DNA of 44,056 nt from an uncultured Planctomyces sp. (GTDB lineage Bacteria > Planctomycetota > Planctomycetia > Planctomycetales > Planctomycetaceae): positions 1 through 44,056 of the forward strand of contig CALGTK010000470.1 of the NCBI GenBank assembly GCA_937904325.1, in the 5' to 3' direction. The translations under genes were made by a program, and so were the position numbers. Numbering within the stretch: the stretch's first letter is position 1; every line of letters begins with the position of its first letter. Under the pieces are notes generated by a model. It was not told the origin of the DNA, did no database searches, and saw only the letters and a list, made by a program, of their open reading frames with translations. Positions 1-44,056 of the stretch are shown piece after piece.

Positions 1-1
1 G

Positions 2-163
2 GGGGCAGTGTTGGATGACGGCACTCTGTTGACAGGTATCGACGCTCGAAAAATCGGCGGTGAAATTTCACCGACTCATCTCTTTCTGTTTTTCAGAATC
101 TTTTTGCCAATTCACTGCAGTGCAAAAATTACCGTGTTTCTCGGGAGGCAACGCACTGTGTGA
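2..163 (+). pseudogene. Possible decayed tail of a haem-binding-domain protein at the window edge
   Basis: An open frame enters from the left edge and stops at 161–163. Its first residues, AVLDDGTLLTGIDARKIGGE, resemble the 'DDG-x-(L/V)-x-G' strand found after the CXXCH in Pirellula-type haem-binding domains; compare TDDGKVLSGL in the protein at 18724–21834. After about 20 residues the translation becomes low-complexity and unlike a protein. This could be a frameshifted C-terminus or chance. Nothing else in 164–370 is recognisable. Confidence 0.15.
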
Positions 164-370
164 CTTCCGTCACGTCTGTGAACCGCAATCAAGGCCCCCG
201 ATCGAGGCTATCTCCGCGAGAACTCTCGCAATTTGCGACCGCAAGCCTCTTATTCAGGACGGGTTACGAGTATCCAGCCTCAAATAATCGAGTATCTGCA
301 ACAACAGATTTGCAACCCGGCTAACGACTCAAGGAACTAATCGGCAAGGCGAGCGATCAGTTCAGTCTAA

Positions 371-577
371 GGCGAACCGCGACTGACCCAGGACATTGAT
401 ATCGTCATCTCACCTGACGTTGCCAAGCGACGAGTAAGTGACTTGGTGACTGAGCTTGCGTCATCGGATGTTCTTTCCACAGAGACTGCAGTACGCCAGA
501 CCGTCGAGTCTGACGACCGATTTCAGCTTCTCGATAAAACCGAAAGTTTGAAACTCGACATTAGCCAAGCGAGTTGA
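371..577 (+). pseudogene. Fragment of a nucleotidyltransferase-like gene (AbiEii/DUF6036-like)
   Basis: The open frame after a TAA at 368–370 reads GEPRLTQDIDIVISPDVAKR, then continues to SLKLDISQAS and a TGA at 575–577. The 'G-x-P-R-x-T-x-D-(I/L)-D-(I/L)-V' stretch is the hallmark of small nucleotidyltransferase-fold proteins of the AbiEii/DUF6036 type, with the two metal-binding aspartates. The later 'F-x-L-(I/L)-x-x-x-(T/E)-x-x-K-(V/L)-D' part also follows the family pattern. There is no start codon in frame, the N-terminal helix is lost behind the TAA, and the C-terminal half is missing, so this is a relic and not a working gene. The family match comes from motif recall only. Confidence 0.55.
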
Positions 578-619
578 CCCTTGGAGACATCCAGCGATCG
601 ACGCATTGATGGCTGATTG

Positions 620-3100
620 TTAGCGTCTGGTGAAACAGTCTGACGAGACGATCGCCAGGAGAATGTCACGCAGCCTGAAGTCCTTATCAGCGGACTGCTC
701 GTAGAGCAAGTTAAGGTTTTCGCGATCGCGAAAAGTGAGCTGGCGTGCCATCGCATAGGACAGCATGTTCTCCACGAACGCTCGGGAAAACCTGTCTTTA
801 TCTTCCAGCAGGATTGTCTTCAGGCCTTGTGGCCCCTCGAAGACGCGGCCATCCATATGGACGGTACTCGTATCTACGGGAAAGCGTCCTGTATTATTGC
901 CGGTGTTCTTGCGCGAGGCGGCATAGTTACTTACGTCAGTGTACTGGTCCCGCCAGCGGCCGATAACGTCAAAGTTCTCCAAAGCGATGCCGAGGGGATC
1001 CATCTTCCTGTGGCAGCTGTTGCAACTGGCATTCTCTCGATGCGCATCGATCGTCTGTTTGATCGTCTCCGTTTTCGTCGGTGGACTGAGTGCTGTGATT
1101 TCCAGGTCTGCCGGTGTCTCCAGATGATCACCGTAGAAGCTTCTCAGTACCCATGCGCCACGATAAAACGGATTGGTGTATTCCCCGTTGTTGGTCGTCA
1201 TCAGCATGAAGCCGGCCTGTGTAAGAAGGCCTCCGCGATATCGATCGTTCTCGCCCAGCATCACTTTGGAGAATTCCGAAGTAATCTCTTTGGGCCTGTA
1301 ATCGATCGGTGACACTTTACTTGCCCCAGGTCTCTTGCCCGGCTTTGCGACCGGGTGTCCTTCGATCTGGTAGATATAGTTGAGATCCGGCGTGATCATT
1401 ACAAAATCGGAATCGATAAAGTTCAGCAGGCGCAGGTTGCTTGACAGCACTTCCTGGAAAAATTCAACCGGTTCTTCTTTGATCTGATCTCGGACAAGGT
1501 CAAATTCATCAACAGTAAAGATGCTTGCGTCCGGTTCGATGATCTTGAGCTTTTCAAGATCGAGCCACTGATAAACATAGTCGTTGGCAAACCGATCGGC
1601 TCTGGCATCCTGCAACATGCGAAGCGTCTGCTCGTATCGAACTTTCGGATCCTTCAGCTTTCCTTTTCTCGCTAGCTCGAAGAGCGTCTCGTCGGGAAGA
1701 GAATTCCACAGAAAATACGACATACGTGCAGCGATCGCGTGCTCATCCAGAGGTCCCGACACGCCTTCCTGCTTATAAAGGAAATTCGGGGAACATAACA
1801 TTCCGCGAATGCCAGCCTGCAGACCGGAGTAAAGGCTTCGCCCCTGAGCATGCTCATGCTTTGCACGCGTAGAGACCTGCTGCATCTCAGCGTCGGAAAC
1901 GGGACGGCGAAACAGTTGCTGTGCAAGCCGCTTCAATGTGGACTCGCATGCGTCATAGCCAGCGGACGCATCGATGTGACTGCAGTACGTTTCATAGAAG
2001 TAGGTCTTCGGTGGCCATGTCTCATACACTGGCCCCGTGATGGTCGCTTTCTCAATGCAGAACATCCGCTGAGGACTTCCCCCTTTGACCGAATTGCATC
2101 TCAGAACAATTGTGTCATCCGACGACAGCCTCGCCTCGAACCCTTCGCGAGGGTCGAAGTCCTGCCAAGCCGCATTTTTTGGAATCACAGTAACAATGCT
2201 TTGTCCGGCTCCAGCGTTCTTCCGCAGGAAGTAGCTCATCGAGTGGCCACCGGATAGCGAATCGTCGATATCGCTTTCTGATACGTCCTTGACGGCAGGC
2301 AATCTTTCTTCAGTGCGGCTGCCGGGAACAAACTGGGCCGTGATATAGAATCCTTGTGGAACAATCCGATAGACCCCGCTCGTTCTGACCGACGGATTGA
2401 TCTTTATTTGGGTGGCAGGAGACGCAAAAACCAGCGGACGCGAATCCCGATCAAGGGACGGAGCAAACGCATTGGTATTGTCTTTGTGGCTGAGCGAATC
2501 AATGTCTGTATTTTTCGTTGCGTAGACAACGACGCGTGGAGCAGGTTTGTCGCTGACGACACTCTCGGCGATCCGGTTTGCAACGTTGAAATATGTCTCC
2601 ATATCGACAACCGACATATGCAGGTTGTCGGCATTGTTATCAAAGCCAGCGTCGATGTTGTCGAGTGGCAACCGGTCGAGCAGAGAGAAGTCAGTGCCAA
2701 AAACATCGTTTACCGTGTTTTGATACTCGACTCGACTTAATCGTTTCAGCATTCCCGGTTTTTGCTTTTCCGCGAGCACGTGCAGTTGATTGCCTAAGAC
2801 CTTCTGCAGTGTCTGGGACTGGCTGGGTTCTGGATGTTTCGTCGCCTCTTCCGGGGGCATCTCACCACTCTCGATCGCCGTATAAATATCATCCAGCAGG
2901 CTTGCGTCTTCCCATCGCTGCAAGTCAATCTGGTCCAGGCGAAGTCCGGCTTTCGGCGTTTCCTGTCCATGACAGGAAACACAAAAAGTGTCGAAGAACT
3001 GCTGTGATCGTTCACGATCATCCGCACTGCAACTCGAAGCGCAAGCTCCGGCAATCAGCGACAGCAAAACAACAATTTTCGTGATCTTGTAATTCAACAT
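620..3100 (-). CDS. PSCyt1/PSD3/PSD5/PSD4/PSCyt3/PSD2 protein (DUF1587–DUF1592–DUF1588–DUF1585)
   Basis: A secreted 826-residue planctomycete protein. A signal peptide (about 1–26, ending near CSADD) is followed by a single c-type haem motif CVSCH at 40–44 (PSCyt1). Next come a DUF1587 block beginning LKRLSRVEYQNTVNDVFG, a DUF1595-like helix block, a DUF1592 block (IAARMSYFLWNSLPDE), a DUF1588 block with a second Cys pair CNSCHRKMDPLG near 693, and a DUF1585 C-terminus. The family probably carries electrons or haem in the periplasm; its true reaction is unknown. I chose the ATG at 3098–3100 because a signal peptide starts there and it lies 4 nt after the stop of the DUF1552 gene. An upstream in-frame start would overlap that gene. 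The two genes form an operon. Domain assignment is confident, function is not. Confidence 0.93.
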   Translation of the reverse strand: MLNYKITKIVVLLSLIAGACASSCSADDRERSQQFFDTFCVSCHGQETPKAGLRLDQIDLQRWEDASLLDDIYTAIESGEMPPEEATKHPEPSQSQTLQKVLGNQLHVLAEKQKPGMLKRLSRVEYQNTVNDVFGTDFSLLDRLPLDNIDAGFDNNADNLHMSVVDMETYFNVANRIAESVVSDKPAPRVVVYATKNTDIDSLSHKDNTNAFAPSLDRDSRPLVFASPATQIKINPSVRTSGVYRIVPQGFYITAQFVPGSRTEERLPAVKDVSESDIDDSLSGGHSMSYFLRKNAGAGQSIVTVIPKNAAWQDFDPREGFEARLSSDDTIVLRCNSVKGGSPQRMFCIEKATITGPVYETWPPKTYFYETYCSHIDASAGYDACESTLKRLAQQLFRRPVSDAEMQQVSTRAKHEHAQGRSLYSGLQAGIRGMLCSPNFLYKQEGVSGPLDEHAIAARMSYFLWNSLPDETLFELARKGKLKDPKVRYEQTLRMLQDARADRFANDYVYQWLDLEKLKIIEPDASIFTVDEFDLVRDQIKEEPVEFFQEVLSSNLRLLNFIDSDFVMITPDLNYIYQIEGHPVAKPGKRPGASKVSPIDYRPKEITSEFSKVMLGENDRYRGGLLTQAGFMLMTTNNGEYTNPFYRGAWVLRSFYGDHLETPADLEITALSPPTKTETIKQTIDAHRENASCNSCHRKMDPLGIALENFDVIGRWRDQYTDVSNYAASRKNTGNNTGRFPVDTSTVHMDGRVFEGPQGLKTILLEDKDRFSRAFVENMLSYAMARQLTFRDRENLNLLYEQSADKDFRLRDILLAIVSSDCFTRR

Positions 3101-3104
3101 GATT

Positions 3105-4334
3105 TCACAACTGGATGATCTTCTTGCTATTGCCAAACTGCTCTCGCTGGATGCCGAATTTCTGAAGTATCGACAGATAGATATCGCAGGTCGTCTCGCC
3201 TTTGCGAATGATATGGCCACCGTGATTCGCGAACTGTCCGCCCGCGACGAACACAGGGATTTCGTTCCCGTTATGAGGCCCCATTTTCTGACTCACACTG
3301 TTGTTTCCTGTGGCGACGGTGACTGTTTCATCCATCAGCGTTCCGCCGGACTCGCCTTTTGTACTGGCGAGTTTATCGTAGAAGTTGGACAGCAGTGAAA
3401 AGAACGAGGAGTCATACTTCGTCAGGCTGGTGCGTGCATCCTCGGATTTTGGCACGTTGTGTGTCGTGATATGATGGTCATTGTCGAGTCCCGTCATATA
3501 GAAATTGACCACGCGCGTGATGTCGAACCTGAAGGCCTTGTAGATCATGTCGAATGCAATGCCGCGTTGAATCTGACGTGGGTTGTCCAGAAATCGGTTC
3601 TTGTCAACGTCGGTAGCAAGGAAGTTGTTCTCAAATTGAGGTGCGACCGGAAATTCAACATCCTGACGAGGATTACTGAGCCACTCGATCGATTTGTTGA
3701 GCTCCTGCTCCGATTCACGCAACGCAGCGAAGTACTCATCCAGTCGCTGGCGGTCTCGGCCCGACACGCGTGCCATCAGAGCTTTCGCTTCCTGGAGAGA
3801 ACCGTCAAGGACACTTTTCTTGTGGGCCAGCAGTCGTTCCTGGGTTTTTCTGTCGGTCCTGGCAAAGAGAGTTTCAAAGAGCACCCTCGTCGATTGAATC
3901 GGCATGACGGGCAGCCTGTTCCGCCACGATGCAACGATGTGGTGATGAGCATGGCTGATGAAAGTGACGACGTTTCTGACTCGAGTTAAGTGCCCAACGT
4001 GATCCGCAACGATCTGGTCCAGTGAGTCCGGGTTCGTCGTGGTGCTGCCGACGAAGCACCTGTGGTCATGGACATGGCTCCCGCCGAACTTCATTTTTGA
4101 ATAGAGCGTAAAATGGTCTCTATGCTTTTTCAAAGGCTCCATGTGTTCGCTGAATGCGTAGGCTGCACCATCGGTTTGCGGCAGCACGTCTGTAAAAAAA
4201 CCGTAGCCCATGCTGACACAGAAAAGCCGCTTGACCTCAGCTTGTTCCGGGACGGAGCGATCCTGCCCAAAGCTCTCCAGCGTCGGCAGGAACAGCACAC
4301 AGCCAGCTGACTTCAGAATCTCACGACGTTTCAT
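3105..4334 (-). CDS. DUF1552 family exported protein
   Basis: 409 residues beginning MKRREILKSAGCVLFLPTLE, a short Arg-rich N-terminus plus hydrophobic stretch consistent with export. The family is almost always next to a PSCyt/PSD protein and is thought to be its partner, but no activity has been established. Recognisable segments are the GGSHVHDHRCFVG histidine cluster, the FISHAHHHIVASW segment, and the C-terminal GNEIPVFVAGG...NHGGHII region with a weekly conserved 'SILQKFG' helix. It is followed 4 nt later by the intact PSCyt/PSD gene and preceded by the tail of a decayed one, so this DUF1552 gene once lay between two such proteins. A paralogue lies at 32011–33330. Confidence 0.9.
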   Translation of the reverse strand: MKRREILKSAGCVLFLPTLESFGQDRSVPEQAEVKRLFCVSMGYGFFTDVLPQTDGAAYAFSEHMEPLKKHRDHFTLYSKMKFGGSHVHDHRCFVGSTTTNPDSLDQIVADHVGHLTRVRNVVTFISHAHHHIVASWRNRLPVMPIQSTRVLFETLFARTDRKTQERLLAHKKSVLDGSLQEAKALMARVSGRDRQRLDEYFAALRESEQELNKSIEWLSNPRQDVEFPVAPQFENNFLATDVDKNRFLDNPRQIQRGIAFDMIYKAFRFDITRVVNFYMTGLDNDHHITTHNVPKSEDARTSLTKYDSSFFSLLSNFYDKLASTKGESGGTLMDETVTVATGNNSVSQKMGPHNGNEIPVFVAGGQFANHGGHIIRKGETTCDIYLSILQKFGIQREQFGNSKKIIQL

Positions 4335-4421
4335 AAAGGTCGACCTCTCAATGGTGTTGCAAAAGCACTGTTGAACCGCTGCTCCCAGGATAGCCGGAAT
4401 TAGTTTCGTCGTTAGCGGATA

Positions 4422-4790
4422 TTATGTCTTTCTGTACAAAAACGCATCAGACGAAACAATGGAAAGCAACAAAGCATTGAAGCTGCCACCACTTGCTTTA
4501 TACCCCTGCACGCTTCCCTCGGAATTGGAGCGTCATCAGTCGTTTCATTTCGACCGCCCCAAAAGCGGAAGACATGTCTGACAAAGACTCGCTCGGCTCT
4601 TTCACTCCTGGCGAGTTTCTCGATCGTTTCAAAGACATCTTTTACAGGACCATTCAGGCTTGGGTCTCCACTTTCCACGATCGCCTCTGTACTGTCTACT
4701 GGGTTTGAGATGCGACTTTGGGGGCTGAAAGCCGTCGATATGGCCAAACGAAAAAATGCCCTGGGGCCTGATCTCGGCATTTGGACGTTA
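4422..4790 (-). pseudogene. Decayed C-terminus of a second PSCyt3/PSD2 (DUF1588–DUF1585) protein
   Basis: The minus strand keeps a clear DUF1585 tail split between frames. One frame reads VFETIEKLARSERAERVFVR followed by HVFRFWGGRNETTDDAPI. After a frameshift near 4490–4500 another frame gives GGSFNALLLSIVSSDAFLYR and KT, then a TAA at 4422–4424. This matches the usual family ending ('FVRHAFRFWMGRNE…GGSFNALLLSLLTSDAFLYR'). Further upstream, PQGIFSFGHIDGF in yet another frame resembles the 'PLGIAFEHFDGFGR' that follows the CXXCH in DUF1588. The gene therefore has at least two frameshifts, and the N-terminal two-thirds is gone. The rest of the 4335–4934 gap (4335–4421 and 4791–4934) holds nothing I can name. 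Confidence 0.8.
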
Positions 4791-4934
4791 ACTGTACGGT
4801 CGGTAGTTCCGTAGTTATTAAAAAAGCTCCCCGTGCTTGATGCACTTCAAACTTTTCTCCGCTCACCACCCCTCGATTTTCGGTTGCAACACCGGGTGTT
4901 TCAGGCAGAACTCAGTACCGCCTCTCTGGACGAG

Positions 4935-6491
4935 TCACTCATCGGGAATACGATTCAGCGTGTACCAGGCGTAAGGATGCAGAAGCGGTTCACCAGTCTG
5001 ACTGCGGATGTGTGAGGCCACCAGTTCGTGAACGAAGAGTTCCCGCAGTCCGTCGATGTAAAGACGAACCGTCAGGGCATCGTCCGAAACGGTAACACGA
5101 CGTGCTGTCAATTCCTGATTCTGAATCTCGTCACTACCGTAGGTCGAATGGTAAAGGTAAGTGTGGCTGCTCATTTCATATGACGAATTCGCCAGCGCAA
5201 TTTCGCGATTGACCGGCTTTGTGAAAAGCAATTCGAAACCGTCGGACCTCGCTCGCATTTCCTTAATCTCAAACGGAACTTCACCCGTCCAGACGAGACG
5301 CTGCAATCCGTATGAAGCCGTGCCCAGACTGCTCCACCCTCGATTGGTCAATCCGACAAAAACGCTACCGTCGGTTCCCTGGGACATTCGCAGGACGGCT
5401 GACGCGAATCGAGATCTGAACGGGAAGCAAGCACCTTGATACTTGCCGTTGACTTTTTCCAGGAAGACTCGATTCATGGCCGCCTGGGTAAACTCGCCGA
5501 CAAACAATTGTCCGGCAAACGGACCAAACTTGCCGTTGCTTTCGTCAAGCATGATGTCCGTCGCGGACTGCCCCGCCTTCTTATAAGGAAACCACACCGC
5601 CGGCGGCCGAAGCTGCGGAAACTGTTTCATGGCCTGTGGATATGGCAGTCCGCTAGTGACTTTCCTGACTCCGCTGATTGGTGACCCTTCTTCGCTCATC
5701 GAAGCCAGCGATTCGACGTGATGAAAGAACGCTCCTGTGCGCATGTGATGCAGCGAGTTTGTCGCAACCCAGTTCCCCTGCTGGTCGGTGTAGAACATGT
5801 CGCCGTCGGCGTTGGCCCCGATCCCGCTGGGAGATCTCATGCCGGCGCAGACTGGTATCAGATCACCGTCTTGAGAAACTTTCATGCCCCAGCCGCGCCA
5901 GCGGCCCTGTCGATAACCAAGGATGGGATCCTGAATCGTTCGATCCAACTGAGCACCTTTCAGCCCCATTCCGATATTCAAAGTAATCCAGAGATTTCCG
6001 TCGCGATCAAGTTTCGGCCCGTAGGCGTATTCGTGATACCCACCTGTGACTCCCCAGCCTTTTGCAACGGTCAAATACTCATCGGCCTCGCCATCCTTGT
6101 CTGTATCCCGAATTTGAGTCAGCTCGCTACGCTGAGCCGTGTAAAACGAGTCGCCGTGTTTGAGTAAACCAAGCGGTTCATGCAGCGCCGATGCGAACCT
6201 GCGAAATTTTACATTCGTTGGTGGTTCGTCGTAGACGCCTTCAAGAATCCAGACTTCCCCTTTTCGAATGGCGACCGCAACGCGGCGATCGTCGAGCACT
6301 GCCAAACCACTGACTTCCAGAGCAAGCCCATCGGGCGCAGGTTTCCAGTTCTTCGCTCGCGACGACGAGCTTGTCTCCGCAACTGCGACAGAGACGAGGC
6401 GATAGTAGTCGTTTTCTTCCGCAGTCCTCGCCGGCGCGACGAGCGACATCCAGCAAATCAGCACGGCCAGCAGCGTCGTTGGATTTACCAT
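4935..6491 (-). CDS. Secreted β-propeller dehydrogenase-like protein (sorbosone/PQQ-dehydrogenase type)
   Basis: 518 residues with a signal peptide (about 1–24, ending PARTAEEN). The body is a propeller resembling soluble glucose/sorbosone dehydrogenases and their planctomycete relatives: VSGLAVLDDRRVAVAIRKGE, then HEPLGLLKHGDSFYTAQRSE, DTDKDGEADEYLTV (a calcium-type loop), YGPKLDRDGNLWITL and GMRSPSGIGANADGDMFYTD. The last 110 residues look like an Ig-type domain (FEIKEMRARSDGFELLFTKP). The start ATG lies inside the end of the cytochrome gene upstream: the 7-base overlap ATGGTAA holds both the start codon and the stop, which implies translational coupling. The propeller may oxidise a sugar-like substrate and hand electrons to the adjacent multihaem cytochrome. 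Substrate and cofactor cannot be read from the sequence. Confidence 0.8.
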   Translation of the reverse strand: MVNPTTLLAVLICWMSLVAPARTAEENDYYRLVSVAVAETSSSSRAKNWKPAPDGLALEVSGLAVLDDRRVAVAIRKGEVWILEGVYDEPPTNVKFRRFASALHEPLGLLKHGDSFYTAQRSELTQIRDTDKDGEADEYLTVAKGWGVTGGYHEYAYGPKLDRDGNLWITLNIGMGLKGAQLDRTIQDPILGYRQGRWRGWGMKVSQDGDLIPVCAGMRSPSGIGANADGDMFYTDQQGNWVATNSLHHMRTGAFFHHVESLASMSEEGSPISGVRKVTSGLPYPQAMKQFPQLRPPAVWFPYKKAGQSATDIMLDESNGKFGPFAGQLFVGEFTQAAMNRVFLEKVNGKYQGACFPFRSRFASAVLRMSQGTDGSVFVGLTNRGWSSLGTASYGLQRLVWTGEVPFEIKEMRARSDGFELLFTKPVNREIALANSSYEMSSHTYLYHSTYGSDEIQNQELTARRVTVSDDALTVRLYIDGLRELFVHELVASHIRSQTGEPLLHPYAWYTLNRIPDE

Positions 6492-8938
6492 CGGTATCGC
6501 ACCTCGATCGTTTTCTTCCGTTCTACCTTCACCGGGACAATCCAGTGAGTTCCATCAATCCGAGCTTCAACTTCGCCGGCGTGATTCAGTCCAGCTTGTA
6601 TGGTCATCGAGACTCCGGCATCGTTCGTGTACGCGAATGGGCCGTCATATTTGAGAGACTCGCCAAAATGTCCTCGGAACCACAGTGCAGCCGCCGGCTT
6701 CCCGGGAGTTCGATCTCTAAGCGTCAACTGGCGAACCAGAGTTCTGTCAGCATCTGGCTTTATCCGGTCTTCGATGTCGAACCGACCGTGCCGGTAAAGA
6801 AACGCCGGCACTCCGGATTTGTCTAACCGATATCCCTGGAATCGATAGCCCGCTTTCTTTGCATCGAAATCCGGGGACGAAAGATCATCGTCTTCCCCCT
6901 GGGCTTCATTCAGCAGGACGAATGGCACGCCTGGCGGAAGTCGGATTGGTTCTTTGCCGAGCGGAGCGGCCGGCGGAGCAAACCTCACAAACCATGTCCC
7001 CTGCGCATCGAGAAATCGCCCCCGCCAGGCATGTGCCAGTCGGACCTGGTCAGCGTCAAACGTGAAATGAACTTGCTCGGGAAACCCAACGGCGATTGCA
7101 TGAGTGCCGGCTTCCTGCATAAACGTCCTCAGAACAATCGGCCGGTCCTTCGGAATCAGCTCGTAGTTCTGCGATCTCGCTTTCTGAATCTTTGGTGGTA
7201 AATCAAGCTTGCCAGCGTTCCTGAGATACGCCCACATCGCAGAGATCTGCCGTTCGGTGTCTCCCTTCAGAATGGTCGCGTTGTGACTCTTTCCATTCGG
7301 GAAGAATGTCGGCATCCGAGTCCGGGGTTTCAACTTACCGGGATTCAACAAAAAGTCATGGAACCACTGCGGATGCACTCGACTGGTAATCCCGTCCAAA
7401 TCGACACCAACGACTCCGGGAAGAGCGTCTCCGCGCAGAAGGTGGCACTGCACACAGCCCGTGTCGATCAGCAGGCGTCCGTCCTCTGCCAGCTTGCTGA
7501 CATCACCAAAAACGTCTTTCTCTGATGCCGGCTTCTTCCAATCCTGATCCGATTGAGTCAGCCACGTCGCCAGTGACTTGACCTGATCTTCGGGAAATAA
7601 CGGCATCCGAATTCGCATGTGCGGTCGGACGTCGCCCATTCCCTTCAGTACCCGAGTCAGCCAGCCCGATTGCAGCTTGCTCCCCACACCAGTCAGCGGA
7701 GGCGGCAGTCGCCCTTCGTCGCCAATATCAACATGCCCGACTGTTTCGAAATACGGCCGGCGATACCGACCGACTCCGCCCTTACCGTCCCGTTTATGAC
7801 ACGCCAGGCAATTCATTTTCAATATCTGAGAATCAAGCTGTTGCCGTGGCAACTCATTTGGTGGGACTGACCCGTCTGAGCGGGCAGCAGCCAAAGCCGC
7901 CTTCAACGTTTCAATCTGAAAGCTGTCCAACGGGAAATACGGAATGCCCGACCGAGGTGCACCAACGCAGCTTCGTGGCTCAGCAAAATTCAGTTCGGTC
8001 AGCGGTTTCGCCATCTTTGCTGGAGACGTGCCCTTAACCGAGTGACAGTTCGAGCATCCAAGTTCACTAAAAAGCCGACGTCCGGTTTCAATCGCATTCT
8101 CACCATATGCCTGAGTCTGCTCACTCGGAATTCTGATCGACTTACTATCCCGCAGAAGCCATGCCGCGATGTCAGCCGCCTCGACGACACCGAGTTTAAG
8201 ATTTGGCATACGTCCACCAGTGCGGGTTTTGTGTGGATCAAGCAGAAAAAATGTCAGCGACTGCGGCGAGTATTTGGCGACGAGGTTGCCATGCGGCACG
8301 GACGGGACACGGCGAGACGCCGCAGACAGCCCAAGTTCCTTCAGTTCGTCTTCATCGAACTGTTCAAGCAACTGGTCGAGGGGCGATGGTTTCGTCTCGA
8401 CAGTTTCATAGGATTCGTCGGCTTCGTGGCAGGCAACGCAGCCGACCTGGTGGTAAAGGCGTTGCCCTTGCTCGACATCGCCGTGCTTCCAGAACTCATG
8501 CGGCACTCCTCGCGCACCGTTTCCCTTGATGTTCTGAAACGGGTCATGCTGAGAAGACAGAAACGCCGCTAAAGCCCGTGCCGCGGCACCTCGCCCGGCA
8601 TCGGGAAAACCCGCCAGCACGTCGGGCATCGTGGTTCCCGGCTTCTCCTTTTGCGGTGCATCCAGGAACCTTGCAATCCATTCGTGCCCAAGCCGATTTC
8701 CCACTCCATCAAGTCGTGGCCCAAGCTTTGGTTTTAATTCATCCGAGGTCGCGGAGTGACAGGCCGTACAGCTCAGTTCGCTGAACAGTAATCGACCGGC
8801 AATATCAGCGTCGATTTCCTGATGGCGTGCGAATCGTTCGAAACTGGCGACAAAAGGTACGGCATTCGGTTGCGCACAGACCTGTCCATTCAGTACCACA
8901 ACCAGACACGCAAATTGCCACCAACTGAAACTCGGCAT
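6485..8938 (-). CDS. Exported multihaem c-type cytochrome (five CXXCH)
   Basis: 817 residues with a signal peptide (about 1–22, ending QVCAQ). Five haem-attachment motifs are visible: CTACH near 57, CVACH near 167, CSNCH near 295, CLACH near 377 and CVQCH near 495. Each is followed by a possible axial Met region such as GTTMPDVLAGFP, GGRMPNLKLG, RIRMPLFPEDQ and RTRMPTFFPNG. The arrangement is therefore a string of class-I cytochrome c domains joined in one chain. The C-terminal ~220 residues lack haem motifs and form a β-rich domain (GVSMTIQAGLNHAGEVEARI) ending VRYRW. It probably carries electrons from the coupled propeller protein to the respiratory chain in the periplasm. First gene of the leftward cluster. 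Confidence 0.88.
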   Translation of the reverse strand: MPSFSWWQFACLVVVLNGQVCAQPNAVPFVASFERFARHQEIDADIAGRLLFSELSCTACHSATSDELKPKLGPRLDGVGNRLGHEWIARFLDAPQKEKPGTTMPDVLAGFPDAGRGAAARALAAFLSSQHDPFQNIKGNGARGVPHEFWKHGDVEQGQRLYHQVGCVACHEADESYETVETKPSPLDQLLEQFDEDELKELGLSAASRRVPSVPHGNLVAKYSPQSLTFFLLDPHKTRTGGRMPNLKLGVVEAADIAAWLLRDSKSIRIPSEQTQAYGENAIETGRRLFSELGCSNCHSVKGTSPAKMAKPLTELNFAEPRSCVGAPRSGIPYFPLDSFQIETLKAALAAARSDGSVPPNELPRQQLDSQILKMNCLACHKRDGKGGVGRYRRPYFETVGHVDIGDEGRLPPPLTGVGSKLQSGWLTRVLKGMGDVRPHMRIRMPLFPEDQVKSLATWLTQSDQDWKKPASEKDVFGDVSKLAEDGRLLIDTGCVQCHLLRGDALPGVVGVDLDGITSRVHPQWFHDFLLNPGKLKPRTRMPTFFPNGKSHNATILKGDTERQISAMWAYLRNAGKLDLPPKIQKARSQNYELIPKDRPIVLRTFMQEAGTHAIAVGFPEQVHFTFDADQVRLAHAWRGRFLDAQGTWFVRFAPPAAPLGKEPIRLPPGVPFVLLNEAQGEDDDLSSPDFDAKKAGYRFQGYRLDKSGVPAFLYRHGRFDIEDRIKPDADRTLVRQLTLRDRTPGKPAAALWFRGHFGESLKYDGPFAYTNDAGVSMTIQAGLNHAGEVEARIDGTHWIVPVKVERKKTIEVRYRW

Positions 8939-8973
8939 GTCCTGTTCCTGAACTATGAAGATGACTGAAGCAC

Positions 8974-9003
8974 AACTCTATCGCCTCGAGGCACGATAGA
9001 GTT
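8974..9003. repeat. Perfect 10-bp inverted repeat in a divergent promoter region
   Basis: AACTCTATCG (8974–8983) and CGATAGAGTT (8994–9003) are exact reverse complements, separated by a 10-base loop that itself contains the palindrome CCTCGAGG (8984–8991). It lies 36 nt upstream of the cytochrome start (8938, minus) and 123 nt upstream of the esterase start (9126, plus). It has no T-tract and no gene ends here, so a transcription-factor operator or a leader hairpin fits better than a terminator. Confidence 0.6.
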
Positions 9004-9125
9004 TCCAACCAATCGACCCGACAGCTCTACATGAACTTTATGGCAGAGGACCTGTCGAGTTAAAGTCCCTGCCTCAGCTTCAATAATCCGTTACCTCGAT
9101 GTCCGCAACTACTCGGAAGTTATCT

Positions 9126-9875
9126 ATGACTCGATTTTCTTTTGCTTTGATCTGCTGTGTTACCGCCATCTGGAATCTGAACTCGTTGGCGGTCGCCGAT
9201 GACAAGACTCCAGAGCCGGACCTTGTCTTTCTCCTGATTGGCCAATCGAATATGGCCGGTCGCGCGGCTATGGAAGACGGTGACAAGAAGTCGATCAATA
9301 ACGTGTACTTGCTCGACGACAAAGGAAAATGGATTCCAGCGACGAACCCACTGAACCGGTTTGCAAGTGATCGCAAGGTGATCAGCATGCAGCGGATCAG
9401 TCCCGGAACCGGCTTTGCACATGAAATGGCAGAGAAAATGCCGGGAAAGACGATCGGGCTGATTCACAACGCCAGAGGCGGCACAAAGATTCAGCAGTGG
9501 GGGAAAGGGCAAGACCTTTACATCCACACGATTGAGCGGTTGGCAAAGGTAAACAATCTCAAGGTCGATGGTGTATTGTGGCACCAGGGCGAAGGAAACC
9601 GCAGCGACACATCCTACCTCGAACGACTGACCGATCTCGTCACTCGATTGCGGGCGAACCTGAATAATCCAGACCTCTGCTTTGTGGCCGGAGAAATCTA
9701 TGGTAAGGCAATCGTCAACGATCAGATGGCGAAACTGGTCAAATCCGTACCCGCCACCGGCCTCGCGCGATCGAACGAACTCGCCGTCTTCGACAACGTG
9801 CATTTCGACCGGAAGAGCCAGTTGATTCTCGGAAAACGCTACGCCACCGAGATGCTCCGGCTCCTCAAAAAGTGA
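9126..9875 (+). CDS. Exported SGNH-type carbohydrate esterase (SASA family, sialate O-acetylesterase-like)
   Basis: 249 residues with a signal peptide MTRFSFALICCVTAIWNLNS. The mature part starts with the block DLVFLLIGQSNMAGRAA, where GQSN carries the nucleophile serine of SASA (PF03629) esterases. Further blocks are GLIHNARGGTKIQQW, VLWHQGEGNRSD and a late DNVHFDRKSQLILGKRYA, whose Asp–x–x–His pair completes the triad. Such enzymes remove acetyl groups from sugars, commonly xylan or sialic-acid decorations. I chose the ATG at 9126 over the in-frame ATG at 9099 because the signal peptide begins there. It stands alone, divergent from the cytochrome operon. Confidence 0.88.
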   Translation: MTRFSFALICCVTAIWNLNSLAVADDKTPEPDLVFLLIGQSNMAGRAAMEDGDKKSINNVYLLDDKGKWIPATNPLNRFASDRKVISMQRISPGTGFAHEMAEKMPGKTIGLIHNARGGTKIQQWGKGQDLYIHTIERLAKVNNLKVDGVLWHQGEGNRSDTSYLERLTDLVTRLRANLNNPDLCFVAGEIYGKAIVNDQMAKLVKSVPATGLARSNELAVFDNVHFDRKSQLILGKRYATEMLRLLKK

Positions 9876-10051
9876 GCCCGCGCGACACGCACCTTGACTC
9901 GAACTGCATTTTGCTACTCTCCCGACTCTTCCTGCTCCAGGCGACGAAACTGCGGATGGCGTACTACTGAAACAGTATGCCCTGAAACCTTCAGTACTGT
10001 TCCAGCAACAGGGGTCGACATGAAGAACGAAAAATACCAACCCGCCGAGTT

Positions 10052-10199
10052 GTCGGGCCGGACTACTCAAATATCAAAGACATAAACACTTCCTGAATGG
10101 TTTCCCCAGGGTGGCCACGATAAGCCTTACGTGATCAAGGATAAGGTCATGCCCAAACGCCGACTGAAGTTCGCACCGCCTGCAGACGGATCAGAATAA
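10052..10199 (+). pseudogene. Protein-like remnant of unknown family in the 9876–10301 gap
   Basis: Two adjoining frames read VGPDYSNIKDIN (10052–10087) and then LPEWFPQGGHDKPYVIKD continuing to LKFAPPADGSE with a TAA at 10197–10199. They join through a single frameshift near 10088. The composition is strikingly protein-like, but no start codon is in frame and I do not recognise the family. A short ATG frame at 10020–10085 overlaps it in another phase. The remaining gap (9876–10019, 10200–10301) holds only a possible −35 TTGACT at 9896 with poor −10 spacing and an imperfect inverted repeat at 9967–10004. Confidence 0.35.
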
Positions 10200-10301
10200 G
10201 AATACAGGCGGAACACGCTGCTTTGCATCTTTGGCTCTGATACTTCAACCTGCCGCAGATGCGAGGAACTTGATTTACCAACACAGCGGAACAACTGATC
10301 G

Positions 10302-10883
10302 ATGAGCAGCGGTGGAGATAACAAAGCAACGGCTCAGATCATCGAAGAGGTGATCCGCGACCGGCGAACGATCCATAACTTCACAACGGAAACGCCACCA
10401 TTTGAGCAAATCGAAAAAGCCATCGAGCTGGCCAGTTGGGCGCCCAATCATCGCCATACCGAACCCTGGCGCTTTCATCATCTGGGCCCAGAGACGATTT
10501 CAGCAGTCGTCGACTTGAACAGCAGGCTGGTCACCGAGAAAAAAGGAGCGTCGGCGGGCAGCGCCAAACGCGAGCGTTGGAGCACCATTCCCGGCTGGCT
10601 CGCTGTTACGTCGGCATTGTCGCGCAACAATGCCGAGTTGCAGAAAGAGGACTACGCAGCCTGCTGTTGCGCTATTCAGAATCTGAGTCTTTACCTCTGG
10701 TCGGTTGGCGTCGGCGTGAAGTGGACGACTGGAGCCGTCACTCGGCATCTCGATTTTTATCGATTGTTGAATGTTGACCCGGCGGTTCGGCAGACGGTCG
10801 GCCTTTTGTGGTACGGCTACGCCGCAAACGTCGCGCAGCAAAAAAGGCAGCCGGTCGGAGAAATCCTGACACGACTGCCTTGA
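10302..10883 (+). CDS. Nitroreductase-family FMN flavoprotein
   Basis: 193 residues, the usual size for the small YdjA-like branch of the nitroreductase family (PF00881). The N-terminal FMN-phosphate site reads RDRRTIHNFTTE (family 'RRSxRxF'), followed by the second signature LASWAPNHRHTEPWRFHHLG (family 'APSxxNxQPWRF'). The central helix with AAVQNLxLxA character is AACCCAIQNLSLYLWSVGVG, and the C-terminal part LLNVDPAVRQTVGLLWYGYA matches the 'lgip…vvgllalGyp' end. It would be a cytoplasmic NAD(P)H-dependent reductase working as a homodimer; the natural substrate is unknown. It is a single gene with no partner in the same direction. Confidence 0.9.
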   Translation: MSSGGDNKATAQIIEEVIRDRRTIHNFTTETPPFEQIEKAIELASWAPNHRHTEPWRFHHLGPETISAVVDLNSRLVTEKKGASAGSAKRERWSTIPGWLAVTSALSRNNAELQKEDYAACCCAIQNLSLYLWSVGVGVKWTTGAVTRHLDFYRLLNVDPAVRQTVGLLWYGYAANVAQQKRQPVGEILTRLP

Positions 10884-10952
10884 ATGTTCGAAGGTCACAA
10901 CTGAGTCGCTACACCCACGTTTAGCTTGTCATAACCTACGTGCTTTGAAGAA

Positions 10953-11612
10953 TCAGTTTTGAACAACCGACGCCTTCTGGATGAAATCGAGGTCTGGGAA
11001 TTCGATCTTGAGATACTCGTTTCCGGCCGAACCAATGGCATTTTGATCGGGCCTTTCACGATATTTAGCCTCGATCGACAGAGCGATGTCCATCCCGGCA
11101 ACAACCTTTCCGAACGGCGCAAACCTCTGACCGTCCAGGCTGGCATTGTTCCCATAGTTGATGAAGAACTGAGTCGATCGCGAATTCGGCAGGCCCGTTT
11201 TTGCAAACGTGACATATCCGGGAAGATTTGATTCGAGAACCGGGTCGTCATCAATCGTGTTTTCAGACCATTGCGAATGCAACGCAGGATCGCCGTTCAT
11301 GCCGACCTGAACCATGAAGTCAGGTATGACGCGAAAGAATCGACACCCGTTGTAAAATCCGATTTCGACCAGTTCACGAAATCTGTCGGCCCCGTTGGGA
11401 GCCCACGCAGGGTGAACCTCAATATCGATGTTACCCTTGCTCGTTTCCAGTCGTACAAGAAACGTGTCATCGGCGACACCCCCGCCGGGAACAGCTTCGG
11501 CTGTGGGGACCGGAGGGGCGCCAACATCGGACCGATTGACACAACTCATTCCGGTCAGCATGACGGAAACGGCTAAGACTGACAGAGTCATACGACGATG
11601 CATGGCTGTCAT
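10953..11612 (-). CDS. Cyclophilin-type peptidyl-prolyl cis-trans isomerase, exported
   Basis: 219 residues. An N-terminal hydrophobic segment ends at LTGMSC, a possible but imperfect lipobox, so the protein is probably secreted or lipid-anchored. The cyclophilin fold starts at about 50: GNIDIEVHPAWAPNGADRF, GFYNGCRFFRVIPDFMVQVG (catalytic Arg in FFRVI), then STQFFINYGNNASLDGQRFA and FGKVVAGMDIALSIE. These are the core catalytic and substrate-groove segments. Cyclophilins isomerise X-Pro bonds and assist folding of exported proteins. A GAGGAG sits only 2 nt before the first ATG (11612) and 11 nt before the second ATG four codons in, so either may be used. It lies 102 nt downstream of the YHS gene and could be read with it. 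Confidence 0.9.
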   Translation of the reverse strand: MTAMHRRMTLSVLAVSVMLTGMSCVNRSDVGAPPVPTAEAVPGGGVADDTFLVRLETSKGNIDIEVHPAWAPNGADRFRELVEIGFYNGCRFFRVIPDFMVQVGMNGDPALHSQWSENTIDDDPVLESNLPGYVTFAKTGLPNSRSTQFFINYGNNASLDGQRFAPFGKVVAGMDIALSIEAKYRERPDQNAIGSAGNEYLKIEFPDLDFIQKASVVQN

Positions 11613-11714
11613 TTCTCCTCACATTGGTTGGTGTTTCTGAACGTTCGGTCTTCCCTGCCGAAGGCTTGGCTGGCAAGGATAGTCGAATCTGCTTTGCTCG
11701 TGAAACGACCTGAT

Positions 11715-12506
11715 TCACTGAAAATTTGATCGTTTCTTTTCGAGTTTCGCTCGATAATCGGCGAGGATTCCGACCGGGTCATCGTTGAAGGCATCGCGGC
11801 AGCCAGTACAGCAGACGTAGTAGGTCTTGCCTTCGTGAGATACTTTAATCGTTCCTGCCCCGCCGGTGACGACGCATTCCGGTCCGGAGCTGCCCGACGA
11901 TGCCAACCGTGTTCCTTCACGCGTGTAGCCAACCTCACCAACCCGAGAATAGAAACTCGATGTGGCCCTGCGTTTCTCATAGAGAACAAGCATTCGCTTT
12001 TCGTTGAGCTGACGCAATGTCACTCGTGAAACCTCGCCAGCAACGCTGGGCGTCGACTCCAACGTCAGCACTTTCTTCTCAAGTTTTCCGCGGTACGCTC
12101 GCTTCGAGCCGTCCGCAAATACCGCATCCATCGTGAATTCTTTGTTTGCAGGATCCCAGGACACCAGGCCGATGCCGATATGCTTGCCATCTTTAACCTG
12201 ATACTCGATGCCAACTTTGCCGCCGACAAACTTCCAGACGAAACTACCAGCCTCTCGCCACGCTCCGCGAGTCGATCCCCGTCTGACCTGCCCCGTACCT
12301 CGCCACCCGCCAATCAGATCATTCAACGGGGCCAGAGCCTGCTGAATTTCGGCTCGCGATTCCCTGGTCGTATTCCCGGCGGGACTAGCCGACGTCTTCG
12401 GCGAAGTGAGCTTCTCCTGCGCCTGCAGGCCGGCAAACATTCCGACGATAGCAATCACGGCAACAGTCGCGACTCGATAATCAGTTCGCGTCAGCATTTT
12501 CGTCAT
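11715..12506 (-). CDS. Exported β-barrel protein with C-terminal YHS/TRASH-like metal-binding domain
   Basis: 263 residues. An N-terminal hydrophobic segment (VATVAVIAIVGMFAGLQAQ) acts as signal or anchor. Residues about 55–190 are β-rich (LNDLIGGWRGTGQVRRG, VGIEYQVKDGKHIGIGLVSW, DAVFADGSKRAYRGKLE), resembling a lipocalin-like or DUF1579-type barrel. The last ~55 residues form a YHS-type domain: PECVVTGGAGTIKVSHEGKT, then YYVCCTGCRDAFNDDPVGIL, where the CCxGC cluster and the earlier Cys would bind a metal. YHS domains occur in heavy-metal and copper proteins. The combination suggests a periplasmic metal or haem binder, but that is inference. The gene is divergent from the SIS gene across a 194-bp gap that holds no clear signal. 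Confidence 0.75.
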   Translation of the reverse strand: MTKMLTRTDYRVATVAVIAIVGMFAGLQAQEKLTSPKTSASPAGNTTRESRAEIQQALAPLNDLIGGWRGTGQVRRGSTRGAWREAGSFVWKFVGGKVGIEYQVKDGKHIGIGLVSWDPANKEFTMDAVFADGSKRAYRGKLEKKVLTLESTPSVAGEVSRVTLRQLNEKRMLVLYEKRRATSSFYSRVGEVGYTREGTRLASSGSSGPECVVTGGAGTIKVSHEGKTYYVCCTGCRDAFNDDPVGILADYRAKLEKKRSNFQ

Positions 12507-12700
12507 CCCGATTCAGTTTGAAGAATTCGAAGCAACACTCTTATGATAAACACTCCACAATAACTCAACGATCGAACCTGTGGATAGTAGCGAGCCTGTC
12601 GTCGATCCGAGTATTCTGGAGAACTTACCATGCATGGCAGACCTGCCGTGGGGCATCGGATAACCGCACAACATCTTTGTATAGACGTGGATTGACTGTT

Positions 12701-13720
12701 ATGAACGGCACGGAAGAACGATACAGCAGCTACAGCCTCGTCCGAGAGATGCTTGAAACCCCGCAGATCGTCGCAGGTTTCGATTCGCCAGGACTGGCCG
12801 ACCTTGGGAAGAAGATCGGCGCTGTCGACAGACTCCTGATGACGGGCGAAGGTTCGAGCCGATTGTTCCCGGCAAAGAGTGCCATCGCTCACGCATCACG
12901 AAAAGGCTGGCCTCTTTCACTGAGCACAGAAGCTGGCCGCCAGGCCACTGAGTACGACCTGTCGAAGTCAGCTGTGTTTGCCTTGTCAAATTCCGGCAAG
13001 ACAGCCGAAGTCATTCGACTCTTCAAATCGCTGAAAGAATCCGGACACGAAAATTGCTACAGTCTGAGTGCGACTCCTGACTCGCCGCTGGAAGAACTGG
13101 CCAATCAGGGTTTTGTTCTGAGCTGTGGCAAAGAGAACGCCGTCGCCGCAACGAAGAGCGTTGCCGAGCAAGCTCTTTTCTATCGAGCATTACTGGAACA
13201 CGCGGCCGGCGAACCTTCCGTCGCAACTCGTCAAGCCGACCTGGCCGGTATGATGGAAACGGCACTGACGACTCAGATTGATCCTGCACTTGTCAGCCGC
13301 ATCGCCAACGCAGGAACAATCTACTGGGCAGGCCGCAATGACGGAGTGACCGAAGAACTGACCCTCAAAACAAACGAGATCACTCGCAAGAAGTCCGACT
13401 TTCTCGAAGGCACCTACGCCGTACATGGCATCGAAGAAGTCATGGATGCTGAAGACGTCGTCCTGTGGGTCGAGCCATACGAAGAATCAGAAGAAAAGTT
13501 TCGAGAAGTTCTCTGCAAGGGCATCGGCCTGGAAATAATCGCAATATCGTCACGAAAGACTTCTTACCCGACGATCCAGATTCCGGACGCGGGCGACCTC
13601 GGCGAGTTCGTTCAAATCGCCGCAGGCTGGAACGTGCTTGTTGAAGTTGGCATCGCCCTGGGGATCGATCTCGACAAGCCCGAACGAGCTCGAAAGGTCG
13701 GCAATGAGTTCGTGGATTAA
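12701..13720 (+). CDS. SIS-domain sugar-phosphate isomerase/deaminase-like protein
   Basis: 339 residues with two SIS (sugar isomerase) domains and no glutaminase domain. This is like the isomerase half of GlmS and the AgaS/FrlB-type aldose-ketose isomerases. The sugar-phosphate binding loops are visible as LLMTGEGSSRLFPAKSAIAH and VFALSNSGKTAEVIRLFKSL; the SNSGKT loop is typical. A third block, CGKENAVAATKSVAEQALFY, matches the 'E…VaaTkS(y/f)' element that carries catalytic residues. It probably acts in the cytoplasm on an amino- or keto-sugar phosphate. I chose the ATG at 12701; translation from an earlier in-frame ATG gives an unlikely leader. Its 3' end overlaps the next gene by 17 nt. 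Confidence 0.85.
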   Translation: MNGTEERYSSYSLVREMLETPQIVAGFDSPGLADLGKKIGAVDRLLMTGEGSSRLFPAKSAIAHASRKGWPLSLSTEAGRQATEYDLSKSAVFALSNSGKTAEVIRLFKSLKESGHENCYSLSATPDSPLEELANQGFVLSCGKENAVAATKSVAEQALFYRALLEHAAGEPSVATRQADLAGMMETALTTQIDPALVSRIANAGTIYWAGRNDGVTEELTLKTNEITRKKSDFLEGTYAVHGIEEVMDAEDVVLWVEPYEESEEKFREVLCKGIGLEIIAISSRKTSYPTIQIPDAGDLGEFVQIAAGWNVLVEVGIALGIDLDKPERARKVGNEFVD

Positions 13721-16319
13721 GGAACGATCATGCTTCGAATCAACCAGGCTGGAACAAACTCTGCGCAGTTCCGGCCTACGGATCATATTGCTCCTGACGA
13801 TCGCTCCTTTAAACTCGCTGCTACCGGCGGCGGCCAACGCCGACAACACGGGTTCAGTCGAATGGTTTGAGAAAAAAATCCGCCCGGTTCTGGTCAAACA
13901 TTGCTATGAGTGCCACTCCGCTTCGTCGAAAGCGCTGGGCGGAAAGCTGAGACTCGACTTACGCGACGGACTGCTGACAGGAGGTGAAAGCGGACCAGCA
14001 GTCAGCGTTGGCAAGCCAGATTCAAGCTTGCTCATCCTGGCTCTGAAGTACGACGGTCTGGAAATGCCACCGTCGGCGAAACTTCCAGATAGTGTCATTG
14101 CTGATTTTGAAAAGTGGATTGAATTCGGGCTGCCCGATCCACGAAGTCGCCCCACCAGCGGAGAATCCCAGCCGGATGAAATGATAGCAAACGAAGACCT
14201 CTGGTCGTTGCAGCCCATCGTCACACCTCAAATTCCGGCGACGACTTCCGACTGGGCAGAATCTCCAATCGACCATTTCATCGCACAGAGACATGAGACA
14301 AACGGGCTGACTCCGGTCGCCGATGCTTCACCTCGCGACCTGCTGCGGCAAGTTTCGTTCGACCTGATCGGGCTGCCGCCAACGTACGGCGAGATCTCAA
14401 ATTTCGAGCATGAATTCTCGATTGAGCGTTACGCTGAAATCGTCGACGAAATGCTGGCGTCACCGCGGTTCGGGGAACGATGGGGGCGGCACTGGCTGGA
14501 TGTCGCCCGTTATGCGGAGTCCAACGGCAACGACCGAAATGTGATTTTCCCGCACGCCTGGCGTTATCGCAATTACGTCATCGGGGCGTTTAACTCTGAT
14601 AAACCTTTTGATCAGTTTGTCCGAGAGCAGATCGCTGGTGATCTGATTGCTTCAGACGACTGGCGAAGACGTGACGAGCAACTCGTCGCTACCGGCTTCC
14701 TGACGCTGGGTTCGAAAGTTCTGGGTGAGGGTGACAAGGACCTCTTCGAGATGAATCTGATTGACGAGCAGATTGATGTCATGTCGCGAGCGTTTCTCGG
14801 GCTCACCGTTAGTTGTGCAAGATGCCATGATCACAAATTCGATCCTGTACCAACTCGGGATTACTACGCTCTAGCCGGAATCTTTGGCAGTACGGAATCA
14901 CTTTACGGCCCGATGACCAACGCCAACAAGTACGGTTTTGATCGCCCGCTACAGCCGATCGGTAAAAACGGTGTTGCTCTTGACGGCCCGGCGAAAGCCT
15001 ATCGTGCAAAGGTCGCTGAAGCGACGGGAGTTCGGAACAAGGCTCGATCCAGTCGCTACGGATTCGTCCGAAAGAAAGCGGCTCTGGAAAACGAAATGAA
15101 GAAAACGACAGACGCCAAACGGCTTGCCGAAATCACTGACGAAATAAAAACGCAGGATACAGAAATCGCAGACTGGGATAAGAAGATCGAAGCACTCGAC
15201 GCCGCCCTTAAAGAATTGACTGACACCCCCCCGAAGTTTCCCGACTATTGTATGGCCGTGCGGGATCTGCCTGAACCGATTGACTGCGTCATCCGAATTC
15301 GAGGCGAGGTCAAACAGAAGGGCGATGTCGTGCCCCGCGGCGTCCCCTCGCTGTTTGACTTCCGAGAGGGCATCGGACCGCCGAAGAAAAGTAGCGGCCG
15401 ACTGCTTCTTGCAGATTGGCTCGTCGACGATGCCAATCCGCTGACCGCTCGCGTTGCCGTCAACAGAATCTGGCAGCACGTGTTTGGTCAAGGGCTGGTC
15501 GAGACTCCCAACAACTTCGGCCACATGGGAAAACGGCCGAGCCACCCTGCACTGCTGGATTGGCTGGCCAGCCGACTCAAAACCAACAACTGGTCAATCA
15601 AGGAAACAATTCGGGACATCGTTCTCAGTCGAACCTACCGCCTTTCATGTAGTCACTCAGCAAAGAACAACGAACTGGATCCGACCAACAATTTTCTCTG
15701 GCGTGCTCCAATTAAGCGTCTGGATGCTGAGTCACTTCGGGACGCAATGCTGCATGTGTCGGGTGAACTTGAGCTGACGCCTCCCGACGGTTCAGTCATC
15801 GCTTCGTTCAACGACAGAGAATTTAATGACCGCGTTCATCCGTCAGCCGAGCAACTAAGCTCGACGCATCGATCTGTCTATCTGCCGATTGCCAGATACT
15901 GGGTTCCCGACATGCTGCATGAATTCGATTTCGCCGACCCCAGCCTCGTCGTCGGAAAACGTACCGAGCGAACGATGGCTTCTCAGAGCCTGTTTCTGAT
16001 GAACAGTCAGATCATCACTGACCGCGCAATGCGAATTGCAAAAGACATCGCGGCTCAACCAGAAGAAGAACGAGCAACCGCTGCCTTTCGGAAAATTCTT
16101 CTCCGTGACCCGACCACCAGTGAAACCACTATGCTGACGGCCTTTGTTCAAGGATTGTCGGACAGCAGCGAAGTCGACGTTACGCACTCAACGGCCCCGA
16201 CCAGCAACGCCAAGTCCATCGAGCCAGAAAAAGACCTGAACACGGAAACGTTGGAAGCATCATGGCAAGCTGCCTGTCAGACACTGCTGATGACTGCGGA
16301 GTTTCGTTACGCGCCCTAG
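13704..16319 (+). CDS. PSCyt1–PSCyt2–PSD1 protein (DUF1549/DUF1553)
   Basis: 871 residues with a signal peptide around 24–46 (LRIILLLTIAPLNSLLPAAA). A PSCyt1 haem motif CYECH lies at 67–71, followed by the typical KLRLDLRDGLLTGGESGPAV and LLILALKYDGLEMPP. DUF1549 (PSCyt2) starts near PIDHFIAQRHETNGLTPVAD and includes FGERWGRHWLDVARYAES, with the second Cys pair in SCARCHDHKFDPVPTRDYYA. A coiled linker (about 430–500) precedes DUF1553 (PSD1): ADWLVDDANPLTARVAVNRI, NNFGHMGKRPSHPALLDWLA, and a late FLMNSQIITDRAMRIA. These planctomycete proteins are exported, probably haem-bearing, and of unknown reaction. The start ATG lies inside the SIS gene end, so the two are probably cotranscribed. It lacks the usual DUF1501 neighbour. 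Confidence 0.92.
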   Translation: MSSWIKERSCFESTRLEQTLRSSGLRIILLLTIAPLNSLLPAAANADNTGSVEWFEKKIRPVLVKHCYECHSASSKALGGKLRLDLRDGLLTGGESGPAVSVGKPDSSLLILALKYDGLEMPPSAKLPDSVIADFEKWIEFGLPDPRSRPTSGESQPDEMIANEDLWSLQPIVTPQIPATTSDWAESPIDHFIAQRHETNGLTPVADASPRDLLRQVSFDLIGLPPTYGEISNFEHEFSIERYAEIVDEMLASPRFGERWGRHWLDVARYAESNGNDRNVIFPHAWRYRNYVIGAFNSDKPFDQFVREQIAGDLIASDDWRRRDEQLVATGFLTLGSKVLGEGDKDLFEMNLIDEQIDVMSRAFLGLTVSCARCHDHKFDPVPTRDYYALAGIFGSTESLYGPMTNANKYGFDRPLQPIGKNGVALDGPAKAYRAKVAEATGVRNKARSSRYGFVRKKAALENEMKKTTDAKRLAEITDEIKTQDTEIADWDKKIEALDAALKELTDTPPKFPDYCMAVRDLPEPIDCVIRIRGEVKQKGDVVPRGVPSLFDFREGIGPPKKSSGRLLLADWLVDDANPLTARVAVNRIWQHVFGQGLVETPNNFGHMGKRPSHPALLDWLASRLKTNNWSIKETIRDIVLSRTYRLSCSHSAKNNELDPTNNFLWRAPIKRLDAESLRDAMLHVSGELELTPPDGSVIASFNDREFNDRVHPSAEQLSSTHRSVYLPIARYWVPDMLHEFDFADPSLVVGKRTERTMASQSLFLMNSQIITDRAMRIAKDIAAQPEEERATAAFRKILLRDPTTSETTMLTAFVQGLSDSSEVDVTHSTAPTSNAKSIEPEKDLNTETLEASWQAACQTLLMTAEFRYAP

Positions 16320-16486
16320 GACAAAAACTCGTCAACCTGGTGGCGAAGCCGCTCATCAGCCCAGCCGTTCACCACACCTGTATTCATACCCCGAGACAGC
16401 GATCCTCCGCCAGGACAGGAATGCCCGACTGTACGCGTCTGACAGATTAAATCGGAATTGCAGTCTACGATCCCTACGCCGGCTGG

Positions 16487-16540
16487 CGGCATTGAATGGC
16501 CAGGCCTGTCGCGATACAGACCGCAGTGCCGGTTCTTTCT
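16487..16540 (+). terminator. Possible weak terminator after the PSCyt2/PSD1 gene
   Basis: CGGCATTG (16487–16494) can pair with CAGTGCCG (16524–16531) with one G·T pair, and an inner CCTGT/ACAG helix is possible. The stem is followed by GTTCTTTCTG, which is only moderately T-rich. It lies 170 nt after the stop codon and just before a strong promoter. The rest of 16320–16542 shows no gene. Confidence 0.3.
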
Positions 16541-16542
16541 GT

Positions 16543-16572
16543 TTGACTCCGTTTTTTTAACACGCGTATAAT
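16543..16572 (+). promoter_or_regulatory. Sigma-70-type promoter for the three-gene membrane operon
   Basis: A −35 TTGACT (16543–16548) and a perfect −10 TATAAT (16567–16572) are separated by 18 bp, with a T-run in the spacer. Transcription would begin near 16579 and run through the three genes to the terminator at 18656. This is the best consensus promoter I noticed in the window. Confidence 0.65.
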
Positions 16573-16860
16573 CCGGAAACACTTATGCCGCACGTGTCAG
16601 AGAGACGATTCCTCGCCTGCGTTCGATAGTGGTTCACCATCCATCCCGCGGCGCAGGTCTAAGAAACGATATCCTCCGTACAACCGATCCAGCTGCCATG
16701 CCGTGGCCGAAATATCCAATTTTTTGTTGACGCACCTACCAGTGATCGTTCACTGTGACGATTCATTGGGCTGGTAAATGTACCCTTTGTGTTTTGATTG
16801 TTCTGGCATCGTCGCGACGCAGCGGCGTTGTCTATGCCCTCTTCAAACGAGAAGTCAGAA
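16573..16860 (+). other. Long untranslated leader of the membrane operon
   Basis: About 280 nt separate the predicted start of transcription from the first ATG. No convincing reading frame is present. The leader contains the inverted repeat AGTGA-TCGT-TCACT at 16741–16754. An in-frame ATG at 16834 could start translation earlier. I cannot assign a riboswitch class. Confidence 0.4.
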
Positions 16861-17550
16861 ATGACGACCAAAATCAGCAAGATCATGGTTGTCTTCGTGA
16901 CCACGGCAAGCATTGCCTTCCTTGGAATTGCCGTCGGGATCAGCAAGCTCGGTCCCAACTGGCGCGAGGAAACTCAAAACCTGCCGGACTATGCCTTCGC
17001 CGAAACGACGGGTGAAAAACCTCAATGGACGACAACTCAACGAACCGAGAGTGCGCCTCTGGCAACTGGATCACTTCCAAGTGTAATCATGAAGTCCTAC
17101 GACGACGCGTCGCGTCGAAATCAGGATAAGGTAGCGGCCACCACGCCGCAGATCGAAAATATTAAAACGCAGATCGGAAGATTGTCCAAGTTTGTCGACG
17201 AGGACGTGCAAGGAATTTCTAAACGCGAAGAGCAACTTGTGCAGGCTCTCGCCGATGTCGGAACTCAGATTCAAACACTATCGACTGAGAGCGAACTGCT
17301 CGCTAGTCAGGCGGTTGACATTCGGGCTGTCGGCGAGCGAACTCGTGAATCTGGAATGCGTTTGAAGCGGCAGCGGATTCAGATCGAAACAGAGCTCTAC
17401 CGAGCCACTCAACAACAACGGTATCTCCTCGATCAGGTCTACCAAATGGAAGGAATCCTGCATCGATTGCAGGATCGTGAGCAACAACTGATCAAACAGG
17501 GTGCCGTACCAAATCAAGCCGCTCCTGCGGTCGATTCAACCAGCACTTGA
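16861..17550 (+). CDS. Membrane-anchored coiled-coil protein, first gene of a three-gene operon
   Basis: 229 residues of unknown family. One N-terminal transmembrane segment (IMVVFVTTASIAFLGIAVGI, about 8–28) is followed by a short extracytoplasmic linker and then a long heptad-rich coiled coil from about residue 80 to 210 (IENIKTQIGRLSKFVDEDVQ through IQIETELYRATQQQRYLLDQ). The C-terminus is a short Pro/Ala/Ser tail. It is the first gene after the promoter at 16543, and the next gene starts 82 nt downstream. The protein is probably a structural or scaffold element at the membrane, working with the other coiled-coil protein encoded beside it. In-frame ATGs at 16798 and 16834 are alternatives, but the MTTKISK start best fits the membrane segment. 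Confidence 0.75.
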   Translation: MTTKISKIMVVFVTTASIAFLGIAVGISKLGPNWREETQNLPDYAFAETTGEKPQWTTTQRTESAPLATGSLPSVIMKSYDDASRRNQDKVAATTPQIENIKTQIGRLSKFVDEDVQGISKREEQLVQALADVGTQIQTLSTESELLASQAVDIRAVGERTRESGMRLKRQRIQIETELYRATQQQRYLLDQVYQMEGILHRLQDREQQLIKQGAVPNQAAPAVDSTST

Positions 17551-17632
17551 TTCTTGCAGCGTAAATCCGTTTCAGGACGGAATAAGCAGCTTTTACATTT
17601 TCGCCCAACTTACGGAAGTCAGGATTCAGGCC

Positions 17633-18493
17633 ATGACGTTTATTGGAAAACTTCTGGTCATCATCCAACTGGTTCTCAGCATCTGCTTCATGATGCTGGC
17701 AGGTGCCGTTTTTACCCGGCACATGACGTGGATGGAACGAGCGAACGACAATCAGTTGACGATAGACAACGGTATCGCTGACTACGCTCGAATGGAGACG
17801 GAGAAGAACGACGAGATCAAAGCGTTGAAGTCCAATCTCGCTCAGACTCAAACCGCCGCGGATAATGCCAGCGCTGAGTTACGACTGGCTCAGAATGAAA
17901 TCGAAAGCCAGAAACTTCAGATCGACACTCAAAAGACAGAGTTAAACACCCAGCAGGCTCTAGCCACGATTTCTGGCGACGAGGCTAAGATTCGACGCGA
18001 AGAAGCATTAAGTGGACGACGCATCAACGAACAATTGAACTCTGCCTTGAACGAACAGAACCAGCGAGTGCGTCAACTCGAAGATGAACTGTTCAATCAG
18101 CAGGTCGGATCGAAGTCTCTGACAGAAAAATACAATGGGATACTGAAAACAGTCGCCACACTCCGCAAAGTTCTGGTTGCGAATCAGCTTGATCCAGATC
18201 CAAGCAAATACACGCGCAAACTAGCCCCACCGCCTCTCGTTATTGGCAAAGTTCTTGAAGCAAAGAAGTCCGGTCGGGGCATCAGCCAACAGTTTATTGA
18301 AATTTCGATTGGTAGCGACGACGGGCTGACCGAAGGAAACACTCTTTATGTGTTCCGGGCTGGTGTACAGAACAAGTATCTCGGCGAGATTCGACTGAAA
18401 CTCGTGACTGCAGACCGTGCCGTGGGCGTGGTCGTGGACCGGGCAAAGAACGGCGTCATTGAGAGGGAAGACTATGTCACAACAAAACTCTGA
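17633..18493 (+). CDS. Membrane-anchored coiled-coil protein with C-terminal β-barrel-like domain
   Basis: 286 residues. One N-terminal transmembrane segment (FIGKLLVIIQLVLSICFMML, about 3–24) is followed by a coiled coil (about 45–190). A compact β-rich C-terminal domain begins at VIGKVLEAKKSGRGISQQF, with ISIGSDDGLTEGNTLYVFRA, then KYLGEIRLKLVTADRAVGVV and a basic end. The 'GSDDGLxEGxxLxVxR…YLGxIxL' pattern recalls the MreC-like β domain and is common in planctomycete membrane proteins; this is family-level recall. I chose the ATG at 17633 because the membrane segment starts there. The last 20 nt overlap the next gene. It may form a complex with the upstream coiled-coil protein. Confidence 0.8.
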   Translation: MTFIGKLLVIIQLVLSICFMMLAGAVFTRHMTWMERANDNQLTIDNGIADYARMETEKNDEIKALKSNLAQTQTAADNASAELRLAQNEIESQKLQIDTQKTELNTQQALATISGDEAKIRREEALSGRRINEQLNSALNEQNQRVRQLEDELFNQQVGSKSLTEKYNGILKTVATLRKVLVANQLDPDPSKYTRKLAPPPLVIGKVLEAKKSGRGISQQFIEISIGSDDGLTEGNTLYVFRAGVQNKYLGEIRLKLVTADRAVGVVVDRAKNGVIEREDYVTTKL

Positions 18494-18617
18494 TCAAAAA
18501 CCGGCACCAGATGTCTGGGTCGGACTGTTGTTCGTCTCGGTCGCGGCACTCTCGCTGGGAATCATGTTTCTGGTGTTTGAGCTGAATAAGTACGAATGGG
18601 CTCTACCAAACGGATAA
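18474..18617 (+). CDS. Small single-span membrane protein
   Basis: 47 residues: a polar N-terminus (MSQQNSDQKPAPDVW), one transmembrane helix (VGLLFVSVAALSLGIMFLVF) and a short end with ELNKYEWALPNG. The start ATG lies inside the upstream gene (20-nt overlap) and is preceded by GAGAGGGAAG, a good ribosome-binding site, so this is a real small gene translated as part of the operon. It is the third and last gene before the terminator at 18656. It is likely a small subunit of a membrane complex with the two coiled-coil proteins; no family is known to me. Confidence 0.8.
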   Translation: MSQQNSDQKPAPDVWVGLLFVSVAALSLGIMFLVFELNKYEWALPNG

Positions 18618-18655
18618 TTGAAAACTGACGCAAACTACAAATGGTCAATGCACAT

Positions 18656-18692
18656 CAGGCCGCGCCGGCTTAGTCCGTCGCGGCCTGTTTTC
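18656..18692 (+). terminator. Intrinsic terminator of the three-gene membrane operon
   Basis: CAGGCCGCG (18656–18664) and CGCGGCCTG (18679–18687) form a perfect 9-bp GC-rich stem with a 14-nt loop, followed directly by TTTTCG. It lies 39 nt after the stop of the small membrane gene and just outside the oppositely oriented dehydrogenase gene. Confidence 0.85.
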
Positions 18693-18723
18693 GTAAACTT
18701 TCGAAATCTGCCTGCCTGAACCG

Positions 18724-21700
18724 CTACTGCAGAGAAGCCAGCCATGCCAGCAGATCGGCAGTGTCCTGGGGCGTCAGACCACGTAGCTGCAACTCGGGCA
18801 TCAGTGATTTTTTCTGAGCAACCATAAGCTCGACACCAGCGACAGAAACAGTAACCAGCTTGCCGGTCGCTTCTCGAATCGTAACGTTTTCATCCGTTCT
18901 GCTCTCGAGCAATCCGGACAACACCTTCCCGTCATCGGTCTGGATCAGCCAGGTCTGGAATTTTGAATCAATCTTCTTCGAAGGCTCCAGAATGTTCTCC
19001 AGGATCTCTGCTCGGCTGTATCGTTTCCCAATGCCATCAAGAGTCGGTCCAACAGCTTTTCCATCCTGCCCAACCTTGTGACAATTGCGACATTGTAAGC
19101 CAGGGGCGGTCAAAAATAGTTTTCGCCCACTTTCTGCATCTCCACTCAGAGCCAGTAAATCACTTTCGTTAATTGCTGACCCCAGCGTCTTCGTACGAGC
19201 GTCTTCTGGAACAAAAGCCTCAAACAAATCTCTAACAATCGCGTCATCGAGAGCCGTGCCCTTAGTGATGACGGCACTTCGAACGTCTGAAGTAAGCCCT
19301 TTGGCCGCGTCCCCACGCAGCGAACTCGCGAGAAGCAATGCGCCGCTGGTCGAAGAAAGAAGTCGGTGGATCGCGGCTTGCGTTGTTGAAGAGCTGGAGT
19401 TTTCGGATGACTTGAGTTTTTTCAAAGTCGCTCGGTTCGTGGTCGCAAGGTGGTGAGCCGCCGAAGCCACGTTCTCGTTCTCATTTTCCAGTTCAGAAGA
19501 CGGCTCAAGCTGCGAGATCCACTCGCGCAAAAGTGAAACTCCCTCGTCATCGATGACGCGGGATCCGAAGTGCGGCATCCGGCCACGGCCAACTTTGGAC
19601 ATCCGGTAAAATAAGATCGAACGGTCAGGGTCTCCCGGTGCCACCACCCACGGATCAACGATACCGAACGATCCCTGTGTCGGCCGCGAGACTAAATGTG
19701 TTTTGTTGAAATTGATATCGTGAAGGACTTCGATGGCCGCCGTGCCGCCGCCACCGCGCTGGTGACAATGCGAACAGTTCACGTGGAGATAAGACCGGAC
19801 CCGCTGAGTCAAATCGGCTGACTCGTCTTCAGGTGGGGTCATTTTTTTTAATTCCGCCAGGGAAACTCGATCTGGTGACGGAGACTTTCCAATCGGTTTC
19901 TCGAATACTCCCAGATGAGCAAGCGTTCGCAACTGGTTGTCTTTAACTTGCCCATAGTCAAAGTCTCGATTGATCTGCTCAATCTGAAATCCGTAGACCG
20001 AACCGCCGCGACTCGAATGGCAAAGCAGACACTCGGTCTGGCTGGAAAAATGCCAGGTTTGTGATCGACGACCGGAATCTACCTCTTCATCAGGCACAAA
20101 GTATTCGCGGTCAAAGGCTTTTCCGTCGGAAAGTACGGCGTCCGTTTGCTCATCATTCCAGATGTAGGTGTAGGCTCGCCATTCGTCTTTGTGTCGGTAA
20201 AGAATCTGTGTTTCCAGACGTTGTTGCCTCGACGTCTTATTCGAACCAGTTTTCAGCAGAATAGTTTTCCCAAGGACTGTTCCGTCCGGGTAACTCCATT
20301 CACCCTTCAAATTTCCTTTCTGAGTGTTATTGATCTGGTGGACGCCAATCGTGGACATGTTGGGCAAGGCAATAAATCGCTCGGCCGTTGTACCGTCTGC
20401 CCAGGGAGCAGCATTCACATCGTACGGCAACACTCCTGACGCCAGAGCCATGTTTTCAACAGACGAAAACAGTCCGGTCTCGCTCAGATCTCGTGGAAAT
20501 TCGGAAACAGTTCCAACGTCTGGATTGTTGATCAAACGATGAATCGTTCCGCCATAGCTGACGACAAAAAGTTCACGATCGTGATCCTGTCCGAAACAAA
20601 TAATCTGTATCGGAGTCCCCAGCAGTTCAACTGGTTTTCCAGGATCCGATGCATCGCCATCGAGCCCCCAAATCCGGCCGGTCACGTAATCGCCGTAGAC
20701 GTAAGTGCCGACGAGATTCGGCAGACGCCCCCCTCGATAGACGTAACCTCCGGTAATGGACTTTGATTCCGTGTGCGCGTGAGCCGCCGTCGGCGGCACA
20801 ATTGGAGTTGGGCCGCGGGGAAAATCCGGATTTACAGATTGGACGTGCTCAAGAATGCTCCATCCATAGTTGGCTCCGCGTTGAACTCGATAAATCATCT
20901 CCCACATTTCCCAGCCGACGTCGCCAACCCACAAATGTCCTGTCAGTTGGTCGAAAGCCATCCGCCAGGGATTACGATGACCGTAAGTCCAGACTTCGCC
21001 TCGAGCGTCATCGACTCCGACGAACGGGTTATCATCGGGAATCGAATAAGCACGATCAGCTGATGGATGATCGACGTCGATTCGCAGGATAGACGCCAAC
21101 AGATCGCTGATGTTCTGCCCTGTGCCTTGCGGGTCAGGAGGAAACGGAGGGGCCGCATCTCCCGTCGAGACATAAAGCAGCCCATCTTTAGGACCAAACT
21201 GCAACGATCCACCGTTATGACCACCTGACTGCCAGGTAATAATCTGCCGCTCAGACGAAGCATCAATCTTCAACGGATCGACGGACGTCACAGTGAAGCG
21301 GGAAACGCTTGTTCCAGCTGGGTCTCCGGGCTTTTTGATGTATGAGATAAAGCAATATCGGTTTTTTTCGAAGTCCGGGTGAAAAACGAAGCCGTAGGAT
21401 TTCGTCGCTCCTTCGATCGATTTTCGAAGATCAAGAGCAACATCCGCTTCCGCAGGATTACCAGATTGCGAGAAGGAAAGAATTCTGCCATCGACTTCGA
21501 CGACAAGCATCCGGTCTGTACCCGGCACCGGAAGCAACTCGACAGGATTCTTGAACGTGAGCAGGGGGAAGACGTGTTCCAGCACGTACGGCGAAGGCGG
21601 CTCCGGCGTGCCGACCATCCGCGAGGTCGACCATGCAACGCGTTTATCAATTCCGAACGGCTCGTCGTCAGCCTGCGCGTGTAGCGGACCACCGCAGAGC

Positions 21701-21834
21701 AAACACAAAATCAGAAATGACGGCGTTTGCCGACTCACACACGTCGCGGTGGACAGTAATCTGTTCAATGTACTCTCTCCGTTGAATGTGTTGTCAGACA
21801 TCTTCGCCAGCAAACGCAAAGAAAACTGAAGCAT
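18724..21834 (-). CDS. Sugar dehydrogenase (GSDH) β-propeller fused to SO_0930-like and c-type cytochrome modules
   Basis: 1036 residues in four parts. An N-terminal signal region (SFLILCLLCGGPLHAQ) precedes a GSDH/PQQ-type propeller (about 80–430) with NPVELLPVPGTDRMLVVEVD, SGGHNGGSLQFGPKDGLLYV, GHRNPWRMAFDQLTGHLWVG and GGYVYRGGRLPNLVGTYVYG. A middle region (about 450–720) looks like the SO_0930-type repeat and carries CLLCH and CSHCH. The end is a Pirellula-type haem-binding domain with CRNCH at 915–919 and a GPTLDGIGKRYSRAEILENI block. It would oxidise a sugar in the periplasm and pass electrons along fused haems. Start and upstream stop share one base (TGATG), so it is coupled to the nucleotidase gene. 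Confidence 0.87.
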   Translation of the reverse strand: MLQFSLRLLAKMSDNTFNGESTLNRLLSTATCVSRQTPSFLILCLLCGGPLHAQADDEPFGIDKRVAWSTSRMVGTPEPPSPYVLEHVFPLLTFKNPVELLPVPGTDRMLVVEVDGRILSFSQSGNPAEADVALDLRKSIEGATKSYGFVFHPDFEKNRYCFISYIKKPGDPAGTSVSRFTVTSVDPLKIDASSERQIITWQSGGHNGGSLQFGPKDGLLYVSTGDAAPPFPPDPQGTGQNISDLLASILRIDVDHPSADRAYSIPDDNPFVGVDDARGEVWTYGHRNPWRMAFDQLTGHLWVGDVGWEMWEMIYRVQRGANYGWSILEHVQSVNPDFPRGPTPIVPPTAAHAHTESKSITGGYVYRGGRLPNLVGTYVYGDYVTGRIWGLDGDASDPGKPVELLGTPIQIICFGQDHDRELFVVSYGGTIHRLINNPDVGTVSEFPRDLSETGLFSSVENMALASGVLPYDVNAAPWADGTTAERFIALPNMSTIGVHQINNTQKGNLKGEWSYPDGTVLGKTILLKTGSNKTSRQQRLETQILYRHKDEWRAYTYIWNDEQTDAVLSDGKAFDREYFVPDEEVDSGRRSQTWHFSSQTECLLCHSSRGGSVYGFQIEQINRDFDYGQVKDNQLRTLAHLGVFEKPIGKSPSPDRVSLAELKKMTPPEDESADLTQRVRSYLHVNCSHCHQRGGGGTAAIEVLHDINFNKTHLVSRPTQGSFGIVDPWVVAPGDPDRSILFYRMSKVGRGRMPHFGSRVIDDEGVSLLREWISQLEPSSELENENENVASAAHHLATTNRATLKKLKSSENSSSSTTQAAIHRLLSSTSGALLLASSLRGDAAKGLTSDVRSAVITKGTALDDAIVRDLFEAFVPEDARTKTLGSAINESDLLALSGDAESGRKLFLTAPGLQCRNCHKVGQDGKAVGPTLDGIGKRYSRAEILENILEPSKKIDSKFQTWLIQTDDGKVLSGLLESRTDENVTIREATGKLVTVSVAGVELMVAQKKSLMPELQLRGLTPQDTADLLAWLASLQ

Positions 21835-22829
21835 CAGGCGACGCCAGCATCCTGCACCGCTTTTACGACAGCTTCGTGCAACGGGCCGTTGGAGACAACG
21901 ACGCCGCGATTTTGAGTCAGCTCGTGCCCCTGCGTAAAATCGAGTGGTTTTCCGTTTATGTCGGACACGGTTCCGCCAGCTTCCTGAACGACCAGAACAC
22001 CGCCGGCGTGATCCCAGATTTTCTCCTGGTACGCCTTACCCGTCGGCAGCCGAAGATAAATGTCAGCCTGCCCTCGCGCAACAACCGCGTACTTCGCCTG
22101 ACTGTCCAGACGAATCGGTTCTTTTGTTATCCCCAGTGACTCTGCGATTTGAGCAGATCGACTGTGCGAGCTGTGGCCCGATTCAACAGACTCACACAAT
22201 CTCGCGTCCAACCAGTCAACAGCAGTTCCTGTATGAACTCGAACAGCTTCAGCGATCGAGACATCACTATCCTCGACGGAAAAGACAAACGCCCCTTTAC
22301 CGCGAACGGCGAAGAACAGCGTCCCCGGAGATGTTTCGTCGTCAGGATCGAGTGGAAGATTGGGACACCCCAGCACAGCTACAGTCAGCTCACCATCCAC
22401 GATCAAAGCGAGAGAAATGGCGTATTGCTGGCCTCGCAGAAATCCTTTTGTCCCGTCAATAGGATCCAGTGTCCAGAAACGAGAGCCCCCCGTTCCGTTT
22501 CCAAGATCGATCCACGAACACACTTCGTCCGCAGTTGTATCGACATCAATCGCCGCCAGTTCTTCCAGAATTCGGTTAACAAATCCTGCGTTATCTACGC
22601 CACGCAACTCCGCAGCGTCTTCCTCGCCGACGATCGGATCATCTGGCAAGGCCTCTTTCAACGCATGACAAATAACCGCCTGACTGGCGTAGTCAGCAAT
22701 TGTGACCGGGCTACGATCCTGCTTTTCAAGTACGTCTTCGGTGATTTGTTTCTGTACGGCCTGAGTGACGCGAGCAGCCTGTCGAACTGCGGCAATCGCC
22801 GTCTGCAACTCATTCTGATATCCGTCCAT
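21834..22829 (-). CDS. 3'(2'),5'-bisphosphate nucleotidase / inositol monophosphatase family
   Basis: 331 residues, a full-length lithium-sensitive phosphatase of the HAL2/CysQ branch. Metal-binding motifs are in order: DRSPVTIADYASQAV with the VT(I/V)AD signature, DDPIVGEEDAAEL, then FWTLDPIDGTKGFLRGQQYA (the DPIDGTxxF motif with the GFLRG typical of PAP phosphatases), and late IWDHAGGVLVVQEAGGTVSD (WDxAxG). It removes the 3'-phosphate from PAP formed in sulfate activation, or a similar nucleotide; a broader inositol-phosphate substrate cannot be excluded. It is cytoplasmic, with no signal peptide. The following dehydrogenase/cytochrome gene starts one base before its stop ends. A 152-bp gap with no visible feature separates it from the membrane protein downstream in coordinates. 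Confidence 0.9.
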   Translation of the reverse strand: MDGYQNELQTAIAAVRQAARVTQAVQKQITEDVLEKQDRSPVTIADYASQAVICHALKEALPDDPIVGEEDAAELRGVDNAGFVNRILEELAAIDVDTTADEVCSWIDLGNGTGGSRFWTLDPIDGTKGFLRGQQYAISLALIVDGELTVAVLGCPNLPLDPDDETSPGTLFFAVRGKGAFVFSVEDSDVSIAEAVRVHTGTAVDWLDARLCESVESGHSSHSRSAQIAESLGITKEPIRLDSQAKYAVVARGQADIYLRLPTGKAYQEKIWDHAGGVLVVQEAGGTVSDINGKPLDFTQGHELTQNRGVVVSNGPLHEAVVKAVQDAGVA

Positions 22830-22981
22830 GATCTCAATTATTCTCCCGCAGCGGGTTCTTTTATTGGGAAAATCCCTTCCGTCATCATTCAGGTACTTTC
22901 GAGCAACGCAGCAAATTTCCTGACTACCTTCGCCACCGCCAAGTCTCGTCGTTCATCGCCGAAGTTCACCGTCATTGATGA

Positions 22982-25267
22982 TTAGTCATCAAACTTCGGG
23001 AGGGACAGTTCGACCGGAGCATCCACGACTCGCAGTAACACTCTGATAAACGATTCCTGTTGATCAGGCTTCAACGGTTTTCCGTCAAGCTGAAGCGTTG
23101 CTGAAGCGACACTTAATTTCCCGAATAGAACCGCTCGATCCAATGGCATACTGTCGGACATTTCTAACCTGGAAAACGCGGAGTTAAGCAGCCCCGTGTA
23201 ATCACGGCCACCAGCCAAATCGTGGAACGTGAGCAGCCTGACAATGGCCTGTAGACCTGTCGCCCGGCGATCCCACTCGACATGTGTGTGCTCGAATTCC
23301 TCGCCGTTGCCCGTACTTTTCCGACCTGTCTTCTGAAATCTGGCTCCTGTTAGAAAACTTCGCAACTCACGCCCCCCCGTTGTTTTTCCGGTCGATGACC
23401 ACACGACTCCAGGTTCGATCGCAGAACCGCCAAGTAGATCTTCACCCTTTATAAAATCGTGAAAGTAAACGCGATTTCCATACACGAGCACCCAGTCTTC
23501 GATTACTCCTGGGAGATGGTGAGTGAACGTGCTGTCTCGTGAAAGATGCCCCGTGCCCGCCTGCTTGAGATTCAGGTCAAACAGTTCTGCCGAAACGGTA
23601 GACGTTGCCGACGATGCAATAATTCGATCCGACGCGGCGGAAATCGGCAGGTTCTCGATTTCTGATAACCCTTCAGAGAATCGATACTCCGCACCGCCAA
23701 AATTCAACCCAGCTGCTCGATACATGCCACCGAAATTTGATTCCGGAGCGGCGGTCCAATGCAGCCATCCTGTAGATGGCCCCAAGCTCGACAATCCATC
23801 GGTGGGAACCGATGCAGCCTGATCCTGCGACAATGCCAGGGGATCGTGCTTAATCTGAATCCGGTATCGCCGATGCACTGGACTGTAAACGGTAGACCAG
23901 ACCGTCTGCCGTACAAATCCGCTATCAGCATCCAGATCGATCAACTCACACATTCTCGATCGAATGTCATCACCATTAGCGCCGCCAGCTACCGATCCAG
24001 CAAGCAACCCCGCTCCGACGATGATCGCGGGAAACGTCAGCCACGTCAGACCGGGCTTCTTCAACAGACGATGCACAAGGAAGTAATCAAGTGGGCCGAT
24101 GACAACAAGAAACAGCAGCACGAGCCCCAGAACACGCAGGGTCGATCGTTCTCCAACGTGCGAAAGCGTCTCCATGCCAATTTGAAATTGAGTCGCCATC
24201 TCTGTGATTCCGGAGTGTGATATCCTTTGACCGGCCGAGCCCTCGTCAATCGCGACTGGTGGAAGATCAGCAACTGTCGCCACAAAACTGGCGAGCGCAC
24301 GCCAACGGGAAAGTGGTGCGCGATCGAGGTCTACTCCCAGAATCGTGATGCGGCCAAACCCGTGGGACGATCGCGTCAGCAGCGGACCTTCGACTCCTGC
24401 AACAAGGTCTGCTCCGTCTCGGGACCTGTTAATCGATCCCTTAATCCTCGATGCAATCGGGATACGAAAACTACTCTTCGCGTAAGCTTCCAGCCCGCTC
24501 AGGTCACTTAACGAAGAAGCCACGACTTCCTGATCATCAAGTAGCCAGTCTGCAATCGTACTACTGGTCAATTCTTCGACGCGGTCACCTGCAACGGCAA
24601 CGACGTGTCCACCGTTCAGAACCCATTGATTCAACGCAGCAGACTGTTCCGCAGTCAGATCAAAGTCGCCGGCAAGGAAGACCGTGCTGGTTGCAGAATA
24701 GGTTCTCCAGTGCGTTGGCAAGGCCCTCGACTTTAGTGATGTTAAGTGGACGCCTCGCGCCGTTACAGCCTTCTGAAGTGACTGCTGTTCAGACTTACCC
24801 GTCGCGCTGCCTCCAATGGTCCCCGCGACCGTCCAGATCGGAACCGTGTGCTGAACGATCGTGAAATCCGTTTCTTCCGAAGCAACTTCTGCAGAGGTCA
24901 ATCGTCGAGAAGCAAGTACGTTGCCATCCAGCGAAACAACTTTAAGCGTCACCGTCTCTTCAAGCCTGCCCGGCATAAAAAACAACGAGGCAGCTGTCTC
25001 GCGATTCGCAGCCAGTTTGAGCTTGTTCGATGGAAACGTCGCCGGATTGCCGGTCGGATCAGCAGCAGTTGCCTCGATGTGACATTCGACAGATTCCGTC
25101 GACACAAGCTGCACGTTCAGACATGTCCAGACACCCGGCCGAGTGACCTGCCCAATGCCTACCTCGACCGACTCGATCGAAACATCAGCGCGTACAGAGG
25201 TCGCAGAACAGGCGAGGAATGCAGCAACGCTCAGCAGAAAATAACGTGAAGAATATAGCGAGGACAT
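22982..25267 (-). CDS. Large exported/membrane protein of unknown function
   Basis: 761 residues. A signal peptide (MSSLYSSRYFLLSVAAFLAC to about 27) leads into an extracytoplasmic β-rich region (VSIESVEVGIGQVTRPGVWT). A Rossmann-like or gatase-like middle part (VFLAGDFDLTAEQSAALNQW, GGHVVAVAGD) resembles the DUF4350-like modules of membrane assemblies. Two transmembrane helices follow near 380–440 (VLGLVLLFLVVIGPLDYFLV and WLTFPAIIVGAGLLAGSVAG), then a long C-terminal extracytoplasmic domain. The GPLDY between the helices is frequent in planctomycete and Bacteroidetes Bat-like membrane proteins. I chose the ATG at 25267 because the signal peptide starts there. No firm function; a role with MoxR/Bat-type systems is only a guess, since no ATPase is next to it. 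Confidence 0.75.
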   Translation of the reverse strand: MSSLYSSRYFLLSVAAFLACSATSVRADVSIESVEVGIGQVTRPGVWTCLNVQLVSTESVECHIEATAADPTGNPATFPSNKLKLAANRETAASLFFMPGRLEETVTLKVVSLDGNVLASRRLTSAEVASEETDFTIVQHTVPIWTVAGTIGGSATGKSEQQSLQKAVTARGVHLTSLKSRALPTHWRTYSATSTVFLAGDFDLTAEQSAALNQWVLNGGHVVAVAGDRVEELTSSTIADWLLDDQEVVASSLSDLSGLEAYAKSSFRIPIASRIKGSINRSRDGADLVAGVEGPLLTRSSHGFGRITILGVDLDRAPLSRWRALASFVATVADLPPVAIDEGSAGQRISHSGITEMATQFQIGMETLSHVGERSTLRVLGLVLLFLVVIGPLDYFLVHRLLKKPGLTWLTFPAIIVGAGLLAGSVAGGANGDDIRSRMCELIDLDADSGFVRQTVWSTVYSPVHRRYRIQIKHDPLALSQDQAASVPTDGLSSLGPSTGWLHWTAAPESNFGGMYRAAGLNFGGAEYRFSEGLSEIENLPISAASDRIIASSATSTVSAELFDLNLKQAGTGHLSRDSTFTHHLPGVIEDWVLVYGNRVYFHDFIKGEDLLGGSAIEPGVVWSSTGKTTGGRELRSFLTGARFQKTGRKSTGNGEEFEHTHVEWDRRATGLQAIVRLLTFHDLAGGRDYTGLLNSAFSRLEMSDSMPLDRAVLFGKLSVASATLQLDGKPLKPDQQESFIRVLLRVVDAPVELSLPKFDD

Positions 25268-25430
25268 GCCTTGAAAACTCCGACCAGGCGGACAGCGAAA
25301 GCGTCGAATTCTAGTCCGGATCACTCAATAGGCGTAGGGTTACGACGGCAGAAAGACTGTGATTCTACCCGGTTTACAAAGGCAACATTTCTATAATCCA
25401 GTCGTGAAATAATGACGAATTCCAGTTAAA

Positions 25431-25465
25431 CGAAATAAGGCCCGGCGCACTTGAACGCCGGGCCT
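25431..25465 (-). terminator. Intrinsic terminator downstream of the TPR gene
   Basis: GGCCCGGCG (25439–25447) and CGCCGGGCC (25456–25464) form a perfect 9-bp stem, extended by an A–T pair, with an 8-nt loop. On the minus strand the stem is followed by TTATTTCG. It lies about 70 nt after the TPR stop codon and would separate that gene from the membrane protein further on. Confidence 0.85.
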
Positions 25466-25536
25466 CAAATTTGGATTTCGTCATTCAGTTTTAAGGCAAC
25501 TCACTTCACGCAGCCGCTGCCCTCTCGTAACGTTTG

Positions 25537-26943
25537 CTACTGGAATTTTCGCAGCGCGTAGCTGGCTCCACGCCAGGCTGACAGCTCTCGCTTGTTGGTT
25601 CGTAAAGCCTGTTCATAGTTCGCGGCGGCTTCCTGATTCTTGCCTTGAGCCAACTGCTGCTCAGCGATGAAGTAACGAGCTTCGCACATCTGAGCGGTCC
25701 GAATTTCCGGCGTGCTGTTGTCAACTCGAGCGGCCAGTTCTTCGGCCGGGATGTCACCCATGTTGAACAGGATGACCCAGTCAATCCAGTCGCGTTCGTT
25801 TTCTTTTCTAGTTCGACTGGACTGAGCAATTCCCGTCGCTTCGGCTTTGCGGCCGGAACGGATCAATGTCCAGACTCGCCACGGATTGATAAACCGAGCG
25901 TTCGAATCCATCTGAATGACTTTGTTGAATTCCTGGATCGCTCCGGCGTAGTCCTTGCCGAAGTAGCGAGCGAAGCCGGCATCGACATGAGCGGCGATAT
26001 CTTCCGGAGTCTTCTGGATGATTAGATCAAAATCGCGAGCGGCGTCCTGCCATTTGCCCTGTACGAGTCGCGAAGTTCCCAGCAGCGACTGGACTGCCGG
26101 CTGGTTCGGGTTGAGCTGAAGAGCCGCTGCAAAATCTTTTTCCGCTGCGGCTGGTCGTCCGCCCTGCAACCAGGTGTAGCCTCGGTTTGTCAGAGCGATG
26201 TCGTACCTGGGATTTTTCTGAAGAGCAGCCGTGAACGCTCGAACGGCTTCATTATACTTTTTCAAATTCTGGTAGAGCATCCCAAGGTTGTTGTAGACAA
26301 GCGGCTCATCCGGGAAGGCTTTGATCGCTGCGTTGTAAGCCTGAATGGCTTCGTCGTTTCGTTTCACTTCGGTGTAAAGATCGGCCATCGCCATATAAGA
26401 GGCAATATGTTTGGGATTAGCAGCCAGAGCCGCGTTGAAGTCCGCAACAGCAGCGTCAGTCTGCTTCATCGCCGCTTTGGCCAACGCTCGCTGATAAAAC
26501 ACGTTAGATTTCTGCTCAGCAGTGATACCGGCCTGCGGCAGAAGCTGATCGGCAATCCCAACTGCGACCTGAGCGTGGCTCGACTGGTCTTCAATTCGAG
26601 TCAGGTTGGTCATCCCGTAAAGGTACGGCAGGTAATAGTTGAACTCGGGCTTGGATGCAGCGGAGATCGCCGTTCGAGCATCAGTGATACCTTCGCGGAT
26701 CATCGCGGCGTCGGCCATGATAATCGCGAGTTCAATCTTCGCGCTGCCTCGCAGGTGCAGAGCGATGTTGTCTTTGGGATTTGCCGTAATGACAGGATTG
26801 GTTGCTTCAATGACACCCTGCCAGTTGCCCACGTCGTAGGCCTTGGTTGCAGCCTGTCGCTGAGCTTCGTGAGCAGGATCCGGGTCTGCGAACGCCGTCG
26901 CAGAAAGAGCCAACAATAACGCTAAAGACGTCGAAAACCTCAT
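25537..26943 (-). CDS. Secreted tetratricopeptide-repeat protein
   Basis: 468 residues with a clean signal peptide (MRFSTSLALLLALSATAFAD). At least six TPR units follow, clearest between about 140 and 335: ALAKAAMKQTDAAVADFNAA, MADLYTEVKRNDEAIQAYNA, NNLGMLYQNLKKYNEAVRAF, ALTNRGYTWLQGGRPAAAEK and GFARYFGKDYAGAIQEFNKV, with further units at both ends. TPRs are protein-binding solenoids, so this is probably an exported scaffold. The start is supported by AAGGA 7 nt upstream of the ATG. It has its own terminator and a long leader with an inverted repeat, so it appears to be a single-gene transcript. Confidence 0.88.
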   Translation of the reverse strand: MRFSTSLALLLALSATAFADPDPAHEAQRQAATKAYDVGNWQGVIEATNPVITANPKDNIALHLRGSAKIELAIIMADAAMIREGITDARTAISAASKPEFNYYLPYLYGMTNLTRIEDQSSHAQVAVGIADQLLPQAGITAEQKSNVFYQRALAKAAMKQTDAAVADFNAALAANPKHIASYMAMADLYTEVKRNDEAIQAYNAAIKAFPDEPLVYNNLGMLYQNLKKYNEAVRAFTAALQKNPRYDIALTNRGYTWLQGGRPAAAEKDFAAALQLNPNQPAVQSLLGTSRLVQGKWQDAARDFDLIIQKTPEDIAAHVDAGFARYFGKDYAGAIQEFNKVIQMDSNARFINPWRVWTLIRSGRKAEATGIAQSSRTRKENERDWIDWVILFNMGDIPAEELAARVDNSTPEIRTAQMCEARYFIAEQQLAQGKNQEAAANYEQALRTNKRELSAWRGASYALRKFQ

Positions 26944-27008
26944 ACTGGAGTCCTTTCCCGTACGGAGGGAAGCCCTGCCATTTCAGGCAACGGGCACCAT
27001 ACCACGGC

Positions 27009-27033
27009 TCAGGCCTCTCATGATCAGGCCTGA
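27009..27033. repeat. Inverted repeat between the TPR and sigma-factor genes
   Basis: TCAGGCCT (27009–27016) and AGGCCTGA (27026–27033) are perfect reverse complements with a 9-nt spacer. The site lies 66–90 nt upstream of the TPR start and about 170 nt upstream of the sigma-factor start, in a 258-bp divergent region with no other clear signal. It could be an operator for either gene. Confidence 0.35.
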
Positions 27034-27201
27034 AATCCGAAACACAATCTTCCATACACGCGGTCCTTCCGCGCGTCGAGTAGCATGGGGTTATACTTAT
27101 TCGTCAGAACCACTGCTATATGTGTTTTTGAGTGGGTGAGATGCGAGTTTGCTCTGAAATTCTTCGTAAGATCTCAGATCTCGCTCCGATCTTTGGGTGA
27201 T

Positions 27202-27768
27202 ATGGAATCTTTCGACCAACCAGCATCTACAAATCACAAAGCCTTTGTCCAGGCGCTGAACCGGTACGAGCGGGTGGTTCGTGCTTACATTCGAGGCGCC
27301 GGAATCTCACGGCCAGAAGACGTCGATGAGATTGTTCAGGAAGTCTCGTTGATAGCGTGGAGGAAGTTTGACCAGCTCAATGATGTGGACGAGTTCCCTC
27401 GCTGGGCCTGTGTCATTGCACGGCACCGCGTCCTGGAGTTTCGACGGAATAGATTCCGCGACCGGCTTATTCTGAATGAAAAGGTCTTTGACCTGCTTCT
27501 GGAAGAATCGCTGGACGAGACCGAGCAGCATGAGGCTCGACTTCGGCAACTGGAACGCTGCCTCGACGAATTGCCGCCGGCCAGTCGAAAGCTGGTCAAC
27601 GCCGCTTATAAAACGGGAGTGTCTATTGATGAGCTGGCTCGCTCCGCCGGGAAGAAGGCCAATGCCTTGTATCAACAGCTGTGGCGACTCCGTCAGCTTT
27701 TGCGGAAATGCGTCGAGGACGCCATGCAGAACGAAACCAATCCTTCGTCTCCATCTGTGTTGCCATGA
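27202..27768 (+). CDS. ECF sigma factor (Rhodopirellula/Verrucomicrobium type)
   Basis: 188 residues. Region 2 is visible as YERVVRAYIRGAGISRPEDV, DEIVQEVSLIAWRKFDQLND and FPRWACVIARHRVLEFRRNR, including the conserved 'D(E/D)xxQExxLxxW' core-binding helix. Region 4 is LRQLERCLDELPPASRKLVN, then GVSIDELARSAGKKANALYQ and QLWRLRQLLRKCV, the promoter −35 recognition helix-turn-helix. It would direct RNA polymerase to a specialised regulon, under control of the FecR protein encoded next. I chose the ATG at 27202 over one at 27085 because the sigma fold starts here and GGGTGAT lies just upstream. Its stop overlaps the FecR start (ATGA). Confidence 0.92.
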   Translation: MESFDQPASTNHKAFVQALNRYERVVRAYIRGAGISRPEDVDEIVQEVSLIAWRKFDQLNDVDEFPRWACVIARHRVLEFRRNRFRDRLILNEKVFDLLLEESLDETEQHEARLRQLERCLDELPPASRKLVNAAYKTGVSIDELARSAGKKANALYQQLWRLRQLLRKCVEDAMQNETNPSSPSVLP

Positions 27769-29318
27769 ATGAACCCGACCTGGAATTGATCCGCGACTAT
27801 CTGGATGGCCGCATCAGCCCGGAGAGGCTGGAGCGGTTTAACCGGCTTCTCGAAACTGATGCCGACGCCCGTGCCGAGTTCCGCGCCATGGCGACGCTGG
27901 AAGAAGGTCTTCGGGATCTCTCGGTTTCCAGCGAGTTCTCATTCCCTTACCACGGACCATTCGCGGCAGAGCACGAACCGAAACGACGCGCCGGACGCAG
28001 GTATCGATTGAAACATTTTGGAATCGCCGCACTCTTTCTGCTCTGCCTTGGTTTGAGTCTTTTGTTGTTGAACATGACCGATGGCGAAGACGAGTGGGCC
28101 GACGCGATTGCAAAGATCGAGTTTCTCAGCCAAGACGTCGCGTTTGATCCGGATCACCAGTTGCCCAACACGGAAGGCAGTTTGCTGGGCAAGGGCTGGG
28201 TCCAACTCGAACGTGGCCGCGTCAGGATCCTGTTCCGCAGCGGAGCCATGCTGGAGACGGAAGGACCGGCGGCACTGGGAATCGACACGCCAATGCGGGC
28301 CTATCTGGATTTTGGCAAGGTGATGGTACACGCGCCAGAATCCGGCAGAGATTTTGTCGTCGCAACGGAGTCAATGGAAGTCGTCGATCTGGGGACGCGA
28401 TTTGAGGTCCGTGTCGATCCGCAGTCACACGAATCGAAGGTCTCTGTAATCGAAGGTCTGGTCGATCTGCATCTTGGCAGTCGCGGAGCGGAACGCATGA
28501 TTCGTCCGCTGGAAGCCGGCTACGCTGCTCGTGTCAATGCGATTGGCGAGATCGTTGAGATCACGAGCGGCACCGGAACACTTCCGCAATTCGAGCCTGA
28601 TGAGCCTCAAATTCTGGCTCATTGGACGTTTGATGAAGATGAATTGGACGCTGACGGAACAGTCCGGGATTCGACCAGTCAGCAACTCGACGGAATTCTG
28701 CGTGCCGGACAGCATTCCGATCTCGTTCCGGGAGTGAGCGGTCAGGCGCTGGCGTTTAAAGACCAGAACGTTTCAGTCGATCTCGGCGAACACATGTCAA
28801 CGCTCGCTCAGTTGGACGCATTCACCTTCGCCACATGGGTGTGTGACTCAGGCGAACCGCTGGCCATCCTTTTTTCGCTCTCTGGGGATTCAGAGCAACA
28901 TCGCCTGCAGTTTTATCTATCAAGCAGGTTCGTTCGCTTCGGTTGGCAGGATGGCCTGCACTACGACTCAATCTCTGGTCGAGTCGATGGCTGGAACTCA
29001 GGCCAATGGTATCACGTGGCGGTTATTGCAGAGGGTAGCGTCGTCCGCTTGTATCGCGACGGTGAACTGCTTGCTTCTGGATCGATTGGTTCAAAAATTG
29101 GAACGCCGGTCAGTACTCCTTCGATGGTGAAGAACGCTTCCCACGCCTACCTCGGTCGACTGGATGATGGTCGCCAGGGTGATGCGACAGCGCACCAGTG
29201 GTTTAAGGGGCAGATGGACGACGCCCAAATCTATTCCGGTGCGGTTAGTCAGGACGTCATCCGATTTCTTTACGAACATCCTGGTAAAATCTGGAGCACC
29301 GAAGAGCCGCTTCGGTAA
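27765..29318 (+). CDS. FecR-domain membrane protein with C-terminal LamG domain
   Basis: 517 residues. An N-terminal cytoplasmic part (ELIRDYLDGRISPERLERFN) has the helical pattern of anti-sigma/FecR N-termini, followed by one transmembrane helix (about 85–104, FGIAALFLLCLGLSLLLLNM). The FecR domain (about 130–255) reads KGWVQLERGRVRILFRSGAM, then GPAALGIDTPMRAYLDFGKV and VVDLGTRFEVRVDPQSHESK. A concanavalin/LamG-type domain ends the protein: HWTFDEDELDADGTVRDSTS, FTFATWVCDSGEPLAILFSL and GQMDDAQIYSGAVSQDVIRF. It likely senses a surface ligand, perhaps glycan, and controls the ECF sigma factor whose gene ends within its start codon. Confidence 0.92.
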   Translation: MNEPDLELIRDYLDGRISPERLERFNRLLETDADARAEFRAMATLEEGLRDLSVSSEFSFPYHGPFAAEHEPKRRAGRRYRLKHFGIAALFLLCLGLSLLLLNMTDGEDEWADAIAKIEFLSQDVAFDPDHQLPNTEGSLLGKGWVQLERGRVRILFRSGAMLETEGPAALGIDTPMRAYLDFGKVMVHAPESGRDFVVATESMEVVDLGTRFEVRVDPQSHESKVSVIEGLVDLHLGSRGAERMIRPLEAGYAARVNAIGEIVEITSGTGTLPQFEPDEPQILAHWTFDEDELDADGTVRDSTSQQLDGILRAGQHSDLVPGVSGQALAFKDQNVSVDLGEHMSTLAQLDAFTFATWVCDSGEPLAILFSLSGDSEQHRLQFYLSSRFVRFGWQDGLHYDSISGRVDGWNSGQWYHVAVIAEGSVVRLYRDGELLASGSIGSKIGTPVSTPSMVKNASHAYLGRLDDGRQGDATAHQWFKGQMDDAQIYSGAVSQDVIRFLYEHPGKIWSTEEPLR

Positions 29319-29468
29319 CTCGAAATCAGCAACCTGCCAATTATTGAATTCGCACCACGCAGAATAACTATGACCCGAATGCCCGTGATAAATGCTGTAG
29401 CGAAACTCCCCGAGAGTTTCGGCATGTCCGGAAATCGAAAGCCCTGGCGACTTTCGTTACCTTCGCAC

Positions 29469-31907
29469 ATGAAACTTCTAATCGCGTTTCTCCTGATCTT
29501 CTCGCCGCTTGCGGTGACTCATGTTGCCGAAGCGTCCGGGGCAGAGACGACTTTGAACAGCAAGCTTCTTGGCCAGTTCCTGCAGAAACACTGCTTTCGT
29601 TGCCACGGGGCCCAGGAGCAGAACGGCAGCGCTCGATTTGATACGCTCGATTACGCGATCTCGAACAAGGTTGAGGCGTTGCACTATCAGGACGTACTCG
29701 ATGTTCTCAACGGCGGTGATATGCCACCAGAAGACGAGCCGCAGCCGTCGAATGCTGAACTGGAAGTTGTGATCGGCGAACTTACGGAAGGCTTGTTTAA
29801 AGCACGCAAGAGGCTTGCTTCCAACGGCGGCAAGGTGGTGATGCGGCGTCTTAACCGCCGGGAGTACGCCGCCACAATTCGTCACCTGTTCGGCTTCGAA
29901 CCGCCCCGTCAGAGGGTTCCTCCCGACGACGATGTGGTCAACTTCGACACCGTGGGAAGCCGCCAGTTTTTTACGACGGCGCATTTCGATGAATACTACG
30001 GTTTGGCGCAGGAAGTGTTGCGGGAAGGCTTTAAATGGGCTGGGGTGCGTGAGGCTGTCCAAATCAGGGTGGAGCAACCCGAGAACTTTTGGAATAGAAG
30101 TTTCCGCAATAATCTCAAGAGTTGGAAAGGGCAGACCGGCAAGGTCGTGCGGCTCTCTAAGATGCGAGAGAAGTATCTCGCACGGCCCATGGTGAAAAGT
30201 GGTGTCTACCTCGATGAACCCTTACGGCACCTCAGTTTCGGACCGGCAGTTGATCCTCGCGGTAGTTACCGGATTCGAGTCACGGCCGGCGTTGAAGGAG
30301 AAGTGGCGCCATTTCGACGATTCATAAAGTTGAATATTGGTCAGGACGTTCTGGCCATACTCCACATCGACGGAACGCCCGAAGACCCTACCGAAAGTGT
30401 CGTTGAGATTCCTCGTCCAGCTCTGCTGGGCCGTCGGCTGGGTGGTCGTGTCAGCGAGGATCGTACGGGGGCCTGGCTTTCACACTATCTGAACTTTCTG
30501 GAGCGTACAGGAGAGATCAAGAAGGGTGGTGCGAAGAGTCAGGGGCTCATCTGGATCGACTCATTCAGTGTCGAAGGTCCGTTCTATCCTGAAGGACGCA
30601 GTTTCTTCGATGCGTTGCTCTGCCCTGCCGAGCCATCGTCGGAGCAACGGTCGACAATCGTCTGGAGCGACGCCAATGCCCGTGAGCTGATCGAACGGTT
30701 CACATGGGAAGCATTTCGCCGCCGCGACCCCGCGCCGGAGTACATCGACGAACTCGCCTCATACTTCCAGAAGCAGAGAGACAAAGGCAAAGCGTTCCAG
30801 GCGGCAATGGTTGACACACTCGCCGTTGTCATGGCATCGCCGGGCTTTCTCTATCTCAATGAGGAAGCAATTTCTGACTCGGATTCTCGCATGTTGGCTC
30901 CACGGGAGATCGCGATCCGGGTGGCCTGTTTTCTCACCAGCGGACCGCCGGATGAACAGCTCTATCGGGCAGTGGAATCAGGTGCGATGTCAAATCGGGA
31001 CGCCTTTCACCGTGAAGTCGATCGATTGCTTGAAGGGCCAAAGAGTCGAAGATTTGCTGCAGCCCTGGCCAGGCAATGGGCCGATTTCACTCGCCTGGAC
31101 GGCATCTCGGTGTCGGACAAAAAGTATCCCGCATACACCTCGGGACTGCGTCATTCCATGAAGCAGGAAGTGATTGCGTTTTTCCATACGCTGATCGAAC
31201 AGAATCTGTCGGTGTCGAATTTGATCAAGTCCGACTTTGCTACTGTGAACGCCCAGTTGGCCGTTCACTACGGGATTCCCGGCGTCACGACCAACGAGTT
31301 CAAGCCAGTCACACTGCCCGCCGATTCACCTCGCGGCGGCTATCTGACACAAGGTGCGTTTCTCGTCGCCGGGTCCAATGGCGAACGCACATCCCCGGCG
31401 GTTCGCGGGATGCTGTTAATGAGTCGGTTTCTCAACTCGCCGCCAGCACCGCCACCGCCGAACGTGCCGGAACTCGGCTCAGACGTCGATGGTCCCACAA
31501 CGAATCGCAAACTCGTCGAACTTCATCAGACCAGAGCCCAATGTGCATCCTGTCATCGCAAGATGGACACCATCGGTCTGGCGTTGGAGAACTTCGACCT
31601 CCTTGGTCGCCACCGCGAAGTCGAAATGGTGTGGCGGGACAAAGTACCCGTGCTGATTTCGGGATCGATGCCCGGAGGCAAACCCTTTAACAGCTTGTCA
31701 GAGTTCCAGGCGACCATGCTGGAACACGACGAGGACCTGGCCCGGAACATGGTCGAATCGCTGCTGGTTTACGCCATGGGGCGAGACATCGAGTTTACGG
31801 ACGAGCTCCATATCAAAAGCATCATGACACAGCTGCGGCCTGACGGCTTCCGTATGAAAGACATGATCCACGCCGTCGCGAGTAGTCCCCTGTTTCTACA
31901 AAACTAA
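29469..31907 (+). CDS. PSCyt1/PSD3/PSD4/PSCyt3/PSD2 protein, second copy
   Basis: 812 residues with a signal peptide MKLLIAFLLIFSPLAVTHVA. A PSCyt1 motif CFRCH lies at 42–46 with the following NGSARFDTLDYAI and GGDMPPEDEPQPS. DUF1587 is RRLNRREYAATIRHLFGFEP. A DUF1595-like helix set is followed by DUF1592 (REIAIRVACFLTSGPPDEQL, FAAALARQWADFTRLDGIS). DUF1588 is GGYLTQGAFLVAGSNGERTS with CASCHRKMDTIGLALENFD near 692, and DUF1585 ends VYAMGRDIEFTDEL…ASSPLFLQN. An in-frame ATG at 29370 would add 33 residues without signal-peptide character. It lies downstream of the sigma/FecR pair, its probable regulators, and upstream of its DUF1552 partner. Confidence 0.92.
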   Translation: MKLLIAFLLIFSPLAVTHVAEASGAETTLNSKLLGQFLQKHCFRCHGAQEQNGSARFDTLDYAISNKVEALHYQDVLDVLNGGDMPPEDEPQPSNAELEVVIGELTEGLFKARKRLASNGGKVVMRRLNRREYAATIRHLFGFEPPRQRVPPDDDVVNFDTVGSRQFFTTAHFDEYYGLAQEVLREGFKWAGVREAVQIRVEQPENFWNRSFRNNLKSWKGQTGKVVRLSKMREKYLARPMVKSGVYLDEPLRHLSFGPAVDPRGSYRIRVTAGVEGEVAPFRRFIKLNIGQDVLAILHIDGTPEDPTESVVEIPRPALLGRRLGGRVSEDRTGAWLSHYLNFLERTGEIKKGGAKSQGLIWIDSFSVEGPFYPEGRSFFDALLCPAEPSSEQRSTIVWSDANARELIERFTWEAFRRRDPAPEYIDELASYFQKQRDKGKAFQAAMVDTLAVVMASPGFLYLNEEAISDSDSRMLAPREIAIRVACFLTSGPPDEQLYRAVESGAMSNRDAFHREVDRLLEGPKSRRFAAALARQWADFTRLDGISVSDKKYPAYTSGLRHSMKQEVIAFFHTLIEQNLSVSNLIKSDFATVNAQLAVHYGIPGVTTNEFKPVTLPADSPRGGYLTQGAFLVAGSNGERTSPAVRGMLLMSRFLNSPPAPPPPNVPELGSDVDGPTTNRKLVELHQTRAQCASCHRKMDTIGLALENFDLLGRHREVEMVWRDKVPVLISGSMPGGKPFNSLSEFQATMLEHDEDLARNMVESLLVYAMGRDIEFTDELHIKSIMTQLRPDGFRMKDMIHAVASSPLFLQN

Positions 31908-31936
31908 TGAATACATCGGACACAGATTCCCGATAG

Positions 31937-31996
31937 AACCCGACGCGTAAGCGAGGGATGTCAAACTGCGACGGTCCCTCGCTTACGCGTCGGGTT
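31937..31996. repeat. Perfect 22-bp inverted repeat (REP-like palindrome)
   Basis: The arms 31937–31958 and 31975–31996 are exact reverse complements of 22 bases around a 16-nt loop. The core is CGACGCGTAAGCGAGGGA. It sits between the PSCyt/PSD and DUF1552 genes, 30 nt after the stop of the first. Similar 'TAAGCGAGGGA' palindromes are, to my recollection, scattered between genes in planctomycete genomes, so this is probably a dispersed element. It could also act as an mRNA-stabilising hairpin or attenuator between the two genes. No T-tract follows on either strand. Confidence 0.85.
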
Positions 31997-32010
31997 ACCT
32001 CGCTTCAACC

Positions 32011-33330
32011 ATGAGTAATAATACGATGTCCACAATAGTCACCGATCCCGTCTCACGCCGTTCGCTCCTGCGTCAGGGCGCCTACTGCCTGGCAATGCCG
32101 TTTCTGGATTCAATCGCTCGTGCTGCACCTGCCGCGTCCGTTCCAAAACGAATGATCTTCCTCGGTGGTGGCTACGGCTTCACCGACGCGTATCACGAGA
32201 AAGGCAATAGTTTTTTCCCGAGCGAAACCGGGCGTTTTTCATCCATCGGACTGAGTAGTGGAATGAAACTGCTGGAAAGACATCAGGAAGACCTGACCAT
32301 GGTTTCCAACCTGACCAATCCTGGGGTCGGTAATCCACATGGCGGCAGCGAGGGCTATCTGAACTGTGGAAGCTATCGCGAACATGAGGCTGCGATCTCG
32401 TGCGATCAACTCGCCGCCAGGACCATCGGGAAAGACACCCGGTTTACATCATTGGTGTTGACCGCCCGTGAGCCAATTCCCGGTCAGGGCGCCGGCCACG
32501 GAAGTGGTTATTCTCTGTCCGCGGATGACCGGGGACGCTCTCTGCCGGGGATCCCTTCGCCGCTGCAGCTGTATCGCACGCTCTTTGCCCAGAAAGGCGA
32601 TTCTCCCGAGCAACTCCTGGAACGCCTCGACAACCGACAGAGTATCCTCGACCTGGTTCGCATTGATAGCAGTACAGTCCGACGCACTCTCGCACACGAG
32701 GATGCAGTCAAACTGGATGAATACTTCACCAGCATCCGCGAGATCGAAACGAGTCTGAAGCGAGAGGAGCAGTGGGCCACCAGGCCGAAAATGGAACCGC
32801 CGTTCGAGGAGCCCGGCGCCGGACTTACCGGCGAAAAGGAGATCCGCCTGATGCTGGACATGCTGGTTCTCGCTCTTCAGACAGACATGACGCGCATCGC
32901 TTCCTATCGTCTGCCCGTCTGCTCATTGATCACAAGTCTGGGCATCAATCTGAGTCCACACACGCTCAGCCACTACGGTTCTTCGCCCTCAGCCCGCGCT
33001 GCTTCCGAAACCCGGGACAGGAAGCTGATGGAGCTGTTTGCCTGGTTCCTCGACCGACTCAAGGAAACCAAAGACAAGGACGGCCGACGCCTCTACGACA
33101 GTTGCATCGTGAGCTACGGAAGCAACCTCAGAGCCGGCCATGGATTGCAAAGCCTGCCCGCGCTGCTGTCTGGCGGTGGCACAGAACGCATCAAACACGG
33201 ACGCCACATCATTCTGCCGAAAGAAAACACATCCCTCGCGAATTACTGGCTGACTCTACTCCAGCAGGCCGGGATAGAAACACCACAATTCCACTACAGC
33301 ACGGACGCGGTTACGGAGTTGCTATCGTAA
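32011..33330 (+). CDS. DUF1552 family protein, second copy, with Tat-like signal
   Basis: 439 residues. The N-terminus has SRRSLLRQGAYCLAMPFLDS, a twin-arginine-like signal, so the protein is probably exported folded. The body matches DUF1552: PKRMIFLGGGYGFTDAYHEK, NPHGGSEGYLNCGSYREHEA, ISCDQLAARTIGKDTRF, a helical middle with LDNRQSILDLVRIDSSTVRR, and a C-terminal SYGSNLRAGHGLQSLPALLS with GRHIILPKENTSLANYWLTL. Function is unknown; it is the likely partner of the PSCyt/PSD protein encoded 103 nt upstream. An in-frame ATG at 32026 is an alternative start. It is the last gene of the rightward sigma–FecR–cytochrome cluster; no clear terminator follows. Confidence 0.9.
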   Translation: MSNNTMSTIVTDPVSRRSLLRQGAYCLAMPFLDSIARAAPAASVPKRMIFLGGGYGFTDAYHEKGNSFFPSETGRFSSIGLSSGMKLLERHQEDLTMVSNLTNPGVGNPHGGSEGYLNCGSYREHEAAISCDQLAARTIGKDTRFTSLVLTAREPIPGQGAGHGSGYSLSADDRGRSLPGIPSPLQLYRTLFAQKGDSPEQLLERLDNRQSILDLVRIDSSTVRRTLAHEDAVKLDEYFTSIREIETSLKREEQWATRPKMEPPFEEPGAGLTGEKEIRLMLDMLVLALQTDMTRIASYRLPVCSLITSLGINLSPHTLSHYGSSPSARAASETRDRKLMELFAWFLDRLKETKDKDGRRLYDSCIVSYGSNLRAGHGLQSLPALLSGGGTERIKHGRHIILPKENTSLANYWLTLLQQAGIETPQFHYSTDAVTELLS

Positions 33331-33389
33331 ACGAGACTGTGAACAGAATCTGAATTCAGTACTCTGCTGCAAAAATTGCGACTTGCAGA

Positions 33390-33884
33390 TCAGTTCTGCT
33401 CGCCCGCAGCAGCCGTCGGAACGACGAAGCTCATGTGCAGTTCGGCGTGTCGGACGTGCAGGTTCATCCATTCTTCGCTGGCCATCTTGCCGAAGAACGG
33501 GTGATCGGCGAGCGGAGTTTCCGTCTCAAATCGTTTAATCGCCGCTAGAACTTTCGGAAGAGCGTCGTCCATCGTGCACTCTTCCGACGGCAGGTACGAC
33601 GCGAACTTCTTCGGCAGATTGAATCCTGGCTTCATCTCTTTGGTCAGGATCGAATTCTTGACCATCGGCCCGACGAACCACCTCACGAAGAACGAAGCCT
33701 TGAATGGAAATCCGTCGATCGACGCGTTCAACGCACTAGCCAGGTGATCCAGAATCTGGGCAAAACTCCATTTCCCAACGGTGACGGACGATCCGGCGGC
33801 AAGTGCTTCGATGTCAGCCCGGACTTCGTCCAGAGTCGCGAACTCGATGCTTCGGCGTTGAGTTTGCTCGGCGGTGGTCGTCAT
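33390..33884 (-). CDS. DUF1569 family protein (DinB-like fold)
   Basis: 164 residues, the usual length of DUF1569. Typical segments are FATLDEVRADIEALAAG, KWSFAQILDHLASALNASID with the first conserved His, a middle GFPFKASFFVRWFVGPMVKN with the aromatic-rich patch, and FFGKMASEEWMNLHVRHAEL ending in HMSFV, which carries the other His residues. DinB-like four-helix proteins often bind a metal through three histidines, but no activity is known for this family. There is no signal peptide. It precedes hemD in the direction of transcription only by coordinate order; a 97-nt gap separates them. Confidence 0.88.
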   Translation of the reverse strand: MTTTAEQTQRRSIEFATLDEVRADIEALAAGSSVTVGKWSFAQILDHLASALNASIDGFPFKASFFVRWFVGPMVKNSILTKEMKPGFNLPKKFASYLPSEECTMDDALPKVLAAIKRFETETPLADHPFFGKMASEEWMNLHVRHAELHMSFVVPTAAAGEQN

Positions 33885-33981
33885 GGATTCTCACTTCGCG
33901 GATTGCAACCGCGGGGCTGGATATTCAGGGGCTGTTCAGGAATAGAACTGGATTGTAGCGCCGGGCGGTCGATCAGGCGAG

Positions 33982-34860
33982 TTATCTCGCACGGCAACTT
34001 TCCAGCAAATCAGGAGCTGCCTGCAGAGCCTCTCGAACCAGATGCCCCATGTGCGGATGCTCCGGCTGAAAGTCGACCGGCAGACCGCATTCCACAATCC
34101 GCTCGCTGGCCGTCGGACCGATCGACGCCACGACGCACTTCCGAGCCGCCGCCAGCCAATCGTCCTTTCGCCCCCTCAAATCGGCGATTTGCAGAACGTG
34201 AACCATATGTTGAGCGGTCGTTAAGAGAACGACGTCGAATTCACCTCGAATAGTCGCTTCGATCGCGGCTTCAACGTGCGAGGTGTCGTCAGGCAACGCC
34301 CATTTGTAAATCGGCACTGGAAGAATCTCGGCGCCCAGAGTTTCGAGTTCCGAGTACAGCTCAAAAGCCGGCTGACCGTACTCCTGCACGGCAATCCGAC
34401 AGTTGCTCAGCGGCTTGACGTTGGCGTGGTCGCCGGTCACGACTGTTGCCCGTTCGGACTCAGCGACTTCCAGTACGGACTTAACAACCTCGTGCCACGT
34501 GTTTGGCTCTGCAGCCCGAGCATCAACTCGAACGTTCCATTTACGCAGCACGGCAAACGGCTTCGGACCTCGAACGACAATCCCGCACTGCTGAATCAGC
34601 TCCAGCAGTTCCTCGCGAGAATGCTCCGTCTCGATAGCCGCAGCAAGAGCTTCCGCACCCACCCCCGTCAGAAAAACAAGCAGATCAAGCGAGCCCTCAG
34701 TCAGGCGTTCGTAAAACGTCCGGATCTCCTCCGTCATCCCCAGTGTGACTTCCTTCATCGCCGGAGCGATCGTTGCGGAGGCACCGTTACGTTCAATCAG
34801 CGAACGCATCTCGTCGCCCTTCCGCGACTCGAAAGAAAGAACTCGCAACAGTAGGGTCAT
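33982..34860 (-). CDS. hemD: Uroporphyrinogen-III synthase
   Basis: 292 residues, slightly longer than typical (about 250). HemD closes the linear tetrapyrrole hydroxymethylbilane into uroporphyrinogen III with inversion of ring D, in the cytoplasm. The sequence is as divergent as HemD usually is. The recognisable parts are LLRVLSFESRKGDEMRSLIE (domain 1 start), LDLLVFLTGVGAEALAAAIE ('FTSxNGV' equivalent), NCRIAVQEYGQPAFELYSEL (domain linker) and GEFDVVLLTTAQHMVHVLQI, then KCVVASIGPTASERIVECGL near the C-terminus. I chose the ATG at 34860, which lies 2 nt after the stop of the broken DUF6678-like gene. Other haem-pathway genes are not in the window. Confidence 0.8.
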   Translation of the reverse strand: MTLLLRVLSFESRKGDEMRSLIERNGASATIAPAMKEVTLGMTEEIRTFYERLTEGSLDLLVFLTGVGAEALAAAIETEHSREELLELIQQCGIVVRGPKPFAVLRKWNVRVDARAAEPNTWHEVVKSVLEVAESERATVVTGDHANVKPLSNCRIAVQEYGQPAFELYSELETLGAEILPVPIYKWALPDDTSHVEAAIEATIRGEFDVVLLTTAQHMVHVLQIADLRGRKDDWLAAARKCVVASIGPTASERIVECGLPVDFQPEHPHMGHLVREALQAAPDLLESCRAR

Positions 34861-34862
34861 GA

Positions 34863-35315
34863 TCAAGTCTTCTGTGTCTCCGGCGCCAAGTCGTCTAAAC
34901 CTTCGAGCGATTTTGGCAGGTAGCCGTGCAGTCGCACAATGTGCCCAACCACGTCGTAGCAAAATCCAACTTCATCAACAAACTGTAATTTCCACGATGA
35001 CTGATCAATGGTTTCGTGCTTCAGTGCGTATCCCGGAAACCGGTCTTTCAAGCAGTTGATGTCCAACCATTCAACAAACATCATCGGCAAAGGCAAGTGG
35101 TACCATCACTCAGCATCCCACCAGGAAATTGGACCGTCGAAACATTTGCAGCGATAACGTGGAACCCAACCATCTCGCAGCCTCATGGTATCGATCAGCC
35201 GACCCCATTTGACGTCGTTCGCAGCCCGCGTGAGGCCGCGTTGATTGATCACGCGGCGGATGCGTTTCTTATCGTCGTCGCTTCCAGAATCTGGTTGCGG
35301 AGACGTTTCAGACAT
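34863..35315 (-). pseudogene. DUF6678-like gene interrupted by an in-frame TGA
   Basis: Two pieces share the same frame. The first runs from MSETSPQPDSGSDDDKKRIR through NDVKWGRLIDTMRLRDGWVP to GPISWWDAE, then a TGA at 35106–35108. Reading on gives WYHLPLPMMFVEWLDINCLK and ends LHGYLPKSLEGLDDL…TQKT with a stop 2 nt before hemD. The continuous 150-codon frame and the 'KWxxLxxxM…IEWLDI…' pattern fit the DUF6678 family, as far as I recall it. The TGA could be a TGG-to-TGA nonsense change in a Trp-Tyr pair, a sequencing error, or rarely a readthrough. No frameshift is present, so the break looks recent. Confidence 0.7.
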
Positions 35316-35333
35316 CGGCCAATCCGTTTCTGG

Positions 35334-36401
35334 CTAGAGAACTTCCAGAGTCGGCAACTCCGGCGCGTCGACCATTTCTCTGGCGATAGCCATAGCGATG
35401 TTCTGGCAGACGCCTAGCAGTTCGTCGCGGACCGGGCAGTCTTCGTTGAAGATTTCAGACATCCGACCAGCGTCGCCGAGTTCTCGGATGTGTGCCGTGA
35501 TGGGGACTTCGCCCAGAAATGGAACTCCGGAGGCCTCAGCCTGCTCCTTCGCACCACCTCGACCGAAGATCTCGCCTGACATATTTTCGACGATTCCGAG
35601 TACCGGAATCTTCACCTGGCCGAACATACTGATTGCCTTAACAGCGTCGAGCAGTGCAACCTTTTGAGGCGTGCAGACAACGACCGCTCCAGCCAGACCG
35701 AGCAACTGCGACAGAGTCAACGAGACGTCGCCTGTGCCTGGCGGCAGGTCGATGATGAGGTAATCCAGTTCGCCCCATTCGGTCTGAGCCAGGAACTGAG
35801 TCAGCAGCTTGTGAAGCATCGGACCTCGCCAGACGACGGCCTGATCTTCTTTCACCAGAAACCCGATCGACAGCAGTTTCAAACCGTCTTTGTCGATCGG
35901 CTGAATCCGCTGCATTTTCTGACCGTCCGCTCCGGTGACTTCTTCAACCGGCGGCTCGCCGCTCGCGCCGCAAAGGTGCGGGATGCTCGGCCCGTACACG
36001 TCGGCATCCATCAGGCCGACTTTCGCGCCGAACGAACTCAGACCGTAAGCCAGCATTGTCGCGGTAGTGCTCTTGCCGACTCCGCCTTTGCCACTGCCTA
36101 CGGCGATTACGTTTTTGACTCGCAGGCCGATCTTTCCGCCGGTTTCTTTGCCTTTGATCTCGGCCGTAAACGTCACATTTGCTGCCGAAGCGTCACCACC
36201 TTGAGCATTAATCGCTGCGTTGATCGCGTCGGTAATGCGTTCCTGTCCGGGGTAAGCGGGCGTTGGAAGCTCGATGCCCACCTCAACGGCCCCATCAGCC
36301 GACACGGTCGCCTGCTTGACCATTCCGAGTTCGCCCAGAGACCTTCCGAACTCCGGATCGGCAACAGCTTCGACGCAACTTCGCAGTTCTGAATCGTTCA
36401 T
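35334..36401 (-). CDS. Mrp/NBP35-family Fe–S carrier ATPase
   Basis: 355 residues. The N-terminal ~95 residues are a MIP18/DUF59 domain (LRSCVEAVADPEFGRSLGEL, VEVGIELPTPAYPGQERITD). The ParA/MinD-type ATPase begins with the deviant Walker A VIAVGSGKGGVGKSTTATML, then GLMDADVYGPSIPHLCGASG, MLHKLLTQFLAQTEWGELDY, and LIIDLPPGTGDVSLTLSQLL (Walker B). These proteins help assemble or transfer Fe–S clusters in the cytoplasm. Unusually, the segment after ENMS, which in most homologues carries a cluster-binding CXXC, reads directly GEIFGRGGAKEQAEASG with no cysteines. It starts at the ATG at 36401, divergent from the dipeptidase gene. Confidence 0.93.
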   Translation of the reverse strand: MNDSELRSCVEAVADPEFGRSLGELGMVKQATVSADGAVEVGIELPTPAYPGQERITDAINAAINAQGGDASAANVTFTAEIKGKETGGKIGLRVKNVIAVGSGKGGVGKSTTATMLAYGLSSFGAKVGLMDADVYGPSIPHLCGASGEPPVEEVTGADGQKMQRIQPIDKDGLKLLSIGFLVKEDQAVVWRGPMLHKLLTQFLAQTEWGELDYLIIDLPPGTGDVSLTLSQLLGLAGAVVVCTPQKVALLDAVKAISMFGQVKIPVLGIVENMSGEIFGRGGAKEQAEASGVPFLGEVPITAHIRELGDAGRMSEIFNEDCPVRDELLGVCQNIAMAIAREMVDAPELPTLEVL

Positions 36402-36607
36402 AACGTTTTCTTAATGACAAATGGCTGGTAGATATTTGACCGAGTGGCAGAGATTTGGGTTTGTAGCAGCCTGCCCATTGTCGGACAACGAACGGTGATT
36501 GCTCGTTGCGATTTGCACCGCGACTCGCAAGAATCAGCGAGCTTCGATCCGTTCATGTCGTTTTGGATCATTTTGTGGAGTTGCGTGCATCATTGGACAC
36601 TGAAATT

Positions 36608-37684
36608 ATGAATCTCATTTTCGACGCTCACCTGGACATGGCCTGGAACGCGGTTGAGTGGAACCGCGATCTGACGCTGCCGGTGGCTGAAATCAACAAC
36701 TTTGAAAGCCAGTTCTCACGGACGGTTCCCGAAATCGGCGACGCCGTTGTTTCGTGGGATGAGCTACGTCGGGGTCGAGTCGGCATGACCATTTCAACAC
36801 TGCTGCCGCGGCTGCATCGCAAAGACGGAGCTCTCACGCACTACCAGTCGCGAGAAGCCGCTTACGGAGCCTGCTACGGCCAGCTCGCTTATTACCGCGC
36901 GATGGTAGCCGCCGGGCACCTGCGCGAGATCTCCGATCTGATCTCACTGGAAGACCACGTCGCACAATGGGAAGCCGATCAGTCGGGAGAAGCCAGCACG
37001 CTGCCTGTCGGCTTTATCCTCAGCATGGAAGGCAGCCCGTCGATTCTCTCACCCGGCCAGATTGAAGAATGGTACAACGCCGGTCTGCGAATCCTCGGCC
37101 CCGCTCATTACGGCCCCGGTCCTTACTGCATGGGAACCGGCAGCGAAGGCGGCTTGAAAGACGGCGGTGCGGAACTTCTCAAAGAAATGAATCGAGTCGG
37201 CATGCTGCTCGACGTGACTCACCTGGCCGATCAATCGTTCTGGGAAGCGCTCGACATCTTCGAAGGCCCGGTCCTGGCCAGCCATCACAACTGCCGAGCT
37301 CTGGTTCCCGGCGACCGACAGCTCGACGACGACCAGATTAAAGAGCTGATCAAACGCGGAGCCGTCATTGGAGCCGCTTTTGACAACTGGATGATCAAAC
37401 CCGGCTGGGTCCGCTTTAAGACCGACCCCCAAACCGTCTGCATGGCTGACATCGTCGACCACATCGACCACATCTGCCAGTTGGCCGGCAACGCGAAGCA
37501 CTGTGGCATCGGCACAGATCTCGACGGTGGCTTCGGCAAAGAACAGGCCCCACGAGACCTTACCACTATCGCCGACCTCCAGCAGATGGCCACGCTGCTC
37601 AGCGACCGCGGCTACAGCGACAGCGACGTTGAAGGAATCATGAACCGAAACTTCCTCGACTTCTTCCGCCGAGCCTGGGCGTAA
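36608..37684 (+). CDS. Membrane-dipeptidase (renal dipeptidase, peptidase M19) homologue
   Basis: 358 residues. M19 enzymes are zinc-dependent amidohydrolase-fold dipeptidases that cleave diverse dipeptides. The metal ligands appear in order: NLIFDAHLDMAWN (H-x-D), GFILSMEGSPSI (bridging Glu), GMLLDVTHLADQSFWEALDI (His), GPVLASHHNCRALVPGDRQL (His pair) and HCGIGTDLDGGFG (Asp). The helix NRNFLDFFRRAWA closes the barrel ('GxNxLR' region). There is no signal peptide, so it is probably cytoplasmic. I chose the ATG at 36608 because the barrel begins immediately. It is a single gene divergent from the Mrp gene. Confidence 0.93.
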   Translation: MNLIFDAHLDMAWNAVEWNRDLTLPVAEINNFESQFSRTVPEIGDAVVSWDELRRGRVGMTISTLLPRLHRKDGALTHYQSREAAYGACYGQLAYYRAMVAAGHLREISDLISLEDHVAQWEADQSGEASTLPVGFILSMEGSPSILSPGQIEEWYNAGLRILGPAHYGPGPYCMGTGSEGGLKDGGAELLKEMNRVGMLLDVTHLADQSFWEALDIFEGPVLASHHNCRALVPGDRQLDDDQIKELIKRGAVIGAAFDNWMIKPGWVRFKTDPQTVCMADIVDHIDHICQLAGNAKHCGIGTDLDGGFGKEQAPRDLTTIADLQQMATLLSDRGYSDSDVEGIMNRNFLDFFRRAWA

Positions 37685-37689
37685 ATCTG

Positions 37690-38046
37690 ACAATCTTACG
37701 AGTAGATGGGGATGAGAGGGTCACCCCGAAAGATCCATTCCCGGGCGGTGCAGTTGTGAGTGTGAGGTCTCGCCGTGGCGGATCCTGACAATACATTTAA
37801 TGCCGATCGCCTGGTCAAGAACAATCACACTTAGACCGGCGGGGCTGCACGTGGGACGTCGTAAACTGTAGATTCAACGAAGAGACATTCAGTTTTCACA
37901 CTGGTGGTGCGAACGTCTTCTTCTTCGATGGGAGTGTCAACTTTGTCTCTGAGACGGTCAATGCCCGTCCCTTCACCGCAATTATGAGCCCGAGTGGGAA
38001 CGAAGTCGAAAGCCTTCATGAGTTTATCAGCGGTCTTCAGGCATAG
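37690..38046 (+). pseudogene. C-terminal remnant of a DUF1559 protein
   Basis: The frame 37801–38046 reads WDVVNCRFNEETFSFHTGGA, then NVFFFDGSVNFVSETVN and ends GLQA at TAG 38044–38046. This is the characteristic 'SFHxGGANxxFxDGSVxF' C-terminal motif of DUF1559 (SBP_bac_10), the very abundant type-IV-pilin-like family in planctomycetes. Upstream, 37735–37783 in another frame gives PGGAVVSVRSRRGGS and a stop, like the 'RSRHxGG' stretch that precedes it. The N-terminal pilin signal and most of the body are missing. It fills most of the 37685–38121 gap; 38047–38121 shows nothing. Confidence 0.75.
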
Positions 38047-38121
38047 CAGTCAATTAATGAGCAGGCGGAGGCTTGCCCCTGCCTGCGTGACTCGGCTTGT
38101 CAGAAATCCTGCGTCCGCAAG

Positions 38122-38649
38122 CTACTTGTAAGACCTCATGTTCCGTTGCTGCCGTTCGCGGTTGACGAGTGTCGTCGCACGGGGTTCGTGCTTGAGCAGG
38201 CGGACGATTTGTGAGGTCGTTGCCTGAAGTTGCTCGGCGGCAGAGGTAACGTTCCATTCACAGGCCACGATTCGATTCAGAGCTTCGGCAAGCAGTGCCG
38301 GAAAATCTTCGTGCGACGGATTGATACTGATGCGGCCGTTTCGGCAGCGGCTTGTCCAGAGTTCGCTCGGCGGAGCGTCTGCCCGAAGTTCAGTGCGATG
38401 CTCGAGTGCGAGGTTTAGCCTCAGCCTGAAGATCGCAACGCGGCGGTTGTCGTTCTGGCTGCGGCGTTCTGAAGCTTCGGCTGAGATGCTGGTTTCTGGA
38501 TCGAGCAGAACGATCGCCGTCTCCACCTTGTTGCGATGCTGCCCTCCCGGACCCGACCTCCGAGTTCTCGTTTCGTGGCACCGAGCGTGCAGAACGTCGG
38601 GCGGTAACGCTGCCGGATGGACGGCGTCAGGCGGCGGGTCAGACATCAA
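38122..38649 (-). CDS. Release-factor-like protein with GGQ domain
   Basis: 175 residues. The RF-1 domain (PF00472) carries the peptidyl-tRNA hydrolysis motif in TRRSGPGGQHRNKVETAIVL; GGQ is intact. ERRSQNDNRRVAIFRLRLNL is the usual helix after it ('ErSQ…Nr…Al.rL'). There is no codon-recognition domain, so it is like ArfB/YaeJ or RF-like proteins that release peptides from stalled ribosomes. The C-terminus is longer than in ArfB (about 80 extra residues) and ends RERQQRNMRSYK, a basic tail that could enter the ribosome. It overlaps the end of the response-regulator gene by 11 nt and probably depends on its transcript. Confidence 0.87.
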   Translation of the reverse strand: MMSDPPPDAVHPAALPPDVLHARCHETRTRRSGPGGQHRNKVETAIVLLDPETSISAEASERRSQNDNRRVAIFRLRLNLALEHRTELRADAPPSELWTSRCRNGRISINPSHEDFPALLAEALNRIVACEWNVTSAAEQLQATTSQIVRLLKHEPRATTLVNRERQQRNMRSYK

Positions 38650-40015
38650 TGCCCAGCTCTTCGATCTTGCGATAGAGACTCGAAAGTCCCAACCGTAATC
38701 GCTTGGCTGCTTCGCGTTTGTCCGGCCACTGACGCAGGACGCGAGTGATGTGTAGCCGCTCGTAGTGTTTCAGGGCGCTGCGCAGATCTTCGGTATCTGG
38801 TAATGGCTGGCCGAGCCCCAGCAGGTCGGGCGGCAGATCGCCAGGTTCAATCGTACTGGCTTCGCACATCATGACTGCTCGTTCGATAGCATTGTCGAGC
38901 TGTCGCACGTTGCCTTTCCACTCAGCAGACATCAGCAGCCGGATGGTCTCGCTGCTCGTGCCGGCGACCCGCTTCTTCATCTGCTTGGAATATTTCGCGG
39001 TGAAAAAGTCGACCAGTTCCGGGACATCGTCGATACGATCACGCAGCGGCGGAATCGGAATTTTCACGCCGTCGAGTCGGTAAAACAGATCCTCGTGGAA
39101 ATTATCCTGCGCGACTTCGCGAGCTAGTTCGCGAGTCGTCGACGCCACAATTCGAGCACTGACCTGCTGAGGTTCTGAGCCGCCTGCCGGAAGCACTTCC
39201 TGGTACTCGATTGCGCGAAGCAGTTTGGCCTGAGTGCTCAGAGGCAGGTCACCAATCTCATCAAGAAAAACGGTCCCCTCTCCGGCGTGAACAAGCAGCC
39301 CTTCTTCAACGGTCTGGCCACCACCGGGAACCGAAGTCCGATTCCCTAAAAGCTGTCCTTCGAGCTGTTCGACTGGCCGGGTTCCGCAGTTGACCGCCAG
39401 AAAACTTTTATTGCCATTTGGTCCGGCGGCATGGACGGCTCGTGCGAAAAGTTCTTTGCCCGTGCCGGTTTCGCCAACCAGCAGAACATTGGCGTTTGTG
39501 ACGGCGACTTTGCGAATCTGATCCTGCACGGCCTGGATGGCTTCGCTCGACCCGACGATCTCTTCGAGGTTGCCTTGCCGCGATAACTCGCGTCGCAGTG
39601 ACTGATTTTCGAAATAGAGGCTGCGAAACTCGTAAAGTCGATCAAGCTTGTTCAGCAAGTCTTCAAAGATAACCGGCTTAACGAGGTAGTCGAACGCTCC
39701 CGCCTTGAAGGCGTCAACAGCGTTTTCGACAGTGGCGTAAGCTGTGATGATTAAAATGCACGTATGAGCGTTGAGCTGGTGCAGCCGCTTCAGCAGTGCG
39801 ATGCCATCGCCGTCGGGCAGTTGGACATCGCAGAAGGCGACATCAAAATCACGCTCGCGAGCGAGTTTCAAAGCGTCGGCTACGCAAGCAGCCTCGCCCA
39901 CTTCGTAACCCTCGCCACTGAGCACTTCTGTCAGCGACTTTCGGATAATCTCTTCGTCTTCGACGATGAGCACGCTGCGTTGATCACTCACGATATACTT
40001 CCCGAATTTAGTCAT
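38639..40015 (-). CDS. NtrC-type response regulator lacking the GAFTGA loop
   Basis: 458 residues: receiver domain (about 13–130) with acidic pocket ED 19–20, phospho-acceptor Asp63 (AFCDVQLPDGDG), Thr91 and Lys113; an AAA+ domain with Walker A GETGTGKE (181–188) and Walker B VFLDE (249–253); and a Fis-type HTH at the end (DKREAAKRLRLGLSSLYRKI). Where family members have 'ELFGHEKGAFTGA', this one has QLLGNRTSVPGGGQTVEEG, so the sigma-54-contacting loop is missing. It may regulate without sigma-54. I chose the ATG at 40015, because a GTG start at 40057 would place a perfect palindrome inside the coding region. The sensor kinase is not in the window. Confidence 0.88.
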   Translation of the reverse strand: MTKFGKYIVSDQRSVLIVEDEEIIRKSLTEVLSGEGYEVGEAACVADALKLARERDFDVAFCDVQLPDGDGIALLKRLHQLNAHTCILIITAYATVENAVDAFKAGAFDYLVKPVIFEDLLNKLDRLYEFRSLYFENQSLRRELSRQGNLEEIVGSSEAIQAVQDQIRKVAVTNANVLLVGETGTGKELFARAVHAAGPNGNKSFLAVNCGTRPVEQLEGQLLGNRTSVPGGGQTVEEGLLVHAGEGTVFLDEIGDLPLSTQAKLLRAIEYQEVLPAGGSEPQQVSARIVASTTRELAREVAQDNFHEDLFYRLDGVKIPIPPLRDRIDDVPELVDFFTAKYSKQMKKRVAGTSSETIRLLMSAEWKGNVRQLDNAIERAVMMCEASTIEPGDLPPDLLGLGQPLPDTEDLRSALKHYERLHITRVLRQWPDKREAAKRLRLGLSSLYRKIEELGIDV

Positions 40016-40025
40016 GACCCGATCT

Positions 40026-40039
40026 TCTACAATTGTAGA
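40026..40039. promoter_or_regulatory. 14-bp perfect palindrome upstream of the response regulator
   Basis: TCTACAATTGTAGA is a perfect palindrome 11 nt before the regulator's ATG. Its size and position fit an operator for autoregulation by the Fis-type HTH. The remaining 40040–40279 stretch to the next gene shows no clear promoter. Confidence 0.45.
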
Positions 40040-40279
40040 CGTCTCGGTAACGGTCACCAGTTTGCCGCAGTCTATCCGCTGGACTGCAGACGTTCACGCG
40101 TGGGAAACACGACTTTCACAGACAGGAAATCAGATGCGTCGTTGCCGATCTGACACAATGTGACGATCATGTCGTTTCCATGGTCGCTTACTACAACAGG
40201 AACACTGATTATCACAAATCAACACTCATGACGTGTATCAGCAACAGCAGAATGAGTTAGTGAAGATCAGCGTCCGTCA

Positions 40280-42445
40280 GTGTGCCCGAAATTCGTCACA
40301 GCCCTTTCAGAAACGATCGACCGCGTGACTTCAGACACGAAAACACCTTCCGCGACAAACTCCGAGCCGGGGATCACCTGGCGAGAAACGCTGGCCGTCG
40401 CGACACTCGCGGTTGGTCTGACAATTGTTTTCTGGCAGCCGCTCTGGACGGGCGGCGGACTCATCGGCGGAGACACTTACACGTACTTCTTCCCTCAAAA
40501 GCAGTTCTTCGCTGAGCGGCTGCACGAGGGTGAGTTCCCGCTCTGGAATAACCGCAGCGGATTCGGTTACCCGCTGGTCGCCGAAAGCCAGACCGGAGCG
40601 TTCTACCCGCCGCACCTGTTAATTTATCCGCTGCTCGACGTGAACGAAGGCTACAACGCGGTCCAGATTCTGCACTATATCCTCGCTTTCGTGTTCACCT
40701 GGCTGCTGGCCAGAGAGTTGGGTCTGAAACCGTTCGGCGCATCTCTTGCCTCACTGATCTACGTTTACGGATGGTTTCCTCCGCGGATGTGCCTTGAGTG
40801 GGCGATCATTGGAGGGACCTGGCTGCCCCTGTCGCTGTGGTGGCTGGAACGATTTTTGAAAACAAGCCACTGGAGATACCTCTGCGGCCTGAGCACCACG
40901 ATCGGGATGCAACTATTGGCCGGACACTTTAACCTGGCTTTTATATCTCTGGTGTTGCTCGTGCTGTTTCTCGGGCTGCGGCTTTGGTTCATGCGTGAAA
41001 GTCTTTCTGCAAACATCGCAGCCAGCCGTTTGAAGTTTGCGGGCCTGATTTTGGGGTTCATCGCAATCGGCTTCGGAATCGCTGCGGCCCAACTGGCTCC
41101 GACATGGGAGTTAAAACAGCTCAGCCAACGGCAGAACGTTTCGGAAGGTCCGGATTTTGATCCCGCCTACGGGCACATGCCGCCGCTTTACCTGTCACAG
41201 ATCGTCGCGTCGTGGTGGTTCTGGTATTCGCCAGACATCAACCTGAACCAGGCACTCAGCCAGTTGACCTTCATGTCGAACCCGGCCGCGACCAACCACA
41301 CCGAGGCACATCTTTACTTCGGACTCGTGCCGCTGTTCGTCCTTGCTGGTGCCCTGTTTTCTGCGCGGCACCGAAGTGCGATCCTGAACCGCTTCACAGC
41401 GACGTGGCTGCTGCTCAGCATTCTGGGCATCATTTACGCAACGGGGCTGCTGGTTCCGTTCGCTCAGCATCTGCCCGGCTTCGGTTTCTTCCGAGGCCCC
41501 GCGCGATGGGGGATTCTCGCCGCGCTCGGTGTCGGCCTGATTGCTGGCAAAGCTGCCGGTACGGTCCTCAAGAACCGATCTCAATCAAAGCAGCGCGTGC
41601 TTTGCGGAATAGTTTTTGCTTTGACCGCCGCCGACCTGTGGTACGTCTCACGCGTTGTTACCGTCGTTGCTTTGCTTGAGAATTCGCCGATACCGAATGT
41701 CGAACACAGTCCGGTACGACAGATTCTTGACAATTATCCAGGCACGCCGCGACTCTACGGCCCCGGCCCGAATCTACTGAATCTTCTGGGACACTCATCC
41801 GTACCTGAGTATCTGGGAATCGGACCTGCAGAGTACTACGACGAAAAACTGAAAGCGCCGCCATTCGAAGGCTTAACGCCGACCTTCATCGACTGGTGCC
41901 GCTCCGCCGGAATCACACACGTTGTGTCGTTTGAGAATCCTCATGTCGTCAGCAACTTTCCACGAGGCAGCGTCGCAGGGACACGGCTCGTCTGGCAGCA
42001 ACCCGATCCGTTTCTGAACCCGTCGTGGGCTCGTGGGGCTAACGAGCCGATCTATCTCACAGAAATCCTGAACTCGCGAAGCCGAGTAGCCTTTGCAGAT
42101 CAGAGGCCTGGTCAGAAAGTTGAGTTAACTTCGCACCTGGCGAATTCCGCAACGATCGAAGTGTCGTCATCAAAATCGGCCACAGTCGTCATGACAGACC
42201 TCTACTTCCCCGGCTGGATGGCAACCGTCGACGGTGAACCCGCAGAGGGCTACCGCTTCGAAGGGATGTTCCGAGCGGTCGACATCCCGGCTGGCGATCA
42301 CACGATCAAATGGTCCTACCATCCCACCAGCGTATACAACGGAATGTGGATCAGCGGACTGTCGATCCTCGCGCTGCTGGCCATCGGCCACGTCCGCTTC
42401 TGGCATCTCAATCCAGATAGCATGACAAGCAGTTCGAAAGAGTGA
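40280..42445 (+). CDS. YfhO-like polytopic membrane protein (GT-C fold)
   Basis: 721 residues. A multi-span membrane protein of the YfhO/PF09586 group, with about ten to twelve helices between 35 and 480 and a C-terminal periplasmic β domain. The first helix (LAVATLAVGLTIVFWQPLW) is followed by GGDTYTYFFPQKQFFAERLH and GEFPLWNNRSGFGYPLVAES, the acidic first loop typical of GT-C glycosyltransferases. Helices such as ILHYILAFVFTWLLARELGL and LKFAGLILGFIAIGFGIAAA follow. The end (VVMTDLYFPGWMATVDGEPA, HTIKWSYHPTSVYNGMWISG) is the YfhO signature domain. It may transfer sugars to lipid-linked or surface polymers. No ATG fits; GTG at 40280 or 40325 is the start. Confidence 0.85.
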   Translation: MCPKFVTALSETIDRVTSDTKTPSATNSEPGITWRETLAVATLAVGLTIVFWQPLWTGGGLIGGDTYTYFFPQKQFFAERLHEGEFPLWNNRSGFGYPLVAESQTGAFYPPHLLIYPLLDVNEGYNAVQILHYILAFVFTWLLARELGLKPFGASLASLIYVYGWFPPRMCLEWAIIGGTWLPLSLWWLERFLKTSHWRYLCGLSTTIGMQLLAGHFNLAFISLVLLVLFLGLRLWFMRESLSANIAASRLKFAGLILGFIAIGFGIAAAQLAPTWELKQLSQRQNVSEGPDFDPAYGHMPPLYLSQIVASWWFWYSPDINLNQALSQLTFMSNPAATNHTEAHLYFGLVPLFVLAGALFSARHRSAILNRFTATWLLLSILGIIYATGLLVPFAQHLPGFGFFRGPARWGILAALGVGLIAGKAAGTVLKNRSQSKQRVLCGIVFALTAADLWYVSRVVTVVALLENSPIPNVEHSPVRQILDNYPGTPRLYGPGPNLLNLLGHSSVPEYLGIGPAEYYDEKLKAPPFEGLTPTFIDWCRSAGITHVVSFENPHVVSNFPRGSVAGTRLVWQQPDPFLNPSWARGANEPIYLTEILNSRSRVAFADQRPGQKVELTSHLANSATIEVSSSKSATVVMTDLYFPGWMATVDGEPAEGYRFEGMFRAVDIPAGDHTIKWSYHPTSVYNGMWISGLSILALLAIGHVRFWHLNPDSMTSSSKE

Positions 42446-42490
42446 ACCGCTGGCGTAAAACAGGACTGTGCAAAGCAACAAATGACATCG

Positions 42491-43348
42491 TCACTTTTTT
42501 TTCTTTGCCTGCTTCTCTTTGCCGCCGAATTGCTGCGGAGCTTTGAAAGAGCTCTCCGAAACATCTATCTGATCGAACAGGCTACGACCATCGTCAACGT
42601 CGACTTTCGCGCTTCCGTCTTTCGATTTCCCGGGCGAAGTATCACCAGAACCAGGCGAGGTGACTGTTCCTCCGCTGTCATCCAATCGAGTCGATGTACT
42701 CGTTGGCTGTTTCTTACGGGCAGTGTCGGATCCGTTGGTCAAGACGAAAGCAATGATCGCCACGACGACAACTGAGCATCCCGTGATAATCCATTGACGC
42801 GGAATCGGCTTGCCGGGAACCGCCCCGTCCTCTCCGGCATCCGCATCTGAGGCACCAGATTTTGCGGGAAGCTTCTGCTGCGGTACGTGCTGGTTCGGCT
42901 GGGAATTCGCAGCCAGAGCGGTATCAGTTCCGGGCTCAACTTCAGACGCCGCCCCCGCCGAAAAATCGAAATCTGGAAGCTCTGAACCGGGGATCTCACC
43001 AGTATCAATCAATGGAACCGGCGATGTGACGGCCTGGGCAACTGGAACCGCTGCCGCTTCTGCAGAAGCCCGTTCGGCCAGCAATTTCGCGTCGTATTGT
43101 CGCTTCTGTTCGGGATTCAACAGGCAACGTCGTGCCCCGGCTAACTCGTTGAGGAGTTGCTGTGATTCCTTGCGATGTGGACCAGCAGCCATCTCGTGCA
43201 GATAGGTCGTCTGGCGGTTGGCCGCCGCGTCGATGACGTCCGTATTCTCTTCCAGTTCCTGAATCCCCAGCAGCCGATAATGATTTGGCGGCTGATCTTT
43301 GGGGGGAATCCCTAACCAGATGTAGTATGGATCAAACGAATCGCTCAT
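42491..43348 (-). CDS. J-domain-like single-pass membrane protein
   Basis: 285 residues. The first ~90 resemble a DnaJ domain and are common in planctomycete proteins: DSFDPYYIWLGIPPKDQPPN, HYRLLGIQELEENTDVIDAA, and LLNELAGARRCLLNPEQKRQ ending in YDAKL, the last helix of a J domain. The HPD loop that activates Hsp70 is absent, so it is a J-like and not a working J-protein. A low-complexity linker leads to a transmembrane helix (IITGCSVVVVAIIAFVLTN, about 190–210), then a Ser/Thr/Gly/Lys-rich tail ending in KKKK. I chose the ATG at 43348 (MSDSFDPYY) over one at 43408. Function unknown. Confidence 0.75.
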   Translation of the reverse strand: MSDSFDPYYIWLGIPPKDQPPNHYRLLGIQELEENTDVIDAAANRQTTYLHEMAAGPHRKESQQLLNELAGARRCLLNPEQKRQYDAKLLAERASAEAAAVPVAQAVTSPVPLIDTGEIPGSELPDFDFSAGAASEVEPGTDTALAANSQPNQHVPQQKLPAKSGASDADAGEDGAVPGKPIPRQWIITGCSVVVVAIIAFVLTNGSDTARKKQPTSTSTRLDDSGGTVTSPGSGDTSPGKSKDGSAKVDVDDGRSLFDQIDVSESSFKAPQQFGGKEKQAKKKK

Positions 43349-43602
43349 CGCTGGATGCTGAATTGGAAGGAATGTGGACTTGAAGTGCCAAACTGCCGTT
43401 GCAGCCACCTGGCAGTGTGAATCTGCTGGCTCCTGAATTCAAGTGTGACACGGATTGAGCAGAATTCCATGCTACCAGTTTATCACGTTATTCCCGCGCA
43501 AGCGGAAAACATGTGTGTATGGGTAGAGGGCATCCGTCGAGAATGCTGTCGACAACCGGCTACTCGCCTGCGCGCCCACGACAAATCGATCTGATCTGAA
43601 CG

Positions 43603-44056
43603 CTATTTCAGCTCGATCGGCTCCAACGAGAGTCGCTGATAGACCGGCAGTTTACGGTAGTAAATTTCAAGAGTCATCGCGGAGAGGCAAGTGTCAAAGT
43701 GCCGGCCGCCCTGGGCATGCCCCCCACTGTTCCAGCTTCCTTTTGAATGACCGGTTTTCCCTTGAGAAGCGACCAGCATGTCGCGCATTTTGTCGTTCCA
43801 CTGCGTCCAGAGCTTCAGTCCGCCATCACCTTTTTCATCACCCCAGGCAAACATCGCCTGCGTTGCATAATAGTTGTAGTACATATCGCCACGACTGGGG
43901 CCTTCACCAGTAAGATAATTAATGTTGGTCTTCAGCCTCGGATCCGACCTTTGGGCACCTGTATACATGCGGCAAAGAACGCCGATCGCCGACGTTGACG
44001 CCTTGGGAGCCCCAGCAGGTCGATAGGCATAGCCCGACCCTGCTGCCACGGTATTC
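43603..44056 (-). CDS. C-terminal part of a prenyltransferase/squalene-cyclase-like toroid protein (partial)
   Basis: The last ~150 residues of a protein whose start lies beyond the right edge. SGYAYRPAGAPKASTSAIGV, LCRMYTGAQRSDPRLKTNIN, then DMYYNYYATQAMFAWGDEKG, LKLWTQWNDKMRDMLVASQG and DTCLSAMTLEIYYRKLPVYQ show the repeating helices of an α/α toroid (squalene-cyclase/prenyltransferase-repeat family). In planctomycetes such secreted toroid proteins are frequent and not real cyclases; no catalytic DDTA-type motif is visible in this part. The preceding gap 43409–43602 holds nothing recognisable. Confidence 0.75.
   Translation of the reverse strand, partial: NTVAAGSGYAYRPAGAPKASTSAIGVLCRMYTGAQRSDPRLKTNINYLTGEGPSRGDMYYNYYATQAMFAWGDEKGDGGLKLWTQWNDKMRDMLVASQGKTGHSKGSWNSGGHAQGGRHFDTCLSAMTLEIYYRKLPVYQRLSLEPIELK

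Follow-up and report, generated by a model that had tools for sequence, protein, structure and literature searches.

The 44,056-nucleotide window analysed here, a stretch of DNA from an uncultured Planctomyces sp., contains three consecutive genes, g1, g2 and g3, for which a first, sequence-only reading could name no function. That reading proposed that the three form a self-contained unit and that their products make up a dedicated, possibly structural membrane complex. The locus thus raises the question of which cellular process such a complex would serve. We addressed it through the integrity of the unit, the architecture of the proteins, their distribution among planctomycetes and the genes that accompany them.

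Layout of the unit and architecture of its proteins

Promoter, leader, g1, g2, the overlapping g3 and the terminator were all found where they had been placed initially (Table 1). The promoter scan used a threshold of 9/12 consensus positions, a level at which 1.8 sites per 4 kb are expected by chance, so that the consensus match alone is weak proof of a promoter. The −35 box TTGACT and the −10 box TA(T/C)AAT were kept in all three available congeners, with a spacer of 18 or 19 nucleotides, and they lie within a block that is more conserved in these three genomes than the remaining leader, which has drifted. The leader folded not clearly better than its shuffled versions (z −0.43 and −1.79), and an Rfam search matched no family to it. 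Its second half (16715-16860) contains blocks conserved within the genus, e.g. GTTGACG...CCCAG, and gave the modest folding signal of z −1.79.

Table 1. Positions of the features of the three-gene unit within the window
Feature	Position	Strand	Remarks
Sigma-70-type promoter, TTGACT-N18-TATAAT	16543-16572	+	Consensus match 11/12; boxes kept in three congeners
Leader, untranslated, ~280 nt	16580-16860	+	Partly conserved within the genus
g1, 229 aa	16861-17550	+	N-terminal membrane anchor and coiled coil; without beta domain
g2, 286 aa	17633-18493	+	Membrane anchor ~8-26, coiled coil ~35-185, C-terminal beta domain ~199-286
g2 beta domain, FlgT_C/MreC-barrel-like	18227-18490	+	Sub-threshold Pfam, hhalign, low-confidence all-beta model
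g3, 47 aa, single-span	18474-18617	+	Start overlaps g2 end by 20 nt
Intrinsic terminator, hairpin and T-run	18656-18691 (hairpin 18656-18687)	+	Fold z −4.2; stem in two congeners

The terminator had been described as a perfect hairpin. It is indeed strong, with a folding energy of −24.1 kcal/mol that none of 200 shuffled sequences equalled, but it is not perfect, because the stem of 9 bp is followed by one mismatch and then by three more pairs. The stem is nearly unchanged in one congener and carries paired substitutions in a second, and the third aligns poorly in this region. The start of g3 lies in a different frame within the last codons of g2, and the same DNA therefore encodes the g2 C-terminus NVTTKL and the g3 N-terminus MSPRSS; this overlap recurs in many relatives. 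Comparison with the three congeners gave dN/dS values of 0.08-0.15 for g1, 0.07-0.14 for g2 and 0.02-0.15 for g3, which indicates purifying selection. Thus, all three are real genes. The genes on either side (13638-16319 and 18724-21834), which presumably encode planctomycete cytochrome c/DUF1553-type and PQQ/sorbosone-dehydrogenase-type proteins, have no evident connection to the trio.

In both g1 and g2, an N-terminal membrane helix leads into a coiled coil whose period is 3.5 residues. After the coil, g2 carries a domain of ~90 residues, and g1 ends without one. The description of the products as two membrane-anchored coiled-coil proteins and one 47-residue single-span protein was thereby borne out. 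A profile of the g2 N-terminus matched 33 of the 38 g1 proteins at E ≤0.01, as compared with 9 of 760 shuffled sequences, and hhalign returned 87% for the window's g1. By these profile comparisons, the first 40 residues of g1, with its membrane anchor, are related to those of g2. The charge distribution favours an N-in topology, clearly for g1 (35/38) and mildly for g2 (44/74); in g3, the N-side is richer in K/R in 30 of 42 proteins.

AlphaFold predicted only helix for full-length g2 (mean pLDDT 58.6) and a low-confidence all-beta fold for its beta domain alone (mean pLDDT 43.6). The models are too weak because only four sequences were used as input, and the agreement between two low-confidence g2 models is limited to beta content. 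Searches of PDB sequences with the full-length and beta-domain profiles of g2 yielded coiled-coil noise or insignificant matches only. None of the three proteins reached the cut-off of a Pfam or NCBIfam family and none has an assigned role. Regions resembling the g2 beta domain were also found inside large open frames of 716-1993 aa (G003:C5:279325-279624, G036:C76:22172-22447 and G019:C3:1853-2113); the domain thus also occurs in other planctomycete proteins.

Distribution and genomic neighbourhood

The g2 gene is present in 53 of 59 relatives, and its profile matched 323 of 392 genomes sampled across the phylum, nearly over its full length among the matches listed. Within the class, virtually all true orthologue loci examined have a g3 profile match immediately behind g2; as the profile was trained on loci of the same class, the finding here is the constant position and not the score. 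Of 40 loci from the phylum, nearly all likewise have a single-span open reading frame of g3-like size behind g2. Its sequence similarity to g3 is often weak, and homology beyond the class therefore rests partly on position and topology. The side-by-side search in other planctomycetes revealed the genes to be conserved together. The notion of a three-gene set holds in this respect, but its phylum-wide part comprises only g2-g3, and g1 is a lineage addition.

Some loci vary this arrangement. Two of them (L099 and L103) carry a tandem duplication of g2 with a small single-span gene behind the second copy. In three loci of one other family (L073, L078 and L079), two anchor-plus-coil genes lie ahead of g2; g1-like subunits are thus not constant in number. 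No relatives were found in a search of viral contigs, and a scan of genome contigs returned three close relatives only.

Across many families, lnt and mre genes recur beside g2. Among the 54 genomes that list both genes, with the best MreB hit taken for mreB, mreB starts 157-940 bp past g2 on the same strand in 48, and in five of the six exceptions the two genes lie on different contigs. Of 37 loci outside the class, 29 have mreB no more than 1.4 kb downstream of g2, mostly with mreC and mrdA behind it; some genomes are common to this count and the 48/54. The lnt gene is located directly upstream of g2 in 23 of these 37 loci, 19 of which have both lnt and mreB. By our rough estimate, chance would place g2 beside mreB in ~1 in 10,000 cases per genome. 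Pfam searches with sampled genes identified MreB (1.5e-131), MreC (2.4e-11 and 3.1e-25), MreD (1.8e-7), the transpeptidase (1.7e-57) and LNT_N (1e-32).

In the window's family, g1-g2-g3 directly precede mreB in 7 of 34 loci, and lnt adjoins the trio in none. Six of the seven have the order g1-g2-g3-mreB-mreC-mrdA, and the contig of the seventh stops after mreB; the one trio-mreB locus tested with Pfam gave a confirmed MreD. The order lnt-g2-g3-mreB occurs in two other loci of the class. In other families of the class, lnt lies upstream of g2 in 9 of 19 loci, including lineages without detected MreC.

Most of the window's family, the window's genome included, has the trio away from the mre genes. 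On a different contig, this genome has an intact mreB-mreC-mreD-mrdA operon that no trio precedes; its mreD was assigned by position and length, and its product has no Pfam match. In this genome, g2 and g3 adjoin each other but do not stand directly before mreB. In the window's genus, the trio stands apart from the mre operon amid unrelated genes, with its own promoter and terminator. Its description as self-contained is thus accurate for the genus but not for most of the phylum, where g2-g3 lead mreB-mreC-mrdA, often after lnt.

Relationship of g2 to MreC

MreC, a coiled-coil dimer carrying two barrels, serves as a platform for PBP2 (PMC8804602, PMC5626683). The g2 protein shares with it the succession of a single N-terminal membrane helix, a coiled coil and a C-terminal beta domain, the beta content being taken from the low-confidence models, and in much of the phylum the two are encoded in the same operon. 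A remote profile similarity was also detected: hhalign aligned the g2 beta domain with planctomycete MreC over 44 columns with a score of 35.9 and 78% probability, whereas 60 column shuffles scored ≤13.2 and the reversed profile 17.2. This result suggests common descent of the g2 beta domain and MreC. The MreC-like beta domain noted at the outset was thus recovered as a resemblance, but the family threshold was not reached. Pfam MreC matched 2 of 20 g2 beta domains, with a best E of 0.025, and the window's g2 did not attain the cut-off of PF04085. Moreover, MreC contains two six-stranded barrels (~147 profile positions; PMC8804602), whereas g2 has one domain of the length given above, only part of which is covered by the alignment.

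The possibility that g2 is the mreC gene itself was rejected, because a true MreC is encoded after mreB in the same genome (G000:C327) and g2 falls short of an MreC family match. The two genes also differ in position, g2 being located before mreB. We thus regard g2 as a protein that would work like MreC without belonging to the MreC family, as judged from the family tests above.

The two are not retained together throughout. MreC was not detected by Pfam in 22 relatives' genomes from other families of the class, most of which retain g2-g3. MreB hits in the genomes of these families are mostly weak, and g2-g3 are often accompanied by lnt. We conclude that neither MreB nor MreC is a strict requirement of the module. 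Conversely, g2 is missing from 34 of the 35 top-scoring genomes for MreC, as read by eye from the listings; they come from few families, perhaps one lineage, and therefore count as few events. The families f49, f80, f98 and f102 have the most canonical MreC and almost always miss g2, and the g2-bearing genomes have a more divergent MreC. In almost the whole of the window's family, MreC was detected at cut-off, and a MreD match was also seen beside it. These matches amend the published picture, in which budding planctomycetes are without MreC, apart from one probable false positive, and MreD occurs in no PVC proteome (PMC5147048).

A putative scaffold for cell-wall growth

Since the core pair g2-g3 adjoins mreB/mreC in most of the phylum, the trio probably belongs to the wall-building and wall-shaping machinery and has so far been overlooked. 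We propose, with a probability of roughly 0.6, that it constitutes an accessory module of the planctomycete Rod/Mre system, a periplasmic scaffold of the MreC type. The single-pass g2 would form dimers or filaments through its coiled coil and hold one small beta barrel in the periplasm, where MreC holds two. The tiny single-pass partner g3, whose translation would be coupled to that of g2, would probably pack against the membrane helix of g2 or against MreD, RodA or PBP2. In the window's lineage, g1 would join as a second, barrel-less coiled-coil subunit with a g2-type anchor. The resulting complex may help to position the PBP2-RodA wall synthase or to switch it on, alongside MreC and RodZ or partly in their stead. 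A dedicated, structural membrane complex, as originally envisaged, thus remains the best reading, with predicted contacts among its members and with Mre or PBP2 proteins. Planctopirus limnophila can do without mreB and pbp2 (PMC6952346, PMC10632474), so that the pathway may be of little importance in that organism.

The frequent position of lnt directly upstream of g2, outside the class as well as in class families without detected MreC, would also fit a module that acts with Lnt in the biogenesis of lipoproteins or the outer membrane. The proximity of mreB would then reflect a broad envelope cluster, and g2 could act in the periplasm as a tether or as a chaperone-like scaffold. It agrees with this idea that lnt is essential in P. 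limnophila and mreB is not (PMC10632474, PMC6952346). We nevertheless regard it as unlikely: outside the class, the linkage to mreB is commoner than that to lnt, in the window's family the trio was met with mreB and never with lnt, and the architecture is that of MreC.

RodZ is a membrane-anchored protein with a periplasmic beta domain that is linked to MreB function. As g2 has a membrane anchor, a presumably periplasmic beta domain and a connection to mreB, g2 and g3 might functionally replace RodZ and link MreB to the periplasmic wall synthase; MreB would then be contacted in the cytoplasm by the basic tail of g3. The K/R-rich N-side of g3 would suit this role, and RodZ_C (PF13464) was found in 0 of the 59 relatives' genomes, in line with the reported lack of RodZ in planctomycetes (PMC5147048). 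However, only ~six residues precede the membrane helix of g2, which is missing the cytoplasmic HTH domain of RodZ, and g2-g3 persist in genomes without convincing MreB, which makes the replacement improbable. We see an even slimmer chance that the trio acts elsewhere, e.g. as a secretion or motility scaffold, and that its operon linkage is historical. This idea builds on FlgT_C (PF16538), likewise a small beta domain and the best sub-threshold Pfam resemblance of the g2 beta domain, with matches in 15 of the 20 members (best 2.9e-5). Yet the window's protein stays outside that family with 14.4 bits against a cut-off of 27. Furthermore, FlgT is a flagellar assembly protein according to its Pfam description, whereas g2 consists of a membrane anchor and a coiled coil in addition to its beta domain, and its recurrent neighbours across many families are, among the genes surveyed, lnt and the mre genes.

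To our knowledge, planctomycetes do without FtsZ, the usual division protein. An extension of the wall-growth scaffold that we consider speculative and rather unlikely is that in these FtsZ-less bacteria much of what MreC and RodZ do has passed to g2-g3, with g1 where present, as a planctomycete-type morphogenesis scaffold. Such a scaffold would have outlasted the loss of MreB/MreC in some lineages and may organise envelope growth or budding in their absence. Planctomycete morphogenesis genes were the subject of a comparative study by Jogler et al. (2012), as cited in PMC10945688. In the open-access literature on planctomycete division and MreC, we found no earlier description of g1-g3, although priority is not certain. 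A two-gene core that occurs in most of the phylum, lies within the mre operon and is kept where MreB/MreC seem to be lost is a concrete candidate for a component of growth and division without FtsZ.
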